A stretch of 64,000 nucleotides of DNA from Rodentibacter trehalosifermentans (GTDB lineage Bacteria > Pseudomonadota > Gammaproteobacteria > Enterobacterales > Pasteurellaceae). The stretch lies in contig NZ_MLHL01000015.1 in NCBI RefSeq assembly GCF_002000545.1, positions 62,001 through 126,000 on the forward strand. The letters run 5' to 3'. Positions 1 through 64,000 of this stretch are shown piece after piece. Within the stretch, counting starts at the first letter, position 1; the number at the start of each line of letters is the position of its first letter. The translations under genes and the position numbers were made by a program. Below the pieces are notes generated by a model. The model saw only the letters and a program-made list of their open reading frames with translations, was not told where the DNA came from and made no database searches.

Positions 1-121
1 TTTGCTCGTAGGCATTTTTTTCCACTGTGGTTTCAGGCACTTGTCCGGCAAAATAGGCCACGCCGTTGTGAATGGAAACCTCACAAAAACGGTCGCTTGG
101 TTGAATACGTTGAATTTTCAT
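1..121 (-). CDS. RidA/YjgF-family protein, N-terminal fragment
   Basis: The first 40 codons of a leftward gene that runs off the window. The visible peptide starts MKIQRIQPSDRFCEVSIHNG and continues into AYFAGQVPETT, the N-terminal strand pattern of RidA-like (YoaB/YjgF) proteins, which deaminate reactive enamine/imine intermediates. A GAGGAG ribosome-binding site lies just before the ATG at 119-121. The C-terminal catalytic arginine region is outside the window, so activity cannot be judged. Confidence 0.75.
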   Translation of the reverse strand, partial: MKIQRIQPSDRFCEVSIHNGVAYFAGQVPETTVEKNAYEQ

Positions 122-231
122 CGCTTTCTCCTCAATAATGATGTTGAGCTATTCTAAAGTGCGGTCGGTTTTTTGTAAATCTGACTTTAGCGGAGTAAAA
201 TACCCGACAATTATTCTCAACTAAAATCGCA

Positions 232-948
232 ATGAAATTATTAATTTCCAACCAGCACGGTGCCATTGTTATGGCATTGTTACCCTTTATTTACGGGATG
301 TTATTAGCCCATCCTGTGTGGGCGCATAGTTTTTTATTTCTCGCTTGGTGTGCCCTTTATTTGATGTCTTATCCTTTTTTGAATTTGTTTAAAAACAAAA
401 ATAACCCCCTATACCGAAATTGGACGATAATTTATGCCTCTGCCGCATTCATTTTTGCCCTCCCTGCCGTATTTTATAACGGACAAATTTTATATTTTAT
501 GTTGGCGATGTTGCCTTTCGTTTGGGTGAATATTTATTACATCAAACAAAAAAATGAACGCCATTTATTCAATGATATTGCAGGTATTATCATCTTTGCC
601 CTTGCCGGTATGGGCGCTTATTATTTTCCTGACCGCACGTTTGATACCAAAATTTGCTGGGTTGCCCTTTATCCCGCTTTGTTTTTCATTGGCACCACAC
701 TTTATATCAAATCCATGATGCGGGAGCGAAAAAATCCCCTTTATCTGCGTGTTTCTATTTTGTATCATTCCTTCCTGATTGCCTATTTTGCCTTCACCGG
801 ACAATTTTATCTGATGTCGGCATTTGGTGTGGGTTGGGTTAGAGCGATTTATTTGCCAAGAAAGAAACTTTCTGTCAAACAAGTAGGTCTAACGGAGTTC
901 GTTATCACCGCTATTTTCTTTATTTTTCTTTTGCTCGGCACCTTATAG
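232..948 (+). CDS. YwiC-like integral membrane protein
   Basis: A 238-residue, very hydrophobic protein with about eight predicted membrane segments. The N-terminus MKLLISNQHGAIVMALLPF carries the NQHG...M..LP signature of the YwiC-like family. The family has no firmly established biochemical role, although it often sits near respiratory or membrane genes. It is followed after 24 bases by the Sel1 gene on the same strand, so the two are probably co-transcribed. The ATG at 232 gives a start directly at the conserved motif. The family call is from recognition of the N-terminal motif only; the function is unknown. Confidence 0.7.
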   Translation: MKLLISNQHGAIVMALLPFIYGMLLAHPVWAHSFLFLAWCALYLMSYPFLNLFKNKNNPLYRNWTIIYASAAFIFALPAVFYNGQILYFMLAMLPFVWVNIYYIKQKNERHLFNDIAGIIIFALAGMGAYYFPDRTFDTKICWVALYPALFFIGTTLYIKSMMRERKNPLYLRVSILYHSFLIAYFAFTGQFYLMSAFGVGWVRAIYLPRKKLSVKQVGLTEFVITAIFFIFLLLGTL

Positions 949-972
949 TTTACGTTTAGTAGGATAAATATC

Positions 973-1632
973 ATGAAAAAATTATGCTTCATTTTGACCG
1001 CACTTTTATCGCTTTCAACCTTTTCTCAGGGGGAAGAAATGAACCCCACAGCAAAATTGACCGACCAACAACGTTTGGATATGGCACAGGATTTTGCCAA
1101 TAAGCAGGATTGGAAATCGGTTTTTAATATTATGCAGCCTTTGGCTCTTGAGGGAAATGTGTTGGCACAAAGCAATTTGGGCATGCTCTATAACTTAGGG
1201 CGTGGCGTGCAAAAAGATCAAGAAAAAGCCTATTGGTGGTTTAGTGAAGCGGCAGAGCGGGGCAGTATTCGTGCCATTAATAATCTGGCGATGATGTATT
1301 ATCAAGGGGGGTATGTAAAAAAAGATATTCCGCAGGCGATTAAATTATTTGAAACCACCGCAAAATTAAAAGATTTGGACGCCATGATAATGCTTTCTGA
1401 AATTTACTTAAAACAAAAAAATGAAGCCAAAGCCTTTGAATGGGTGAAGAAAGCGGTAGATTTGAATAATCCTATCGCCAAATTGCGTTTAGGCATTTTC
1501 TATGAAGAAGGTATCGGCACCAAAGCCAATAAATTCCTCGCCTCAATGATGTATCGTGAAGTATTGATCTCAAAGGATATTCCCGATGAGGTGAGAAAAA
1601 CGGCAGAACAACGCTTATTGCGTCTTCATTAA
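973..1632 (+). CDS. Secreted Sel1-repeat (tetratricopeptide-like) protein
   Basis: A 219-residue protein with an N-terminal signal peptide ([20 protein letters not shown]), so periplasmic or surface-located. The rest is built of Sel1-like helical repeats: [51 protein letters not shown] and [16 protein letters not shown] each show the A..LG..Y..G.G...D spacing. Sel1 repeats are protein-interaction scaffolds, and no enzymatic domain is visible. The gene ends in a strong uptake-signal dyad terminator, so it closes a two-gene unit with the YwiC-like gene. Confidence 0.85.
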
Positions 1633-1653
1633 TAAATTCGTGGCGTGAAAAAT

Positions 1654-1683
1654 AAAAGTGCGGTCAAAATTGACCGCACTTTT
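1654..1683 (+). terminator. Inverted uptake-signal terminator
   Basis: Perfect 13-bp arms (AAAAGTGCGGTCA / TGACCGCACTTTT) around a 4-base loop, built from two head-to-head uptake signals. It lies 22 bases after the Sel1 stop codon. Confidence 0.8.
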
Positions 1684-1752
1684 GCCTTTCATTTTCATGG
1701 TTTTGGGGTATCATATCGCTCATTCATTTCCTAGGTTTTATGAATTGTTTTA

Positions 1753-2679
1753 ATGAAAGCCACTTTTCTTGAACTTCGACATCTGAAAACGTTGCTCGCC
1801 CTCAAAGAAACGGGTAGTGTTTCATCGGCAGCGAAACGGGTTTATCTCACCCAGTCCGCACTTTCCCATCAAATAAAACTGATTGAAGATCACTTCGGTT
1901 TGCCGTTGTTTGAACGCAAAAGCCAACCGTTACGTTTAACCGCTGCAGGGGAACGTTTGATTCGCCTTGCCAATGAGGTGATGCCTAAAGTGATTGATGC
2001 AGAGCGAGATTTGCTTCGTGTTAAACACGGTGAGGCAGGGCAGTTGAGAATTGCGGTGGAATGCCACACCTGTTTTGATTGGTTGATGCCGGCAATGGAT
2101 GCGTTTCGTCAGAATTGGGGCTTGGTAGAATTGGATATTGTTTCCGGTTTTCATACCGATCCTGTCGGTTTGTTGCTTTCTCACCGTGCCGATTGCGTCA
2201 TTGTGTCGGAAATTGAAGACAACGATGAGGTGATTTTTAAACCGCTCTTTTCCTATGAAATGATGGGAATTTGCTCGAAAGATCATTCGTTGGCGGCAAA
2301 AGCGGTGTGGCAGGCGGAAGATTTTGCCGAAGAAACTTGGGTCACTTATCCGGTACCGGACGATATGCTGGATTTACTGCGTAAAGTGTTGAAACCAAAA
2401 GGGATTAATCCAACCCGCCGCACTACGGAACTCACTATCGCAATGATTCAATTGGTGGCAAGCCGTCGTGGCATTGCCACTGTGCCTTATTGGGCGGCAT
2501 TGCCTTACCTTGAAAAAGGCTATGTAGTGGCACGCAAAATTACCCAAGCGGGGCTATACAGCAATTTATACGCAGCCATTCGTAAAGAAGATAAAAAACT
2601 CGCCTACGTGGAGGATTTTTATCAAACCGTCAAATCTCAAAGTTTTTCCACCTTACCGGGGTTATCTGTTTTACCGTAA
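1753..2679 (+). CDS. metR: LysR-type regulator of methionine biosynthesis, MetR
   Basis: A 308-residue LysR-family regulator. The N-terminal winged helix-turn-helix (about residues 7-65) contains SSAAKRVYLTQSALSHQIK. It is followed by a LERKSQPLRLTAAGE-type wing and the MetR-specific start of the effector domain (RIAVECHTCFDWLMPAMDAF), which matches the conserved RIA.ECH.C..WL.P segment of enterobacterial MetR. MetR activates metE/metH and related genes with homocysteine as co-inducer. The azlC gene begins only 12 bases downstream, so metR may be co-transcribed with an amino-acid exporter. Whether this MetR controls azlCD is inference. Confidence 0.88.
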   Translation: MKATFLELRHLKTLLALKETGSVSSAAKRVYLTQSALSHQIKLIEDHFGLPLFERKSQPLRLTAAGERLIRLANEVMPKVIDAERDLLRVKHGEAGQLRIAVECHTCFDWLMPAMDAFRQNWGLVELDIVSGFHTDPVGLLLSHRADCVIVSEIEDNDEVIFKPLFSYEMMGICSKDHSLAAKAVWQAEDFAEETWVTYPVPDDMLDLLRKVLKPKGINPTRRTTELTIAMIQLVASRRGIATVPYWAALPYLEKGYVVARKITQAGLYSNLYAAIRKEDKKLAYVEDFYQTVKSQSFSTLPGLSVLP

Positions 2680-2691
2680 GAGAAGTCGTTA

Positions 2692-3411
2692 ATGGAATTA
2701 TCTCAACATCCTATTCGTGCGGCAGCGAAAGCAGCATTACCTTATAGCGCGCCCATGATCGCCGGATTTTTATTTCTCGGTGTGGCATACGGCATTTATA
2801 TGAAAGCCCTTGGTTTTGGCGTGTTATACCCCATGTTGATGGCATTATTAATTTATGCCGGATCGGTAGAGTTTATTGCCGCCGCAGCCCTTGTCGCTCC
2901 TTTTTCTCCGCTTAGTGTTTTATTGATTACGCTGATGGTGAGCGGTCGCCAAATTTTCTATGGCATTTCAATGTTAGAAAAATACGGTGCACATCTAGGG
3001 AAAAAACGTTGGTATCTAATCAGCAGTTTGGTGGATGAGTCTTTTTCCCTGAATTATATGGCGAAAATCCCACCGCACTTGGACAAAGGCTGGTATATGT
3101 TTTTCGTGAGCCTGTATCTGCACATTTATTGGGTTGTGGGGGCAACCTTGGGAAATCTATTTGGCGAAATTTTACCGGTGAATTTAAAAGGCGTGGAATT
3201 TGCTATGACCGCACTTTTCCTCGTGATTTTTGCGGAAAACTGGATGAAAGAAAAATCTCACGAAAGCTCATTGCTGGGCTTGGGGCTCACATTGATTTTT
3301 TTGTTAATTGTAGGAAAGCAACATTTTCTTATTCCAACGCTTATTAGTATTTGGCTCGTGCTGACTTTACGCCGCCCCAAACTCGAAACCAAATTGGAGG
3401 CATTAAAATGA
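2692..3411 (+). CDS. azlC: AzlC-family amino-acid exporter, large subunit
   Basis: A 239-residue polytopic membrane protein of the AzlC/YgaZ family. The family signature is clear in PYSAPMIAGFLFLGVAYGIY and YAGSVEFIAAA. AzlC works with a small AzlD partner to export branched-chain or related amino acids (YgaZH exports valine and, in some species, methionine). The stop overlaps the azlD start (ATGA), indicating translational coupling. The placement behind metR makes methionine or another sulphur-pathway amino acid a reasonable substrate guess, but nothing in the protein fixes this. Confidence 0.87.
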   Translation: MELSQHPIRAAAKAALPYSAPMIAGFLFLGVAYGIYMKALGFGVLYPMLMALLIYAGSVEFIAAAALVAPFSPLSVLLITLMVSGRQIFYGISMLEKYGAHLGKKRWYLISSLVDESFSLNYMAKIPPHLDKGWYMFFVSLYLHIYWVVGATLGNLFGEILPVNLKGVEFAMTALFLVIFAENWMKEKSHESSLLGLGLTLIFLLIVGKQHFLIPTLISIWLVLTLRRPKLETKLEALK

Positions 3412-3737
3412 CAGTGACGGAACATATCATCACAGTCGGCATTTGCGTGCTTGCGGTACAATTTACCCGCCTTTTGCCTTTTTGGGTTTTTCCGGCAAAC
3501 CGCCCGATTCCCGAATATATTCGCTATCTTGGAAAAGTTCTACCGGCGGCGATGTTTGGTATGCTGGTGATCTACTGTTATAAAAATATTGATATTTTGA
3601 GCGGTTATCGCGGTATACCGGATTTCCTTGCCGGTGCATTGGTTTTGTTGTTGCATTTTGGGAAAAAGAATATGTTTCTCTCTATTGCCGCAGGCACGAT
3701 TTTTTATATGGCGTTGGTTCAAACGGTTTTTGTTTAA
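3408..3737 (+). CDS. azlD: AzlD-family amino-acid exporter, small subunit
   Basis: A 109-residue membrane protein with four hydrophobic segments and the AzlD/YgaH motif region TRLLPFWVFPANRPIPEYIRYLG. The ATG at 3408, overlapping the azlC stop by ATGA, is chosen because family members begin close to this point; an open frame continues 57 bases further upstream inside azlC without homology. It is the partner of the upstream AzlC in the two-component exporter. Confidence 0.87.
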   Translation: MTVTEHIITVGICVLAVQFTRLLPFWVFPANRPIPEYIRYLGKVLPAAMFGMLVIYCYKNIDILSGYRGIPDFLAGALVLLLHFGKKNMFLSIAAGTIFYMALVQTVFV

Positions 3738-3863
3738 AGGCTTTAAGGGCGGAATAAAAATTTTACAGGGCAATCGGTTGCCTGTCTTTCGCCTCTTTTC
3801 CTCTCTCCCTAAATCTTTTATTATGCGGCACGCATTTATTTTTACTCAAAACAGGAGCATAGT

Positions 3864-4109
3864 ATGGAATTGAATTTCATTGAATTATTAGGCTATATCG
3901 CCACGTTTTTTGTCGCCGCTTCATTTTTGTTTAAATCAATCGTTCAGTTACGCATAGTGAATAGTATCGGCGCAGCGTTGTTTGTGATTTACGGTGTGAT
4001 TATCGGAGCCTATCCCGTCGCGGTGCTAAATGGCTTTCTGGTTTGCGTAAACCTTTATCAGCTTTACCGTCTAAACAAAGAACAGCCCGAGTCAAAAACA
4101 TTGAAGTAA
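3864..4109 (+). CDS. Small YgjV-like inner-membrane protein
   Basis: An 81-residue protein with three predicted transmembrane segments (about residues 7-23, 32-50 and 53-70) and the sequence ELLGYIATFFVAASFLFKS, typical of the YgjV/imp small membrane protein family. The preceding CAGGAGCATAGT supplies a good ribosome-binding site. No biochemical role is established for the family. It is monocistronic, bounded by a 126-base gap upstream and an uptake-signal hairpin downstream. Confidence 0.7.
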   Translation: MELNFIELLGYIATFFVAASFLFKSIVQLRIVNSIGAALFVIYGVIIGAYPVAVLNGFLVCVNLYQLYRLNKEQPESKTLK

Positions 4110-4155
4110 TCGCTTTATATTTTTGATACTCAATATTAAAAATAACCCATAAACC

Positions 4156-4178
4156 CACCGCACTTTTGTGCGGTTTTG
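4156..4178 (+). terminator. Uptake-signal hairpin after the YgjV-like gene
   Basis: ACCGCAC and GTGCGGT arms with a very short loop followed by TTTTGTG. One uptake signal folds on a partial complement. Probable rho-independent terminator 47 bases after the stop codon. Confidence 0.6.
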
Positions 4179-4242
4179 TGTATTCGAACCGATAAAAGTA
4201 GGGGGATGGATTGAAAATCCACGCACGAAATATGAAAGGTTC

Positions 4243-4268
4243 GTGTGTGAACCTTGCGGTTCACACAC
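4243..4268. repeat. 11-bp perfect inverted repeat
   Basis: GTGTGTGAACC and GGTTCACACAC with a TTGC loop, in the 559-base gap before the adhesin gene. It has no T-tract of terminator type. It may be part of the same dispersed intergenic element as the neighbouring large inverted repeat. Confidence 0.7.
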
Positions 4269-4292
4269 CTTACAACCCTTTTGTCAATTCAA

Positions 4293-4386
4293 TAAAAAGT
4301 AGGGACACAGTGCCTGTGTCCGAATTGTAAGTCATTGAAATTATTTTGGATTTTAAAGCGGACACACGCAGTGTGTCCCTACCTTT
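4293..4386. repeat. Large imperfect inverted repeat with GTAGGGACAC termini
   Basis: Two outward arms of about 28 bases, beginning AAAAGTAGGGACACAGTG at 4295 and ending with its near-complement GTGTGTCCCTACCTTTT, flank about 36 bases. Each arm is itself a short hairpin (GGACACA...TGTGTCC). This looks like a non-coding, MITE-like dispersed element; a possibly related degenerate copy lies near 44761-44815. Confidence 0.65.
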
Positions 4387-4443
4387 TACAAACAAAAGTG
4401 CGGTTAATTTTTTTGTTGTTTTTATGGTTTAAAGGGGCAAAAT

Positions 4444-4467
4444 TGCCTGCCTGCCTGCCTGCCTGCC
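4444..4467. repeat. Six tandem TGCC tetranucleotides
   Basis: Uninterrupted (TGCC)6 in the non-coding region 201 bases before the adhesin start codon and 34 bases before the FNR box. Tetranucleotide tracts are the typical phase-variation device of Haemophilus, but six units is short and the tract is outside any reading frame I can support. Confidence 0.9.
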
Positions 4468-4500
4468 CTAAAAGCCTAATGTAAAGTATGTGTAAATTTT

Positions 4501-4514
4501 TTGATTTACATCAA
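4501..4514. promoter_or_regulatory. Perfect FNR box upstream of the adhesin gene
   Basis: TTGATTTACATCAA fits the FNR consensus TTGAT-N4-ATCAA at every specified position. Its centre (4507.5) lies about 61.5 bases before the start site expected from the TATAAT at 4557, the spacing of class I FNR activation. CRP is less likely because the half-sites lack GTGA. Confidence 0.75.
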
Positions 4515-4530
4515 ATTTGTCGATAGAATC

Positions 4531-4562
4531 CGTGCCGATAAAATTAGGCACGGGTTTATAAT
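4531..4562 (+). promoter_or_regulatory. Hairpin and -10 element of the adhesin promoter
   Basis: A 6-bp inverted repeat (CGTGCC / GGCACG, 4531-4552) is followed directly by a consensus -10 TATAAT at 4557-4562. No convincing -35 lies 17 bases upstream, as expected for an activator-dependent promoter. The leader to the start codon is then about 100 bases, with GGGGAG at 4655-4660 as ribosome-binding site. Confidence 0.6.
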
Positions 4563-4668
4563 GTAGTGTTGTAATAGGAATGTTTGCAAAGGTTAAGGAT
4601 AACAAACACTATTTTCCGTGCAGTTTTTTGGAGTGTTTTTTTGATTATACTATTGGGGAGCAAATGAC

Positions 4669-7600
4669 ATGAACAAAGTTTTCAAAATTATTTGGAATCA
4701 AGCGACACAAAGTTTTGTGGTTGTGTCAGAATTAACAAAACGTAGAGGTAAACAATCCTCTTCTACGGATAAACGTCTCGCACCAAGCAAACTTCTCGTG
4801 GCAATGGGAATGGCGGGTGCGTTATTAACGGCGGAATCCGCCTTTGCAGCAACGGCAGATCGGTTGGTCGTCAAAGGTGCCAATACTCCGGTAAAAAATG
4901 TAAATAATCAAGATGCAAATGTCCTCATTGATACTGATTACGGTGGAAATATTGCTCTTGGTTTGAATGCTAAAGCAACTGCAGATCAAGATTCAATTGC
5001 AATAGGTAATAATACAGTTGCTACTGTCCGAAATGCGGTCGTTATTGGTGCAAATGCACAGGGGATTCGTGCAACTGAGAAAAATGTACAAAATCGTCAT
5101 ATTGTAGTAATTGGTACTGACGCGATTGTGCGAAACACAGATAGCCAGCAATCTCGTGGAGCAACTATTATCGGTGGTAATTCTTTAGCCGGTTTGTTAA
5201 CAAGTTCTAATGGTACTTCCACTATTTCTACAGCAAATAACCTCAGAGATGCTGACTATGCGACGGCAACGGGCGATTTAACCGTAGATCGTTTGATGTA
5301 TCGTGCAGGTATGTTTGATGCCGCTGGAAACACATTCCAGAATCAGCTGGATGAGAAAGGAAACGTTATCAATTACTACCAATCAAACGAAGCCACCGCT
5401 ATTGGTTTTGACTCCAGAGCAATCGGCGACCAAGCCATTGCTATTGGTGCGCAGGTTATTGCGGGTCATAGTTCCGTTGCCATTGGTGGTAACGATATGA
5501 CGACCGTTAATACACAAAATAATAGAGAAATTTATAAAAGTATTGTTGGTGACGATTTAGCACCAAATACATTAAAAACCAATGAGATTGATTACGACGG
5601 AAAATCGAAAAAGGACTTCTATGAAACCACCTATGCCAAAAGCGGTTCTGTGGTAATCGGTCAAAAAGCCCATTCCAATTCTTTATTTGGGACAGCATTA
5701 GGTACATCCTCATTCGTTGAAGATGGTGCAGAACTCGGAACCGCTATCGGTACGGGTGCCAGAGTGGGCAAGCAAAGCCCTACTGATATTAACAGTGCTA
5801 CATTCAGCTCAACTTCATTAAAATCAACCAAAGGTGGGGTGGCGATTGCTGCCGGTGCGGTGGCGGAAGGTGATTTTACCACCGCTGTGGGTACGGGTGC
5901 ACAAGCCTTAGAAATGAATGCAACCGCTGTGGGTTATAAAGCCTTTGCTAACCAAACAAATGCTTTAGCGTTTGGTGCTAATGCAAAATCTCAAGCAGTA
6001 GATGCGGTTGCCATGGGTAGCAATGCAGAGGTTACTTCAACGGGTAATTCTTCCATTGCTTTCGGTACAGGTACAACTGTATCCGGTGAAAAATCCGTCG
6101 CATTGGGTTCAAATATCACCTCTTTAAGCACTGAGGGTTCTGTGGTGTTAGGGGATTCTTCAACAGAAGTTGTGGGTTCAACAGGTGCTTCACACGAAGT
6201 TGGCGCAGTAGAAAGTGCAACCGTGAGAACCTCTGAGGGTGGTACCTTTACTTATAGCGGTTTTGCAGGTCAGCCGAAAGATGCAGGGAAATATGTCTCT
6301 ATCGGTCGTGTTAAGGCTGAACGTCAATTAAAAAATGTGGCGGCAGGTCATATTGATGCTAATTCCACAGATGGGATCAACGGTTCGCAACTTTACGCAG
6401 TGATGACACAAGCGGCAAATCCATTAACATTTACCGCAAATACCAACAAGGCATCACGCGAAGTATTTAATGCCACAACGAATGCAACCGAGACAGTGAG
6501 TAATGTTGGTTTGGATCGTCAATTAGGTCAAACACTGAATATTATTGGTGCGGCAAGAAAGGTTGACGGTATCACCCGCAATGCCGATACCGCTGTTACT
6601 GGCAAGTATTCTGCGAAAAATATTCAAACTATCGTTGATGATAACGGTGTTCAAATCCAAATGGCGGAAAACCCTGAGTTTACCAGTGCGAAAATTGGTG
6701 GCACACCAAAAACAGTAAATGGCACAACGACTATTGAAAATCCAATCACGATTGGTACAACGCCTGATGGTAAAAATGTGATTGGCGGTTTAAATACCAC
6801 TTTACCGGACAATAATACCAGCAATGCATTGACCAAACCGACAAACATCACCACTACAAATGCGGCGACATTAGGCGATGTGCTGAATGCCGGTTGGAAT
6901 TTAAAAAATAATAATAGTACGGTTGATTTTGTTAAACCTTATGACACGGTAAACTTTGTGAACGGTCAAGGCACCATTGCGAAAGCAGAAACTGCCGATA
7001 ACGTCACCACCAATGTGACATTTGATGTAGATTTGGGAACATTTACAACTGTTCCAACTGAAGGTGACGATAAAGGTAAAGCGATTGCCGGCAACACAAC
7101 GACCTATACTGATGCGAACGGTAATCCGGTGACGAAAAATACAGACGGTACTTATACCGATGTAGATGGGAACCCTATCGCTGAAGGTGATGTGACAACA
7201 AATGTAGAAAATCACGATAACAAAATAGCCACGATTGGCGATATTGCCAATACCATTAACAATGTATTCCATACGGTAAATACCACCAAAACAAACGAAC
7301 AAATCACTTCTGCGGAAGATAACACTGGCGTAGCGGTGAAAGCGGGCGATACGCTTAACTTTGTGGCAGCGAAAAATCTCGAAATCAAGCAAGATAATCA
7401 CACTATTACTTATGGTTTATCAAATGATATTGAGGTGAATAGTGCAACCGTTGGTAAAGCGGGCAAAGTGGATGAAAACGGTAATCCAGTTGTGCAGTCC
7501 TCAAACGGTAACTACTACCCAGAGGGTACGCAGTTGGACGAAAACGGAGATCCGGTCGATCCGAGCGTTCAACCGATTGACCCGACTAAGGTGAAAAATG

Positions 7601-10600
7601 CTACGGCTGTGGAATTAACAGCGGATAAAGGTGTTTCCACTAAGGACACAACATTAGAACCTCGTGATCCTAATGATCCTAACAGCAATGTAACCGTGAA
7701 TAATCCGCCAACAGCATTAAGCGTGAAAGATGCCAATGGCGAAAACAGCCAAATCAATGGTATTGCTTCGGCATTGGGAACAAAAGAGGTTGCAACGAAA
7801 AATCCTGAAAATGCAACTACCCCAACCGGCAAAGATACTTTAGTGGATTTAACTCCGCCAACTGACCCGGCAGATAAAGCCAAATGGGAATCCAGTGCGG
7901 TCACTGTGGGTGATATTGCCAAAATGGGTTGGATTGTTTCTGCTGAAGGTAACAATTACACCGATACCGTGAAAAACGCTAATGAAGTGAAATTCAAAGG
8001 TAAAAACGGTATATCTGTTACAGGTGAAACCAAAGACGGTGTACGTGAAATTACTGTTGCCATTGAAGAGGGTGAAGTCGTTAAACCTAACGAAGGCACT
8101 TACAATGGAAAAGATGTTATCGTTGCCGGTGATGGTAAAGTCTATAACAAAGGCGATATTGATCCGACAACCGGTAAACCGTTTGCAGGTAAAGACCCGA
8201 TTAAAGACCCGACTGATCCAACTAAAGATTTAACACCGGATCAAGTTGTAAATAATGGTAAAAACTTTGTAACCGGTAATAAAGTTGCTCAAGCTATCCA
8301 AGAATCCGGTTTCTGGGTGGGTAAAGAAAAAGATACATCTGACATTACATTTAATAATGCGGATGAAAAAGTCAATCCAAACGATGAACTTCGTTTCGCA
8401 GACGGTAAAGGCACGATTGTCAGCACAGGTACAGTGAAACGCATCGATCCGAACGGTGAAGTGGAAACTAAAACTGTTGTGAAAGTGGATGTGGATACCG
8501 CTAAAGTGGAAGCAGATACCGATGGTTCTATCAAAGATCCATTGGCAGATGCAAAAAATGCGGTGAAACAAGCGGAAGAGGCTTTAGCTGCAAATCCAAC
8601 TGATCCGGATTTACAACAAGCATTAGAAGATGCGAAAGCGGAAGAAGTGAAAGCCGGCAACAAACTTGCTACGGCAGGTGATGTAGCAAATGCGATCAAT
8701 AATTCCGGTTGGAGAACCAACTCAACAACCGCAACCGGCGATGCCTCTGAAACCTTGATTAATCCGGGTGAAGCCGTGAACTTTGAAGCCGGCAAAAATA
8801 TGCAGGTTACACAAAGTATTGAAAAAGATGAGGTAACCGGAAAAGAAACGGTGAGCTACACTTACTCAACAAAAGATGATGTCGAGTTTAACAGTGCGAA
8901 AATTGGTATGCCGAATAAAGTTGATTCTAACGGAGATCCGGTTGTGCAAGCTAAAAACGGTAACTACTACCCAGCCGGTACAGAAATGGATCCAGCAACA
9001 GGCAACCCTGTTGATTCCTCTGTAAATCCAATTAATCCAAGTGACGTGAAAGATCGCTTTACACCTGTGGAATTAACCGCAGATAAGGGGATTTCTACTA
9101 AGGAGATTACATTAGTTCCTGAAGATGAGAATGATCCTAACAGCAAACTTGTTGAAAAAGTTGAAGTTAAAGATCCAACAGCCCTAAGCGTGAAAGATGC
9201 GGAGGGTAATAACAGCCAAATCAATGGTATTGCTTCGGCATTGGATAAAAAAGTCGTTAACACAAACCCTGCTAATGACACACCGATAGACAAAGATGTC
9301 TTAGTGGATTTAACCCCACCAAGCGATTCGGCAGAGAGAGCCAAATGGGAATCCAGTGCGGTTACTGTGGGTGATATTGCCAATATGGGTTGGATTGTTT
9401 CCGCCGAAGGTAATAAGTACACCGATACCGTGAAAAATTCCAATGAGGTGAAATTTATTGGTGATAACGGTATTTCGGTTAAAGGTGCAACCAATGCAAC
9501 AACAGGTGTACGTGAAATTACCATAGCAATGGAACAAGGCGAGGTGATTAAACCTAACGAAGGCACTTACGGTGATGATAATAAGCCTGTTGTGATTGTT
9601 GATGGTAAAGTTTATAACAAAGCCGACATCGATCCGACAACCGGTAAACCGTTTGCAGGTAAAGACCCGATTAAAGACCCGACTGATCCAACTAAAGATT
9701 TAAGACCGGATCAAGTTGTAAATAATGGTAAAAACTTTGTAACCGGTAATAAGGTTGCTCAAGCTATCCAAGAATCCGGTTTCACTGTGGGTAAAGAAAC
9801 TACTGTAATAGCCGATGATCTATTTGCTAATGCGGATGAAAAAATCAATCCAAACGATGAACTTCGTTTTGCAGATGGTAAAGGTACGATTGTCAGCACC
9901 GCTACAGTGAAACAAACTGATCCTAAGGGTGAAGTGACAACCAAAACCGTGGTGAAAGTGGATGTGGATACAGGAGCATCAACAGTTCAGAATGATGGTA
10001 AGGCTTCCACTATCACTTATGAAGATACTGACGGTAAGCCAGTAACTAAAAATGAGGATGGAACTTACACCAAACAGGATGGCTCACCTATTGATGTAGC
10101 TGATGTAACGACTGTGGATAACACTAATAAAGTCGCAACGGTTGGGGATATTGTGGATACCATTAATAATGTCTCCCATACGGTCAATACCACCAAAACA
10201 AACGAGCAAATCACTTCTGCACCGGATAGCAAGGGCGTTAAGGTGAAAGCCGGTGATACGTTGAATTTTGCGGCAGCGAAAAACCTCGAAATCAAACAAG
10301 AGGGTCATAACATTACTTATGGCTTATCAAAAGATATTGAGGTGGGTAGTGTCAGAATCGGTGAAGCCGGGAAAATGGATTCACAGGGTAACCCGGTTGT
10401 TCAAGTCGATGGCAAGTACTACAAGCCTGATGACATTGATCCGAATACAGGTAAGCCTAAAGACGGTGCAGTACCAACCCCTGACGATAAAGTTGTAGAG
10501 CGTTCCGTGGTGATGAAACCAACCACAACGACTGTTGCTGATGGTAACATCGCTCCGGCGATTGATGTAAACGGTGGAACTTTCACCGGTATGGCATCAA

Positions 10601-11685
10601 ATTTACCAAATGCGACAAGTACAGGAAGTCAACCGACAACAGAAGCACCAATTACCGCAGAGCAAGCGGCTGATTTAGCGAATAAATCCGGTAGCAATGC
10701 GGCAACTTTAGGTGATGTATTAAATGCCGGTTGGAACCTGAAAGAAAACGGTACCAAAAAAGACTTTGTCAAACCTTATGATACTGTGAACTTTGTCAAT
10801 GGTAATGGAACGACAGCGAATGTCACCGTAACTAATGGTACGATGAGTGACGTGACTTATCATGTTAATGTTGATGATAAGACAACGGAAATCACTTATA
10901 CCAATACTGCAGGTGATACACTTTACAAACAAGCTGACGGTACTTATAACACGCAACGTGATGGTTCAGGTACAAAAGTTGATGCGGGTGATGTAACCGG
11001 TAGCCAAGTATCGGCAAAAACCTCTCCATTAACAAATAATGTAGATGGTTCGGTAAATACACCGGCAGAACCGACCGCACTTGCCACCGCAGGCGATGTG
11101 GCGAATGCCATCAATAATTCGGGCTTTACCTTGACAACCAGTGCTTCTCAAGGCGTGGTTTCAGGCACAAGTAACCATAAAGTGAACCCGGGTAAAACGG
11201 TCACCATTGATGCAGGTAAAAATATCCAAATCACTCAAAATAATGGTGTGATTTCCGTGGCAACCAAAAACGATGTTGAATTTAACAGCGTGAAAGTCGG
11301 TCCGGTAAGTATCAATAGCAATACCGGTATTGATGCAGGCGGTACGAAAATTACCAATGTTGCACCGGGTACAGCACCAACCGATGCGGTGAATGTTAGC
11401 CAGTTGGAAAAAGCCAAAGGCGATATTTACAACAAAATTAACCGTGATAATAAAGACTTGCGTGCAGGTCTTGCCGGTGCCCGTGCAGCAGCAGGTTTAC
11501 CACAGGTTTACCTACCGGGTAAATCTATGGTTGCTGTCGCAGCCGGTGCTTACCAAGGCGAATCTGCGGTGGCAGTGGGTTACTCCCGTGCCTCAGACAA
11601 CGGTAAACTCATCTTGAAACTCCAAGGTGATACCAACAGCCGCGGTAAAGTGGGGGGGTCCGTAGGTGTGGGTTACCAATGGTAA
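4669..11685 (+). CDS. Giant trimeric autotransporter adhesin (YadA/Hia type)
   Basis: A 2338-residue surface adhesin. Residues 1-60 are an extended signal peptide region ([20 protein letters not shown]...AESAFA). Residues about 85-490 contain YadA-like head repeats ([26 protein letters not shown]). A neck with LKNVAAG...DGINGSQLY lies near residue 555. A long stalk of repeated Trp-ring/KG-type modules follows ([26 protein letters not shown]). A second neck (ITNVAPG...DAVNVSQL) and the C-terminal YadA anchor (about residues 2265-2338, ending [11 protein letters not shown] with terminal Trp) complete it. Each trimer subunit supplies four strands of the outer-membrane barrel. Asp/Gly/Asn/Pro-rich linkers such as [13 protein letters not shown] recur and could bind calcium (inference). 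Signals upstream suggest anaerobic FNR activation. The reading frame is intact throughout. Hia/Hsf or EmaA-like proteins are the nearest known types; the exact receptor cannot be inferred. Confidence 0.95.
7425..9980 (+). repeat. Two in-frame stalk modules of about 490 residues
   Basis: The segment about 7425-8505 is repeated at about 8874-9975. Within it, 8161-8313 and 9631-9783 (offset exactly 1470 bases) differ at only two positions that I can see, while the flanking repeat sequence has diverged much more. Shorter module copies recur elsewhere: [12 protein letters not shown] near 7285 and 10190, and [14 protein letters not shown] near 6925 and 10765. Confidence 0.85.
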
Positions 11686-11713
11686 TTTGGTTCCAAACCT
11701 AACCATCATTAAC

Positions 11714-11747
11714 AAAAAAGTGCGGTGAAATTCACCGCACTTTTTTT
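11714..11747 (+). terminator. Inverted uptake-signal terminator after the adhesin
   Basis: AAAAAAGTGCGGTGAA and TTCACCGCACTTTTTTT form a near-perfect hairpin followed by a T-run, 29 bases after the adhesin stop codon. Confidence 0.9.
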
Positions 11748-11863
11748 GCATTATAGGAATATTATTGGGCTAAAACCTAAGGATTTCAGTAATATATAGC
11801 GACTGTGTTGCATAATATCGAAAAAAATTTCCGTAAAAATGACCGCTCTTTGTCTTTTCAGTC

Positions 11864-12814
11864 TTACCACATTTGATAAAGGGCGATCACCAGCGGCATA
11901 GTGAACACGCAAAGGAAGGTGGTGACGCCATAAATTGCACTGGCTTTTTGTGCATTGTTGCCAAAAATCAATGCCATTTGCGTGACGGTAGCGGCGGACG
12001 GGCTGGTGGTGGCGAGGAAGCTAATCATCGCAATGGTTTCGCCATTTTCCACCCAACCGGCAAAGCCGCAAAGTTTCACGATAACCAACAGAAAAAGCGG
12101 GATAATCACTAAACGAAGTGCGGTAATTAAATAAATACGTTTTGAGGAAAAAATATTTCGTAGTGGGATTGAGGCGATCAACATTCCGGCAATAAGCATG
12201 GCGTTTGGACCGATGAAAACCCCGACAGAAGAAAGTGTACCGTTAATAAACGGCGGTAATTTGATTTGAAAAGCAAAGAGAATGATGCCGATAAAAATCG
12301 ACCACATATTGATGTTTTTCAAAATGACTTTCAGGCTTAAATTGCCTTTTCCTACGATAATCAGGCGGCAGTGCGTCCAAAATAAAAAGGTTTGCACCAC
12401 AATAAAACAGCTGGCATAAATAACCCATTCTTTACCGAATAGGGACATCACAATCGGAATAATCAAATTGCCGGAATTGGAATAAATGGAAGCGGCGTGC
12501 TCAATGGGATCAAGTTTGAACAGACGTTTTAACAGGCTACCCGTGGCGATGAGGATAAGCTGCAAAAAGATCGCCATAGCGAGGGAAAGCATTAACCCCC
12601 GCAGAATTTCGGGCGTGTAGTCGATTTGAAATGCCTCAATCATCACCGCCGGGCTGATAATGTAAAGCCCGATAATCGACAGCGGTTTACTGTCTTCCGA
12701 CTTTAACAGTTTGGCTTTCACCAACCCATACCCCATCAGCACCACAAGGGTGAGTTCAATAATTTTGTTACCGAGTAAAAATGCAATATCCATGATGTGT
12801 GAGCAATTTTTCAT
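11864..12814 (-). CDS. AEC (auxin efflux carrier) family transporter
   Basis: A 316-residue protein with about ten hydrophobic segments in two halves, typical of the AEC/BART family (PF03547), which includes bacterial malonate or other carboxylate transporters. Characteristic regions are LVVLMGYGLVKAKLL near the N-terminus, SNSGNLIIPIV mid-way and the C-terminal FLATTSPSAATVTQMA. Two starts are possible, ATG at 12814 or at 12793 (MDIAFLLGNK); neither has a clear ribosome-binding site. The substrate is not evident. It is transcribed away from the adhesin terminator and lies downstream of the unknown four-gene operon, separated from it by a long dyad. Confidence 0.82.
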   Translation of the reverse strand: MKNCSHIMDIAFLLGNKIIELTLVVLMGYGLVKAKLLKSEDSKPLSIIGLYIISPAVMIEAFQIDYTPEILRGLMLSLAMAIFLQLILIATGSLLKRLFKLDPIEHAASIYSNSGNLIIPIVMSLFGKEWVIYASCFIVVQTFLFWTHCRLIIVGKGNLSLKVILKNINMWSIFIGIILFAFQIKLPPFINGTLSSVGVFIGPNAMLIAGMLIASIPLRNIFSSKRIYLITALRLVIIPLFLLVIVKLCGFAGWVENGETIAMISFLATTSPSAATVTQMALIFGNNAQKASAIYGVTTFLCVFTMPLVIALYQMW

Positions 12815-12823
12815 TATAGAAAT

Positions 12824-12895
12824 GATAAAGTGCGGTGATTTAAATCTCCCCTAACCCTCTTTACAAAAGAGGGGGATTTTTCACCGCACTTTATC
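12824..12895. terminator. Nested dyad terminator between the unknown operon and the AEC gene
   Basis: Outer arms are a perfect 15-bp inverted repeat containing uptake signals (12824-12838 and 12881-12895). An inner hairpin CCCTCTTT/AAAGAGGG lies between them. The whole can fold as a long cruciform stem and probably ends the leftward operon that stops at 12949. Confidence 0.65.
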
Positions 12896-12948
12896 AGTGT
12901 AGGAAAATAGGTTAAGACTACGTATTTATAAGGTACACTAAATTACAT

Positions 12949-13956
12949 TTATCTTAATTCAAGTTTATAAAACACATGTTCAATTGCATAGCGGTAATTA
13001 TTGAATGTCCTTAAATCAGAGACATGGTTTTTAATTTTTACATAATGTCTACATTGCATTTCATCAGTGAGGGTTCTAATCGGTGAAGTGAGCTGCTGGA
13101 AATATGCTCTAGTCAAAATTTTATTTGAAAGTTTTTCTATATTAGGTATTTGCTTCGCATCTTCGGCTCGATGTGATTCCCAAATAGGGGTAATTTTAAT
13201 TCCGCTGGAAAAAATATCCATCTTAAATAAATACTCAACTGCACCTTCAGCATTTGCCCAACAAGGTGGTAAATCTCTTCCACCTTGTGCTTCAAGTCGT
13301 TTACGTAAATAGGCAACTTGTCCTTGTAAATTAATATTTTCTTTTGTATTTGTGTCGTTTAGCTTGGAAACTAAGTTATGAATTAGCTTTTCTCGTTCTT
13401 GCTCAGATATATCAGGAATTGAAGCCAGCATATTCTCAATAGTATGATTTAATTTAACTGATTGAGTTAAGTAGTTCTGAACTGCATTTAAATCCGTATG
13501 ATCAACGCCCGCATCTTTAGCTGCTAATAATATACTTTCATTAAAAGCTGAAATTTCAGCGATTTTATCAGCCAGCTCTTCACGGCTCAGATCTTTACCT
13601 AAGATTTCAGATAAGCTAGAAAGGAGAGCCTCTTGGCCTTGCAAATTCTCTCTCAACTTTTGAATTTCTTGGTTTGTTTCAAGCATCGCTTTAAGTTGGG
13701 AAATAATTTCATTTGGATCCGAAGTTTGTAATTGCAATACTTTGATGCTTTCCGCAATGACCTGTTTAGAGCCTTCATAATCAATCAAAAGCTCTTTTTG
13801 TTGGTCATTTATTTGTAGCAATTCTTGATTTTCTTTCACTAAATTAAAATACATTGAGCCGAGCAAGAAAAGTAAAATAAAAATAAGCATAAAGGCGATT
13901 TCAGTTAAAGAGAGTTGAAATATCCCCTCATTTTTGCGGTTAAACATTCTACTCAC
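12949..13956 (-). CDS. Single-pass membrane coiled-coil protein, MotB/ExbD-like architecture
   Basis: 335 residues, not matched to a named family. Residues 1-14 are cytoplasmic and basic. Residues about 15-37 (LSLTEIAFMLIFILLFLLGS) form one membrane helix with an acidic residue, E19, at its start, resembling the ion-carrying Asp of ExbD/TolR/MotB. Residues about 40-225 are rich in charged heptads, probably a coiled coil. The last 100 residues form a separate periplasmic-type domain with a PPCWA motif near residue 235 and a second cysteine in MQCRHYVKI, which could form a disulfide. No OmpA peptidoglycan-binding domain is seen, unlike MotB or ZorB. Its start overlaps the end of the preceding gene by 8 bases. 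It is the last gene of the operon. The stator-partner role is inferred from topology and neighbours. Confidence 0.72.
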   Translation of the reverse strand: MSRMFNRKNEGIFQLSLTEIAFMLIFILLFLLGSMYFNLVKENQELLQINDQQKELLIDYEGSKQVIAESIKVLQLQTSDPNEIISQLKAMLETNQEIQKLRENLQGQEALLSSLSEILGKDLSREELADKIAEISAFNESILLAAKDAGVDHTDLNAVQNYLTQSVKLNHTIENMLASIPDISEQEREKLIHNLVSKLNDTNTKENINLQGQVAYLRKRLEAQGGRDLPPCWANAEGAVEYLFKMDIFSSGIKITPIWESHRAEDAKQIPNIEKLSNKILTRAYFQQLTSPIRTLTDEMQCRHYVKIKNHVSDLRTFNNYRYAIEHVFYKLELR

Positions 13957-15253
13957 CTTTTACTCTCTCTTCGCCTGAACGGAAAAGTCCACCCCAAATA
14001 CCTCGTTTTGTACTGGCTTTCTTAATCTCATCTGACATTGTCATGAGACTCCGCTGAATTTCATCTAATGCAGATTGGTAATTGATATTTTCTGCTGGTT
14101 TTTGTGAGGTTTGTTTTAGCTTAATCAGTTCTAAAATTTGCATTAGACTTATGCGAATTTCATCTATCTCAGATTGATAATTGATGTTTTCTGCTGGTTT
14201 TTGTGATACCAACGTATTTAAAAGCTGCGCTATTTGGGTTAGTTCCGCTTTGTAGTCACGCTGTTTTTCCGCCGTGTGCGAAAGTTGTTGTACTGATGAG
14301 CTTAGCGTTGGGATCGCTTGAGTTAATGACGCTAATCTATCTTGCACGGCTTGCATCTCTTTGTTGAGCTGTAAGAAATGCTGTTGCTGATTCCCCATCG
14401 TGCCTTGTAACTGTTTGATGGAGTCATTAAGAATATATTGATTTTCTGTTTGGTGAGATACGTTTTGAGCAAATTGACGGTAGCCGTCTTCAATGGCTCT
14501 CAAGGCTGGTCTTAAATCACTTTGTGATAATAATTCTGTTTGTTTATTTAGCATTTCTGCAAATAAATCTAAGTTTTGTTGTAATCCATCGGTATTTTTT
14601 AATAATCCTTTAATTGAAAGCGCTAATTTTTTATTGGCTTCGACCACGTTATTCGTATCTACACTATATTGTTTTGCGATCTCATCAAAAAATTGTTTGG
14701 CTTGTTTGGCATAACTATTCCCAATTCCTTCCATTGCGCCTTCTAATTGATTACGGCAGTTTTCAGAGTTAAGTGAAATTTCATTTGCTAAACGGGAAAA
14801 TCTATCCGATGCAATTTCCATTTGTTCTGTCATGCGTTCTGTGGCTAATAATAATTTAGCTTCTGCATCGTCCATTTTATCCATTGCGTCTTTTTTAAAA
14901 CCAATGATATAAACACGCGCAATAACGCCAAATAAAGTTGTCACCATTGCAATTGCGAAACGTGCTGCAATGGTATTTATATCATGCCCTATGCTATCTA
15001 AATCAATTAAAATTAATAAAATAGTGGCAATAGTAAAAATAAAGCCTAGATAATAGCAAGAATCCGCAAATTTTTCGTCTGATACCTCATTTTCTCTTAA
15101 TTTCCAACCGAGAATAATATAAATTGCCATAAAAATTAGAGGAAGGATAAAACCAAAAATATAAATATCCTTCAAAAAGAACGCAGCGATCAATGCACCA
15201 AGTTTTAGAACGCAGGCAGCAATAAATAAATATTGAACATTAAGTTTTTGCAT
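13949..15253 (-). CDS. MotA/TolQ/ExbB-like membrane protein with long coiled-coil tail
   Basis: 434 residues. Four membrane segments lie in the first 118 residues (about 8-27, 30-50, 66-85 and 95-118). The last, FAIAMVTTLFGVIARVY, has the small-residue T-T-x-x-G pattern of the pore helix in the MotA/TolQ/ExbB/ZorA ion-channel superfamily. Residues about 120-430 are almost entirely helical and heptad-rich, resembling the long intracellular tail of ZorA. A 33-residue unit (SQKPAENINYQS...) is tandemly repeated near residues 350-395. Starts 3 bases after the vWA-like gene stops and overlaps the next gene by 8 bases. No ZorC/D/E homologue is present, so this is not a standard Zorya system. Alternative: a structural coiled-coil membrane protein without ion transport. 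Confidence 0.7.
   Translation of the reverse strand: MQKLNVQYLFIAACVLKLGALIAAFFLKDIYIFGFILPLIFMAIYIILGWKLRENEVSDEKFADSCYYLGFIFTIATILLILIDLDSIGHDINTIAARFAIAMVTTLFGVIARVYIIGFKKDAMDKMDDAEAKLLLATERMTEQMEIASDRFSRLANEISLNSENCRNQLEGAMEGIGNSYAKQAKQFFDEIAKQYSVDTNNVVEANKKLALSIKGLLKNTDGLQQNLDLFAEMLNKQTELLSQSDLRPALRAIEDGYRQFAQNVSHQTENQYILNDSIKQLQGTMGNQQQHFLQLNKEMQAVQDRLASLTQAIPTLSSSVQQLSHTAEKQRDYKAELTQIAQLLNTLVSQKPAENINYQSEIDEIRISLMQILELIKLKQTSQKPAENINYQSALDEIQRSLMTMSDEIKKASTKRGIWGGLFRSGEERVKGE
14056..14206 (-). repeat. Tandem 99-bp duplication in the coiled-coil tail
   Basis: About 52 bases at 14056-14107 recur at 14155-14206 with few changes, an exact 99-base (33-codon) period encoding the repeated SQKPAENINYQS units. 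The period keeps frame and approximates three hendecads, so it would lengthen the helix without breaking register. Confidence 0.85.
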
Positions 15254-15256
15254 TTT

Positions 15257-16060
15257 TTATCCTTCTAACGGTCGAACTTCGATAATTCTTGCATTCGCTT
15301 TATTAAAAAAGTTTTCCCAAAATAATAAATTACTACGCGTTTGTAATTTAGGGTTATTCATTAAATAAATAATTTTAACTCTCACACTATCTAAATGCGA
15401 TTGTACTTTTGTAGCATAATTTTGTTTCTCAAACGCCTCATAGTTTAATTTAGGCATTTTATACATAGAAAAATCATCGGTGTTTTGTAACATATCTGAA
15501 ACAATAATTAGGCTTTTTTTGCCTTGAATATTATGTTTTCTAAATCCATTTATAGATACCATTTGAATTTGTTCCATAATAGGCGATTTTTTGGCTGGTT
15601 CTAAATCAATTAATTCATTGGTTATTTTTAAAATAGGCGCCATAAATTTATCTTCATACTGCGTTTTTAAACGTTTTAAATTCGCTGTCCATTCAGATTT
15701 ATCTTTACCATCTCCAGGGTTACAAATTTCTAAAATTGTCTCATTATTTTCCTTGAAGTCTTCACCCAAAGCAAAAACAGAAACTAACTCACCCTTATCA
15801 ATTTGACTATCCATTAAGTTGTTGATCAGAACTTGAAGAGCCTGCTTTTGCGTAAAATTTAAAGGATCAGTTTTATCAATTAATAATACCGTATGCGCCA
15901 CGGGTCCACTCACAGGGCAAAGGGTTTGCTTATTGATTTGTTCTTTATTAGATGAATGCCAATAATAAACGCCCCCCCCGACAAATACGATGACAAATAT
16001 CAATAATATTACACCCCATACTATATAATTATTTTCTTGTTTTTTTCTACGCTTACTCAT
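15257..16060 (-). CDS. Membrane-anchored von Willebrand A-like protein
   Basis: 267 residues. A basic N-terminus and one membrane helix (about residues 12-34) precede an extracytoplasmic domain. The domain starts with a hydrophobic strand HTVLLIDKTDPLNFTQKQA, where DKTD replaces the DxSxS of a classical metal-binding MIDAS site. A second strand KKSLIIVSDMLQ carries the Asp expected on a later vWA strand. I infer a von Willebrand factor A-like fold with a partial MIDAS, from pattern only. The start overlaps the end of the upstream gene by 8 bases and the stop lies 3 bases before the MotA-like gene, so all four genes are coupled. The role is unknown; vWA domains usually mediate protein assembly. 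Confidence 0.65.
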   Translation of the reverse strand: MSKRRKKQENNYIVWGVILLIFVIVFVGGGVYYWHSSNKEQINKQTLCPVSGPVAHTVLLIDKTDPLNFTQKQALQVLINNLMDSQIDKGELVSVFALGEDFKENNETILEICNPGDGKDKSEWTANLKRLKTQYEDKFMAPILKITNELIDLEPAKKSPIMEQIQMVSINGFRKHNIQGKKSLIIVSDMLQNTDDFSMYKMPKLNYEAFEKQNYATKVQSHLDSVRVKIIYLMNNPKLQTRSNLLFWENFFNKANARIIEVRPLEG

Positions 16061-17528
16061 TCAATCCTCCATTAAATTTCATATCATAAATTGCATTTAA
16101 ATGATCAAATTGCTGATTAAATGTGCGATTAATCTCCGCTTTAAAATCCGCTATTCTTGTGAAAAATTCGTTCGCTTTTTGCTCACTTTTATCTAGGTTA
16201 TCCCTGTCGTGATTTGGATCAAATTCAGCTTGTAAATCAATTTTTTTCAATTCAATCTCTTTTTGAAAGTAGAGAGGGGCAGGGGTAGTTCGATAAGCGG
16301 CATTTTCATTCCGAAATTTTTGTACTAAACCTTGCAACGTTGTTTGGGCATGTTCCATTCTATGTTCAAAAACGGAATGGGTATGAATTTTATCATTGAT
16401 AATTTTATCTTGTTGGACTAAATTATTACGCAGTAATTTTTCATAATTATCTAAATTCATCAATGCCTCTTCTTTAAATTCTTCAATCTCTTCTTTTAAT
16501 TCATTAATTAGACTGTCGTATTCATCTCGTTTATCTTTATAACGAGCATCAGTTTTCCCATAAAACGGATAAGGATCATTCAAATACAGTCCATCAAAAG
16601 CGGCAGCTATCCCAAAAATACAGGTTACCGCACACAATACCCAAGAATTAATATCGTTAAATGTAAAAGGTGAGCTGATGAAATGATTAAGTGCAATTTT
16701 GGCAGTATTTTCTACGTCCAATGCCATCGCATCCCGATAATGTGATACGCCAAGTGCAACGGTAATAATAAGAGATAAACAGATAATCCACGCTAAAATA
16801 CCTAGTAATTTAAGCCCCATATTTCGATGGTTAAAGAAGGGAAGGCTATAGCGTCCTTGAACACAAGCAAGGGTCACATTGACAAAAGCAAACATACCAG
16901 CTTGAATAAAGCCACCAATCAAACCACCATCACTACCTTGAGCAAAAAAGTAGGCATTAGCGACACCTTCGACAATAATTAAGGCAAGCAAGAGCATTAT
17001 CATAAAGAAATATTTTCCCCCGGAAGGTTTGATAGGATCTCTATCAATACGATGCTTTTGACGAAACTCGCATAATTCCTTTTTGGCTCTGGAAAAACTT
17101 TGTTCAACCTCATCCAGCTCAATTTTTCGTTGTGAAAGTAGATCATTCACTTTTTGTGTAAAGGATTCTTTGATAAGCAGGGCATTATCTGTCAATCCTT
17201 TCACTTGTAGAACTAAATCAGTAAGATTTTTATCTTGAATGTTAATACGGCTATCCCGCCAAGATGCACATTTTGCGCGGTATCGCTCAATTTCACTGCG
17301 AATAGAAGATTCAATACCCGATAATATATGATCTGATGAAGATGGAATATTTTTCTCTCCTAATTTTCTTGCCTGAGATGTCAAATCAAGTTCTTGTTCC
17401 ATTTTTTTCATCTCAATTTCATCAAATTGTGGCAGTTTGGAAATTGCTTCAATAGATTCTGATTTTTCTATTGGAGACAAAGTAAAAAGATTAGAAAAAA
17501 ACTTCCAAATTTTTGAAAAGAATGACAC
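16053..17528 (-). CDS. Four-helix membrane protein flanked by coiled coils, unknown function
   Basis: 491 residues, no family recognised. Residues about 30-170 are charged and heptad-rich. Four membrane segments follow (about 175-197, 206-222, 240-262 and 295-313). Residues about 330-490 are again helical and charged. Translation begins at GTG (17526-17528) with AAGGA six bases upstream; this gives the first gene of the four-gene operon. The topology, a small membrane core with long cytoplasmic helices at both ends, suggests a scaffold or partner for the MotA-like protein. The coding strand is AT-rich compared with ffh next door, and no uptake signal occurs in it. Confidence 0.72.
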   Translation of the reverse strand: MSFFSKIWKFFSNLFTLSPIEKSESIEAISKLPQFDEIEMKKMEQELDLTSQARKLGEKNIPSSSDHILSGIESSIRSEIERYRAKCASWRDSRINIQDKNLTDLVLQVKGLTDNALLIKESFTQKVNDLLSQRKIELDEVEQSFSRAKKELCEFRQKHRIDRDPIKPSGGKYFFMIMLLLALIIVEGVANAYFFAQGSDGGLIGGFIQAGMFAFVNVTLACVQGRYSLPFFNHRNMGLKLLGILAWIICLSLIITVALGVSHYRDAMALDVENTAKIALNHFISSPFTFNDINSWVLCAVTCIFGIAAAFDGLYLNDPYPFYGKTDARYKDKRDEYDSLINELKEEIEEFKEEALMNLDNYEKLLRNNLVQQDKIINDKIHTHSVFEHRMEHAQTTLQGLVQKFRNENAAYRTTPAPLYFQKEIELKKIDLQAEFDPNHDRDNLDKSEQKANEFFTRIADFKAEINRTFNQQFDHLNAIYDMKFNGGLNE

Positions 17529-17628
17529 TTGTATTCCTTAGATATATGGTCGATAAACGGACGAAATTTTATAGAAAAAACTTACTAAAAGAAAGGAATT
17601 ATATAGAACAGAATGACCTTATGAAGAT

Positions 17629-17658
17629 GAGGGAATAAGTCTAGTTGATTATTCCCTC
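17629..17658. repeat. 10-bp inverted repeat between ffh and the unknown operon
   Basis: GAGGGAATAA and TTATTCCCTC arms, 28 bases after the ffh stop in the direction of transcription. Could be a terminator for ffh, although no T-run follows on that strand. Confidence 0.55.
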
Positions 17659-17686
17659 TAAAGTTAGTATTTCTTAAACTATATTC

Positions 17687-19075
17687 TTAACGTCTAAACA
17701 TTCCCCCTAAACCACCGAGGCCGCCTAAGCCTCCGCCCATTAATCCTTGCATACCTCGCATCATTTTTGACATTCCGCCTTTACGCATTTTTTTCATCAT
17801 TCGCTGCATTTCGTCAAATTGTTTGAGCAATTTGTTCACATCCTGCACCTGAGTGCCAGAACCCAATGCAATACGGCGGCGACGGGATCCTTTGATAATA
17901 TCGGGATTAGCCCGCTCTTTTAAGGTCATGGAATTAATAATGGCTTCCATTTTGACGAACATTTTATCATCCACTTGGTTTTTGATGTGATCAGGCAAAT
18001 TCTTTGTACCGGGAAGCTTTTCTAGCATAGACATCATTCCGCCCATTTTTTTCATTTCAATTAATTGTTCACGGAAATCATCTAAGGTAAAGGCATCGCC
18101 TTTTTTGAATTTTTGTGCCATTTTTTCCGCTTTTTCACGATCTACCGAGCGTTCAAGATCTTCAATAAGGGAAAGCACATCACCCATGCCTAAAATGCGG
18201 GAGGCAACACGATCCGGATGGAAAGGTTCGAGGGCATCGGTTTTTTCACCAACCCCAAGGAATTTAATGGGTTTACCTGTGATTTGACGAATAGACAGGG
18301 CTGCACCGCCACGGGCATCACCATCGACTTTGGTAAGAATGACCCCGGTAAGTGGCAGTGCTTCATTAAAGGCTTTTGCCGTGTTGGCGGCATCTTGCCC
18401 TGTCATCGCATCAACGGTAAAAAGGGTTTCGATAGGATTTAACGAACTGTGGATTTGTTTGATTTCCTCCATCATTTCGCCATCTACATGTAGGCGACCG
18501 GCGGTATCCACGATAAGCACGTCATAGAATTTGAGTTTGGCTTCTGCTAAAGCAGCTTTGGCAATCTCTACCGGATTTTGCTTCACATCAGAAGGGAAAA
18601 AATCCACGCCCACAGATTGCGCCAAGGTTTCTAATTGTTTAATGGCAGCCGGGCGGTACACGTCGGCAGAGACAACCAATACTTTCTTTTTGTGGCGTTC
18701 ACGCAAGAATTTTGCCAATTTCCCCACACTGGTGGTTTTTCCCGCACCTTGCAAGCCCGCCATTAAAATCGCAGCAGGGGGTTGGGTGGCAAGATTTAAG
18801 CTTTCGTTTGCTTCCCCCATGGCTTTTTCAAGCTCACGTTGAACGATTTTTAAAAATTCCTGCCCCGGCGTTAAACTTTTATTGACTTCTTCGCCTAACG
18901 CGCTTTCTTTCACTTTGGCGATAAATTCACGCACTACAGGTAATGCCACGTCCGCTTCCAGCAATGCCATACGCACTTCGCGTAGGGTGTCTTTAATATT
19001 ATCTTCCGTTAAACGACCTTTCCCCGTGATATTACGTAGGGTTTTTGAAAGGCGATCAGATAAATTCTCAAACAT
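17687..19075 (-). CDS. ffh: Signal recognition particle protein Ffh
   Basis: A 462-residue SRP GTPase that binds 4.5S RNA and signal sequences and docks with FtsY at the membrane. The N-domain helix bundle is residues 1-95. The G-domain has G1 GLQGAGKTT at 107-115, the DTAGRLHVDGEM G3 region near 190 and TKVDGDARGG near 248. The M-domain follows from about 330, with a Met/Gly-rich tail (MMRGMQGLMGGGLGG) ending MFRR. Length matches the E. coli protein closely. It is divergent from ypjD and corB, an association also seen in E. coli. Confidence 0.97.
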   Translation of the reverse strand: MFENLSDRLSKTLRNITGKGRLTEDNIKDTLREVRMALLEADVALPVVREFIAKVKESALGEEVNKSLTPGQEFLKIVQRELEKAMGEANESLNLATQPPAAILMAGLQGAGKTTSVGKLAKFLRERHKKKVLVVSADVYRPAAIKQLETLAQSVGVDFFPSDVKQNPVEIAKAALAEAKLKFYDVLIVDTAGRLHVDGEMMEEIKQIHSSLNPIETLFTVDAMTGQDAANTAKAFNEALPLTGVILTKVDGDARGGAALSIRQITGKPIKFLGVGEKTDALEPFHPDRVASRILGMGDVLSLIEDLERSVDREKAEKMAQKFKKGDAFTLDDFREQLIEMKKMGGMMSMLEKLPGTKNLPDHIKNQVDDKMFVKMEAIINSMTLKERANPDIIKGSRRRRIALGSGTQVQDVNKLLKQFDEMQRMMKKMRKGGMSKMMRGMQGLMGGGLGGLGGLGGMFRR

Positions 19076-19214
19076 TCTTAATCCTGTTTTTTCATCAAAA
19101 ATTGCCGTGATTATACCGAAATTTAAGGGATTTTCATCATTTCAAATAAATTTATGGCGAATTGCGAATGAGATCGTTAAAATGTGAAACATTCTCAATA
19201 AATAAGCTCAAGTT

Positions 19215-20009
19215 ATGTGGTTTGCCGTCTTTTCGATTTTGTTTTATCTGATAAGTGTGTTGATGATTGCGCCATTGCTGACATCAACGGATTCAACCGA
19301 TAATATTCAATCCCGCCCTAAAAAAACATTGCTGTTTTTGACCGCACTTTTGGCGATTATTTTTCATTTTGTGAGTTTATATCCCTCTTTACAAAACTTA
19401 GCGGAAGATCATACGTTTACATTGATGCAAATCGGTTCATTGATGAGTGTGAGCATTGCGATGCTTGCCACTTTGGCGATATTGACGGTCAATTCCATTT
19501 GGTTTTTATTACCTATCGTCTTTGCTTTCTCCATTTTAAACTTGGTTTTAGCCACTTTTATGCCAAGTCATATGATTCAGTTGTTGAATCAAGATTCGGT
19601 AATGTTATTTCATATCGGCTTGTCGATTTTCACCTATGCGGTTTGCTTTATTGCGATGCTTTATGCCATTCAAATCGGTTGGATTGATCGCCATTTAAAA
19701 GCGAAAAAAACACGTTTTTCACCGGTGATGCCTTCGCTTATCACGGTTGAACGTCATTTCTTCAAGTTATTTGCCGTTGGGGAGTTTCTTCTCACATTGA
19801 CATTAATTTCCGGTGTTTATCATTCAATTAATGCTTTTACCGCAGAAAATATCCATAAAGCCGGGTTTTCCTTTTTGGCTTGGCTGATACTGGGTGTTGC
19901 TCTTTTTGGGCATTGGCGATTGGGATGGCGAGGAAAAAGGATGATTATTTATGCTATTTCGGGTATTATTTCCCTCACGATTGCCTATTTTGGCAGTCGA
20001 TTGATTTAA
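19215..20009 (+). CDS. ypjD: YpjD-type inner-membrane protein (CcsA/HemX-like)
   Basis: 264 residues with about eight membrane segments, belonging to the cytochrome c assembly (CcsA/HemX-like) membrane fold. The conserved block HIGLSIFTYAVCFIAMLYAIQ and the later SFLAWLILGVALFGHW with histidines fit this family. In E. coli ypjD lies between ffh and corB, the same order as here, which is the main basis for the symbol. The precise role of YpjD is not settled; involvement in cytochrome or haem handling is family-based inference. A strong dyad terminator follows. Confidence 0.85.
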   Translation: MWFAVFSILFYLISVLMIAPLLTSTDSTDNIQSRPKKTLLFLTALLAIIFHFVSLYPSLQNLAEDHTFTLMQIGSLMSVSIAMLATLAILTVNSIWFLLPIVFAFSILNLVLATFMPSHMIQLLNQDSVMLFHIGLSIFTYAVCFIAMLYAIQIGWIDRHLKAKKTRFSPVMPSLITVERHFFKLFAVGEFLLTLTLISGVYHSINAFTAENIHKAGFSFLAWLILGVALFGHWRLGWRGKRMIIYAISGIISLTIAYFGSRLI

Positions 20010-20011
20010 AC

Positions 20012-20041
20012 AATAAAGGCGAATAAAAATTCGCCTTTATT
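20012..20041 (+). terminator. Terminator after ypjD
   Basis: 13-bp perfect arms AATAAAGGCGAAT and ATTCGCCTTTATT, starting 3 bases after the stop codon and followed by an A/T-rich run. Confidence 0.8.
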
Positions 20042-20125
20042 ATTGAACTGTAGGTGCGGTGAAATTCAATCTCGTTCACATTTAACACCACCTGCGTTGT
20101 GATTAACCAACAAAAGGATTTTCCC

Positions 20126-21388
20126 TTGGACAGTATTCCCCTTAGTACGTTATTTCTGACACTTATTATCTGCTTAATTTTGTCTGCGTATTTTTCCGGT
20201 TCGGAAACCGGCTTACTCTCGTTAAACAAATACCGCTTACGTTTTCTTGCCGAACAAAATAATAAAGGGGCGAAAAAAGCTGAAAAACTGCTTGAGAAGC
20301 CCGATACTTTGCTAAGTTTTATTCTTATCTTCAATAATCTTGTTAATATCAGTGCTTCGGCGATTGCAACGATGATTGGAATGCGCTTGTATGGTGATGC
20401 CGGTGTGGCGATAGCAACGGGGTTACTTACCTTTGTGATGTTGGTTTTTTCTGAAATTTTCCCGAAAACCGTTGCGGCGATGTATCCTGAGAAAGTGGGG
20501 TTATTTTCAAGCCATATTTTATCTTTTCTATTGAAAATCTTTTATCCCTTGGTTTGGTTGATGAATATTTTTACCAAATCATTAATGCGGTTAGTAGGAC
20601 TAAAACCGGATTTACAAAAACAAGTCATCAGTCACGAAGAATTAAGAAGTATTGTCACTGAAGCCGGAGAGGCAACACCTGATGAGCAGCATCCGCAAAT
20701 GTTGCTTTCCATCCTTGATATGGGCACGGTTACCGTGGATGACATTATGGTTCCCCGCAATGAAATCGGCGGTATTGATATTGATGATGATTGGAAAGCG
20801 ATTATGCGTCAACTTAATCACGCCGCACATAACCGGGTGGTGCTCTACAAAGGCAGTTTGGACGAAAATGTACTTGGTATTTTACGTGTGCGTGAGGCTT
20901 TCCGTTTATTACTTGAGAAAAATGAATTTACCAAAGAAACTTTAATTCGTGCGGCGGATGAAGTGTATTTCATTCCGGAAGGCACGCCGTTGAAAACCCA
21001 ATTGATGAACTTCCGAGCCAATAAAGAACGTATCGGTTTGGTGGTGGATGAATATGGCGATATAAAAGGCTTAGTCACCTTAGAAGATATTTTAGAAGAA
21101 ATTGTCGGTGATTTTACCACCTCGACAGCCCCAACGATTGATGAAGAAGTGATCCGACAATCGGACGGATCTATGCTTATTGAAGGTTCTGCTAATCTTC
21201 GCGATTTGAATAAAATGTTCGGCTGGGAACTGGATACGGAAGATGCCCGCACCTTTAACGGCTTGATTCTCGAACATTTAGAAGAAATCCCCGATGAAGG
21301 CACGGTATGTGAAATCGAAGGTTTGCAAATCACCATTCTTGAGGTGGCGGATAATATGATTAAGCAAGCTAAAGTGGTTAAACTCTAA
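20126..21388 (+). CDS. corB: CorB/CNNM-family membrane protein with CBS domains
   Basis: 420 residues from a TTG start at 20126, chosen because AAAGGA lies 7 bases upstream and the product (MDSIPLSTLF...) then aligns in length with E. coli CorB/YfjD; a GTG nine codons upstream has no ribosome-binding site. Residues 1-185 form the DUF21 membrane domain (SAYFSGSETGLLSLN). Two CBS motifs follow (VDDIMVPRNEIGGIDIDDDW; GLVVDEYGDIKGLVTLEDILEE), then a C-terminal CorC/HlyC domain (GSANLRDLNKMFGW). The family handles magnesium or cobalt transport. Downstream is an uptake-signal terminator. Confidence 0.92.
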   Translation: MDSIPLSTLFLTLIICLILSAYFSGSETGLLSLNKYRLRFLAEQNNKGAKKAEKLLEKPDTLLSFILIFNNLVNISASAIATMIGMRLYGDAGVAIATGLLTFVMLVFSEIFPKTVAAMYPEKVGLFSSHILSFLLKIFYPLVWLMNIFTKSLMRLVGLKPDLQKQVISHEELRSIVTEAGEATPDEQHPQMLLSILDMGTVTVDDIMVPRNEIGGIDIDDDWKAIMRQLNHAAHNRVVLYKGSLDENVLGILRVREAFRLLLEKNEFTKETLIRAADEVYFIPEGTPLKTQLMNFRANKERIGLVVDEYGDIKGLVTLEDILEEIVGDFTTSTAPTIDEEVIRQSDGSMLIEGSANLRDLNKMFGWELDTEDARTFNGLILEHLEEIPDEGTVCEIEGLQITILEVADNMIKQAKVVKL

Positions 21389-21411
21389 AATAAAAAACGA
21401 TAAAAAACCTG

Positions 21412-21453
21412 ACCGCACTTTTGATTTGGATCATAAGTGCGGTTTGTTTTTTC
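21412..21453 (+). terminator. Inverted uptake-signal terminator after corB
   Basis: ACCGCACTT and AAGTGCGGT arms around a 14-base loop, with TTTGTTTTTTC following, 24 bases after the stop codon. Confidence 0.8.
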
Positions 21454-21512
21454 TCCATTTTTTATTGAGCTGTCTATAATTTATCTCATTAATTTTAGGT
21501 ATGAGGATGAAG

Positions 21513-22283
21513 ATGGAACAAGAGTATCAGCGGGGCGTGACGCGTGCTTGTGTACAAACCGCATTGTTGTTATTGCAGCATGGAGCGGAAAGTACGGTAG
21601 TGGTACAGATGGCACAACGTTTGGGAATTGCACTTGGGATGGAAAGTGTGGAATGTGCCCTCACGGCAAATGCTGTGGTGATTACAACCATCTCAAACGG
21701 GCATTGTATTACCACTGCACGCAAAAATACTGATAAAGGTATTAATATGCAAATAGTGACGGATGTTCAGCACATTGTGATTTTGGTGGAACGTAAGTTA
21801 TACAATCTAACGCTGGCACAAAATAAACTGGATAAATTAAAGCCCTTAAAATATCCTCGTGCTTTAGTCGTGTTTATGATTGGCTTATCCTGTGCTTCTT
21901 TTGCACATTTGTCCGGGGGCGATTGGCTGATTTGTCTGATAACTTTTTTGGCCTCCGCCGTAGCGATGTTTGTACGACAGGAATTATCAAAACATCATTA
22001 TAATCCGATCATTGTTTTCGCGATTACAGCATTTGTTGCCTCACTCATTTCCGGTATCAGTTTGAAATATCAATGGGGAAACGATCCTCAAATTGCCTTA
22101 GCTTCCAGCGTATTGTTGCTTGTGCCGGGATTCCCCTTAATTAATTCCTTGGCTGATATTTTAAAAGGCTACGTCAATATGGGACTGGGACGTTGGACAA
22201 TCGCAACAGTGCTGACTTTTGGTGCTTGCCTTGGTATTGTGTTGGCGCTGAGTGTGTTGCATATCACGACATGGGGGCATTAA
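21513..22283 (+). CDS. yjjP: ThrE-family exporter subunit YjjP
   Basis: 256 residues from the ATG at 21513 (MEQEYQRGVTR), preferred over the ATGs at 21501 and 21507 because it matches the E. coli YjjP start and has AGGA at the right distance. The soluble N-terminal half contains LLLQHGAESTVV and KNTDKGINMQIVTDVQHIVIL, diagnostic of the ThrE/YjjP family. The C-terminal half has five membrane helices including VLLLVPGFPLINSLADILKG. With YjjB it forms a split ThrE-type exporter; in E. coli this exports succinate. Confidence 0.92.
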   Translation: MEQEYQRGVTRACVQTALLLLQHGAESTVVVQMAQRLGIALGMESVECALTANAVVITTISNGHCITTARKNTDKGINMQIVTDVQHIVILVERKLYNLTLAQNKLDKLKPLKYPRALVVFMIGLSCASFAHLSGGDWLICLITFLASAVAMFVRQELSKHHYNPIIVFAITAFVASLISGISLKYQWGNDPQIALASSVLLLVPGFPLINSLADILKGYVNMGLGRWTIATVLTFGACLGIVLALSVLHITTWGH

Positions 22284-22284
22284 G

Positions 22285-22749
22285 ATGATGTTTCTATTGA
22301 GTTTGCTTGATGATATGGTTTTTGCCGCTATTCCTGCGGTAGGCTTTGCCTTAGCCTTTAATGTACCGCCTAAGGCATTAAAATATTGTGCTATTCTAGG
22401 GGCGTTAGGGCATGTAACACGCACATTACTTCTGCACATGAATGTGCCTATTGTCTTTGCCACCTTTTTTGCCACCTGTGTTATCGGTTTTGTCGGTGTA
22501 CATTTATCACATCGTTATTTGGCGCATCCAAAAGCATTTACGGTGGCAGCGATTATTCCTATGATTCCCGGTGTACAAGCATATAAAGCGATGATTTCCA
22601 TCGTACAAATTCATCACTATGGTTATTCCCATGAACTCTTGGAGCAAATGATCAGCTCATTTATTAACACCGCCTTTATTTTAGGTGCGTTGGTTTTTGG
22701 GCTTGCTTTGCCGGGCTTGATTTTTTATCGTCAGAAACCTGTGGTATAA
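22285..22749 (+). CDS. yjjB: ThrE-family exporter small subunit YjjB
   Basis: 154 residues, four membrane helices, matching the C-terminal third of ThrE-type exporters (AAIPAVGFALAFNVPPKAL; HPKAFTVAAIIPMIPGVQAYKAM). The ATG at 22285 is one base after the yjjP stop; a second ATG follows immediately. Translationally coupled partner of YjjP. A hairpin terminator shared with the convergent permease gene follows. Confidence 0.92.
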   Translation: MMFLLSLLDDMVFAAIPAVGFALAFNVPPKALKYCAILGALGHVTRTLLLHMNVPIVFATFFATCVIGFVGVHLSHRYLAHPKAFTVAAIIPMIPGVQAYKAMISIVQIHHYGYSHELLEQMISSFINTAFILGALVFGLALPGLIFYRQKPVV

Positions 22750-22765
22750 AGTAGCCAAAGACTAT

Positions 22766-22793
22766 AAAAAAACACGCATTATTGCGTGTTTTT
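22766..22793. terminator. Bidirectional terminator between yjjB and the purine permease
   Basis: AAAAAACACGCA and TGCGTGTTTTTT arms with a short loop, T-runs on both strands, between two convergent genes. Confidence 0.88.
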
Positions 22794-22800
22794 TCTTTTA

Positions 22801-24108
22801 TTATTCTTTTGTGATTTCTTTATCTTCCGGCAGGATCAAATTCAATATCAACGCCAATAATGAACCCACAGTAATACCAGAACCTAATACCTCTTTGAAA
22901 AAGTGCGGGAGTTTATCAAGCAGTTCCGGACGAGTGGTGACCGCTAATCCACAACCGATTGAGATAGCAATAATTAAGCCATTGCGTTTACTGCGTTCCA
23001 CTTTATCCAACATCTGAATCCCTGCGGCAATAATCATGGCAAACATCATTAAACCTGCACCGCCGAGTACCGGTAATGGAATTGAAACGATTAATGCGCC
23101 AAACACAGGGAATAATCCGGCTAATGCTAGTAACACACCGGTTAATGCGACCACATGACGGCTGGCTACGCCTGTTAAAGAGATCACGCCAATATTTTGT
23201 GAAAAAGAAGAAAAAGGCGTGGTGGACATAATTGCCGCCAACGCTGAACCTAATCCGTCAGCCAGTACACCGCCCCGTAAATGTTTACCGGTAATTTCGG
23301 TATTGGTGGCATTACCCAGTGCTAGGAAATTACCGCTGGATTCAACAATCGTCACCAAATAAGCAATAGACATCCCAATAATCCCTGAAATAGGAAATGC
23401 AAGCCCAAAATGTAGCGGTTGTGGAACAGCGAAGGTTTGAGCGTTTGCCACACCATCAAAATTAACCCAACCTAAAATAAGGCAGAGGACGTAACCTGTC
23501 ATCATTCCAATCACAATCGCCGCAGCGGAGAAAATGCCTTTTCCCCATTGAACCAAGGCGACAACAATAACTAATACAAAACTTGCCATCATCAAATTTT
23601 CCGGTGTGGCATAGTTGGCATCACCACGTTGACCGCCGGCAAACCAATCCACTGCAACGGGAATTAGGCTTAAGCCGATCATCATCACCACTGTACCGGT
23701 GACAACAGGTGGAAAAAGTTTACGAATATAGGGCATAAAAAAGCTACCAATAATCATCACTAAAGATCCGACTAAAGACGCGCCTAAAATCCCGGCGACA
23801 CCGTAATCACTAAAACCAATAGCGAGGGCCGCAGCGACAAAAGTAAAACTGGTTCCCATCACGCTGGGTAAACGAATACCGATTGGGCCTAATCCACGGC
23901 ATTGAATCACGGTTACCACGCCGGAAATTAACAATGCAGCATTCACTAAAGTAATGGTGTCCTCAGTGGGGAGTTTTAACACATTGCCGATCACCAAAGG
24001 TACAGCGATAATGCCTCCGAGTGCCGCTAATAAATGTTGTGCGGCAAGCAATAAACTCAATCCAAAAGGCGGTTTATCTTCAACGGAGTAGAGGAGTTGA
24101 TTATTCAT
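22801..24108 (-). CDS. NCS2-family purine (xanthine/uric acid type) permease
   Basis: 435 residues from the ATG at 24108 (MNNQLLYSVEDKPPFG), chosen for the AAGGACC ribosome-binding site eight bases upstream. About fourteen membrane segments. Family motifs: LLAAQHLLAALGGIIAVP near the N-terminus and the signature ITGKHLRGGVLADGLGS followed by STTPFSSFSQNIGVISLTGVASRHV, which is closest to the XanP/XanQ/UacT xanthine-urate branch rather than to uracil permeases. A perfect PurR operator overlaps its promoter, supporting a purine substrate. Exact base specificity cannot be read from the sequence. Confidence 0.9.
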   Translation of the reverse strand: MNNQLLYSVEDKPPFGLSLLLAAQHLLAALGGIIAVPLVIGNVLKLPTEDTITLVNAALLISGVVTVIQCRGLGPIGIRLPSVMGTSFTFVAAALAIGFSDYGVAGILGASLVGSLVMIIGSFFMPYIRKLFPPVVTGTVVMMIGLSLIPVAVDWFAGGQRGDANYATPENLMMASFVLVIVVALVQWGKGIFSAAAIVIGMMTGYVLCLILGWVNFDGVANAQTFAVPQPLHFGLAFPISGIIGMSIAYLVTIVESSGNFLALGNATNTEITGKHLRGGVLADGLGSALAAIMSTTPFSSFSQNIGVISLTGVASRHVVALTGVLLALAGLFPVFGALIVSIPLPVLGGAGLMMFAMIIAAGIQMLDKVERSKRNGLIIAISIGCGLAVTTRPELLDKLPHFFKEVLGSGITVGSLLALILNLILPEDKEITKE

Positions 24109-24131
24109 ATTTTTGGGGTCCTTATGCAAAA

Positions 24132-24179
24132 GAAAGCGCGAATTATACGCTAAAGCACTGTAAAGGAAAACGTTTGCTT
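24132..24179 (-). promoter_or_regulatory. Promoter with PurR operator for the purine permease
   Basis: On the minus strand AAGCAAACGTTTTCCT (24164-24179) satisfies the PurR consensus AnGCAAnCGnTTnCnT at every fixed position. It overlaps the position of a -35 element 17 bases upstream of a consensus TATAAT (24132-24137 on the plus strand as ATTATA). Repressor binding would block RNA polymerase. Confidence 0.85.
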
Positions 24180-24298
24180 TGTATTTGGTGACAGAAAGTG
24201 CGGTTGGTTTTTTTCCTATTTTTATATCGCAAAATCAAGTGATGGTTTTGTGTTGCTAAACTGCTATGATTAGCAACATTGGTGTTAAGAAAATAAAG

Positions 24299-25138
24299 AT
24301 GATGAAGAAAAAAAATATTTTTGCCTTTTTGCTTATGCTGGGGTTGATAGCGGGTGTGGGGAGTATTACTCCTCTTCAAATTTTTGACCCCATTCAAATA
24401 ACTCTTGAAAGCAATATTCAAGGGAAATTCAAGCCAATCAACGGGCAGTGTTTTGTGAATCAAAAGGGGGGGACGACGTTAGAAAAAAGCCCCATTCGCT
24501 TACTCAGTTGGAATATTCACAAAGGAGTGGATCAAGACTGGAAGCAGGATTTAGCCCGTTTTTCGCAGAATCAGGATTTTGTCCTATTGCAGGAAGCCAC
24601 GCCCGAACAAAATTTATCTTCATTTTCTACCGCACTTTTTGTCTCCGCCTTCGCCTATAAAGGTCTGTCATCCGGCGTAAAAACCTTTTCGCACCGGATA
24701 CCGCAACGTTATTGTGGCATTTCACAGGCGGAGCCTTGGATTCGTATTCCTAAAGTGGCTAATGTAATGCTTTTCCCTTTTCAGGACGGTGATGAATTAT
24801 TACTAATTAATGCGCATCTGATTAATTTTGAATGGGAATCCCAGACTTATCGTGAACAATTAGCGCAGATTTTTTCCTTTATTCAGGCTCATAAAAGTGC
24901 GGTCATTTTGGCGGGAGATTTTAATGCGTGGAATGAGGAACGAAAAAAGATTTTAGATGAATTTGTTACCCAAGCGGGATTGAATGAGGTGTCTTTTGTT
25001 CCCGATGAGCGGCGGTATTTTTTCAATTATCCTCTTGATTTTGTGTTTGTACGGGGAATGAAAATATTGTCAGCAAAAACAAAAACTGTGATGTCCTCCG
25101 ATCATTCGCCAATTTGGGTTGAGTTGGCATTTGAATAA
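24299..25138 (+). CDS. YafD-like endonuclease/exonuclease/phosphatase-fold protein
   Basis: 279 residues from the ATG at 24299. An N-terminal hydrophobic segment (IFAFLLMLGLIAGVGSI) suggests membrane anchoring or export. The EEP fold follows: LLSWNIHKG (Asn), FVLLQEAT (catalytic Glu), LINAHL, ILAGDFNAW (Asp-Asn) and the final SSDHSPI (Asp-His). All key catalytic residues of the family appear present. E. coli YafD is the closest relative I recognise; its substrate is unknown. The gene stands alone between the permease and pntA. Confidence 0.82.
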   Translation: MMKKKNIFAFLLMLGLIAGVGSITPLQIFDPIQITLESNIQGKFKPINGQCFVNQKGGTTLEKSPIRLLSWNIHKGVDQDWKQDLARFSQNQDFVLLQEATPEQNLSSFSTALFVSAFAYKGLSSGVKTFSHRIPQRYCGISQAEPWIRIPKVANVMLFPFQDGDELLLINAHLINFEWESQTYREQLAQIFSFIQAHKSAVILAGDFNAWNEERKKILDEFVTQAGLNEVSFVPDERRYFFNYPLDFVFVRGMKILSAKTKTVMSSDHSPIWVELAFE

Positions 25139-25359
25139 GTCTGAAAAGTATGGTGGTAAAAATCCTCTAAAAATTTACCGCACTTTTTGATTTTTTATAA
25201 CTCCTATCACAATATCTTGTAAAACCACTGAAAAAAACCTACCGCATTTTTAGCGAACAATGGTACATTTAACGGCGTTTGACTTTTGTCATTTACAGGA
25301 AGGATGGATGCAAATTCATTCCATACATTTAATCCAATCATCAAACAGAGGGAAACAGT

Positions 25360-26898
25360 ATGTTAATTGGTGTACCAAGAGAACTGCTTGATAATGAAAG
25401 CCGTGTGGCGGCAACGCCCAAAACGGTTCAACAAATCCTGAAATTGGGCTTTGAGGTGATCGTAGAACACAATGCGGGTTTTAAAGCCAGTTTTGAGGAT
25501 CAGGCGTTTGTCGAAGCCGGCGCAAAAATTGGCACAGCAGCCGAAATTTGGCAATCGGATATTATTTTTAAAGTGAATCCGCCGACAGATGACGAAATCG
25601 CACAAATGAAAGAAGGAGCTACCTTGGTGAGTTTCATTTGGCGTGCGCAAAATCCAGAGTTAATGCAAAAATTAACGGCGAAGAAAATCAATGTGCTTGC
25701 GATGGATGCGGTGCCGCGTATTTCACGTGCACAGGCATTGGATGCGTTAAGTTCAATGGCGAATATTTCCGGTTATCGTGCAGTGATTGAAGCCGCACAC
25801 GAATTTGGTAGTTTCTTCACCGGACAAATTACTGCGGCAGGTAAAGTACCACCGGCGAAAGTATTGGTGATTGGTGCGGGGGTAGCAGGGTTAGCGGCGA
25901 TTGGTGCGGCTAACAGCCTTGGTGCGATTGTTCGAGCTTTTGACTCCCGTCCTGAAGTAAAAGAGCAAGTGCAAAGTATGGGCGCCAGCTTCTTAGAAAT
26001 CGACTTCAAAGAAGAGGGGGGTAGTGGCGATGGTTATGCGAAAGTGATGTCGGAGGAATTTAACCGCCGTGCGATGGCGCTTTACGCTGAACAAGCCAAA
26101 GAAGTGGATATCATCATTACCACCGCAGCCATTCCGGGTAAACCGGCACCCCGTTTAATCACCAAAGAAATGGTGGATTCAATGAAACCGGGTTCGGTGA
26201 TTGTAGATTTGGCAGCGGCAACCGGCGGTAACTGCGAATATACCGAAGCGGGTAAAGTGGTGACCACGGAAAATCAAGTCAAAGTGATTGGTTATACGGA
26301 TTTCCCAAGCCGTTTACCAACCCAATCTTCCCAACTTTACGGTACAAACCTCGTTAACCTATTGAAACTCTTATGTAAAGAGAAAGACGGCAATATCAAT
26401 ATTGATTTTGACGATGTAGTATTGCGTGGTGTCACCGTGGTGCGTGATGGAGAAGAAATCCCACCGGCACAAATTCAAGTGTCTGCACAACCAAAACAAG
26501 AGGCAAAAGCCGCACCGGTTGCAGAGAAAAAAGAAGCGAAACCAATGGATCCTCGTGTGAAATACGGTGTGATGGCAGGTGTAGGCGTATTATTCCTCTG
26601 GCTTGCTTCTGTTGCGCCGGCAGCATTTTTATCGCATTTTACCGTATTCGTCTTGGCGTGCGTGGTGGGCTATTATGTGGTTTGGAATGTCAGCCACGCC
26701 CTTCACACCCCATTAATGGCGGTCACCAATGCCATTTCGGGCATCATTATTGTGGGGGCGTTGTTACAAATTCGTCAGCCGTCAGGCAACCTCTTTATTG
26801 ATGCGTTAGCCTTTGTGGCCATTTTGGTGGCAAGCATCAATATTTTTGGTGGCTTCCGTGTCACACAACGTATGTTAGCAATGTTTAGAAAAGGTTAA
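25360..26898 (+). CDS. pntA: NAD(P) transhydrogenase subunit alpha
   Basis: 512 residues. The N-terminal NAD(H)-binding domain I ([20 protein letters not shown]; dinucleotide-binding [18 protein letters not shown] near residue 172) is joined by an Ala/Lys/Pro-rich linker (about 375-400) to four membrane helices. PntAB couples proton re-entry to NADPH formation from NADH in the inner membrane. Starts with a good GAGGGAA site and lies 10 bases upstream of pntB; the subunit arrangement is the two-gene type of E. coli. Confidence 0.97.
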
Positions 26899-26908
26899 GG
26901 AGATCGCA

Positions 26909-28333
26909 ATGTCTGAAGGTTTAGTACAGGCTGCGTATATTGTTGCAGCATTACTTTTCATTATGAGCTTAGCCGGGCTTTCTAAACACGAAACGGCTAA
27001 AGCGGGTTGTTGGTTTGGCATTGTGGGGATGACAATCGCCTTAGTGGCAACGATTTTTGGGCCTCATTCAGAGGGAACATTCTGGATCATCATTGCGATG
27101 ATTATCGGTGGGGTGATCGGTGTTCAACGTGCCTTAAAAGTGGAAATGACGGAAATGCCGGAACTGGTGGCGATCCTTCATAGCTTTGTGGGCTTGGCTG
27201 CGGTGCTTGTGGGCTTTAACAGCTACGGTTTACACGATATTCCAACGATGCCGAACGGTTTGGATGAAGTGCAACAGGCGCAGTTCCTTGCTGAGCAGGC
27301 AACGTTGACAACCATCCATAATGTGGAAGTTTTCCTTGGTATTTTTATCGGTGCGGTCACCTTCACCGGTTCTGTGGTGGCGTTCGGTAAACTCAGTGGA
27401 AAAATCAACTCAAAAGCCTTAATGTTACCTCATCGCCATAAATTAAATTTAGCGGCACTTGTTGTTTCTGCATTATTGATGGTGGCATTCTTAAACAATC
27501 CGGGCAATATTTTCCCTGTCTTGTTAATGACCGTCATTGCGCTCGCATTCGGCTGGCATTTAGTGGCATCTATCGGTGGGGCGGATATGCCGGTGGTGGT
27601 CTCTATGCTTAACTCCTATTCCGGTTGGGCAGCGGCAGCGGCAGGTTTTATGCTAAGCAATGATCTGTTAATTGTTACCGGCGCATTGGTGGGGTCTTCC
27701 GGGGCTATTCTTTCTTACATTATGTGTAAAGCGATGAACCGCTCATTTATCAGCGTGATCGCAGGTGGCTTTGGTAACGATGTTCAAGTATCTTCCGATG
27801 AAGAACAGGGCGAACACCGTGAAACCACCGCAGAGGAAGTGGCGGAGATGCTGAAAAATGCAAGTTCTGTCATCATCACGCCGGGATACGGTATGGCGGT
27901 GGCACAGGCGCAGTATCCGGTGGCGGATATCACCGCAAAATTGCGTGAACGTGGTGTGAATGTCCGTTTTGGTATTCATCCGGTTGCCGGTCGCTTACCT
28001 GGTCATATGAACGTGCTGTTAGCGGAAGCGAAAGTGCCTTATGACGTGGTGCTTGAAATGGATGAAATCAACGATGATTTCGCTGATACGGATGTCGTAT
28101 TGGTGATTGGCGCGAACGATACGGTAAACCCTGCCGCAATGGAAGATCCAAACAGCCCAATTGCCGGTATGCCGGTATTGGAAGTGTGGAAAGCACAAAA
28201 TGTTATCGTGTTTAAACGCTCAATGGCGGTGGGCTATGCCGGTGTGCAAAACCCATTATTCTTCAAAGAAAACACCCAAATGCTCTTTGGTGATGCGAAA
28301 GAGCGTGTTGAAGATATTTTAAAAGCCCTTTAA
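26909..28333 (+). CDS. pntB: NAD(P) transhydrogenase subunit beta
   Basis: 474 residues. About nine membrane helices in the first 260 residues form the proton channel domain. The C-terminal domain III binds NADP(H): [34 protein letters not shown] and [14 protein letters not shown]. Forms an operon with pntA, separated by 10 bases with AAGGAG as ribosome-binding site. Ends at an uptake-signal terminator. Confidence 0.97.
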
Positions 28334-28359
28334 ACCGCATTTAAAATAGGGTAAAAATT

Positions 28360-28395
28360 AACCGCACTTTGGGAAGCTAAAGTGCGGTTTTTTTT
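28360..28395 (+). terminator. Inverted uptake-signal terminator after pntAB
   Basis: AACCGCACTTT and AAAGTGCGGTT arms around a 9-base loop, followed by TTTTTTT, 27 bases after the pntB stop codon. Confidence 0.9.
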
Positions 28396-28421
28396 CTATT
28401 TGGTTTTTGTGGAATAAAAAA

Positions 28422-28775
28422 TTACAGATGATCTTTTTTTTGTAAATGCAAGGAAAGCCGTTCGAGTAATTCGATCACTAAAGTGCGGTCATTTTCGTTT
28501 AAATTTTCCATAAGATTCAGTAAATACGCAGCTTTATCTTGCTGTCGTGGGCTACTTTGAACCAATAAATCTGCTACGTTGCATTCAAATAAATCGGCAA
28601 ATTCTAATATTCGCAATAAAGTAGGCATTGCCACACCACGTTCAATTCGAGAAACCGCTTCATTACCAATACCTAATAATTCGGCAACTTGTTCCTGTGT
28701 TAAACCCTTACTTTGCCGATATTTTGCGATACATATACCTAATTGTTTTGCAAATTTTTGTGTGTCAATCGCCAT
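28422..28775 (-). CDS. XRE-family helix-turn-helix regulator
   Basis: 117 residues. Residues about 12-66 form a Cro/CI-type helix-turn-helix (KYRQSKGLTQEQVAELLGIG with recognition helix NEAVSRIERG). The C-terminal 45 residues are helical and probably dimerise. AAGGGG lies five bases before the ATG. A perfect dyad 71 bases upstream of the start, overlapping the promoter of the divergent lipoprotein gene, is the likely operator for self-control and for control of that gene (inference). An uptake signal lies inside the coding region near 28480. Confidence 0.88.
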   Translation of the reverse strand: MAIDTQKFAKQLGICIAKYRQSKGLTQEQVAELLGIGNEAVSRIERGVAMPTLLRILEFADLFECNVADLLVQSSPRQQDKAAYLLNLMENLNENDRTLVIELLERLSLHLQKKDHL

Positions 28776-28845
28776 TTTTACCCCTTGATCTCAAGAGTAT
28801 TAGTGAATAGAAAATGACGGAGAAATAACAGGGATTAATACGATG

Positions 28846-28870
28846 AAATTCAACTTTTAAAGTTGAATTT
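28846..28870. promoter_or_regulatory. Perfect 12+12 bp dyad operator
   Basis: Arms AAATTCAACTTT and AAAGTTGAATTT are separated by one base. The dyad lies between the divergent XRE regulator and small lipoprotein genes and includes the -35 element of the rightward promoter. This is the arrangement of a phage-type repressor operator. Confidence 0.75.
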
Positions 28871-28890
28871 ATGGAAATAAGATCTATAAT
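28863..28890 (+). promoter_or_regulatory. Promoter of the small lipoprotein transcript
   Basis: TTGAAT (28863-28868), a 16-base spacer and a consensus TATAAT (28885-28890). The -35 lies within the right arm of the dyad operator. Expected start near 28897. Confidence 0.75.
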
Positions 28891-28897
28891 GAAGCCG

Positions 28898-28941
28898 TTG
28901 GCTATGATAACGATCATCCGTATTTAGGATGAAGTAGCCAA
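28898..28941 (+). other. Structured 5-prime leader
   Basis: A bulged stem-loop: outer arms TTGGCTA (28898-28904) and TAGCCAA (28935-28941), inner arms CATCC (28915-28919) and GGATG (28927-28931). The structure begins at the predicted transcription start, about 100 bases before the coding sequence. It could stabilise the mRNA, regulate translation or belong to a small RNA. Confidence 0.5.
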
Positions 28942-29043
28942 TAATCTTAAACTGAATACAAAGGCTGATTTCAATATTCTAATAGATGGAGTGAGTGGTA
29001 TTTGGTGTTTCGTTTTAATAATCTTAACTTAAAGGAAAAAACA

Positions 29044-29190
29044 ATGAAAAAAGTGATCTTAGCAATGGCAGTATTAGCTGCTTCAGCTTGTACTCAATTA
29101 GATAGTATTACTGGCAAAGTTAATCAAGCAACTTCTGCTGTAAATCAGGCGTCATCTGCTGTAAATAGCGTTAAAAGTATTGCAAAATAA
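29044..29190 (+). CDS. Tiny Lpp-like lipoprotein
   Basis: 48 residues from the ATG at 29044, chosen because AAAGGAAAAAAC precedes it and the product then starts with a lipoprotein signal peptide (MKKVILAMAVLAASAC); the upstream in-frame ATG at 29002 adds nothing recognisable. After Cys16 the mature part of about 33 residues has repeats close to seven residues (VNQATSA, VNQASSA, VNSVKS) and ends in Lys, recalling a miniature Braun lipoprotein. The lipobox (ASAC) is weaker than the LAGC ideal. Function unknown; expression probably controlled by the XRE repressor. Confidence 0.7.
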   Translation: MKKVILAMAVLAASACTQLDSITGKVNQATSAVNQASSAVNSVKSIAK

Positions 29191-29224
29191 TTTTCAAGGC
29201 TAGAACTATATAAAATAGTGGATA

Positions 29225-29263
29225 AATAACACGCTCTCAAGGGGAACTTGGTAGCGTGTTATT
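29225..29263 (+). terminator. Terminator of the lipoprotein transcript
   Basis: AATAACACGCT and AGCGTGTTATT arms (11 bp, perfect) enclose a smaller CAAG/CTTG stem; the T-rich sequence ATTATCT follows. Confidence 0.8.
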
Positions 29264-29539
29264 ATTATCTAACGACCAAATTGGCATTCCAAGGGAATTG
29301 GCTGATGAACAGGGTAAGGTCTGTTAGGGTGGGAGCTACACAGGTTGGGGAAAAGTTAAAGAAGAATATGATTTAACATAAGACAAATTTATTCATCAGC
29401 TATTTTTGGATTACAAAACCAATATTGCGACCTAAAAATCGGGTTGTATTATAGTTTCTTCCTGTATTATGACTCAATACAAGAATACTTTAAAATACTT
29501 CCCTTTTTGACCATATGTAGCATTTGAGTATTAAATTTT
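29264..29539. other. Gene-free stretch, possibly decayed coding sequence
   Basis: No intact gene. One plus-strand frame gives short open pieces interrupted by stops, including IGIPRELADEQGKVC near 29281-29328 and SYTGWGKVKEEYDLT near 29340-29383. They could be remnants of a gene but are too short for an assignment. No uptake signal and no clear hairpins. Confidence 0.4.
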
Positions 29540-29806
29540 TTAGGAATATTCATCTATTCCATCAAGTAGGGAATCATCATTCCATAGCTCCTCAAGATAT
29601 TCTAAAAATTTATCTTTATCATTTTTATCGAATCCGGAAATATCGAATCCTTGCGAGCTTGATGTTCTAATTCTAACTTCAACATCATTAAATTTTTCAG
29701 CAATACGTTTTGGCAATATTTCTTCCAGTCTGGCAATAACTTTTTGCTGTATGGCTATTTTTTTACTGTCACGTTCTTTTGTAAAACGAATGTCGAGTTT
29801 TTTCAT
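29540..29806 (-). CDS. DinI-like SOS protein
   Basis: 88 residues from the ATG at 29806, chosen for its AAGGGAG ribosome-binding site. The pattern KVIARLEEILPKRIAEKF, VEVRIRTSSSQGFDISGF and DKDKFLEYLEELWND with an acidic tail (DDSLLDGIDEY) matches the DinI-like family (DinI, MsgA, TumB), which in E. coli modulates RecA filaments and in phages modulates SOS induction. Two LexA boxes cover its promoter, giving strong independent support for an SOS role. The gene stands alone and lacks an uptake signal; phage or plasmid origin is possible. Confidence 0.82.
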   Translation of the reverse strand: MKKLDIRFTKERDSKKIAIQQKVIARLEEILPKRIAEKFNDVEVRIRTSSSQGFDISGFDKNDKDKFLEYLEELWNDDSLLDGIDEYS

Positions 29807-29818
29807 AGGGACTCCCTT

Positions 29819-29872
29819 CTGTTTATTTGTACAGTATTTTAGATGTTTTAAAATAACTGTCAAGATATACAG
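29819..29872 (-). promoter_or_regulatory. SOS promoter with two LexA boxes
   Basis: Two CTGT-N8-ACAG sites: 29819-29834 and 29857-29872, the second within AACTGTCAAGATATACAGTT. On the minus strand the second overlaps a perfect -35 TTGACA (29858-29863). A 16-base spacer leads to TAAAAT (29836-29841), and the first box sits at the start site just before the ribosome-binding site. Confidence 0.88.
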
Positions 29873-29932
29873 TTGTTTTTTTATCTTTTAATAGACGGAG
29901 AACATTGACTTAGTTAGCCATATTTTGATTTT

Positions 29933-30685
29933 CTAATCTAATTGTTTTAAATAGCTCATTCCTAGATTTCCTATTTGTCTGATAATCCATTGCTGTTTTT
30001 TGCGTACCAATGCACTGGGTTTTTTGACTTTATAAATGATGGGATTGGGCAAAACAGCAGCTAATAAGGCAGCTTCGGATTGTGTCAAGTTTTTTGCAGA
30101 TTTCTTGAAATAAAAGCGGCTTGCCGCCTCAACGCCAAAAATCCCTTCGCCGAACTCTGCAATATTTAAATAGACTTCCAAAATTCGTTTTTTTGACCAA
30201 CATAGCTCCAATAACAGGGTGGCAGGGACTTCCAAGCCTTTACGAAGCCAACTTTGTCCGTGCCATAGCATTAAATTTTTAGCGGTTTGTTGAGAAATCG
30301 TCGAACCGCCTCGAATTTGTCGTGTTGATTTTCCGTTATGCAGAAAGGCATTTTTAATTGCGGCGAAATCAAAACCTAAGTGAGCGGGAAATTTTTGATC
30401 TTCCGCCGCTATCACGGCAAGTTGCATATTGGGAGAAATATTTTCAAGACTGACCCAAGTTGATTTTGCTTTGTAATGGAAATTGCCTTGGAGCCAATGC
30501 CCGACTTGTTGCTGAATCATATAAGAAGAAAAAGGTACGGGCACGAAGCGAAAAAGAAGAATAAAAGCAAAAATGGCGAGGAAAAATCGGATAGCTATGC
30601 GTTGCCAATTTTCTTTCCACCATTTAAGGCTGAGTAACCGTAAAAATGCGGTTAAAATCTGCTTAGTTTTTTTCAACGCCATCAA
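29933..30685 (-). CDS. mtgA: Monofunctional peptidoglycan glycosyltransferase MtgA
   Basis: 250 residues. One N-terminal membrane helix (about 30-50) anchors a GT51 glycosyltransferase domain that polymerises glycan strands from lipid II in the periplasm. Motifs: [14 protein letters not shown] (catalytic Glu), [37 protein letters not shown] and [11 protein letters not shown]. The start overlaps the end of trpR by 23 bases, an arrangement also known in H. influenzae, so the two are translationally linked. Confidence 0.95.
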
Positions 30686-30968
30686 GATGTTGTTTCACCC
30701 ATTCCATAAAATCCGGATCCATGGTTTTGATCATATTAGACCCCCGTGTAATAGTGGCGGCACTGGTATTCAGATTTTGCTGGATCTCACGTTGAGATAA
30801 ATTTTTGTCTAATAGCTGTGAGACAATTTGTAAGCGTAAACCCACCGCATCACGTTCGTCAGCGGTGAGCAGCAAGGTTAAAAGATCTTGCGCTTTGCCT
30901 TGTTCAAAGGCGGTTTGCAACATAGCAAGAAAAGCGTTCCATTGATCTAAATTGCGGCTGATATACAT
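30663..30968 (-). CDS. trpR: Trp operon repressor TrpR
   Basis: 101 residues, all helical. The helix-turn-helix is [22 protein letters not shown], and residues [15 protein letters not shown] form the tryptophan-binding core. TrpR with bound L-tryptophan represses trp, aroH-type and its own genes. AGGATAACTCT precedes the ATG. A 12-of-14 match to the Trp operator lies 14 bases upstream, supporting autoregulation. It is located between slt and mtgA as in H. influenzae. Confidence 0.95.
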
Positions 30969-30981
30969 AGAGTTATCCTAT

Positions 30982-30995
30982 ACTATTAAACTAGT
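30982..30995. promoter_or_regulatory. Trp operator upstream of trpR
   Basis: ACTATTAAACTAGT matches the ideal ACTAGTTAACTAGT at 12 of 14 positions. It lies between the trpR start and a TATACT -10 that overlaps the last codons of slt. Confidence 0.7.
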
Positions 30996-30999
30996 GCGC

Positions 31000-33180
31000 T
31001 TAGTATAGCCGATCAAATTCTTCCTGGCTAAAAATTTGTGGATTTTCTTTATGTTGTAAAAGTTGGTAGTAAAAATCATACGCCAACAGATTTTGCACAT
31101 AACCACGGGTTTCAAAAAAGGGGATCGAGGCGATAAATTCATCCATGGCTAATTTTCCATTCGCCCGTGCCAACCATTTTTCCACCCGACTTGCACCGGC
31201 ATTGTAGGCGGCGGCAATGAGAATGCGGTTATTCGGGTATTTCACATTCAGCTCATTCAAATGCGCCGTACCAAGCAAAATATTATTGAGCGGTTTGAAT
31301 AAATCGTTTTCTGTTTGATAAGGTAATTGATGGTTATCAGCGGTGGCTTTGGCGGTGCTTGGGAGAAGCTGCATTAAGCCCCGAGCATTGGCAGAAGATT
31401 GTGCCATAGGATTCCATGCGCTTTCTTGACGGGCTATCGACATGGCAAAGGTTTTGCTGACGGTAGCCGTGTTTGGGGAGGAGGCTAAAGCCAGATCAAA
31501 ATAAGCCTGATAAGCATTGGGTAAGCGAACGGCGATGTGATCCCAGGCTTTTGCAATAATGGAGCCGTCCACGCCTAGATCAAACCAACCCTGTTGATTG
31601 GCATAATCGCTCAAGGTAATTTGTTGGGTTTGCTTGGTTTCGGCAGCAAGGTTTTCGAGCAAAAAACGCCAACGTTGTTTCGCCGCACCCAAGCGGTTTA
31701 ATTGGCGAAGTTCGGCAATTTCAGCTAACGCAACACTGTGTAATTGAATGAGATTTTCATCTGCCGCTGATTGAGGAATTTGAATGCGATAATCCGCACC
31801 ACGGTTTTGAGGATTGAGCATAGCTTTGGCGAGCATTGGATAAAATCCCCGTTCCTTGGAAAGTGCGGTTAATATTTCTTGTGTTTTTTGCCGATCGCTT
31901 TTTGCCAGCCAATAACGCCATTCCTGTTTTTCTTTTCCTTCTTTTGAAAGGGCATTAAGCCAAGGCACAAGATCGGTTTTTTGCCAAATTGCCATTCGCA
32001 AACGGCGTTCAATCAGATTATCGGCATTTAACGTCAAGATTTCCGCATCACGCCATTGTTGAAAGGTCGGGGTTTCGTTATCAAAAAAACGGCTGATAAA
32101 TGCGATTTTCCAATCACGAATTTGTGCCTCATCGAGTTGCCAATTTTTCGCCCATTGTAAATAAGGGGAGAAATCCGGCTTTTCCATATTTTCGGGGAGC
32201 GTGCGTAAATAACGAGGAAAACCCTGTATTATGGCGAATTGGTGGCGGATTTTTCCGTTTTCTTCCGTTTCCATTGTTGGCATGGGCGGTGAGCTTTCCA
32301 CAAGTGCGGTGAAATTTGCGGGATTTTTTAACAAATTCACATAGCCCGATAACACCGTCAAAATTGTCGGATCTTCTTTGGCGTTACTAAACTGATTCAA
32401 CTCGTTGGCGAGGCGTTCCAAGCCTTTCACATCATTTTTCGCAAGTAAGTTTTCTGCTTTTTGATAAACCTTATCAGCGGTTCTGCCGCCATTTTTATAC
32501 CATTCCTGCCAAAGCAGATTATCACCGGTGAGATCGCCATTGTTTAGCCAAAGCGTTTCAAAATCAGCCAAAATTTGCGTGATCCCCGCCTGTGTGTTTT
32601 GCTCCGATTTCGGTTTTTTCTGAATGAGCTGATATGCTTTGTTCAGCACCGCAATTTGTATCGCCAATGCCTGTGGTTTGATTTTTTGAGCGTAATCAGG
32701 CAGGGCATCGGCATTATTATTGTGAAGCAAGGTCAGGATATTTTGTGCTAAACGGGCGTGAAGAAAATGATTCGGTTGGGTTCTGAGATAATCCTCGATT
32801 TCTTGTTTTAACGCCATCACTTCCGCTGAAGGTGTGTTTTGTGTAACCGATTTGATTTGGGCGTCAAAGTACGCCGTCCAAGCATCGGTTTGTAGCGGAT
32901 AACCGTCCAAAGAATGAATTAATGAGAGAAAAAGTGAGCGATTTTCAAAAACTCGCTGATTTCTCACCGCACTTTTCAGTAGATTTTCGAGCTGTAAAAA
33001 CGTTGCCCGCTGTTCAAGGGTTTTTAATTCCTCGGCGTGCCGGCTTTTCTGCCATTTCATCTGTTCTTCAGCGAGGTTTACGGTTGGCGTGCTTGCTGTT
33101 TTATCCGCATTGGATGTTGCATAGCTCGGTTGAGAAAGTGCGGTCAAAATGACAAGAGAAATGAGAGAAAATTTTTTCAT
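31000..33180 (-). CDS. slt: Soluble lytic murein transglycosylase
   Basis: 726 residues with a signal peptide (MKKFSLISLVILTALSQPSYA). The long N-terminal superhelical U- and L-domains are typical of Slt70. The C-terminal lysozyme-like catalytic domain has the ES motif AMSIARQESAWNPMA, then SSANARGLMQLLPSTAK and AAYNAGASRVEKW. It cleaves glycan strands with 1,6-anhydro product formation. At 726 residues it is somewhat longer than the E. coli protein. Contains at least four uptake signals. Located upstream of trpR-mtgA, the order known in H. influenzae. Confidence 0.95.
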   Translation of the reverse strand: MKKFSLISLVILTALSQPSYATSNADKTASTPTVNLAEEQMKWQKSRHAEELKTLEQRATFLQLENLLKSAVRNQRVFENRSLFLSLIHSLDGYPLQTDAWTAYFDAQIKSVTQNTPSAEVMALKQEIEDYLRTQPNHFLHARLAQNILTLLHNNNADALPDYAQKIKPQALAIQIAVLNKAYQLIQKKPKSEQNTQAGITQILADFETLWLNNGDLTGDNLLWQEWYKNGGRTADKVYQKAENLLAKNDVKGLERLANELNQFSNAKEDPTILTVLSGYVNLLKNPANFTALVESSPPMPTMETEENGKIRHQFAIIQGFPRYLRTLPENMEKPDFSPYLQWAKNWQLDEAQIRDWKIAFISRFFDNETPTFQQWRDAEILTLNADNLIERRLRMAIWQKTDLVPWLNALSKEGKEKQEWRYWLAKSDRQKTQEILTALSKERGFYPMLAKAMLNPQNRGADYRIQIPQSAADENLIQLHSVALAEIAELRQLNRLGAAKQRWRFLLENLAAETKQTQQITLSDYANQQGWFDLGVDGSIIAKAWDHIAVRLPNAYQAYFDLALASSPNTATVSKTFAMSIARQESAWNPMAQSSANARGLMQLLPSTAKATADNHQLPYQTENDLFKPLNNILLGTAHLNELNVKYPNNRILIAAAYNAGASRVEKWLARANGKLAMDEFIASIPFFETRGYVQNLLAYDFYYQLLQHKENPQIFSQEEFDRLY

Positions 33181-33214
33181 ATTTTGGGTTTATCCACGTT
33201 TTCAAAATAGTGAC

Positions 33215-33244
33215 AAAAAAGCGAATCCTTAGATCCGCTTTTTT
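33215..33244. terminator. Terminator between yciI and slt
   Basis: AAAAAAGCG and CGCTTTTTT arms, with partial inner pairing, immediately downstream of the leftward yciI gene. Confidence 0.75.
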
Positions 33245-33266
33245 CTTGAATAGTTCCCTTTAGTGC

Positions 33267-33563
33267 TTAGAATACTTTTTTAAAGGGTTTGACAATCACT
33301 TCACCATAAACGCCGGCTTCCACATAGGGATCTTGCGCCGCCCAGTTTTTGGCTTCTTCTAGGCTGGTAAATTGGGCGATCACAGTGGAACCGGTGAACC
33401 CAGCCTCACCGGGGTTTTCATCGTCAATTGCCGGATTGGGTCCTGCCGTCAGTAAGCGGTCTTCCGCTTGTAATTGTTTTAAACGCGCCAAATGTTGTTC
33501 ACGAACGGCAAGGCGTTTTTCAAGGGTGCCGGGGATATCTTGGGCAAAAATAACGTAATACAT
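33267..33563 (-). CDS. yciI: YciI-family protein
   Basis: 98 residues of the dimeric ferredoxin-like YciI family: [47 protein letters not shown], and [30 protein letters not shown]. Conserved His24 and Asp in the DPY motif line the putative active-site pocket. The H. influenzae homologue has a solved structure but no firm physiological role. It is the last gene of the yciC-yciB-yciA-yciI operon, 11 bases after yciA. Confidence 0.93.
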
Positions 33564-33574
33564 GGTTTTCTCCT

Positions 33575-34057
33575 TTAAATGTTTTTAGTTTGTGAGTTTT
33601 CATATTCTTGAATAGAAGCGAGGGCTTTTTCCAATTCTTCGTTGCCTTCCCGTGGGATTGCACGGGATTTGCCATTGTTATCCACCGCCACAAAAGTGAA
33701 CACCGCATCAGTGACACAATAGCGTTCTCCAATAGGTTCACTGGCGACTTTTTTCACCCAGACTTCCACTTTAATTTGAATGGAAGAACGCCCGATTTTT
33801 AGGCATTGACCATAACAGCACACCACATCGCCCACGGAAATCGGTTTGATAAAATTCATACTTTCCACCGCAACGGTAACGACCCGTCCATGCGCAATTT
33901 CTTTGGCTAAGATCGCCCCGCCCATATCCATTTGCGACATAATCCAGCCCCCGAAAATATCGCCGTTCGCATTGGTGTCGGACGGCATAGCAAGGGTGCG
34001 GAGCAAGAGTACACCTTTTGATTGGCGACCGTGTTTATCAATAAAATTTGAGGACAT
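33575..34057 (-). CDS. yciA: Acyl-CoA thioesterase YciA
   Basis: 160 residues with a hotdog fold: [26 protein letters not shown] contains the Asp-Gly-Gly helix start of the active site, followed by [20 protein letters not shown]. YciA hydrolyses a broad range of acyl-CoAs, including in Haemophilus. It overlaps the stop of yciB by one base, suggesting coupled translation, and is cytoplasmic and probably hexameric by family knowledge. Confidence 0.95.
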
Positions 34058-34617
34058 TAGTTCCCTCCGTCTTTAGGGTTATTTTGTTCATCTTTTGGCA
34101 AATATCGGTAAATATAAACGCCGGAAATTAGGGTGGCAATAAGCGTCATTGCGATTAAACCGAAAGATTTAAAATCAACCCATGCCGCTTCCGACATATT
34201 GCGGCTAATATAAATATTCACCAACATACAAATAATAAAGAAAACCGCCCAACCAAGGTTGAGTGTGTTCCACGCTTTTTCCGGCAGCTTAATTTCTTTA
34301 CCCAGTAATTTTTTGATTAAAGGGGTTTTGAACTGGAATTGCGCTACGAGCAAGATAATGGCAAACAAGGCGTTTACAATCGTGACTTTCCACTGCAAAT
34401 AACGCAATTCATTAAAATAAGCGGTTAAAAGCCCAAAAAAAACCACTGCGCCCGCCATCACTTTTTGTTGTTTTTCAACCGCGCCGTATTTCCATTTTAG
34501 GATCGCCATTTGTATGATGGTTGCAACCACTAAAACGATGGCTGCCTCACGCACGCCACCCAGTTTATAAGTGATAAAAAATAAAATAAGGGGAATAAAT
34601 TCAAGGAGTTGTTTCAT
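34057..34617 (-). CDS. yciB: Inner-membrane septation protein YciB/IspZ
   Basis: 186 residues with five membrane helices. The signature [19 protein letters not shown] opens the protein, and [30 protein letters not shown]-type sequence in the centre is diagnostic of the YciB/IspZ family (seen here as [19 protein letters not shown]). The family is linked to septation and to cell-envelope maintenance. Second gene of the operon, 3 bases after yciC. Confidence 0.94.
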
Positions 34618-34620
34618 TTA

Positions 34621-35364
34621 TTATTCCTTCATAAACAATGTGTAAAAACGATACGTCACCACCAGAATAAAAATATTAAGTGCGGCAGCGAAAATACTCA
34701 GCAAAACACTGAAAATAAGGTGATCGAAAATCATTGAGAGTTGAAAGATCAAAAGCGGTGTAACGAAATAGACCAGTAAGGCATAAATCAATAAAGCCGT
34801 TTTTTGATTTTTTCCCTGTAACCAAATTTTTCGTAGGCTTTGCCCAATGTTATCTTGCGTGGTTAAGTAGTGGGTGGTGGATAAATTTAAACGAATAAAA
34901 AATCCCATACCGAAGATCACCGCCACCAATGAAATAATGGACGGAGAAGTTTTGGTTAAAACTGCTGCGATCATTTCAACTATGCCAAGCAACATTGGGG
35001 CGATGATAATTAAATCCAGCATAATCACACCGAAAAATCGTGGGAGTGTGGCTTGAAAAGTTTGCCCCAAAGTGCGGTCATTTTGTCCGCTGATTTGATG
35101 GATTGTCATCAATCCCCAAGATGCTATAAAGGTTGTCACCAATTGGGTCATCAAAAATGAAAGGGCAATGCTTGGTGCGTTTTCTTCAACGAGTTGAGGT
35201 AAGGTATCTGTACTTATTGCCGAATTTGAAACCATTGAGGGGCTTAATAATACGCTGAGTACTTGCACCATAAACAGAATGAAAACAAATTGAAACATTG
35301 TTTTTTGTTGATTGCGGAAAAAATTCCAACTGTCTTGTAAAACTTGTGTAAAGTTAATCTTCAT
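34621..35364 (-). CDS. yciC: UPF0259 membrane protein YciC
   Basis: 247 residues with about six membrane helices; N-terminal FTQVLQDSWNFFRNQQKTMFQF and the central ISGQNDRTLGQTFQATLPRF match the UPF0259/YciC family. The function is unknown. It heads the yciC-B-A-I operon and is divergent from ompW, with a 278-base intergenic region between them. Confidence 0.9.
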   Translation of the reverse strand: MKINFTQVLQDSWNFFRNQQKTMFQFVFILFMVQVLSVLLSPSMVSNSAISTDTLPQLVEENAPSIALSFLMTQLVTTFIASWGLMTIHQISGQNDRTLGQTFQATLPRFFGVIMLDLIIIAPMLLGIVEMIAAVLTKTSPSIISLVAVIFGMGFFIRLNLSTTHYLTTQDNIGQSLRKIWLQGKNQKTALLIYALLVYFVTPLLIFQLSMIFDHLIFSVLLSIFAAALNIFILVVTYRFYTLFMKE

Positions 35365-35532
35365 TTGATTTTCTCTTATCGAAAAATGGCGGTAATTATA
35401 CCTTGTTTATGCGGTTGTGCCATTTATCTTATCTAAAAATTCCGCTTTTTGATATGGGGCAAATTTTGCTGTTTCGGGCTTTTGGGAAAAAGTGCGGTCA
35501 TTTTGTATAAATAATTTTATTAATTTATAAAA

Positions 35533-35550
35533 ACTTGAACTAGATCACAG
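35533..35550 (+). promoter_or_regulatory. CRP/FNR-like site upstream of ompW
   Basis: TTGAACTAGATCAC (35535-35548) resembles both FNR (TTGAT-N4-ATCAA, two mismatches) and CRP (right half TCACA intact). Possible -10 elements TAATAT and TATATT follow. ompW is FNR-controlled in E. coli. Confidence 0.5.
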
Positions 35551-35642
35551 AATTACTACTTAATATGGAGTATATTACGAACCGCAAATAGCCATAGTCT
35601 TTTTATGGTTATCATTCAAATATCAGACTTAAGGAGTTCAAT

Positions 35643-36302
35643 ATGAAAAAAACAGCACTTGCGTTAGGTTTAACTGCTGCGTTATTCACAGGTATGGCAA
35701 ATGCTCACCAAGCAGGCGATGTGATTTTACGTGCCGGTGGTGTGTTTGTATCAGCAAATTCTGAATCTACCACTAAAACTAATACGCAGATTAATTTAGA
35801 AGTGGGTGATAATGCTCAATTAGGCTTAACCGGTACTTATATGTTCACTGACAATGTCGGTTTAGAGTTGTTAGCGGCAACTCCATTTTCACACAAAGTG
35901 AAAGCGAATGTGCCAGCGTTAGGAGCTGATCTTGGTAATGTAGTGAAAGTCAAACAATTACCGCCAAGTCTCTATTTACAATATTATTTCTTAGATAAAG
36001 ATGCGGGTTCTCGTCCATATCTTGGTGTGGGTTTAAACTACACACGTTTCTTTAATGCTAAATCAATTGACCCGTTAATTACCGATGTTAATGTGAAAAA
36101 ACATTCTTTTGCCCCGGTTGTGAATGCGGGTATCGATATTAAATTAACCGACAACTTATATTTGAATACCGCAATGTGGTACACCCGTATTAAAACGACT
36201 GCTAAATTTAAAGTTCCACAAGTAAGTGGAAACTATGAACACGAAGTCAAACTCAAACTTGATCCATTTGTGTTCTTCACAGGTTTGGCATATCGTTTCT
36301 AA
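35643..36302 (+). CDS. ompW: Outer-membrane protein OmpW
   Basis: 219 residues with a signal peptide (MKKTALALGLTAALFTGMANA) and an eight-stranded beta-barrel of the OmpW family: HQAGDVILRAGGVFVSAN, ALGLTGTYMFTDNVGLELLAATPFSHKV-type block (here QLGLTGTYMFTDNVGLELLA), PPSLYLQYYF, and a C-terminal Phe (AYRF) as required for barrel assembly. OmpW forms a narrow hydrophobic channel. A strong AAGGAG site lies before the ATG and a hairpin terminator follows. Confidence 0.95.
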   Translation: MKKTALALGLTAALFTGMANAHQAGDVILRAGGVFVSANSESTTKTNTQINLEVGDNAQLGLTGTYMFTDNVGLELLAATPFSHKVKANVPALGADLGNVVKVKQLPPSLYLQYYFLDKDAGSRPYLGVGLNYTRFFNAKSIDPLITDVNVKKHSFAPVVNAGIDIKLTDNLYLNTAMWYTRIKTTAKFKVPQVSGNYEHEVKLKLDPFVFFTGLAYRF

Positions 36303-36326
36303 TTATAAATCGTCCTCTATTTAGCA

Positions 36327-36355
36327 AAAAAGCGATGAATGATTTCATCGCTTTT
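36327..36355. terminator. Bidirectional terminator between ompW and purN
   Basis: AAAAGCGATGAA and TTCATCGCTTTT arms with a 4-base loop between convergent genes. Confidence 0.85.
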
Positions 36356-36358
36356 CTT

Positions 36359-36997
36359 TTACTCACAAGCATAACCTTGTTTTGATAGTGGTTTCCCATC
36401 TAAATAGGCAATACCTTCTTTGAGGGTTAAACGATCTTCTACAAACCATTTAATGACCATCGGGTAAATACGATATTCTTGCTCTCTCGTGCGTAATTCA
36501 ATTTCTTCTACATTGTCATCAGGGAAAATCGGAACTTTGGCTTGTAAAATAATCGCACCGCCATCCACTTCTTCATTGACAAAATGGACTGTCGTACCAT
36601 GTTCGCAATCACCTGCATCGAATGCACGCTGATAAGTGTTTAGCCCCGGGTATTTAGGTAATAATGACGGATGAATATTAATAATTTTCCCATTAAAACG
36701 TTGGATAAAATCTGGGGTTAAAATTTTCATATAGCCGGCAAGCACGATCAGATCAACCCCCGCACTTTCCAAATAATCCCCAATGTGGCGATCCATTTCT
36801 TGATTACTCGTGAAATTTTGACGTAAAAAAACACCCGTAGGAATGACCGCACTTTTCGCCCGTTCAAGCCCAAAAGCCTCTACTTTATTACTGACGACAC
36901 AGGCTATTTGGGCGGTGATAAACCCTTTTTCGCAGGCATCGATGATCGCTTGGAGATTATTTCCTTGTCCTGAAATCAGGACGGCAATTTTTTTCAT
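36359..36997 (-). CDS. purN: Phosphoribosylglycinamide formyltransferase PurN
   Basis: 212 residues. Transfers a formyl group from 10-formyl-THF to GAR in de novo purine synthesis. Motifs: AVLISGQGNNLQAIIDAC (phosphate loop), LAGYMKIL, IINIHPSLLPKYPG (catalytic Asn and His) and the later EEVDGGAIILQ (Asp). Located 63 bases downstream of purM with a hairpin in between, and so under the PurR operator ahead of purM. Confidence 0.96.
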   Translation of the reverse strand: MKKIAVLISGQGNNLQAIIDACEKGFITAQIACVVSNKVEAFGLERAKSAVIPTGVFLRQNFTSNQEMDRHIGDYLESAGVDLIVLAGYMKILTPDFIQRFNGKIINIHPSLLPKYPGLNTYQRAFDAGDCEHGTTVHFVNEEVDGGAIILQAKVPIFPDDNVEEIELRTREQEYRIYPMVIKWFVEDRLTLKEGIAYLDGKPLSKQGYACE

Positions 36998-37023
36998 AAA
37001 GATCCTAAAAATAAAGAAAAGAA

Positions 37024-37043
37024 AGGCGAATTTTCATTCGCCT
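37024..37043 (-). terminator. Intercistronic hairpin between purM and purN
   Basis: AGGCGAA and TTCGCCT arms with a 6-base loop; on the minus strand it is followed by TTCTTTTC. Could act as partial terminator or 3-prime stabiliser within the purMN unit. Confidence 0.6.
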
Positions 37044-37060
37044 CAAAGAAAAGGGTGGGG

Positions 37061-38098
37061 CTATTGAATGACGACTTGTGCTTCGCCCTCTGCCGCTTGT
37101 TCAATATGCCCGATAAGCCAAGCGTTTTCGCCCGCCTGTTTTAACAATGCCAAAGCGGTTTCCACTTGATTTTGCGGAAGGGCAATCACCATCCCCACGC
37201 CGCAGTTGAAAGTGCGGTACATTTCGTAAGTGGAAATATTACCTTGTTCCTGTAACCATTTGAAAATAGGCTGCCACTGCCAACTTTTTTCATCAATCAC
37301 CGCTTTAGTATTTTTCGGCAATACTCGTGGAATATTCTCCCAAAAGCCGCCACCGGTCAGGTGTGCGATGGCGTGAACATCCGTTTGTTTAATCAAAGAT
37401 AAAACAGATTTCACATAAATTTTAGTTGGTGCAAGCACTTGTTCGCTTAGTGGTTTGCCGGCTAATTGCTCTGTTGCCGGATTAACACCGGAAACCTCAA
37501 TCACTTTACGGATTAAAGAGTAACCGTTTGAATGAGGGCCACTTGAGCCTAGCGCAATTAAGGCATCGCCGCTACGAACCTGACTGCCGTCAATGATGTC
37601 GGCTTTCTCGACTACGCCGACACAAAAACCGGCTAAATCATAATCGCCTTCGTGATACATTCCCGGCATTTCAGCTGTTTCACCGCCAACTAAGGCACAG
37701 CCTGATTGCACACAACCCTCTGCAATGCCTTTCACCACACCGGCTGCTACATCGACCTCTAATTTTCCGGTGGCATAATAATCTAAGAAAAACAAGGGTT
37801 CGGCACCTTGTACGACTAAGTCATTGACGCACATTGCCACTAAATCGATGCCAATGGTGTCGTGTTTTTTCAAATCAATGGCTAAGCGTAATTTTGTTCC
37901 GACACCGTCAGTACCCGAAACCAAAATAGGCTCTTTATATTTGCTTGGAATGGCACATAATGCACCAAAGCCGCCCAAGCCCCCAATCACTTCAGGGCGT
38001 GTAGTGCGTTTAACGTGTGGTTTGATTTGTTCGACAAGTTCGTTACCGGCATTAATATCAACGCCGGCATCTTTGTAACTTAATGATGCTTTGCTCAC
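37061..38098 (-). CDS. purM: Phosphoribosylformylglycinamidine cyclo-ligase PurM
   Basis: 345 residues from the GTG at 38098 ([22 protein letters not shown]), chosen because family members begin here and because the ATG 60 bases upstream falls inside the PurR operator. PurM closes the imidazole ring to form AIR from FGAM using ATP. Motifs: [65 protein letters not shown]. First gene of purMN. Confidence 0.95.
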
Positions 38099-38152
38099 AA
38101 TGTTTTTCCCGTATTGATTAAATGAAAAAATCAGCGCGGATTGTATCAGCTT

Positions 38153-38168
38153 AGGCAAACGTTTGCGA
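38153..38168 (-). promoter_or_regulatory. PurR operator upstream of purMN
   Basis: AGGCAAACGTTTGCGA contains the perfect palindrome GCAAACGTTTGC, the core of the PurR consensus, 55 bases before the purM GTG. Confidence 0.88.
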
Positions 38169-38189
38169 CAAAATTTTAAGACAAAAAAG

Positions 38190-38213
38190 ACCGCACTTTT
38201 AAAAAAGTGCGGT
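38190..38213 (-). terminator. Uptake-signal terminator after yfcZ
   Basis: ACCGCACTTTT and AAAAGTGCGGT arms almost directly abutting, 17 bases after the leftward yfcZ gene ends. Confidence 0.8.
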
Positions 38214-38229
38214 TGTAATGAAGGGCGTT

Positions 38230-38517
38230 TTATCGGTTTGCTAATTCAAAAATCATCGCTTCGGCTTGGCAGCTGAACGTAAAACTTGCCTTTAATTGCA
38301 CGCCATCTTCAACCGGCGATATTTCACTCACAATTTCACAAGGATCACTTTCTGTCTTACGTGCTTTTTCAGTGAGACGGTCGAGGGCTTGTTCCGCCTC
38401 TGCTTGGCTGGTATAAATTTGCTCAATATTAACAGTACGGTCAGAACCGTCAATAATAGCGCCCACATCCACACAGCTACAAGTCAATGATTCTTCTGCT
38501 TTGCATTTTACGGTCAT
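38230..38517 (-). CDS. YfcZ/YiiS-family small protein
   Basis: 95 residues of the DUF406 (YfcZ/YiiS) family: [14 protein letters not shown] at the start and [23 protein letters not shown] at the end are the conserved blocks, with four cysteines. Function unknown. In E. coli yfcZ is adjacent to fadL, and here the gene is likewise divergent from the fadL homologue, which supports the assignment. Confidence 0.88.
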
Positions 38518-38720
38518 ATTTTGTCCTTATTTTGAAATGAAATTGGCGTTATTTTAGCACTTTTAAAAATCAGATGAAAACTCACCGCACTTTAAAGGGG
38601 AAAAAGAGAAACCCCTCACTGGTCGGAACTCTAGGAAAATCAACAAAATACATTTGCACGGTGGTAAATGGCGTTTTAGAATCTTGCGGATATTTTTATA
38701 TAAATAACAAAAGGTTCCTA

Positions 38721-40121
38721 ATGAAAAAATTTAACCATTCCTTACTTGCAGGTATTGTTTTACTCACAGCCGGTGGTGCAAACGCCGCCGCATTCCAGTT
38801 AGCGGAAGTTTCAACATCCGGTTTAGGTCGTGCTTATGCCGGTGAAGCCGCAATAGCGGATAATGCCTCTGTGGTCGCAACGAACCCGGCGTTGATGACT
38901 TTATTTAAACGCCCTGAAATTTCTATCGGTGCAATTCATATTGATCCTAAAATTGATGTCAATGGCGAAATTGGGGCTGTTTCAAGCTATCAAAAAAATA
39001 TTGCACCGAACGAAAATATTCCAAGTGTTTATGCAGTGTACCCAATTAATGATCGCTTTAGCGTTGGTGGTGGTGTTAACGTAAACTATGGCTTATCAAC
39101 AGGTTACAATGAACAATATGCATTTGGATTTGTTGGAGGGAAAACTGAGTTATCGGCAATTAACTTTAATGCAAGCGGTGCCTATAAAATTAATGATTAT
39201 ATTAGCTTTGGATTGGGGTTAAATGCGGTATATGCTAAAGCAAAAATTGAACGCCATGTAGGTGTTCTTCCCGATTTGTTAGTATCTAGAATTGCAACTA
39301 GAGAAGCGCAACGACTTGCTAAGTTAGCAGGTTTATCAGAACCAACACAGGCAATGATTGATGCGGTAAATCAGCGAATTAGACAAGGATTAAATACAGC
39401 CGCACCGAATCTAAAAGCAACAGATCGTTTAACCTATTTAAAAGGTGATGACTGGGGATATGGTTGGAATGCCGGTTTAGCCTTTAATATCAATGAAAAT
39501 AATCGATTGGGCGTAGCTTATCGTTCTCAAGTTAAAATTAAATTTAAAGGCGATTTTAGTAATGATTTACCAACCACACTATTGGCAAACCAAACGATTG
39601 CAATGGCATTAGGACAAGCGAATATTGTTCCTACCGGCGGTCGCTCTATTGACGGTACTGTTGAATTAACCTTACCGGGTTTTTTAGAAGTTTCCGGTTA
39701 TCACAAAATGACGGATAAGTTTGCTATGCACTATAGCTATAAATACACTCAGTGGAGCAAAGTAAAAGAATTACGTGCGATTGGGGAAGGAAGAACACTA
39801 TTCCAAAAAGATGAAAACTTTCGTGATTCGAGCCGTATTGCTTTAGGTGCGACTTATGACATTAATGATCAATGGACGGTTCGTACCGGTATTGCTTACG
39901 ATGAAAGTGCCGCAGATAGTGTCCATTCTATTTCGATTCCAGATACGGATCGTACTTGGTACAGCGTTGGTGCGACTTATCGCCCATCTGAAAATTGGTC
40001 TATTGATGCAGGTTATTCCTATTTGAAAGGTTCTAAAAAGACCTTCACAGAAAGCGGTGTAACATTTAACACTAAAGCAACAGCTAACCTTTACGGTTTA
40101 AATGTAAATTATCGTTTCTAA
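38721..40121 (+). CDS. fadL: FadL/OmpP1-family outer-membrane transporter
   Basis: 466 residues from the ATG at 38721, chosen for AAAGG seven bases upstream and a standard signal peptide (MKKFNHSLLAGIVLLTAGGANA). The mature N-terminus AAFQLAEVSTSGLGRAYAGE and the NPAL motif (VVATNPALMTLF) are diagnostic of the FadL family, which takes up long-chain fatty acids and other hydrophobic compounds through a 14-stranded barrel. The C-terminus ends NVNYRF. H. influenzae names the equivalent OmpP1. A UUCG-loop terminator follows. Confidence 0.94.
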   Translation: MKKFNHSLLAGIVLLTAGGANAAAFQLAEVSTSGLGRAYAGEAAIADNASVVATNPALMTLFKRPEISIGAIHIDPKIDVNGEIGAVSSYQKNIAPNENIPSVYAVYPINDRFSVGGGVNVNYGLSTGYNEQYAFGFVGGKTELSAINFNASGAYKINDYISFGLGLNAVYAKAKIERHVGVLPDLLVSRIATREAQRLAKLAGLSEPTQAMIDAVNQRIRQGLNTAAPNLKATDRLTYLKGDDWGYGWNAGLAFNINENNRLGVAYRSQVKIKFKGDFSNDLPTTLLANQTIAMALGQANIVPTGGRSIDGTVELTLPGFLEVSGYHKMTDKFAMHYSYKYTQWSKVKELRAIGEGRTLFQKDENFRDSSRIALGATYDINDQWTVRTGIAYDESAADSVHSISIPDTDRTWYSVGATYRPSENWSIDAGYSYLKGSKKTFTESGVTFNTKATANLYGLNVNYRF

Positions 40122-40143
40122 TCAGTGAAAAATTCCGCATAAT

Positions 40144-40169
40144 AAAGCGTACTTCGGTACGCTTTTTTT
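40144..40169 (+). terminator. UUCG-tetraloop terminator after fadL
   Basis: GCGTAC (40147-40152), TTCG loop, GTACGC (40157-40162), then a run of seven T. Textbook rho-independent terminator. Confidence 0.93.
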
Positions 40170-40189
40170 ATATTAAAACGAGGCAAAAA

Positions 40190-40729
40190 ATGACCGCACT
40201 TTACTACACCTATTATCCCTCTCCGGTGGGAAAATTATTGATTCTCTCCGATGGCGAACACATCACACACATTGATTTTGAAAAGGAACAATTTGCGCCG
40301 AATTCTAAATGGATTGCCGACAATAATTTGCCCGTTTTTCAAAAAGTGCGGTCGGCTTTTGATCGTTATTTTAACGGTGAGAAGGAGAACTTTTCGGCTA
40401 TTCCCTTGAAAACGGAAGGGACGGCGTTCCAGCAAGCCATTTGGCAAGCTTTGCAACAAATCGGTTATGGCGAAACCTCAAGCTATGGCGAATTGGCGAA
40501 AATGATTAACAATCCGAAAGCGGTGCGCGCCGTGGGCGGTGCGGTGGGAAGCAATCCGATTAGTATTATCATTCCATGCCACCGTATTTTAGGCAAAGAT
40601 AACACCCTCACCGGTTTTGGTGGCGGCTTGGCGGCAAAACGTTTTTTACTCCAATTAGAAAACATTTCTTATATTGATAAAGGAACCGAAGACACAAAAC
40701 CCCGTTTTTTTAAGAAATATCACCAATGA
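40190..40729 (+). CDS. ogt: Methylated-DNA--protein-cysteine methyltransferase
   Basis: 179 residues. Removes O6-methylguanine by transferring the methyl group to the Cys in IIPCHRILG, irreversibly. Other motifs: [27 protein letters not shown] and [16 protein letters not shown]. Length and the absence of an Ada-type zinc domain fit Ogt. The first codons are an uptake signal (ATGACCGCACTT). The stop overlaps the mutH start by 4 bases. Confidence 0.93.
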
Positions 40730-41388
40730 TCCCACAAACATTAACGCAACTTCTTGAGCGTGCGCAATCCATCGCCGGTTTAACCTTTGATGAGCTTGCC
40801 GATGAGATTGGCATTCCCGTTCCCCCTAATTTAAAACGGGATAAAGGCTGGGTAGGGATGCTTTTAGAAACTGCACTTGGTGCAACGGCAGGCAGCAAGG
40901 CCGAACAGGATTTTGCCCATCTTGGCGTGGAGCTGAAAACCTTGCCCATCAATGAACAAGGCTTGCCCTTGGAAACCACTTTTGTCAGCCTTGCGCCCTT
41001 GATACAAAATTCCGGTGTGCAATGGGAGAATTCTCACGTTCGTCATAAATTATCTTGTGTGCTTTGGATCCCCGTTGAAGGTAGCCGACATATTGCATTG
41101 CGTGAACGCCATATTGGTGCGCCGATTTTATGGCAACCAAGTCCGGAACAAGAACGCCAATTAAAACAAGATTGGGAAGAGTTGATGGAATATATCACCC
41201 TTGGCAAATTGAATGAAATCACCGCCAGAATCGGTGAAGTGATGCAGTTACGGCCTAAAGGTGCAAATAGTCAAGCCGTCACAAAAGGTATCGGAAAAAA
41301 TGGCGAAGTGGTGGATACCTTACCGTTAGGGTTTTATTTGAGGAAGGAGTTTACAGCAGGGATTTTAAGGGATTTTTTAGGTTATTAG
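40726..41388 (+). CDS. mutH: DNA mismatch repair endonuclease MutH
   Basis: 220 residues. Nicks the unmethylated strand at hemimethylated GATC after activation by MutS-MutL. The type II-like active site D62, E69 and K71 ([14 protein letters not shown]) is intact. Further conserved blocks: [23 protein letters not shown] and [18 protein letters not shown]. Overlaps ogt by 4 bases, joining two DNA-repair genes in one operon; mutL is in a separate operon at 57860. Confidence 0.96.
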
Positions 41389-41402
41389 GGTTGACCTAGC
41401 GA

Positions 41403-41610
41403 CCGGCTTTCTTTTACTCGTGTAAAAGAAAGTCGGTAAAGAAAACACACCCCAGTTAAATCGCTGTTATTCGCAATTCAGCATAGCTGACTTGCTCACC
41501 CCTTCGGGGCTGTCGACAAAGCCTACATTCAAAATCCGTTGGATTTTGTCTTATTTTTTTAATGCTAAATTTGTAAACTCGCTACGCTCAAACAGTACAA
41601 ATTTAGCTAA
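41403..41610. repeat. Multi-hairpin intergenic element
   Basis: Within the 480-base gap after mutH, four inverted repeats follow each other: 41403-41436 (15-bp stem with one G-T pair), 41499-41509 (CCCC/GGGG), 41531-41547 (AAAATCC/GGATTTT) and 41564-41607 (12-bp perfect stem, GCTAAATTTGTA). No supported gene is present; a 68-codon open frame at 41492 has no ribosome-binding site or recognisable product. The composite looks like a dispersed non-coding repeat. An uptake signal lies at 41712-41721. Confidence 0.6.
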
Positions 41611-41813
41611 AAATGCCAAGTCGCAAAGGCGATTTATATGGGGTCCCGAATTTATTGTCGCATTATTTAAAATGCGGTTGGTTTTAGAAAAGTTTTAAAA
41701 ATATTAAATTTTTAACCGCACTTCATTCGTAGAAAAAATAGGTTCCTTTCTCTTTGCATGAGCAAAAAAAGTTGGCACCCATCGGTGAAACCCGATATGA
41801 ATATTCCAAAAAG

Positions 41814-41844
41814 AAAAAGGTTTCCACCACAGAAACCTTTTTTT
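41814..41844. terminator. Terminator downstream of marC
   Basis: AAAAAGGTTTC and GAAACCTTTTT arms with A- and T-runs on both sides, 24 bases beyond the leftward marC stop. Confidence 0.85.
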
Positions 41845-41868
41845 CAATATCAATTTTATTTCAGTTTC

Positions 41869-42486
41869 TTATGCCACCTGAGTAAAAAAGTCTTTCAGCC
41901 CGATTAACACGTTATTCACCGCCACCGTTGCCAAAATTAATCCCATCACACGGCTGATAATTGCGGCACCGGAGTTTCCGATAAAATGCTGAATTCGGTT
42001 AGCCGCAAGCAATAAAATGTAAGTAATGAATAATACTGCGAACATAATTCCTGCGGTGATAAATTGCTCGGTAAAATTAAAACGGTGATTGTCTGTTAAA
42101 AGCACAATTGCCATCATCGCACCCGGTGAAGCAATGGATGGAACTGCAAGAGGGTAAACGGCAATTTCCGTCATATTGGCTCTCATTTTAATTTCTTGTT
42201 CCGGTTTACTTTCACCAAAAATCATGGTTAATGCAAAGAGGAAAAGCACCAACCCTCCTGCGATTTGGAAAGCAGGGAGGGGAACTTGCATGGCTTCAAA
42301 AAGAATTTGTCCGCCCACCAAAAAGAAAAGGAGAATACCGGCAGAAATAATGACGGCATTGCGTGCAATTTTTCGGCGTTCTTCAAGGGAAAAACCGATG
42401 GTTTTAGAAAGATAAACGGGAATCGAGCCAATGGGGTCAATGACAGCCCAAAGTACAACAAACTGAACAATCAAAGAATCAAACAT
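41869..42486 (-). CDS. MarC-family membrane protein (YhgN-like)
   Basis: 205 residues with six membrane helices of the MarC/YchE/YhgN family: VVLWAVIDPIGSIPVYLS at the start, FQIAGGLVLFLFALTMI, and PLAVPSIASPGAMMAIVLL. The family has no proven transport substrate, and the older link to multiple antibiotic resistance is not supported. It is a single gene with its own terminator. Confidence 0.9.
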   Translation of the reverse strand: MFDSLIVQFVVLWAVIDPIGSIPVYLSKTIGFSLEERRKIARNAVIISAGILLFFLVGGQILFEAMQVPLPAFQIAGGLVLFLFALTMIFGESKPEQEIKMRANMTEIAVYPLAVPSIASPGAMMAIVLLTDNHRFNFTEQFITAGIMFAVLFITYILLLAANRIQHFIGNSGAAIISRVMGLILATVAVNNVLIGLKDFFTQVA

Positions 42487-42564
42487 TTATTTTCCTTTAT
42501 GTCATAAAAATATAAGCCCGAGCTATTCTATCAGATAAAAATCATAAAGTGCGGTAAGTTTTGG

Positions 42565-43854
42565 CTATTTTTCAGAATGTTCCCAAACCTTGAAAAAACC
42601 GACCGCACTTTGTAATTCTTTACCGTAAAAAATAAGCGGAATTCGGTTCCGCTGCCAAGGGGGAACGCCCAATACTTGCCAAATTTTTTTGATTTCCTCT
42701 CTTGGGCGTTTGGGGTGGTGTTTAATTTTGCCCGAATAGCCGAAGCGGATTTGAATCGGTAAATTGGTGGGCGGTAATTCAACAGAATATGATTGCCAAG
42801 AAAAAACAAAGCACTGTGGGGTTCGTTTTAAATAAAGTTCGCCCAGATTGTCGGGAAGAAGAATATGGTTATCCCGCATTTCAAGACAAACATTGGTCAA
42901 GTCTGCAAAATCAGGCGTGAGATACAACGTTGATTGATAGCGACGGACGATCTGTTCTCCTAAATGAAACTGAGCCTTTGCCTCTTTTTTTGCCAAAATG
43001 ACATCATTTATCAATTGTTCGAGCCGGCGTTTAGTTGGCATTTCCCATTGATGTTGAGAGAGCCACATTCGCAAAAGTGCGGTCTGTTTTGCCGGAGAAT
43101 ATTGCCTGAAATGATGCAACTGAAATTCCGTTGGCGTTTGGCAATGTTCAAGGAAAGTGTCTTGCAAAAGTTCGTCAATCAGCTGTTGCTGTTCAAAACA
43201 ATGTTGCGCAGAACGTTGAACGGCGCGATCAAAATGTGCCCAACGCTCACGGAGTTTTGGCAGAACTTCATTGCGTAAAAAATTGCGTTCATAACGGTTA
43301 TCATCGTTACTTTCATCATAAATCCAAGTTAAATTCTCAGTGCGGGCGTAGCTTTCCAGCTGTTCTCGTGTAAAAGAAAGCAATGGACGAAAAACTTTCA
43401 TACCGAATAATTCACTTTGGGTTTGCATTGCCCCCAGTCCTTGTAGACCGCTACCCCGTTTTAGTGTGAGAAAAAAGGTTTCCGTTTGATCGTTTAAATG
43501 ATGCGCGGTGGCGAGGATTTCATTAGCTTGAATATGTCGTTGAATAGCGTGATAACGTGCCTCACGTGCTCCTGCTTCAACACCGTTGCCGATTTCAACT
43601 TTTACCTTTTCAATGATGAACGGAATATTAAATTGAGCGCATAAAGATTGGCAATGTTCGCCCCAACTATCGGCATTGGGACTTAAGCCATGGTGAATAT
43701 GAATGGCGCGAAGATGAAAGTGCGGTTGATTTTGACGGTGTTTTGCAAATAAAGTGAGAAGGACTGTGGAATCCAAACCGCCGCTCAAGGCGATCAGATA
43801 GTGTTGAGCGGTGGTTTGTTTAAGTTGTTGTTCAAAAGCCGAAAATAAATCCAT
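42565..43854 (-). CDS. tilS: tRNA(Ile)-lysidine synthase TilS
   Basis: 429 residues. Converts C34 of tRNA-Ile2 (CAU) to lysidine with ATP and lysine, changing its identity from Met to Ile. The PP-loop YLIALSGGLDSTVLLTLF is near the N-terminus. HIHHGLSPNADSW, ATAHHLNDQTETFFLTLKRGSG and the NTD region are conserved. C-terminal domains are of E. coli type. It overlaps the pdxY stop by one base. Several uptake signals lie in the gene. Confidence 0.95.
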   Translation of the reverse strand: MDLFSAFEQQLKQTTAQHYLIALSGGLDSTVLLTLFAKHRQNQPHFHLRAIHIHHGLSPNADSWGEHCQSLCAQFNIPFIIEKVKVEIGNGVEAGAREARYHAIQRHIQANEILATAHHLNDQTETFFLTLKRGSGLQGLGAMQTQSELFGMKVFRPLLSFTREQLESYARTENLTWIYDESNDDNRYERNFLRNEVLPKLRERWAHFDRAVQRSAQHCFEQQQLIDELLQDTFLEHCQTPTEFQLHHFRQYSPAKQTALLRMWLSQHQWEMPTKRRLEQLINDVILAKKEAKAQFHLGEQIVRRYQSTLYLTPDFADLTNVCLEMRDNHILLPDNLGELYLKRTPQCFVFSWQSYSVELPPTNLPIQIRFGYSGKIKHHPKRPREEIKKIWQVLGVPPWQRNRIPLIFYGKELQSAVGFFKVWEHSEK

Positions 43855-44720
43855 TAGGCAATTTTTTCTGCTTTGTATTGAGCGGTCGGATTGAGAATTT
43901 CAAAGCGTGCCGCAATGGTTTGTAACTCGTAAGAATTGAGTTCAAAGGTGGTTTTCATTACGCCCGCCACTTCATTATTCATTGCTTCAAAGGCTTCCAC
44001 ATCGGATTTTCCATTGAGTAAATTCGCTAAGAATGTACCGGCAATTAAATCACCCACGCCTACCGGTTCAAAGTTGAATTGATAAAGCGGACGGCTTAAA
44101 TGCCAAATGCCTTCCGGTGTTGCCATAATGATTTCAAAGGTGTCCGGATCATTGATTTTCCCTACCTTACCTAAATGTTTCACGAGGACTTTTTTTACCC
44201 CTTTGTCCAGCAAAGCACGCGCGGCTTTTAATACATCCTCAAAAGAATTGATATGGAACTCGCTGAGTTGACGCAGTTCGTTCATATTTGGCGTCATAAT
44301 ATCCGCTACAGGAATAGCTTTCTCAATCAGGGCTTCGCGAACGCCATTTGCCACCACACAAATTTTTTCCGGATTTGGCATCACGGGGTCGCATAAATAA
44401 AGGGCATTTGGATTATGCTTTTTGATTTGTTCTAGGGCGTAAAGGATTTGATCCACTTGTTCTGCCGAGCCTAAATAACCGGAAAGCAAGGCATCACATT
44501 CTTGTAATTTTTCAATGTTTTCTAATCCGGTAACGATTTCTCGGATTTGCTCTTGCGGAATCACCATACCCGTCCATTTGCCGTATTGTGTGTGGTTGGA
44601 AAATTGCACGGTATTGAGCGCCCATACATCCACTCCTAATAATTGCATTGGAAAGGTGGCGGATTTATTTCCGGCAAAGCCATAGACAACGTGGGATTGG
44701 ATGGAAAGTACGTTTTTCAT
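43854..44720 (-). CDS. pdxY: Pyridoxal kinase PdxY
   Basis: 288 residues of the ribokinase fold, phosphorylating pyridoxal for the PLP salvage pathway. [24 protein letters not shown] opens the protein; [11 protein letters not shown] is the ATP-site region; and [16 protein letters not shown] carries the anionic-hole and catalytic Asp (GVGD). A strong AAGGAGAC site precedes the ATG. It is coupled to tilS, the same order as in H. influenzae. Confidence 0.95.
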
Positions 44721-44759
44721 TTTTGTCTCCTTTTTAATATATTGAAATTATTTGTTTTT

Positions 44760-44815
44760 TATGACGGGCACGGGCAATGTGTCCCTATGTATCGTTGAAG
44801 TGTCCGTTGTGTATA
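44760..44815. repeat. Possible degenerate copy of the GTAGGGACAC element
   Basis: GACGGGCACGGGCAATGTGTC followed by CCTATG, then GTGTCCGTTGTG, in the 127-base gap between pdxY and accA. It resembles one arm of the inverted repeat at 4293-4386 but is too diverged to be certain. Confidence 0.35.
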
Positions 44816-44828
44816 TTCCACTGAAAAA

Positions 44829-44849
44829 GAGCGGTAAAAATGACCGCTC
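44829..44849 (-). terminator. Terminator of accA
   Basis: GAGCGGT and ACCGCTC arms with a 7-base loop; on the minus strand TTTTTCAG follows. The hairpin overlaps the accA stop codon. The arms resemble the uptake-signal core but carry AGCGGT. Confidence 0.8.
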
Positions 44850-45795
44850 AACAATAACCATAAGACATTAAACGTTCATAGCGGCGGTTTAATAATGCTT
44901 CTTGGTTTAATTCGTCAAGTTCGGCTAAATCTTCAGTGAGGCGTTTTTTCAAATTCTCTGCCATTAGTGCATAATCACGGTGTGCGCCACCGAGTGGCTC
45001 CGGCACGATATTATCAATTAAATTGAGCTCTTTTAAACGTGCTGCGGTTAACCCCATCACTTCAGCAGCCGTGGAGGCTTTGTCTGCACTTTTCCACAAG
45101 ATAGAAGCACAACCTTCAGGGGAAATCACAGAATAGGTGGAATATTGCAACATATTCACTTTATCGCCCACCCCGATGGCTAATGCACCGCCTGAGCCGC
45201 CTTCCCCGATAACCGTACAAATAACCGGAACAGATAATTGTGACATTTCGCGCAAATTACGGGCAATGGCTTCTGCTTGTCCCCGTTCTTCTGCACCAAT
45301 GCCCGGATAGGCACCCGGGGTATCGATAAAGGTGATAATTGGCAGCTTAAAACGCTCTGCCATTTCCATTAAACGTAAAGCTTTACGATAGCCTTCCGGT
45401 GCGGGCATACCAAAGTTACGTTTCACTTTGTCTTTCACACTGCGACCTTTTTGGTGACCAATCACCATGACAGGGCGCCCATCCAAACGGGCTAATCCGC
45501 CCACAATAGCTTTGTCATCGGCAAAGGCACGATCGCCGGCAAGCTCTTCAAATTCGGTAAAAATGTGTTCAATATAATCAAGGGTATAGGGACGATTTGG
45601 GTGACGTGCCATTCGTGAAACTTGCCAGGCATCGAGATTGGCGAAGGTTTTTTTGGTTAATTCATCACTTTTCTTTTGTAAGCGGGTAATTTCATCGGTT
45701 AAATCCACTTTATCGTCAGAAGCGGTGCGTAATGCTTCGATTTTTGCTTCCAGCTCTGCAATCGGTAATTCAAAATCTAAATATTCTTGGGTCAT
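44848..45795 (-). CDS. accA: Acetyl-CoA carboxylase carboxyltransferase subunit alpha
   Basis: 315 residues. With AccD it transfers carboxyl from carboxybiotin to acetyl-CoA, the first step of fatty-acid synthesis. Conserved blocks: [71 protein letters not shown] and [15 protein letters not shown]. Length is close to the 319 residues of E. coli. Single gene with a terminator; adjacent to znuBC and pdxY in the same order as in H. influenzae. Confidence 0.97.
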
Positions 45796-45883
45796 TTTCT
45801 TATCCTAAAAACACCGTAAAAATCCACCGCACTTTATCAAGAATTAACAGGCGGCGCAAATAGTTTTCACTGGTTGGGGGAGC

Positions 45884-46669
45884 TTACAATGCCGTTCTTT
45901 TTAATAGGGACAACATAAATAAAAATGCTGAGCAAATGACGACTGAAGGGCCTACCGCTGTATCATAAAACGCAGAAAGCGTAAGCCCTCCCACCACCGA
46001 GAGGATACTGATAACCACGGCAAAGCCCACCATTGCCTCCGGTGTTTTCGCAAAACGACGGGCAGCGGCTGCGGGAATAATAAGCAAAGAGGTGATGATT
46101 AATGCCCCGACAAATTTCATGCTCAATGCAATGGTTAAGGCCGTTAAAATCATCACAATAAAGCGCATTTTTTTAATGTTAATGCCCTCTACTTGGGCAA
46201 GTTCCGGTGAGACGGTGGTGGAAAGCAGATCTTGCCAAAAATACAATAAGGTTGAGAGAACTACGATAACGCCAATGCCGATATACAGTAAATCCATGTA
46301 ATTGATGGCCAGTAAATCGCCAAAGAGATAGTTCATTAAATCCACCCGCACATTTTTGAGCAAGCCCACGGTTACAACGCCAAGAGACAAACAACTGTGT
46401 GCGATAATACCTAATAGCGTATCAATGGAAAAAGAGGTGTTGTTTTCTAACCAAACCATTAAAAGCGCAATAATTAAAGTCAGCACGACAATGGCCAAGT
46501 AAGGATTGACTTGAAGAAAAAGACCTAACGCCACACCAAGTAAGGCAGAGTGGGAAAGGGTATCGCCAAAATAGGCCATTTTACGCCATACCACAAAAAC
46601 CCCAAGAGGGGCGGTAATCAACGATAACAATATCCCGCTTAACAAGGCGGGAAAAAGAATTTCAAACAT
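45884..46669 (-). CDS. znuB: Zinc ABC transporter permease ZnuB
   Basis: 261 residues with about eight membrane helices of the ABC-3 metal permease family: PLGVFVVWRKMAYFGDTLSHSALLGVALG contains the conserved R..AYFGD..SHS motif. Works with ZnuC and a periplasmic ZnuA not present in this window. 9 bases downstream of znuC. Confidence 0.93.
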   Translation of the reverse strand: MFEILFPALLSGILLSLITAPLGVFVVWRKMAYFGDTLSHSALLGVALGLFLQVNPYLAIVVLTLIIALLMVWLENNTSFSIDTLLGIIAHSCLSLGVVTVGLLKNVRVDLMNYLFGDLLAINYMDLLYIGIGVIVVLSTLLYFWQDLLSTTVSPELAQVEGINIKKMRFIVMILTALTIALSMKFVGALIITSLLIIPAAAARRFAKTPEAMVGFAVVISILSVVGGLTLSAFYDTAVGPSVVICSAFLFMLSLLKRTAL

Positions 46670-46678
46670 GCATTATCC

Positions 46679-47473
46679 TTAATTTTGGCAATGGGTTGAT
46701 GAACCATTACAGTCGCACACATCGCCATGCAAGTTATGGTGATGATTGTGATGATGGGTGTAAAAGCCCACATTTTGAGAAAGCTGATTCCCCCAAAGAC
46801 GAATAAAAGTGGGATCGTTTGAGAGGGTTTCCGGTGTGCCGGCACAACAAATGTGTTGGTTAATGCAAAGTACTTCGTGGCTGTCTGCCATCACAATATG
46901 CAAATCATGAGAAACCATCAACACGGCACAATTGAGTTGTTGTTGTGTTTGGCGGATAAGCTGATACAGTTCCGCTTGCCCGGAAATATCCACACCTTGG
47001 GTTGGCTCGTCTAACACCAATAAATTAGGTCGGTTTAAAATCGCTCGGGCTAAGAGCACCCGTTGCATTTCACCACCGGAGAGTTTTTGCATAGTATTGT
47101 GGCGTAAATGTGTAATAGACAGCTGCTCAAGTGCGGTTGAAATTTCTTGTTTTTTTACCCCTTTTTTTAAAGCGAGAAAACGCGCTACGGTAAGCGGTAA
47201 ACTGTGATCTAAATGAATTTTTTGCGGCACATAGCCAATGCGTACATCGTTGCCGTAAATCACTTCACCGGAAGTGGGCGCTTGTAATTTAAGTAAGGTT
47301 TTTAACAGGGTTGATTTTCCGCCACCGTTAGGCCCGACAATGGTGATAATCGAGTTGGGGTAAAGGGTTAAATTGATATTGTTTAACGCGGTTTTTTGTT
47401 CAAACACCACATTAATATTTTTAAGTTCAATTAATGGTGAGTTTGGATCGCGTTGAATGGAATGGATTTGCAT
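46679..47473 (-). CDS. znuC: Zinc ABC transporter ATP-binding protein ZnuC
   Basis: 264 residues. Walker [17 protein letters not shown], signature [15 protein letters not shown], Walker [13 protein letters not shown], and the H-loop VSHDLHIV. The C-terminal 30 residues carry clustered histidines and cysteines ([16 protein letters not shown]...HC), suggestive of zinc binding and perhaps local metal sensing (inference). First gene of znuCB, divergent from mepM. No Zur box was recognised in the 176-base divergent region. Confidence 0.94.
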
Positions 47474-47649
47474 AATGCCGTCAGTGTCAAATTTGGTGGC
47501 TAACCTTAGCGTATTTTAGGGTATTTCTCAAGATATTCTGTTTTATGACGAATATTTAGACATCCTTTTTATCGCTTTTAAGGTAGAATGAACCTCTTTT
47601 ATAATTTGTAGTCTGAAAAGCGACATTATTTTCATTTAGGTAGCCTGTT

Positions 47650-49095
47650 TTGCAACACGTTAAATTAGCCAGAGACAGAAGAAAAAAGAAATCCCGTATC
47701 AAAGCGGTGATTTTTTTTATTTCATTGGCGCTAATTTTTAGCGGCATTATGCTGGGCTTAAAAGATAACGCGGAATTAGCTCCCTCAGTCCAAAGTGATC
47801 TGGAACCTGAAATGGTTGATGATGTGCAATATCAATCCCTTATACCGGAAGAAACGGTCAATCACACCACTTCACCTCAACACACCGAGGAAGACGCCAC
47901 CTCTTATGATGACGAATTGCAAGCCCAAGATGATGAAGTGGAAGAAGTGAAACCGGAGTTTGATGAGATTGATGCGCTCCCTCAAGATGCGCAAGATGCC
48001 TTAACCAGTTTGCTTGATGCGGCCGATGAGGCATTGCGGATCACCGACCAATTTAGCCATACTGTAGTACGGGGTGACAAATTAAGTGATGTATTAGGTC
48101 TTTCAGGGTTGGATGATGAAACGGCAAACGCACTTATTGCGGCTTATCCTGAGTTAAAAAATCTGCGTGCGGGGCAGCAATTCTACTGGATTTTAGATAA
48201 AAACGACCAACTGGAATACTTAAATTGGCTGGTTTCCGAAAAAGAAGAACGCATTTATGAGCGTGTGGCAGAAGGCAAATTTAAACGTCAAATTCTCGAA
48301 AAACAAAGTGTTTGGAAAAAAGAAGTCTTGAAAGGTCAAGTAAAGGGTTCATTTTCGGCAAGTTTGCGTGCATTGGGGCTAGATTCTCGTCAGATCTCGC
48401 AATTAAGCTCCGCATTACAATGGCAAGTGAGTTTACAAAAACTCAAAAAAGATACGCAGTTTGCGGTGCTGGTTTCACGGGAATATTTAGGGGATAAACT
48501 CACCGGTCAAGGTAATGTTGAGGGGATTCATATTATCGCTAACGGCAAGAGTTATTATGCCATTCAAGCCTCAAATGGTCGTTATTATAACCAACAAGGC
48601 GAAACCCTAGGAAAAGGTTTTGCACGTTATCCGTTGCAGCGTCAGGCTCGAATTTCTTCGCCATTTAATCCAAGCCGCCGTCACCCGGTGACAGGTCGGG
48701 TTCGTCCCCATAAAGGTGTGGATTTCTCTGTCCCAACAGGTACACCTGTCATCGCACCGGCAGATGGATTGGTGGAAAAAGTGGCCTACCAAGCCGGGGG
48801 GGCAGGGCGTTATGTGGTGTTACGCCATGGTCGTGAATATCAAACGGTTTATATGCATTTAAGCCGTCCGTTGGTGCGGGCAGGGCAAACGGTGAAAAAA
48901 GGGGAGCGTATCGCCCTTTCTGGCAACACCGGCATTTCAACAGGCCCTCATTTGCATTATGAATTCCATATCAATGGCCGCCCGGTCAACCCGCTAACCG
49001 TAAAACTGCCGGGAGGTAGCAGCGGTATGGCAACAGCAGAGCGTAAACAATTCCTAGTCCGTGCAAAAGAAGCGATACGGATGTTAAAACTGTAA
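47650..49095 (+). CDS. mepM: Murein endopeptidase with OapA/LysM-like and M23 domains (MepM type)
   Basis: 481 residues from a TTG start ([18 protein letters not shown]). A single N-terminal membrane helix (about 20-36) is followed by an acidic linker (residues about 45-110), an OapA/LysM-like domain ([20 protein letters not shown]) and a C-terminal M23 peptidase domain with zinc ligands in [16 protein letters not shown] and [17 protein letters not shown] (H..D...HxH). Cleaves D-Ala-mDAP cross-links to allow cell-wall growth. TATAAT at 47600-47605 fits a -10. Same neighbourhood as the H. influenzae gene next to znuC. Confidence 0.9.
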
Positions 49096-49100
49096 TACAC

Positions 49101-49131
49101 AAAAAGTGCGGCGATTTTGACCGCGCTTTTT
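49101..49131 (+). terminator. Imperfect uptake-signal terminator after mepM
   Basis: AAAAAGTGCGG and CCGCGCTTTTT arms, 5 bases after the stop codon. Both arms are one mutation away from the uptake-signal 9-mer. Confidence 0.75.
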
Positions 49132-49243
49132 GCGTTTTTACTTTCCCAAAAATCTTCGTTTAGGCGATCTTCAAATCAGAAAAGTTTTATGTTTTAAAGC
49201 CCATCTTTATCCAGCCTTTTTGATATGGTATCCTTTTGCAGTT

Positions 49244-49262
49244 AAGAATTATTATCATTGAT
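49244..49262. promoter_or_regulatory. Fur box before the siderophore importer operon
   Basis: On the minus strand ATCAATGATAATAATTCTT matches GATAATGATAATCATTATC at 13 of 19 positions (12 on the plus strand). It ends 2 bases before the first start codon, where a ribosome-binding site would normally lie. Confidence 0.7.
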
Positions 49263-49264
49263 TT

Positions 49265-50218
49265 ATGGTTAAGCAACGTTATCTGATTTTTCTTATTTTC
49301 GTATTTTCGTGTATTTCGCTTTTTCTTGGAGTAAGCACGGTTAATTTGCAAGGGCTGTTTAATTTTGAGGGAAATCAATGGCAAATTTTTTTGATAAGCC
49401 GCCTGCCGCGTTTAGTGAGTGTTTTGATTGCCGGGGCTTCTTTGAGTGTTTGTGGTCTGGTGATGCAACAATTAAGTCGGAATCACTTTGTTTCACCTAC
49501 CACCGCCGGCACGATGGATAGTGCACGCCTTGGTATTTTAATCGCGATGCTGTTTTTTCCCTCCGCCTCTATGTTATTGAAAATTAGTATTGCAGTAGTC
49601 GTGTCTTTTTTGGGTACGCTGCTTTTTATGACGATTCTTGCCCATGTAAAATTCAAAGATATGATTTTTGTTCCTCTGGTGGGGATTATGTTTGGCAATA
49701 TTATTAGTGCCATCACCGCTTTTATCGCCTATCAACAGGATTTATTGCAAAACCTCTCAGGATGGTTACAAGGGGATTTTTCATTGGTGATGGCAGGAAG
49801 GTATGAGTTGCTTTATTTCAGTATTCTGATGATCGCCATTATTTATCTGTTTGCCAATCGTTTTGCTATTGTGGGGATGGGGAAGGATTTTTCGGTCAAT
49901 TTAGGCCTAAATTACCATCAAGTTTTATACCTTGGTTTATTGCTTGTGGCGGTGGTATCTTCCGTTGTTATCGTTTCTGTGGGTGTCATTCCTTTTCTCG
50001 GTCTGATAATTCCGAATATTGTGCGGCTTTATTTGGGGGATAATCTCAAAAAAGCCCTTTCCCATACGGCGTTATTGGGTGCGGTTTTTGTTTTGTTCTG
50101 TGATATTTTGGGGAGAAGTGTGATTTACCCTTATGAAATTTCGATTAATGCGGTTGTCGGTGTGTTTGGCAGTGGTATTTTCTTATTTTTATTATTGAAA
50201 CGGTATCGCAATGGCTAA
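49265..50218 (+). CDS. Siderophore ABC transporter permease (FecCD family), subunit 1
   Basis: 317 residues, about nine to ten membrane helices: ISRLPRLVSVLIAGASLSVCGLVMQQLSRNHFVSPTTAGT is the family N-terminal block and SVGVIPFLGLIIPNIVRL the conserved ATPase-contact loop. It resembles the FatD/CeuB/YclN/VctD group of catecholate or petrobactin-type importers. No Shine-Dalgarno is visible because the Fur box lies there. Overlaps the second permease by 8 bases. Contains no obvious damage. Confidence 0.88.
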   Translation: MVKQRYLIFLIFVFSCISLFLGVSTVNLQGLFNFEGNQWQIFLISRLPRLVSVLIAGASLSVCGLVMQQLSRNHFVSPTTAGTMDSARLGILIAMLFFPSASMLLKISIAVVVSFLGTLLFMTILAHVKFKDMIFVPLVGIMFGNIISAITAFIAYQQDLLQNLSGWLQGDFSLVMAGRYELLYFSILMIAIIYLFANRFAIVGMGKDFSVNLGLNYHQVLYLGLLLVAVVSSVVIVSVGVIPFLGLIIPNIVRLYLGDNLKKALSHTALLGAVFVLFCDILGRSVIYPYEISINAVVGVFGSGIFLFLLLKRYRNG

Positions 50219-51164
50219 AAAATCTTTGTCTCAATTTCTTTTACTTACGATTTTAGTCTTTATTTCGACCGCACTTTATTTGGGATATGCCCTACCAAGC
50301 CGTTGGCAATATGCACTGGAACATCGTAGTTTATCGCTGTTGGCGATGGTGATAACCGGTGTAGCGATTGCTCTTGCCACAATGATTTTCCAAGTTATTG
50401 TAAATAATCGCATTCTTACCCCGAGCCTTTTAGGACTGGATTCGCTGTACTTGCTAATTCAAACGGGCATTATTTTCCTGTTTGCTTCAAGCACCTTATT
50501 ATCAATGGATTCCATCGCCTTATTTGTAATCTGTACGGTGGCAATGATGTTATTTTCCCTTTTGCTTTATCATTTTTTATTTAAAAAAGAATCGCAGGGT
50601 ATTTTCTTTTTGCTTCTCGTGGGGATTATATTCGGCACGTTTTTTAGCAGTTTAACTACTTTTATGGAAGTGCTTATTGACCCTAATGAATTTCAAATTG
50701 CACAGGATATCGGTTTTGCCAGTTTTAATCGAATTAATACTCATATTTTGTGGATTGCCCTGATTGTTTTAAGCGGAACGGTTTTATTCAGCCTACGTTA
50801 TTGGCGTTATTTTGATGTGTTGGCATTGGGGCGTGAACACGCCATTAACCTCGGTGTCGAGCATCATAAGATGATAAAAAAATTGTTGATTATCGTAGCA
50901 GTTTTAATTTCGGTCTCCACCGCACTTGTGGGTCCGCTCACTTTTCTCGGGCTTTTAGTCATGAATTTGACCTTTGAATTTATACGTGACTACCGCCATA
51001 AAATATTAATTCCTGCCGCAATGTTAATTTCCGTGATAACGCTGGTGTTAGGTCAATTTTTAGTGACGCAAATTTTCACTTTCCGTACCACATTGAGCAT
51101 CATCATTAATTTTGTGGGCGGGATCTATTTTATTTACCTTTTATTAAAAACGAATCGTCAATAG
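50211..51164 (+). CDS. Siderophore ABC transporter permease (FecCD family), subunit 2
   Basis: 317 residues with about nine membrane helices; QVIVNNRILTPSLLGLDSLY and STALVGPLTFLGLLVMNLTFEF are the conserved blocks of the FecCD fold. It forms the heterodimeric channel with subunit 1; it corresponds to FatC/CeuC/YclO. Carries two uptake signals (near 50268 and 50929), so the operon is not a recent arrival. Confidence 0.88.
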   Translation: MAKKSLSQFLLLTILVFISTALYLGYALPSRWQYALEHRSLSLLAMVITGVAIALATMIFQVIVNNRILTPSLLGLDSLYLLIQTGIIFLFASSTLLSMDSIALFVICTVAMMLFSLLLYHFLFKKESQGIFFLLLVGIIFGTFFSSLTTFMEVLIDPNEFQIAQDIGFASFNRINTHILWIALIVLSGTVLFSLRYWRYFDVLALGREHAINLGVEHHKMIKKLLIIVAVLISVSTALVGPLTFLGLLVMNLTFEFIRDYRHKILIPAAMLISVITLVLGQFLVTQIFTFRTTLSIIINFVGGIYFIYLLLKTNRQ

Positions 51165-51177
51165 GACATAGCACGAG

Positions 51178-51945
51178 ATGGCAATCGAAATTAAACATAT
51201 CAGTAAAAGTTACCATGGTAAAAAAGTGGTGGATGATGTTTCACTCAGAATTCCGAAAGGCAAAATCACCTCTTTTATCGGGCCAAATGGTGCAGGGAAA
51301 AGCACGGTATTATCCATTATCAGCCGTTTACTTTCTGCCGATAGCGGCGAGGTGTATTTAAACAATGAATTATTGAATGGTAAAAAAAGTAGCGATATCG
51401 CCAAAGAACTCGCTATTTTAAAGCAAACCAATAATATCAATTTGCGTTTGACCATTGAGGAATTGGTGGCATTCGGGCGCTTTCCCTATTCCAAAGGAAA
51501 CTTAACGGAAAATGACCGCACTTTTATTGACAATGCCATTGCCTATATGGATTTAGAGGCGATTCGCCACCAATATATCGACAGCTTAAGCGGTGGACAA
51601 CGCCAGCGTGCGTATATCGCGATGGTGTTGGCACAGGATACGGATTGTATTTTGCTTGATGAACCGCTGAATAATCTGGATATGAAACATTCCGTGCAAA
51701 TTATGCAGGTGCTGCGTAAATTAGCGGATGAATTGAATAAAACTATCGTGATCGTGATTCACGATATTAATTTTGCCTCCTGCTATTCGGACTATATTAT
51801 CGCGATGAAAAACGGACGTTTGGTTCAACAAGGCGATGTAAACCATATTATGCAATCTTCCGTTTTACAGGAAATTTATAATATGACGATTCCGATTCAA
51901 GAAATTAATCAACGTAAAATTGCCGTTTATTTTAGACATAACTAG
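51178..51945 (+). CDS. Siderophore ABC transporter ATP-binding protein
   Basis: 255 residues. Walker A GPNGAGKSTVLSIISRLLS, Q-loop LAILKQTNNI, signature LSGGQRQRAYIAMVLAQDT, Walker B CILLDEPLNNLD and the H-loop VIHDINFASCYSD. Typical FecE/YclP-type iron importer ATPase. 13 bases after the second permease with the start inside a GAGATGG context. Confidence 0.92.
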   Translation: MAIEIKHISKSYHGKKVVDDVSLRIPKGKITSFIGPNGAGKSTVLSIISRLLSADSGEVYLNNELLNGKKSSDIAKELAILKQTNNINLRLTIEELVAFGRFPYSKGNLTENDRTFIDNAIAYMDLEAIRHQYIDSLSGGQRQRAYIAMVLAQDTDCILLDEPLNNLDMKHSVQIMQVLRKLADELNKTIVIVIHDINFASCYSDYIIAMKNGRLVQQGDVNHIMQSSVLQEIYNMTIPIQEINQRKIAVYFRHN

Positions 51946-51954
51946 GAGTTCTCT

Positions 51955-52866
51955 ATGAAAAAAACATTTTTTGCTTTAACTTTCTCTTTTTTAACCTTGC
52001 TGGGCGGTGCAGCCAAGGCCGCCGATATTCAGGTGGAAAATTTTGCCGGCAAGCAAACAGTGCCGCAAAATCCACAAAAGGTTGTTGTACTTGATTTTGG
52101 TGCGGCAGATACCATTCGTGCTTTAGGGGCAACGGATAAAATTATAGGGTTTCCACAAAGTGGTAAAATTCCGCACTATCTTTCCGAATTTGCCGATAAA
52201 AAATTTAGAAATGTGGGGGATTTGAAAGAGCAATCCCTTGAGCAAATTAATGAGATTGCACCGGATTTGATTATTGCCTCAAAACGTCAGGAAAAAATGT
52301 TGGATAAATTCAAAGAAATCGCTCCGGTTTTTTTCATTGATAATGACTATAAAAACTACTATGGCAGTTTTCAGCAAAATGTAACCGCACTAGGCAAGAT
52401 TTTTGATAAAGAAGAGTTGGCGAAAGAAAAACTCGCTGCCCTAGACAATGTGGTGAGCCAAGTGGCAAAAGAGGCTCAGCATAAAACGGCGTTATTGGTG
52501 CTGGTAAATGAAAGTAAAATGAGTGCCTTTGGTGACGGTTCGCGTTATGGTATGGTATATCAAAAATATGGGTTTCAACCGATTGATCCCAATATTAAAT
52601 CTTCCACTCATGGTCAAAGTGTCGGATTTGAGTATATTTTAGAGAAGAATCCGGATTTCTTACTGGTGGTGGATCGCACTGCAGCAATCACAGAAAAAGC
52701 CAATAATGCACAAAAGGTGTTGGATAACGACATCATCAAACAAACCAAAGCCTATAAAGACGGGAATATTGTCTATTTGGATGCAGCGAATTGGTATCTT
52801 GCCTTTGGCGGTTTAGAATCTATGGAAATCATTTCGCAAGAATTGAATAATGCCGTGCGGAAATAA
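51955..52866 (+). CDS. Periplasmic siderophore-binding protein
   Basis: 303 residues with a cleavable signal peptide (MKKTFFALTFSFLTLLGGAAKAA) and no lipobox cysteine, so a soluble periplasmic protein. The cluster A-2 binding-protein fold of the FatB/CeuE/YclQ type: NPQKVVVLDFGAADTIRALG, SLEQINEIAPDLIIASKRQEK, and NPDFLLVVDRTAAI. This group binds catecholate-type ferric siderophores including petrobactin and its fragments. GGAG lies 6 bases before the ATG. Last gene of the operon; a hairpin terminator follows. Confidence 0.9.
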   Translation: MKKTFFALTFSFLTLLGGAAKAADIQVENFAGKQTVPQNPQKVVVLDFGAADTIRALGATDKIIGFPQSGKIPHYLSEFADKKFRNVGDLKEQSLEQINEIAPDLIIASKRQEKMLDKFKEIAPVFFIDNDYKNYYGSFQQNVTALGKIFDKEELAKEKLAALDNVVSQVAKEAQHKTALLVLVNESKMSAFGDGSRYGMVYQKYGFQPIDPNIKSSTHGQSVGFEYILEKNPDFLLVVDRTAAITEKANNAQKVLDNDIIKQTKAYKDGNIVYLDAANWYLAFGGLESMEIISQELNNAVRK

Positions 52867-52909
52867 ATTTTCCCCCTTTCCTCTAATTGTTTCTACGCCC
52901 CTTTCCTCT

Positions 52910-52933
52910 CGCCCCTTTTCTTGGGGCGTTTAT
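52910..52933 (+). terminator. Terminator of the siderophore importer operon
   Basis: CGCCCC and GGGGCG arms with a 7-base loop, followed by TTTATT, 43 bases after the stop codon. Confidence 0.82.
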
Positions 52934-52938
52934 TCACC

Positions 52939-52980
52939 TGTAAAATAATCTTTACAGCATTTTGTAAACCTTTTATGATA
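52939..52980 (+). promoter_or_regulatory. Strong and weak TyrR boxes upstream of tyrR
   Basis: TGTAAA-ATAATC-TTTACA (52939-52956) is a perfect TyrR box (TGTAAA-N6-TTTACA). A second, weak copy TGTAAA-CCTTTT-ATGATA lies at 52963-52980 with centres 24 bases apart, the classical strong/weak pairing. The boxes lie 33-74 bases before the tyrR start codon. Confidence 0.85.
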
Positions 52981-53012
52981 GGGAACATTTCAATTCTCTT
53001 TGAATCTTCAAA

Positions 53013-53966
53013 ATGACTTTTACATTTGATCCCCAACACCCCTTCTGTTGTTTTATTACCCGCAGTGAAACCATGAAAAGTGCGGTAGAAAATGCCAAAC
53101 GTTTTGCCATGTTTGATGTGCCTTTATTGATCCAAGGTGAAACAGGAACGGGAAAAGATTTATTGGCAAAAGCCTGCCATTTTCAAAGTTTACGCCGAGA
53201 TAAAAAATTTATTGCGGTCAACTGTGCAGGTTTGCCTGATGAAGATGCCGAAAGTGAAATGTTTGGGCGAAAAGTGGGGGAAAGTGAAACCATCGGTTTT
53301 TTTGAATATGCCAATGAAGGCACAGTATTGTTGGATGGTATCGCTGAATTATCACTTAATCTTCAAGCAAAATTGCTGCGTTTTCTGACAGATGGTTCAT
53401 TCCGCCGAGTGGGCGAAGAGAAAGAGCATTATGCCAATGTACGGGTGATCTGTACCTCACAAGTGCCGCTTAATCGGTTGGTTGAGCAGGGCAAGGTGAG
53501 AGCAGATTTATTTCATCGCCTCAATGTATTGACGATTAATGTGCCGCCATTGCGTGAACGGCTTGAGGATATTCCTTCTCTTGTACAAGGTTTTTTGCAA
53601 GAAATTAGCGATCAACTCAATATTCCACTGCCAACCTTTGAGCCTGATTTTCTCACTTATTTAGCCCAATATGATTGGCAGGGCAATGTCCGAGAGCTTT
53701 ATAATACGCTCTATCGAGCCTGTTCATTATCAGAAAAAAATTATTTAACGATTGCCAGTTTAGATTTGACAATGCCACAAAGTGCGGTCATTTCTATCAA
53801 TGAATTTGAACATCAAACCCTCGAAGAGATTATCGGGCAATACGAAGAAAAAGTGCTGCGTGCCTTTTATAAAGAGTTCCCCAGCACAAGAAAACTGGCA
53901 CAACGTTTGGGCATTTCCCATACCGCCATTGCCAATAAATTAAAGCAGTATGGGATTGGTAAATAA
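53013..53966 (+). CDS. tyrR: Short aromatic amino-acid regulator TyrR
   Basis: 317 residues with an AAA+ domain (Walker A QGETGTGKDLLAKACH; ANEGTVLLDGIAELS Walker B region) and a C-terminal helix-turn-helix (RKLAQRLGISHTAIANKLKQYGIG). The N-terminal ACT and PAS domains of E. coli TyrR (513 residues) are absent, as known for Haemophilus. The GAFTGA loop needed for sigma-54 contact is replaced (MFGRKVGESETIGFFEYA), consistent with a sigma-70 repressor. Regulates aromatic amino-acid genes with tyrosine and ATP. Upstream boxes indicate autoregulation. Confidence 0.93.
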   Translation: MTFTFDPQHPFCCFITRSETMKSAVENAKRFAMFDVPLLIQGETGTGKDLLAKACHFQSLRRDKKFIAVNCAGLPDEDAESEMFGRKVGESETIGFFEYANEGTVLLDGIAELSLNLQAKLLRFLTDGSFRRVGEEKEHYANVRVICTSQVPLNRLVEQGKVRADLFHRLNVLTINVPPLRERLEDIPSLVQGFLQEISDQLNIPLPTFEPDFLTYLAQYDWQGNVRELYNTLYRACSLSEKNYLTIASLDLTMPQSAVISINEFEHQTLEEIIGQYEEKVLRAFYKEFPSTRKLAQRLGISHTAIANKLKQYGIGK

Positions 53967-53975
53967 CAGTAAGCG

Positions 53976-56918
53976 TTAGTGAAACAGTTTATCCCAAAAT
54001 TGCTTGATAAACGTCCTTTCCGTTATTAATTCATCATTGGACACGACGGCATTTTTACCGAGCAAATTGAGGTGATGAATGTTATTGCGTAAATCCACAT
54101 AGCATTGTTTGAGTTGGGTGGCATCCGATTGATGAATAATGCCCGCTTTCGCCATAGATTCAAAAATTCTCACATTGTCCGACCATCTGGTTAATGCGGG
54201 GTTTTGTGGGGCATAAGCCAACATTAAATATTGGGCAATAAATTCAATATCCGTAATGCCGCCACGATCGGTTTTAATGTTAAATTCATTGTCTTGAGAA
54301 TGGGATAAATGGGTAAACATTTTCTCACGCATGGCTGACACTTCTTGTCTTAGCGTTGCACCGTCCCTTGGGGTGGAAAGAACCCGCTGACGAATGGCTT
54401 CAAATTTTTCCCGCAATGAGGCTTCACCAAAAACCGGGCGAGCCCGTACCAAGGCTTGTTTTTCCCAAGTCCAAGCTTCATTCAATTGATAATTTTCAAA
54501 GGCGGAGAGGGAACACCCCAGTAAACCGGCTTCACCGGAGGGGCGTAATCGCATATCAATGTCATAAAGTACCCCCGCACTGGTATTTAAGCTAAAAATG
54601 CTCACGATTTTTTGGGCAAGTTTGAGGTAAAACTGATTGTTATCGATGATTTTTTTCCCACCTACCGTTTGACCTTCCACTGCTTCATAAAGAAAAACCA
54701 AATCGAGATCGGATTTGTAACCCAATTCGATCCCCCCGAGCTTTCCATAGCCCACCACCAAGAAGTTTTTTTCACCATGTTGTAAATGTTGAGGCACACC
54801 AAAGCGGTCAGAAACCTGTTTCCATGCCAAATTCACCACGGATTGAATGATGGCTTCTGCCAAATAGGTGAGATGATCGCTGACTTTCATCACCGGCAAT
54901 GCGCCTAAAATATCCGCAGCAGCCACCCTCAACAACGTGGCTTGTTTAAATTGGCGTAAGGCATTGATAAATTGCTCTTCATCATCTTGGGGTAAGCGCA
55001 ATAAATATTGTTGAAGTTCATCAGCATATTGGGTGAAGGGGAGAGGATGACGCAAACTTTCCGTGTTAAGAAGCTCATCAAGCAAAATCGGATGCTGGGC
55101 AAGTTGATCAGCAATCAGCTGAGATTGGGCACTCAGTTTGATCACTTGACGTAAGGCCTGAGGATTTTCAAGTAACAGCTCTAAATAGGTGGTACGACTG
55201 GAAATTTTCTCAATGAGATGCAAAATTCGTGGTAATAAAGTGCGGTAGTTTTCTTGTTTAAAAATCAGTGAAAACACCGTTGGCATTAATTGTGCCAGCA
55301 CTTCCCGCCCACGGCTTCCAATCACTCGGCGATGTAAATTTTCCTTAAATTGCCCAAGCTTGTTTAATATCTCATCAATATCTTCAGGCAGGATGTCGGT
55401 TTCTTGTAGCATTTGCGCTATGTCATCAAAATCTGCCTCTAAAAAGTCCAGCCATTGGTTTTCTTTTTCCCTGTTTTCCTCTGTTTCTTCACCAATAAGT
55501 TGATTGAACACCGCGCGCACTTTTTCCTGCATCTGTTGTAAAGTGCGGTGAAAATCTTGCCAGTTTTCTATTATATAGTGGCGTTCAATCTGCTGATTTT
55601 GCTCATCTAAACAAGTGAAATGCCGACAGGCCTCAATTAATCGCCATTGGTCTATGTCATGGGTGGGCAAGGTTTGGGTTTGTTGATCATTGATGGCTTG
55701 TAGAATATTTTCGACCCGGCGTAAGAAAAGATAACTTTCCCGCAAATGCTGATATTGCGTTGGGGTAATAAGCCCCAATTGGGTTATTTTAGGCAGAATA
55801 TGAAGCAAACTCTGCTGTTGTAAGGCAATTTCCCGTCCCCCACGAATTAATTGAAAAACTTGGGCGATAAATTCCACTTCACGGATCCCACCTGCCCCCA
55901 GTTTGATATTTTCTTTCAGCCCACGGCGGCGAACTTCTCGTTCAATTTTTCCTTTCATCTCCCGCAATGATTGAATCACGCTGAAATCAATGTAGCGGCG
56001 GTAAACAAAAGGCCGGAGCATTTTTTCCAAATAGGTGATATTCGGATCATCACTTTGTGCGCCCAAAATACGCCCTTTAATCATGGCATAGCGTTCCCAA
56101 TCCCGTCCTTGGTCTTGATAATATTGCTCCATGGCGGCAAAACTTAGGGCTAACGCCCCGTTTTCACCAAAAGGGCGTAGGCGCATATCCACACGATAAA
56201 CAAACCCATCTACGGTGAAATCATCTAAGGCACTGATTAAGCGTTGCCCTAGGCGTGTGAAAAATTTGGCGTCATCTACCGGTTTTCTTGCCCGGCTTCC
56301 TTCGATATTCGTTTCTCCCTGAGTGGGATAAGTAAAGATCAAATCAATATCGGAAGAAAAATTAAGCTCAAATCCACCGAGTTTTCCCATGCCCAAAATA
56401 TAAAGTGGTTGGGCTTTGCCTTGTTCGTCCAATGGTGTGCCCATTTCCTCACAGGCTTGGCGATAAAGCCAATCCCGAGCAGCAATAATAAGGCTTTCAG
56501 CCAACTGTGAAAGACGGATAAAAATCTCTTCAACCGTGGCAAGGTTGAGGCTTTGGCAAAAACTGAGTTTTGCCATTTCTATATTGCGGAAAATGCGTAA
56601 GGTCTTATAAAACGCCGCTTCATCGGAAATATTTGCCAGTTGATTGTTCAAACGTGCCGAATATTGTTCGCACGCTGCAAAAGTTGGGCTTTTTTCCCAC
56701 CATTGTGCCAATAAGTGCGGTTGTTTTTGCAAGACTTTTTCCACAAACTCCGACATCGCCACCGCATAGCCTAATCGCCCGATTGGGTGGCTTTTTTCTT
56801 GTTGATATTGCTGAATGTGTTGGGTGATGACATGGATATCCGTTTCAGGAAAAGATTGGCACAAAATCGAACCAAGTGCGGTAAGTTTTTGTTCTATAAG
56901 CGAGGAAAGTGCGGTCAT
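53976..56918 (-). CDS. glnE: Glutamine synthetase adenylyltransferase GlnE
   Basis: 980 residues with the two nucleotidyltransferase domains of Gln[25 protein letters not shown] in the N-terminal deadenylylase half and [26 protein letters not shown] in the C-terminal adenylylase half, both with GK.GG.E...SD.D motifs intact. Controls glutamine synthetase activity by AMP addition and removal. The start codon region is an uptake signal (ATGACCGCACTT). It is the last gene of the tsaE-amiB-mutL-miaA-glnE operon, 5 bases after miaA. Confidence 0.96.
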
Positions 56919-56923
56919 TTTTG

Positions 56924-57859
56924 CTAACTCTTTATCTGTGCTTCGATTTGGCGTAACACCGTTTCTTTGGCTTGGGTAGGATTGAGACTATCTAACCATT
57001 GAACCGGTGTTTTCCAGCCCCGTAACCAAGTGATTTGGCGTTTGGCGAGTTGGCGGGTGGCGCAAATACCACGAAATACCATTTCATCGTGCTCATATTT
57101 GCCTTGCAAATAGTCCCACATTTGGCGATAGCCCACGCAGCGGATAGAAGGTAAATCCGCTGTGAGATCGCCTCGTGCATAGAGTTTTTCCACTTCTTGT
57201 TGAAAACCCAATTCAATCATTTTATGAAAACGTTGTTCTATTCGATTATGCAAAATATGGCGATCTTCAGGGGCAATGGCAAATTGCATGATCTCATAGG
57301 GTAGGGTTTCGCCCTTTTGTTCAGTCAACTCAGTGAGGGATTTTCCCGTAATATAGAAAACTTCTAAGGCTCGATTGATGCGCTGACTATCATTAGGATT
57401 GATGCGTTGTGCAGAAATCGGATCAATTTTTGCCAGTTCATGGTGCAGCATCGCCCAACCTTGCTGTGCGGCTTTTTGTTCAATCTCGGCACGGATTGCT
57501 TCATCTGCTGAGGGTAAAGGGGATAACCCTTCAAGTAAGGCTTTGTAGTAGAGCATAGTGCCACCCACAAGCAGAGGGATTTTGCCCTGTGAGGTAATGT
57601 CTGCCATTTCCTGTAAGGCATCTTCACGAAAATTCATGGCGGAATAGCTTTCCGCCGGATCTAAAATATCAATGAGGCGGTGGGGAGCTAAAGCCAATTC
57701 TTCTTTGGAGGGTTTTGCCGTGCCAATGTCCATTCCTTTATAAATTAAGGCGGAATCCACGCTAATGATTTCCACCGGCAACTGTTGACGCAGTTGAATG
57801 GCTAAATCCGTTTTACCGGAGGCGGTAGGCCCCATTAAAAAAATTGCAGTTGGTTTCAT
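56924..57859 (-). CDS. miaA: tRNA dimethylallyltransferase MiaA
   Basis: 311 residues. Transfers a dimethylallyl group to A37 of tRNAs reading UNN codons. P-loop [18 protein letters not shown], then [40 protein letters not shown] and the later [13 protein letters not shown]. The start lies directly after the mutL stop. Length is typical (E. coli 316). Confidence 0.96.
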
Positions 57860-59764
57860 TTAGAGTTCGTCTAATAAAGGTTGCCAATTTATCGGCTTGA
57901 GTAATTGGTTAAATTCATCCCGATTGTCGTTATTGAGCAAGCGTTCCACCTCGCTTAATAATTTAACCGCATCGGCAAATACGTTGAACACTTTGCTTTC
58001 TAACTTTGTGCAAAGTGCGGTCAAAAATGGGGGGGAATTTTCAGTTTCGTTGAGTAATCCCATCACGCATTTTTGTAAGTTTTGTGTGCGTAATATCAGC
58101 GGTACTCGATTGAGGGTTAGGCGTAGTTGGGCTTTGTTTCCGATAAATTCAAAACCAACTTGTGCAAAATCTTCCGCTTTTTTTTCCCATTCGTTAAATT
58201 GCTTTTCCGTTAGACGAAATACGATAGGGATCAATAAAGGTTGTTGCTCAATTTGGGATTGCTGTAAAGCCAGTTTCCATTGCAAATGTTGTAATTTTTC
58301 CAAAGAAAGCAAAAAATAATCTTGGTTTTGTTGGAGTAATAACGCTCGGTTTTCTATGAGCGATAAGGCACGCAAATGTGATGGATTGTCGCTTATCTCT
58401 GTTGGCACAATGATTGATGGCGGTGTAGGTTTTGTCGTTTTTTCATCATGTTGTGTCGCACCCAATAGTTCGCCATAGAGTTTCTGCTCGGTTTTGCTTG
58501 GCTGTTCGGCACGATAATTTTCCCGATAATCACGATATCCTTGATGTGATGAAGGGATATTGTGGGCAGAAAAGTGCGGTAGATTTTGCGCTGATTTTGT
58601 CTCACTTTTTTCCATGGAAAAATTCGCTGCGAACATATTTTGCCCGGCTGCTGCACGATTGGGCTTAGGAGCGTAATCCTTGTGATAAGTCGCAGCAGGC
58701 TCACGCACCACATTTTCTGAGCGATTTTCAACCGCACTTTCTTTTGGGTAGAGAAGTGGAATCGCCTGTTGGCTCTCTAATGCGTGACTTACCCCTTCAT
58801 AAATGAAATCGTGAATAAGGCGTTGTTGATGAAAACGCACCTCGTGTTTGGTGGGGTGTACGTTCACATCCACCTCATGAGGATTGAGATCAATAAACAG
58901 CACAAAAGCCGGGTAGCTTTCGTTAGGTAAATGCGCTGCATAGGCTTGGCGAATGGCATGTGTAATGACTTTATCACGCACCATTCGTCCATTGATATAG
59001 CAATAACTCAGATCATTTTGTGTGCGGCTAAAGTTGGGGGTAGCAATCCAGCCGGAAAGGTGGAGATCATTGTGTTTCCAATCAATACGCAGTGCATGTT
59101 TGACAAATTCTTCCCCGCAAATGGCGGCTACCCGTTTGAGTTGTTGGGGAAGGTCGACAGCCGGACGATATTGACGAACCACTTTGCCATTGTGGGTGAG
59201 AGTGAAAGCGATATTAAATTTTGCCAGTGCAATGCGGCGAATGACTTCATCAATATGGGCAAATTCGGTTTTATCGGTTCGCAAAAATTTACGGCGGGCA
59301 GGGGTGTTGAAAAACAAATTCGCCACTTCTACTGTGGTGCCAACCGGGTGAGAGGCCGGCGTGATGGTCGTTTCCATATCACGCCCTTGGGCGTACACTT
59401 GCCATGCTTCGTTTTGTTCAGCCGTGCGTGAGGTGAGGGTTAAACGGGAAACGGCGCTGATACTCGCCAAGGCTTCGCCACGAAAGCCTAAACTTAAAAT
59501 CGTTTCGAGATCTTCTAAATCGGCAATTTTACTGGTGGCGTGACGGGCAAGAGCGAGGCTTAATTCCGCTTTCGGGATACCGCTGCCATTGTCACGGATA
59601 CGGATAAGCGTTGCGCCACCATTTTCAATATCCACTTGGATTTTATTGGCACCGGCATCCAAACTATTTTCAACCAATTCTTTCACTACCGAAGCAGGAC
59701 GTTCCACCACTTCACCGGCGGCAATTTGGTTGGCAAGTTGGGGGGAAAGAATTTTAATCGCCAT
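57860..59764 (-). CDS. mutL: DNA mismatch repair protein MutL
   Basis: 634 residues. The GHKL ATPase N-terminus has [24 protein letters not shown] and [16 protein letters not shown] poorly conserved Pro/Gln-rich linker (about residues 340-430) leads to the C-terminal dimerisation domain. No endonuclease motif (DQHAxxER) is seen, consistent with a MutH-dependent system, and mutH is also in the window. Overlaps amiB by one base (TAATG). Two uptake signals lie in the linker. Confidence 0.96.
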
Positions 59765-61296
59765 TATTTTTCCCTTAATTTAATTTTTTGACCGGTCACG
59801 ACTTTACCGTTTTTTAATGTCGGGTTGAGTTTTAAAATTTGGTTTACCGGAATATTATACTCCCGTGAAACCGCATAAATTGTCTGATCTTTTTTGATGG
59901 TGTGATAGCGAGGAATATCCGCTTTTTTTCCATCAGTTTTACTATTTTTCTTCTCCTCTTTTTTATCGGTTTTTTTATTGTCTTTTTTATCTGCTGATTT
60001 TGTTGTTTTTTCCGTTTTTGGGGTTTTAGCTATTTTTTGATTTTTACCGTTATCCGGAACTTTAATCGTTTCCCCAATCCAGAGTTCTTTACGTTTTAAT
60101 TTGTTAAGGGCAATAATATCCGCCACTTTGACCTCATATTTATTGGCAAGGCTGCCAATACTTTCGCCATTTTTCACTTTATGACGAATACCGCTGTCTT
60201 TAATTTCCCCCTTTGAGGATAAAGTGCGGCCGGTTTTTTCCGTGTTTTTTTCCTGTGCTTTTTTATCGGTAGAGGCGGTTTCTTCTGATTTTTTCTGTTT
60301 CCCATTATCCGGAATTTTAATGGTTTCACCCACCCAGAGTTCTTTTCGTTTCAAATTATTAAGTGCCACAATATCGGCGACTTTCACGTCATATTTATTG
60401 GCAAGGCTACCTAAACTTTCGCCATTTTTTACTTTATGGCGAATTAAGCTGTCCTTAATTTCCCCTTTTGAGGATAAAGTGCGGTTGGTTTTGTTGCTGT
60501 TTTCTTTATCGTTCTCTTCAAAAGCCACAATGGATTTCAAATTACCGTTACGATAAGCCACAAGCCCCTCATAAATCATATAAGCGATACGGCGGCGATA
60601 GGCCGGGGAATTGAGTTTTTGTTCTTCTTCGGCATTAGAAAGAAAACCCGTTTCCACTAAAACAGAAGGAATATCCGGTGAACGCAACACACCGAGGCTG
60701 GCATGTTGTGGCGTGTTGCGACTTAATGTCGTAATTTTTGAAAAGCGGCGTAAAATGTTTCTGCCTATTTCATAACCGGTACGCTGGCTATGGCCAAATT
60801 GCAGATCAAGCACCGTTTGATCTAAATATTTGTCGTTATTGTGAGAGAGAACCTTTCCCGCCCCGCCTAATAATTCAGAGCGTTTTTCATCATCTTCCAA
60901 CCATTGCCCCATTTCATCATTGGCCCGGCGGTTTGAAAGCACCCAAACCGATGCCCCCCGTTGGCTTGGGTTTAGCGATGAGTCGGCATGAATGGAAACC
61001 AAATAATTGGCTTTAAATTTACGGGCGATTTCCGAACGTTCCGGTACGGAAATATAATAATCCCCGTTGCGGGTGAGAACGCCACGGAAATTAGGATCTT
61101 TATCTAATAAGGCTTTGAGTTCACGGGCAATAGAAAGGGTGACATTTTTTTCGTAAATACCAAGATTACGCCCGATAGCACCGGGGTCTTTCCCGCCATG
61201 ACCGGGATCAATAGCGATGGTCCATGGTGCCGCCAAAAGGGGAGATGAAAAAACAGAGAGTATTATTCCTAAAAAAAATAAAAATTTTGTTTTCAT
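59764..61296 (-). CDS. amiB: N-acetylmuramoyl-L-alanine amidase AmiB with three LysM domains
   Basis: 510 residues. Signal peptide ([15 protein letters not shown]), then the Amidase_3 domain with zinc ligands in [16 protein letters not shown] and VSIHADSSL, and catalytic Glu in VETGFLSN. The C-terminal half has three LysM domains: two near-identical copies ([18 protein letters not shown] and [18 protein letters not shown]) and a diverged third at the end ([18 protein letters not shown]). Separates daughter cells by cleaving septal peptidoglycan stems. Longer than I expect for Haemophilus AmiB because of the LysM duplication. Confidence 0.94.
60037..60490 (-). repeat. Tandem 255-bp LysM module in amiB
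   Basis: The module including [12 protein letters not shown] and the LysM domain is repeated in frame with an 85-codon period, estimated from GATAAAGTGCGG at 60218 and 60473. Each copy starts with an uptake-signal-like sequence (AAAGTGCGGCC at one, AAAGTGCGGTT at the other). Confidence 0.85.
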
Positions 61297-61314
61297 GCTA
61301 AAACAGATAAAAAA

Positions 61315-61785
61315 TTAACGTTGTTGAAGAATTTGTTCACCTAAATCATTTTGGGCGATTAATGTGATGTTTCTTGCATCATCATAATAATCAATATTGA
61401 CTAATAAATCAGCCGGCGGAAGAATACCCGCCCCTTTTTCAGCCCACTCAATCAGGCAAATCGCCTCTTTGGCAAAATAATCCCGAATGCCCATAAATTC
61501 CAATTCTTCCGAGTCGGCAAGACGATACAAATCAAAATGATAAATCATTTTCCCGGCAATATTGTATTCTTCCACAAGGGTGTAAGTGGGGCTTTTTACC
61601 TTGCCTTGGAAACCTAAACCTTGCACCATACCTCGTGTGAGTGTGGTTTTGCCCGCACCTAAATCACCGTTTAAATATAATATAACGGCACGTTTAGCAT
61701 GACAGCCTAAAATGGTTTCGGCCAATTTTTTGCCAAAACGCAACATCGTGGCTTCATCAGGAATATACTGGGTTAACGCATTCAT
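61315..61785 (-). CDS. tsaE: tRNA threonylcarbamoyladenosine biosynthesis ATPase TsaE
   Basis: 156 residues. Walker A LYLNGDLGAGKTTLTRGMVQGLGF, followed by VKSPTYTLVEEY and FDLYRLADSEELEFMGIRDY, IEWAEKG. TsaE cooperates with TsaB and TsaD in forming t6A37 on tRNAs decoding ANN codons. First gene of the five-gene operon leading to glnE; 18 bases before amiB. Confidence 0.95.
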   Translation of the reverse strand: MNALTQYIPDEATMLRFGKKLAETILGCHAKRAVILYLNGDLGAGKTTLTRGMVQGLGFQGKVKSPTYTLVEEYNIAGKMIYHFDLYRLADSEELEFMGIRDYFAKEAICLIEWAEKGAGILPPADLLVNIDYYDDARNITLIAQNDLGEQILQQR

Positions 61786-61907
61786 GGATTGATGATTATT
61801 GAAGTCAAAAACAGGCTGAAATTCTACCGCACTTTTGCGTTTTTCGCTAAGGGGATTTTCCTGCTATTAGTGCTTATTTGATAAAAAATGTTCAGCATTT
61901 TATCAAC

Positions 61908-61937
61908 AAAAAATCCATCGCCTTTCGGCAATGGATT
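61908..61937 (-). terminator. Terminator of the tRNA-Gly pair
   Basis: On the minus strand ATCCATTGCC and GGCGATGGAT arms with a GAAA loop, followed by TTTTTTG. Confidence 0.85.
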
Positions 61938-61943
61938 AGAATT

Positions 61944-62019
61944 TGGAGCGGGAAACGAGGCTCGAACTCGCGACCCCAACCTTGGCAAGGTTGTGCTCTA
62001 CCAACTGAGCTATTCCCGC
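61944..62019 (-). tRNA. tRNA-Gly(GCC), distal copy
   Basis: 76 bases including an encoded 3-prime CCA. Acceptor GCGGGAA/TTCCCGC, D-arm AGCTCAGTTGGTAGAGC, anticodon loop TTGCCAA (GCC), T-arm GAGTTCGAGCCTC. Anticodon stem uses CAACC/GGTTG. Second of two tandem copies, 14 bases after the first. Confidence 0.97.
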
Positions 62020-62033
62020 AGAGAATGTAGGAT

Positions 62034-62109
<76 letters not shown>

Positions 62110-62111
62110 AG

Positions 62112-62162
62112 TTCACTTAAGTGAATGGAGTGGCATTATACGAATATTTTGATCCCTTGCAA
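62112..62162 (-). promoter_or_regulatory. Promoter of the tRNA-Gly pair
   Basis: On the minus strand TTGCAA (62157-62162), a 16-base spacer and a consensus TATAAT (62135-62140). A perfect 14-bp palindrome TTCACTTAAGTGAA (62112-62125) lies in the short leader before the first tRNA. Confidence 0.8.
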
Positions 62163-62202
62163 GGGCAAATTGCTCAAAATCACTTGCCTGATTAAGTTTT
62201 CA

Positions 62203-62751
62203 TCAATCTAATTGAATGAAATGATCTCGATAATAGGCGAGTTCTTTGATGGATTCACGAATATCATCTAGTGCTAAATGGGTATTCGCTTTTTTAAAAC
62301 CTTCTAAAATTTCAGGTTTCCAGCGTGCTGCCAGTTCTTTTAAGGTGCTGACATCTAAATGACGGTAATGGAAATAATCAGCTAATTCCGGCATATATTG
62401 ATAAAGAAAGCGTTTGTCCTGAGCGATACTGTTGCCACAAATCGGCGATGCCCCTTTGGGCACCCAGCGTTTTAAAAAATCCAAAGTTTGTAATTCGGCA
62501 GCCCGTTCGGTGAGTTTGCTGGCTTTTACCCGATCCACTAAACCGTTTTCTGTGTGGGTTTTAACACACCATTCTGACATTTTTCCTAATAATTCATCGC
62601 TTTGGTGAATGGCAAGCACAGGCCCTTCTGCCAAAATATTTAAGTTTTTATCGGTGACAATGGTGGCGATTTCAATAATCCGTTCTTTTTCCGGATTAAG
62701 CCCCGTCATTTCCAGATCAATCCAAATCAGATTTTGTTTATCTAATGGCAT
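62203..62751 (-). CDS. orn: Oligoribonuclease
   Basis: 182 residues from the ATG at 62751 ([20 protein letters not shown]), chosen because E. coli Orn (181 residues) starts here; the frame stays open 132 bases upstream without homology. DEDDh exonuclease: IDLEMTG (Asp, Glu), [12 protein letters not shown] (Asp), and the [11 protein letters not shown] segment (His, Asp). Degrades 2-5 nucleotide RNAs to mononucleotides. Divergent from rsgA with 70 bases between them. Confidence 0.96.
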
Positions 62752-62821
62752 AATATAAGGTATCCTATGTAAAAATTTTTTCCATTCTATCAAAATCACA
62801 ATAAAAAACGACCGCACTTTT

Positions 62822-63862
62822 ATGGCTAAACGAAAACTGACCCGAAACCAAGCCCGCCGAATTGAATCCAACCATGCCCGCACTTTGCATCGTCATCATA
62901 AAAAAGACATTGAATGGCAAGATGATATGTTAGGGGAGTCGCAAGAAGGGATTGTGGTGACCCGTTATTCCGTGCATGCGGATGTGGAGAATACACAAGG
63001 AGAAATTTGCCGTTGTAATTTACGCCGTACCCTTTCAAGTTTGGTGGTGGGCGATCTCGTGATTTGGCGAAAAGGCAACGAGCAATTACAAGGGGTAAGT
63101 GGGGTTATAGAGGCGGTTCAGCCAAGAAAAAATGAAATTACCCGACCGGATTATTATGACGGTTTAAAACCTATTGCGGCAAATATTGATCGTATTATTA
63201 TCGTCTCTGCGGTGTTACCCAGCCTTTCTCTTAATATTATTGATCGTTATCTTGTGGTGTGTGAAAACGCAGGAATTGAACCCATTATTGTGGTAAATAA
63301 AGCAGATCTTTTGACTTCCACACAAGAAAAAGAGGTGGAAGAGCAGTTAAGCATTTATCGCGATATTGGTTATCAAACGCTGATTATTTCTGCTCAAAAT
63401 GGAAAAAATATGGAAAAATTGACCGCACTTTTTAGTGAGGGAACATCAATTTTGGTGGGGCAATCCGGTGTGGGGAAATCAAGCTTGATTAATCATATTT
63501 TCCCGGCGGTGAATGCACAAGTCGGGGCGCTGAGTGAAACCTCGGGACTGGGGCAACACACCACCACATCATCCCGCCTTTATCATTTACCGCAAGGGGG
63601 GAGTTTAATTGATTCGCCGGGCATTCGGGAGTTTGGTTTGTGGCATTTAGATAAAGATCAGATAACAAAGGGATATCGAGAGTTTCAATATGTTTTAGGC
63701 ACCTGTAAATTCCGTGACTGCCAACATTTACATGACCCGGGTTGTGCATTGCGTGAGGCTGTGGAGAAGGGGCGGATTTCTCCGATACGTTATGAAAATT
63801 ATCATAGACTTATTGAAAGCTTATCTGAAGCAAAATCGCAGCGGCATTTTTCGGTGGATTGA
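62822..63862 (+). CDS. rsgA: Ribosome small-subunit GTPase RsgA
   Basis: 346 residues. Circularly permuted GTPase acting in 30S maturation: an OB-fold N-terminal domain, G4 VVNKADLL, G1 [16 protein letters not shown], then G3 [10 protein letters not shown]. The C-terminal zinc finger is [16 protein letters not shown] (Cys-Cys-His-Cys). The ATG follows an uptake signal (ACCGCACTTTTATG). Orientation opposite to orn is typical. Confidence 0.96.
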
Positions 63863-64000
63863 TTAAGATTTAAACAGTGCTTGCTTATCCGCATCATCAC
63901 GGGATTTTTGATTGATGGGCTGTAATTGATCTCCTTATACCAAAAAACAGAGCGAAATTGATAAAAATCAAGTGATCTCACTCCTCTTAAAATACGAATA
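63863..64000. other. Right-edge region without a supported gene
   Basis: On the minus strand a short open frame ends at about 63866 (QPINQKSRDDADKQALFKS) but has no start codon downstream of the TAAGGAGATC at 63928-63937. It may be a gene remnant or non-coding. Confidence 0.3.
63958..63971. promoter_or_regulatory. Perfect FNR box at the right edge
   Basis: TTGATAAAAATCAA fits TTGAT-N4-ATCAA at every fixed position. Possible -10 elements lie on both sides: TAAAAT at 63988-63993 for a rightward gene beyond the window, and TATAAG on the minus strand at 63934-63939. Confidence 0.7.

Follow-up and report, generated by a model that had tools for sequence, protein, structure and literature searches.

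A conserved four-gene operon of Rodentibacter trehalosifermentans with a probable stator-type pore subunit and a predicted vWA partner, accompanied by nuclease genes in many relatives

Within the window, a stretch of 64,000 nucleotides from Rodentibacter trehalosifermentans, we analysed an operon of four genes, here called A to D, that runs from position 17528 to position 12949 on the minus strand (about 4.6 kb). The best reading of the results, to which we assign a probability of roughly one half, is that the operon and its relatives encode a stator-driven envelope system in which a periplasmic nuclease acts against incoming DNA.

Conservation and spread of the operon

According to the list of open reading frames, gene A (16053-17528, 491 aa) is followed by B (15257-16060, 267 aa), C (13949-15253, 434 aa) and D (12949-13956, 335 aa), all on the minus strand. 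A overlaps B by 8 bases, as C does D, and 3 bases separate B from C; these coordinates agree with the earlier note, which had seen four coupled genes on one strand. The order and strand of the four genes, with A first, were identical in 41 of 42 named loci, a set that was gathered using B as query and comes mostly from Rhizobiales, and all four genes were also present in six of the 16 other phylum-sample genomes that were opened (genome G411 lay outside the opened set). The conserved arrangement is not due to chance, and the outcome named in the earlier note as counting against a four-gene unit, that the genes would rarely be found together, fails at 41 of 42 loci. The overall reading of that note stands as regards the stator likeness, the vWA domain and the four-gene unit, and needs correction on two points, one being that three genomes carry A and B without C and D. 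The locus L086, which is without A, C and D, was left out, as was a second C fragment of L084, and the total of 51 loci used below excludes L005 and L027, which duplicate L081 and L054. Some genes are split into two frames (B and D in L049, C in L084), and D is cut off by the contig end in L048 and L066.

The spread of the operon is patchy, since it was found in its own genome and in one other of 140 genomes of the family; its G+C content is lower, and in three sister genomes the operon site is taken by an open reading frame of 112 aa. A search of the class with B identified 7 of 209 genomes, namely its own and six distant matches, and of the three distant matches that were opened, L157 has B-like and A-like genes, and in L158 and L159 only a B-like gene was seen. 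Among 72,556 plasmid records, 24 were matched by B; searches of the plasmids with window C, window D and the C-terminal domain of D gave no match, and the viral contigs contained no confirmed relative of B. The gene trios L037 to L042 were rejected as full relatives: they share B (hhalign 98%), and it is doubtful whether their four-helix protein is A (4.6%). The DNA of these trios had no match in E. coli.

The earlier note had also proposed looking for defence genes nearby, and some were indeed found. Of the 192 proteins listed for the flanks 84 were scanned, the families listed being the best 25 of 91 and the best 25 of 135, and among the matches listed are the PADLOC models mad3, mad8, AriA, type IIG RM, DrmMI and AbiEii. 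In the window itself the genes next to the operon look like an AEC-type permease gene and ffh, and a giant YadA-like open reading frame is found at 4669-11685.

The four proteins

C is probably a pore subunit of the MotA/ExbB/ZorA type with a long cytoplasmic helical tail. Hydropathy gave three membrane segments, and the AF2 model of residues 1-220 has helices at 6-27, 30-53, 59-83 and 92-118 followed by one long helix, in agreement with the long tail that had been noted before. When the membrane core of window C was compared with Pfam, MotA_ExbB was the only family listed, at 21.0 bits and E 2.9e-4, which is below the curated cut-off of 22.9. With the full-length protein this match falls to E 0.012 and is outranked by a coiled-coil match at 0.0018. 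The same genome has two real ZorA proteins, and these score 22.7 and 20.3 bits against MotA_ExbB compared with 20.6 for C. Across the 27 C members, MotA_ExbB was found at E ≤ 0.1 in nine and any other family in at most two. Stator pore subunits have polar threonines on both pore helices; in C, T74 and T106 lie on the last two of the four helices, are invariant (27/27) and align with threonines of the ExbB-type protein of the same genome.

Direct alignment of window C with that ExbB-type MotA_ExbB protein gave a z of 5.3, compared with 2.8 for the TolQ-type protein and 3.7 and 2.4 for the two ZorAs (12, 4 and 24 of 1000 shuffles, respectively, being equally good), scores obtained with a shuffling that does not preserve the hydrophobic pattern. 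Against a profile built from 22 ExbB/TolQ-type proteins C gave 0.3%, where shuffled C reached 1.8%; this comparison is blind, because a true ZorA of the same genome also failed there (0.2%). The corresponding values for C against the ZorAs were 6.3% with that one and 1.1% with the other. Foldseek found no significant match to the model of C (best E 0.75). In VIA, stator chains make up 20 of the 50 listed matches, the best being ZorA 8vvi_C at Z 9.9 (2.5 A, 93 residues), in a range below 13 that can arise by chance for helical bundles, which reach high Z; three designed proteins score above ZorA in the same listing. The sequence and fold evidence for a stator resemblance of C is consistent, with each test weak on its own.

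D is a MotB/ZorB-like single-pass protein. Its one membrane segment by hydropathy (15-33) contains Glu19, which is invariant (52/52); the acidic residue at this position of stator-partner helices is usually Asp rather than Glu. Glu19 and, in C, T74/T106 support the stator resemblance that the earlier note had seen in C and D. Behind the helix is a long coil and then a two-cysteine C-terminal domain (PPCW...CRHYV, with Cys232 and Cys302). An OmpA domain is found in 15 of 24 aligned D relatives and not in window D, which has the two-cysteine domain in its place. As phmmer with window D finds only the copy in genome G034, kinship to the OmpA-type D proteins rests on gene place, the helix and intermediates. 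The two-cysteine domain had one further match among 229 class-sample genomes, an orphan D-like gene.

From its model, B is a membrane-anchored vWA domain, predicted to be periplasmic. Hydropathy gave one membrane segment near the N-terminus, and the AF2 model (pLDDT 90) matched vWA folds in Foldseek with E 9.7e-6 and probability 1.0 and in VIA with Z 12.4 (3.4 A, 157 residues), in agreement with the vWA-like domain proposed from the letters alone. Pfam VWA had no match among 24 B members. A full MIDAS motif reads DxSxS..T..D. It is absent from B, which has D-x-T-D-P, the third position being Pro in the window copy and varied in relatives; the partial motif DKTD of the earlier note is D62-K-T64-D65 in full-protein numbering and belongs to a MIDAS-like set D62/T64/D65/S159/D189, of which D62, D65, S159 and D189 are invariant in all 24 aligned members. 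B also contains the cysteines Cys48 and Cys113. The membrane helix of B is without an acidic residue in 51 of 52 copies and without His in all 52; the sole acidic helix is that of the truncated L044 copy.

A has four membrane segments by hydropathy (about 174-311), flanked on either side by long, charged, coiled-coil-like parts. These parts are large and lie on the likely cytoplasmic side. No Pfam family was found for window A, and neither A nor B matched the Zor family models.

Nucleases and alternative explanations

Of 51 loci, 27 have an SNase gene no more than 4.5 kb away from the operon. When B proteins were grouped at 60% identity with single linkage, at least half of the members had such a gene in 9 of the 22 groups (10 if any member suffices), where about 0.1 would be expected; with the density raised 20-fold over that of the genome, 9 of 22 still has P 6e-5. 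The background is the 41 SNases lying elsewhere in about 90.7 Mb, out of 53 hand-sorted matches (12 at the operon) in 17 genomes that were partly picked for a known local SNase. Once minus-strand loci (L032) had been reoriented by hand, the SNase gene was seen in four different arrangements relative to the operon; in 15 loci it is downstream on the opposite strand and so is not part of one transcript with it. A second catalytic pattern was matched by only 12 of the 27 SNases. In two loci D itself carries an SNase or GmrSD_C domain that follows its OmpA domain, and an Endonuclease_NS gene adjoins the Glaciecola operon. No SNase was found within 4.5 kb of the window copy or in 24 of the 51 loci; of those 24, a secreted nuclease that is fused or of another kind is present in three, and three are cut by a contig end (L048, L058, L066). 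The Rhizobium group has SNase in only 2 of 11. An SNase elsewhere in the window's own genome (contig C42) was rejected as a partner, as it has the same surroundings in G034. A secreted nuclease, which numerous relatives encode next to D or as part of it, is a likely effector; this is the second correction to the earlier note, which missed it because the window copy lacks an adjacent nuclease.

A different explanation is that the operon is a Zorya relative with a cytoplasmic effector that is recruited by the long tail of C, the secreted nucleases being no more than common neighbours in islands. The long helical tail, described also for ZorA in PMC11890865, would fit, as would the large charged parts of A, the defence genes in the flanks and the many loci with no nuclease nearby. 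Against it, both of the fused nucleases follow the OmpA domain of D, which should be periplasmic, the Zorya models miss window C and D, and the SNase association would be improbable even at the raised density; we consider this explanation unlikely. We judge it improbable that the operon serves envelope maintenance or force transduction instead of defence, in the manner of Tol-Pal or of the vWA force transducers already described. The OmpA domains of D relatives would suit such a role, and PMC12204202 proposes vWA proteins by tolQ-like genes as force transducers; however, presence in two of the family genomes and on plasmids is unlike housekeeping, nucleases recur at the loci, and the helix of B is without the acidic residue (the truncated copy apart) and without His. 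A DNA scavenging or uptake machine, in which DNA outside the cell is broken down by the nuclease and taken up with help from the motor, would fit nucleases that are secreted and a motor turned towards the periplasm, but is very improbable given the patchy spread and the fact that no DNA-transport or competence family is among the best 25 of 91 flank families from the scanned proteins. A role in controlling an adhesin or a secretion system, for which SiiAB is the comparison case, was raised because of the YadA-like open reading frame, adjacent in this window only, and can hardly be credited since no recurrent adhesin is among the neighbour clusters listed.

Proposed mechanism and comparison with known systems

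In the stator-driven envelope system that we favour, C would be the pore ring and D the single-pass acidic partner of an inner-membrane motor, putatively assembled 5:2 and ion-driven, that acts with the four-helix membrane protein A and the membrane-anchored periplasmic domain B. Through its OmpA domain, D of most relatives could grip the cell wall. A disturbance of the wall, for example on phage entry, might be sensed in this way and let ions flow through C/D so that the complex is turned or strained, and A and B may relay or gate that movement. The secreted periplasmic nuclease would be the effector, cutting incoming DNA before or during its passage across the inner membrane. The window copy has no effector gene next to it; there, the two-cysteine C-terminus of D may bring in the effector or take over its role. 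The fuller version, an immune machine with a stator driven by the PMF, a D that reads the wall, a vWA gate and a periplasmic nuclease, and with self DNA spared by compartment alone, is put forward tentatively. If true, it would be an undescribed mode of attack on invading DNA, with cleavage at the cell surface, the Zorya-type motor would be one of several stator-based defence machines, and self and non-self could be told apart simply by confining the nuclease to a space that no DNA other than incoming DNA reaches. The variety of nucleases that adjoin one and the same motor, or are joined to it, would offer a handle on motor-effector coupling, and the idea is testable as the genes are compact and occur in named rhizobial strains.

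No description of the four-gene system was found in print, in a search that took in few subscription papers and no preprints. C shares with MotAB, ExbBD and TolQR the pore-helix pattern and both threonines and aligns to the ExbB-type protein of the same genome, although its similarity is only weak, and no flagellar, Ton or Tol genes were noticed beside the operon.

Zorya is an anti-phage system, for which PMC11890865 describes the pore subunit ZorA, whose long tail lies in the cytoplasm, a partner that binds the wall through a periplasmic domain and depends on an acidic residue in its helix, and a nuclease partner. The operon and its relatives resemble it in a probable pore subunit with a tail, in an acidic single-pass partner that in most relatives has an OmpA domain, and in an associated nuclease; the operon differs in having Glu and not Asp, in the additional A and B and in associated nucleases that are secreted. 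The same genome holds true Zorya I and II, whose ZorA and ZorB score E 1e-93 to 1.3e-166, whereas the PADLOC ZorA/ZorB models had no match to window C or D; among the 27 C relatives there was one ZorA1 match (E 1.9e-4) and single ones to ZorA2 at 0.03-0.2. ZorC, ZorD and ZorE were absent from the operon and its two neighbours.

The proposed force transducers (Mol Biol Evol 2025, PMC12204202) have either an SHLS/His motif beside TolQ/TolR-like genes or their own pore Asp without a TolR-like gene. The likeness is a vWA domain with a membrane helix adjoining a TolQ-like gene; B differs in having neither SHLS/His nor pore Asp, the acidic helix comes from D, and A and the nucleases are extra. SNIPE, a DUF4041 membrane nuclease (PMC13190303), is like the proposed system in cutting phage DNA during injection, and a gene with DUF4041 and T5orf172 lies near the Sinorhizobium copy of the operon; SNIPE differs in being a single, mainly cytoplasmic, membrane-anchored protein with no motor.

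Operon anatomy, distribution and probable gain

The ORF calls agree with the earlier note, which had described four same-strand genes joined by 8-base overlaps or a 3-base gap; all are on the minus strand, and A lies at 16053-17528, B at 15257-16060, C at 13949-15253 and D at 12949-13956. The flanking genes, named by reading their translations, are ffh (17687-19075) and an AEC-type permease gene (11864-12814), and a 2338-aa ORF at 4669-11685 resembles, on reading, YadA-like trimeric autotransporter adhesins. G+C content is 0.30-0.38 in the operon against 0.41-0.46 on either side, and falls to 0.37 again at 19-20 kb. Three sister genomes (loci L128, L130 and L131) have, after an ffh-type gene, a 112-aa ORF and then a permease. 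Besides the own genome, a single other one of the 140 in the family sample has C, and a search of the 14 other same-genus genomes did not find it. The patchy occurrence of C, the low G+C and the 112-aa ORF at the sister site point to horizontal gain of the operon. In the only other family copy (L044, in genome G034), A is broken into two frames and B lacks its N-terminal end; the copy may be in decay, or the draft may hold an error.

With B as bait, 18 of 398 genomes in the phylum sample matched, own genome included. Sixteen were opened (own genome and G411 left out), and profiles found A-B-C-D in six, A and B without C or D in three (G213, G357 and G528), a B-like gene alone in six and none of A-D in one. 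A scan of named genomes returned 42 loci, with A-B-C-D ordered on a single strand in 41; among these 41, L049 and L084 have split genes, and in L048 and L066 a contig end truncates D. The named loci are chiefly from Mesorhizobium and Rhizobium, also from Stappia, Tistrella, Aureimonas and others, with two outside those groups in Glaciecola and a Bathymodiolus gill symbiont. Plasmids gave 24 matches, of which five were opened; phmmer found A, B and C in all five, and D was recognised by its place and helix. A and B occur without C or D at L033, L034 and L035, and A-B may therefore be a module of its own; as read from ORFs, tat-like genes lie near two of these loci and a VirD4/TraG-like gene adjoins the third. 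A B-like gene alone was read at L037, and L038-L042, from other genomes, hold a distinct operon of an OmpA-type glycine-zipper protein, a four-helix-like membrane protein and a vWA protein resembling B (98% by hhalign).

The probable pore subunit C and the acidic-helix protein D

MotA_ExbB is the sole Pfam family listed for the window C core, at 21.0 bits (E 2.9e-4, profile positions 54-108), below the cut-off of 22.9. Among the C cores of 27 members it is matched at E<=0.1 in nine, and any other family in at most two; full-length window C matches it at E 0.012, ranked below a coiled-coil match. When the own genome was scanned with MotA_ExbB, C scored 20.6 bits and the two true ZorA genes 22.7 and 20.3, while a gene in a secretion-like context reached 22.9 bits over a different part of the profile. 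In direct alignment with an ExbB-type protein from its own genome, window C gave a z of 5.3 (0/1000 shuffles as good) and its 27 relatives a mean z of 7.3; for window C, z against the TolQ-type protein and against either ZorA was only 2.4-3.7. T74 and T106 of C, which stand opposite threonines in the ExbB alignment, are invariant in 27/27. An AF2 model of C residues 1-220 (pLDDT 79.7, pTM 0.53) gave no significant Foldseek match; 19 of the best 50 rows were MotA, PomA, ExbB or TolQ chains. VIA with this model placed stator chains in 20 of its best 50 rows, type II ZorA scoring Z 9.9 (2.5 Å, 93 residues) with three designed proteins ranking higher. Taking all tests together, none being decisive singly, we conclude that C is very probably akin to stator subunits.

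Glu19 lies within the sole helix of D in 52/52 copies. An OmpA domain is present in 15 of 24 aligned D members; window D has instead another end domain, with Cys232 and Cys302, that reads as common to L044, L045, L048 (start only) and L030. A phmmer search with window D retrieves no copy but that of G034; the kinship of window D to OmpA-type D is therefore drawn from gene place, from the helix and from L030 and L045 as intermediates, and is partly indirect. The product of an orphan D-like gene at L149:9604-10626 resembles window D in its acidic helix and its two-cysteine domain; a Sir2-like ORF lies nearby, and no C was found by profile. By reading, a DUF4236-type cluster gene follows D within 40 bases in 12 of 51 loci, which are mutually close relatives (L050, L051, L054-L057, L059, L060, L062, L064, L067 and L070).

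Nuclease genes beside the operon

Of all neighbour clusters within 4.5 kb, an SNase gene is the most frequent, occurring at 27 of 51 full-operon loci. On the same strand as the operon, eight lie upstream and one downstream; on the opposite strand, 15 lie downstream and three upstream (L032 was turned for this count). All 27 SNases hold the D-x-D-T...R...DAPE pattern, 12 hold our own D..Y-x-R pattern, and 21 exceed 1.6, the cut-off set for hydropathy near the N-terminus. When loci were grouped by 60% identity of B, any member had an SNase gene in 10 of the 22 groups, and at least half of the members did in nine; the groups rise to 11/22 with the fused SNase counted and to 13/22 with any secreted or fused nuclease. 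The density elsewhere, 41 SNases in ~90.7 Mb, gives 0.1 groups expected, and even at 20x this background nine of 22 groups has a chance of 6e-5 in a model that leaves out shared descent and island effects. In two copies a nuclease is fused behind the OmpA domain of D (SNase in L031, GmrSD_C in L028) and, given a MotB-like topology, would be periplasmic. In Glaciecola an Endonuclease_NS gene adjoins the operon and the genome has no SNase match; at L060 an S1/P1 nuclease adjoins it and an SNase is also there. Against such an association, no SNase was found near the operon in 24/51 loci, including 9/11 of the Rhizobium group, or near the window copy.

Proposed defence role, Zorya and the vWA protein

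We consider it likely that the operon works like a stator machine, as the earlier note had proposed. Defence by way of a putative periplasmic nuclease would best explain the whole pattern, at a probability of about 0.50, a figure lowered slightly because the majority count is nine rather than 10 of 22 groups and the D kinship is partly indirect. The window copy may differ from its relatives, since its D end domain is different and an adjacent nuclease is absent. PADLOC matches among 84 flank proteins included mad3 (three), mad8 (three), AriA (two) and one each of RmrA, SngA, PD-Lambda-1, type IIG RM, AbiEii and DrmMI; as raw counts, these are suggestive only.

Outside the window, PADLOC found in the own genome a type I Zorya (ZorA, B, C, D) at L126 (G000:C3:1-6000) and a type II Zorya (ZorA, B, E) at L124 (G000:C31, ~11770-15310), which gave a positive control for the Zorya model searches on the operon. 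The operon itself matches neither the Zorya models nor the Zorya partners, and we reject its membership of that family.

The B model (pLDDT 90, pTM 0.83) retrieved with Foldseek chiefly integrin I, vWA, TFIIH, Rpn10-type and Sec23-type chains among the best 50 rows (best E 9.7e-6), and VIA concurred (best Z 12.4, 3.4 Å, 157 residues). Up to mid-helix the N-terminus of B has five Lys/Arg and one acidic residue, so the domain should face the periplasm; the conserved Cys48 and Cys113 are consistent with this placement. Of 52 copies, 51 lack an acidic residue in the helix (truncated L044 being the exception) and all 52 lack His there; a helix with neither sets B apart from the force-transducing vWA proteins described in PMC12204202.
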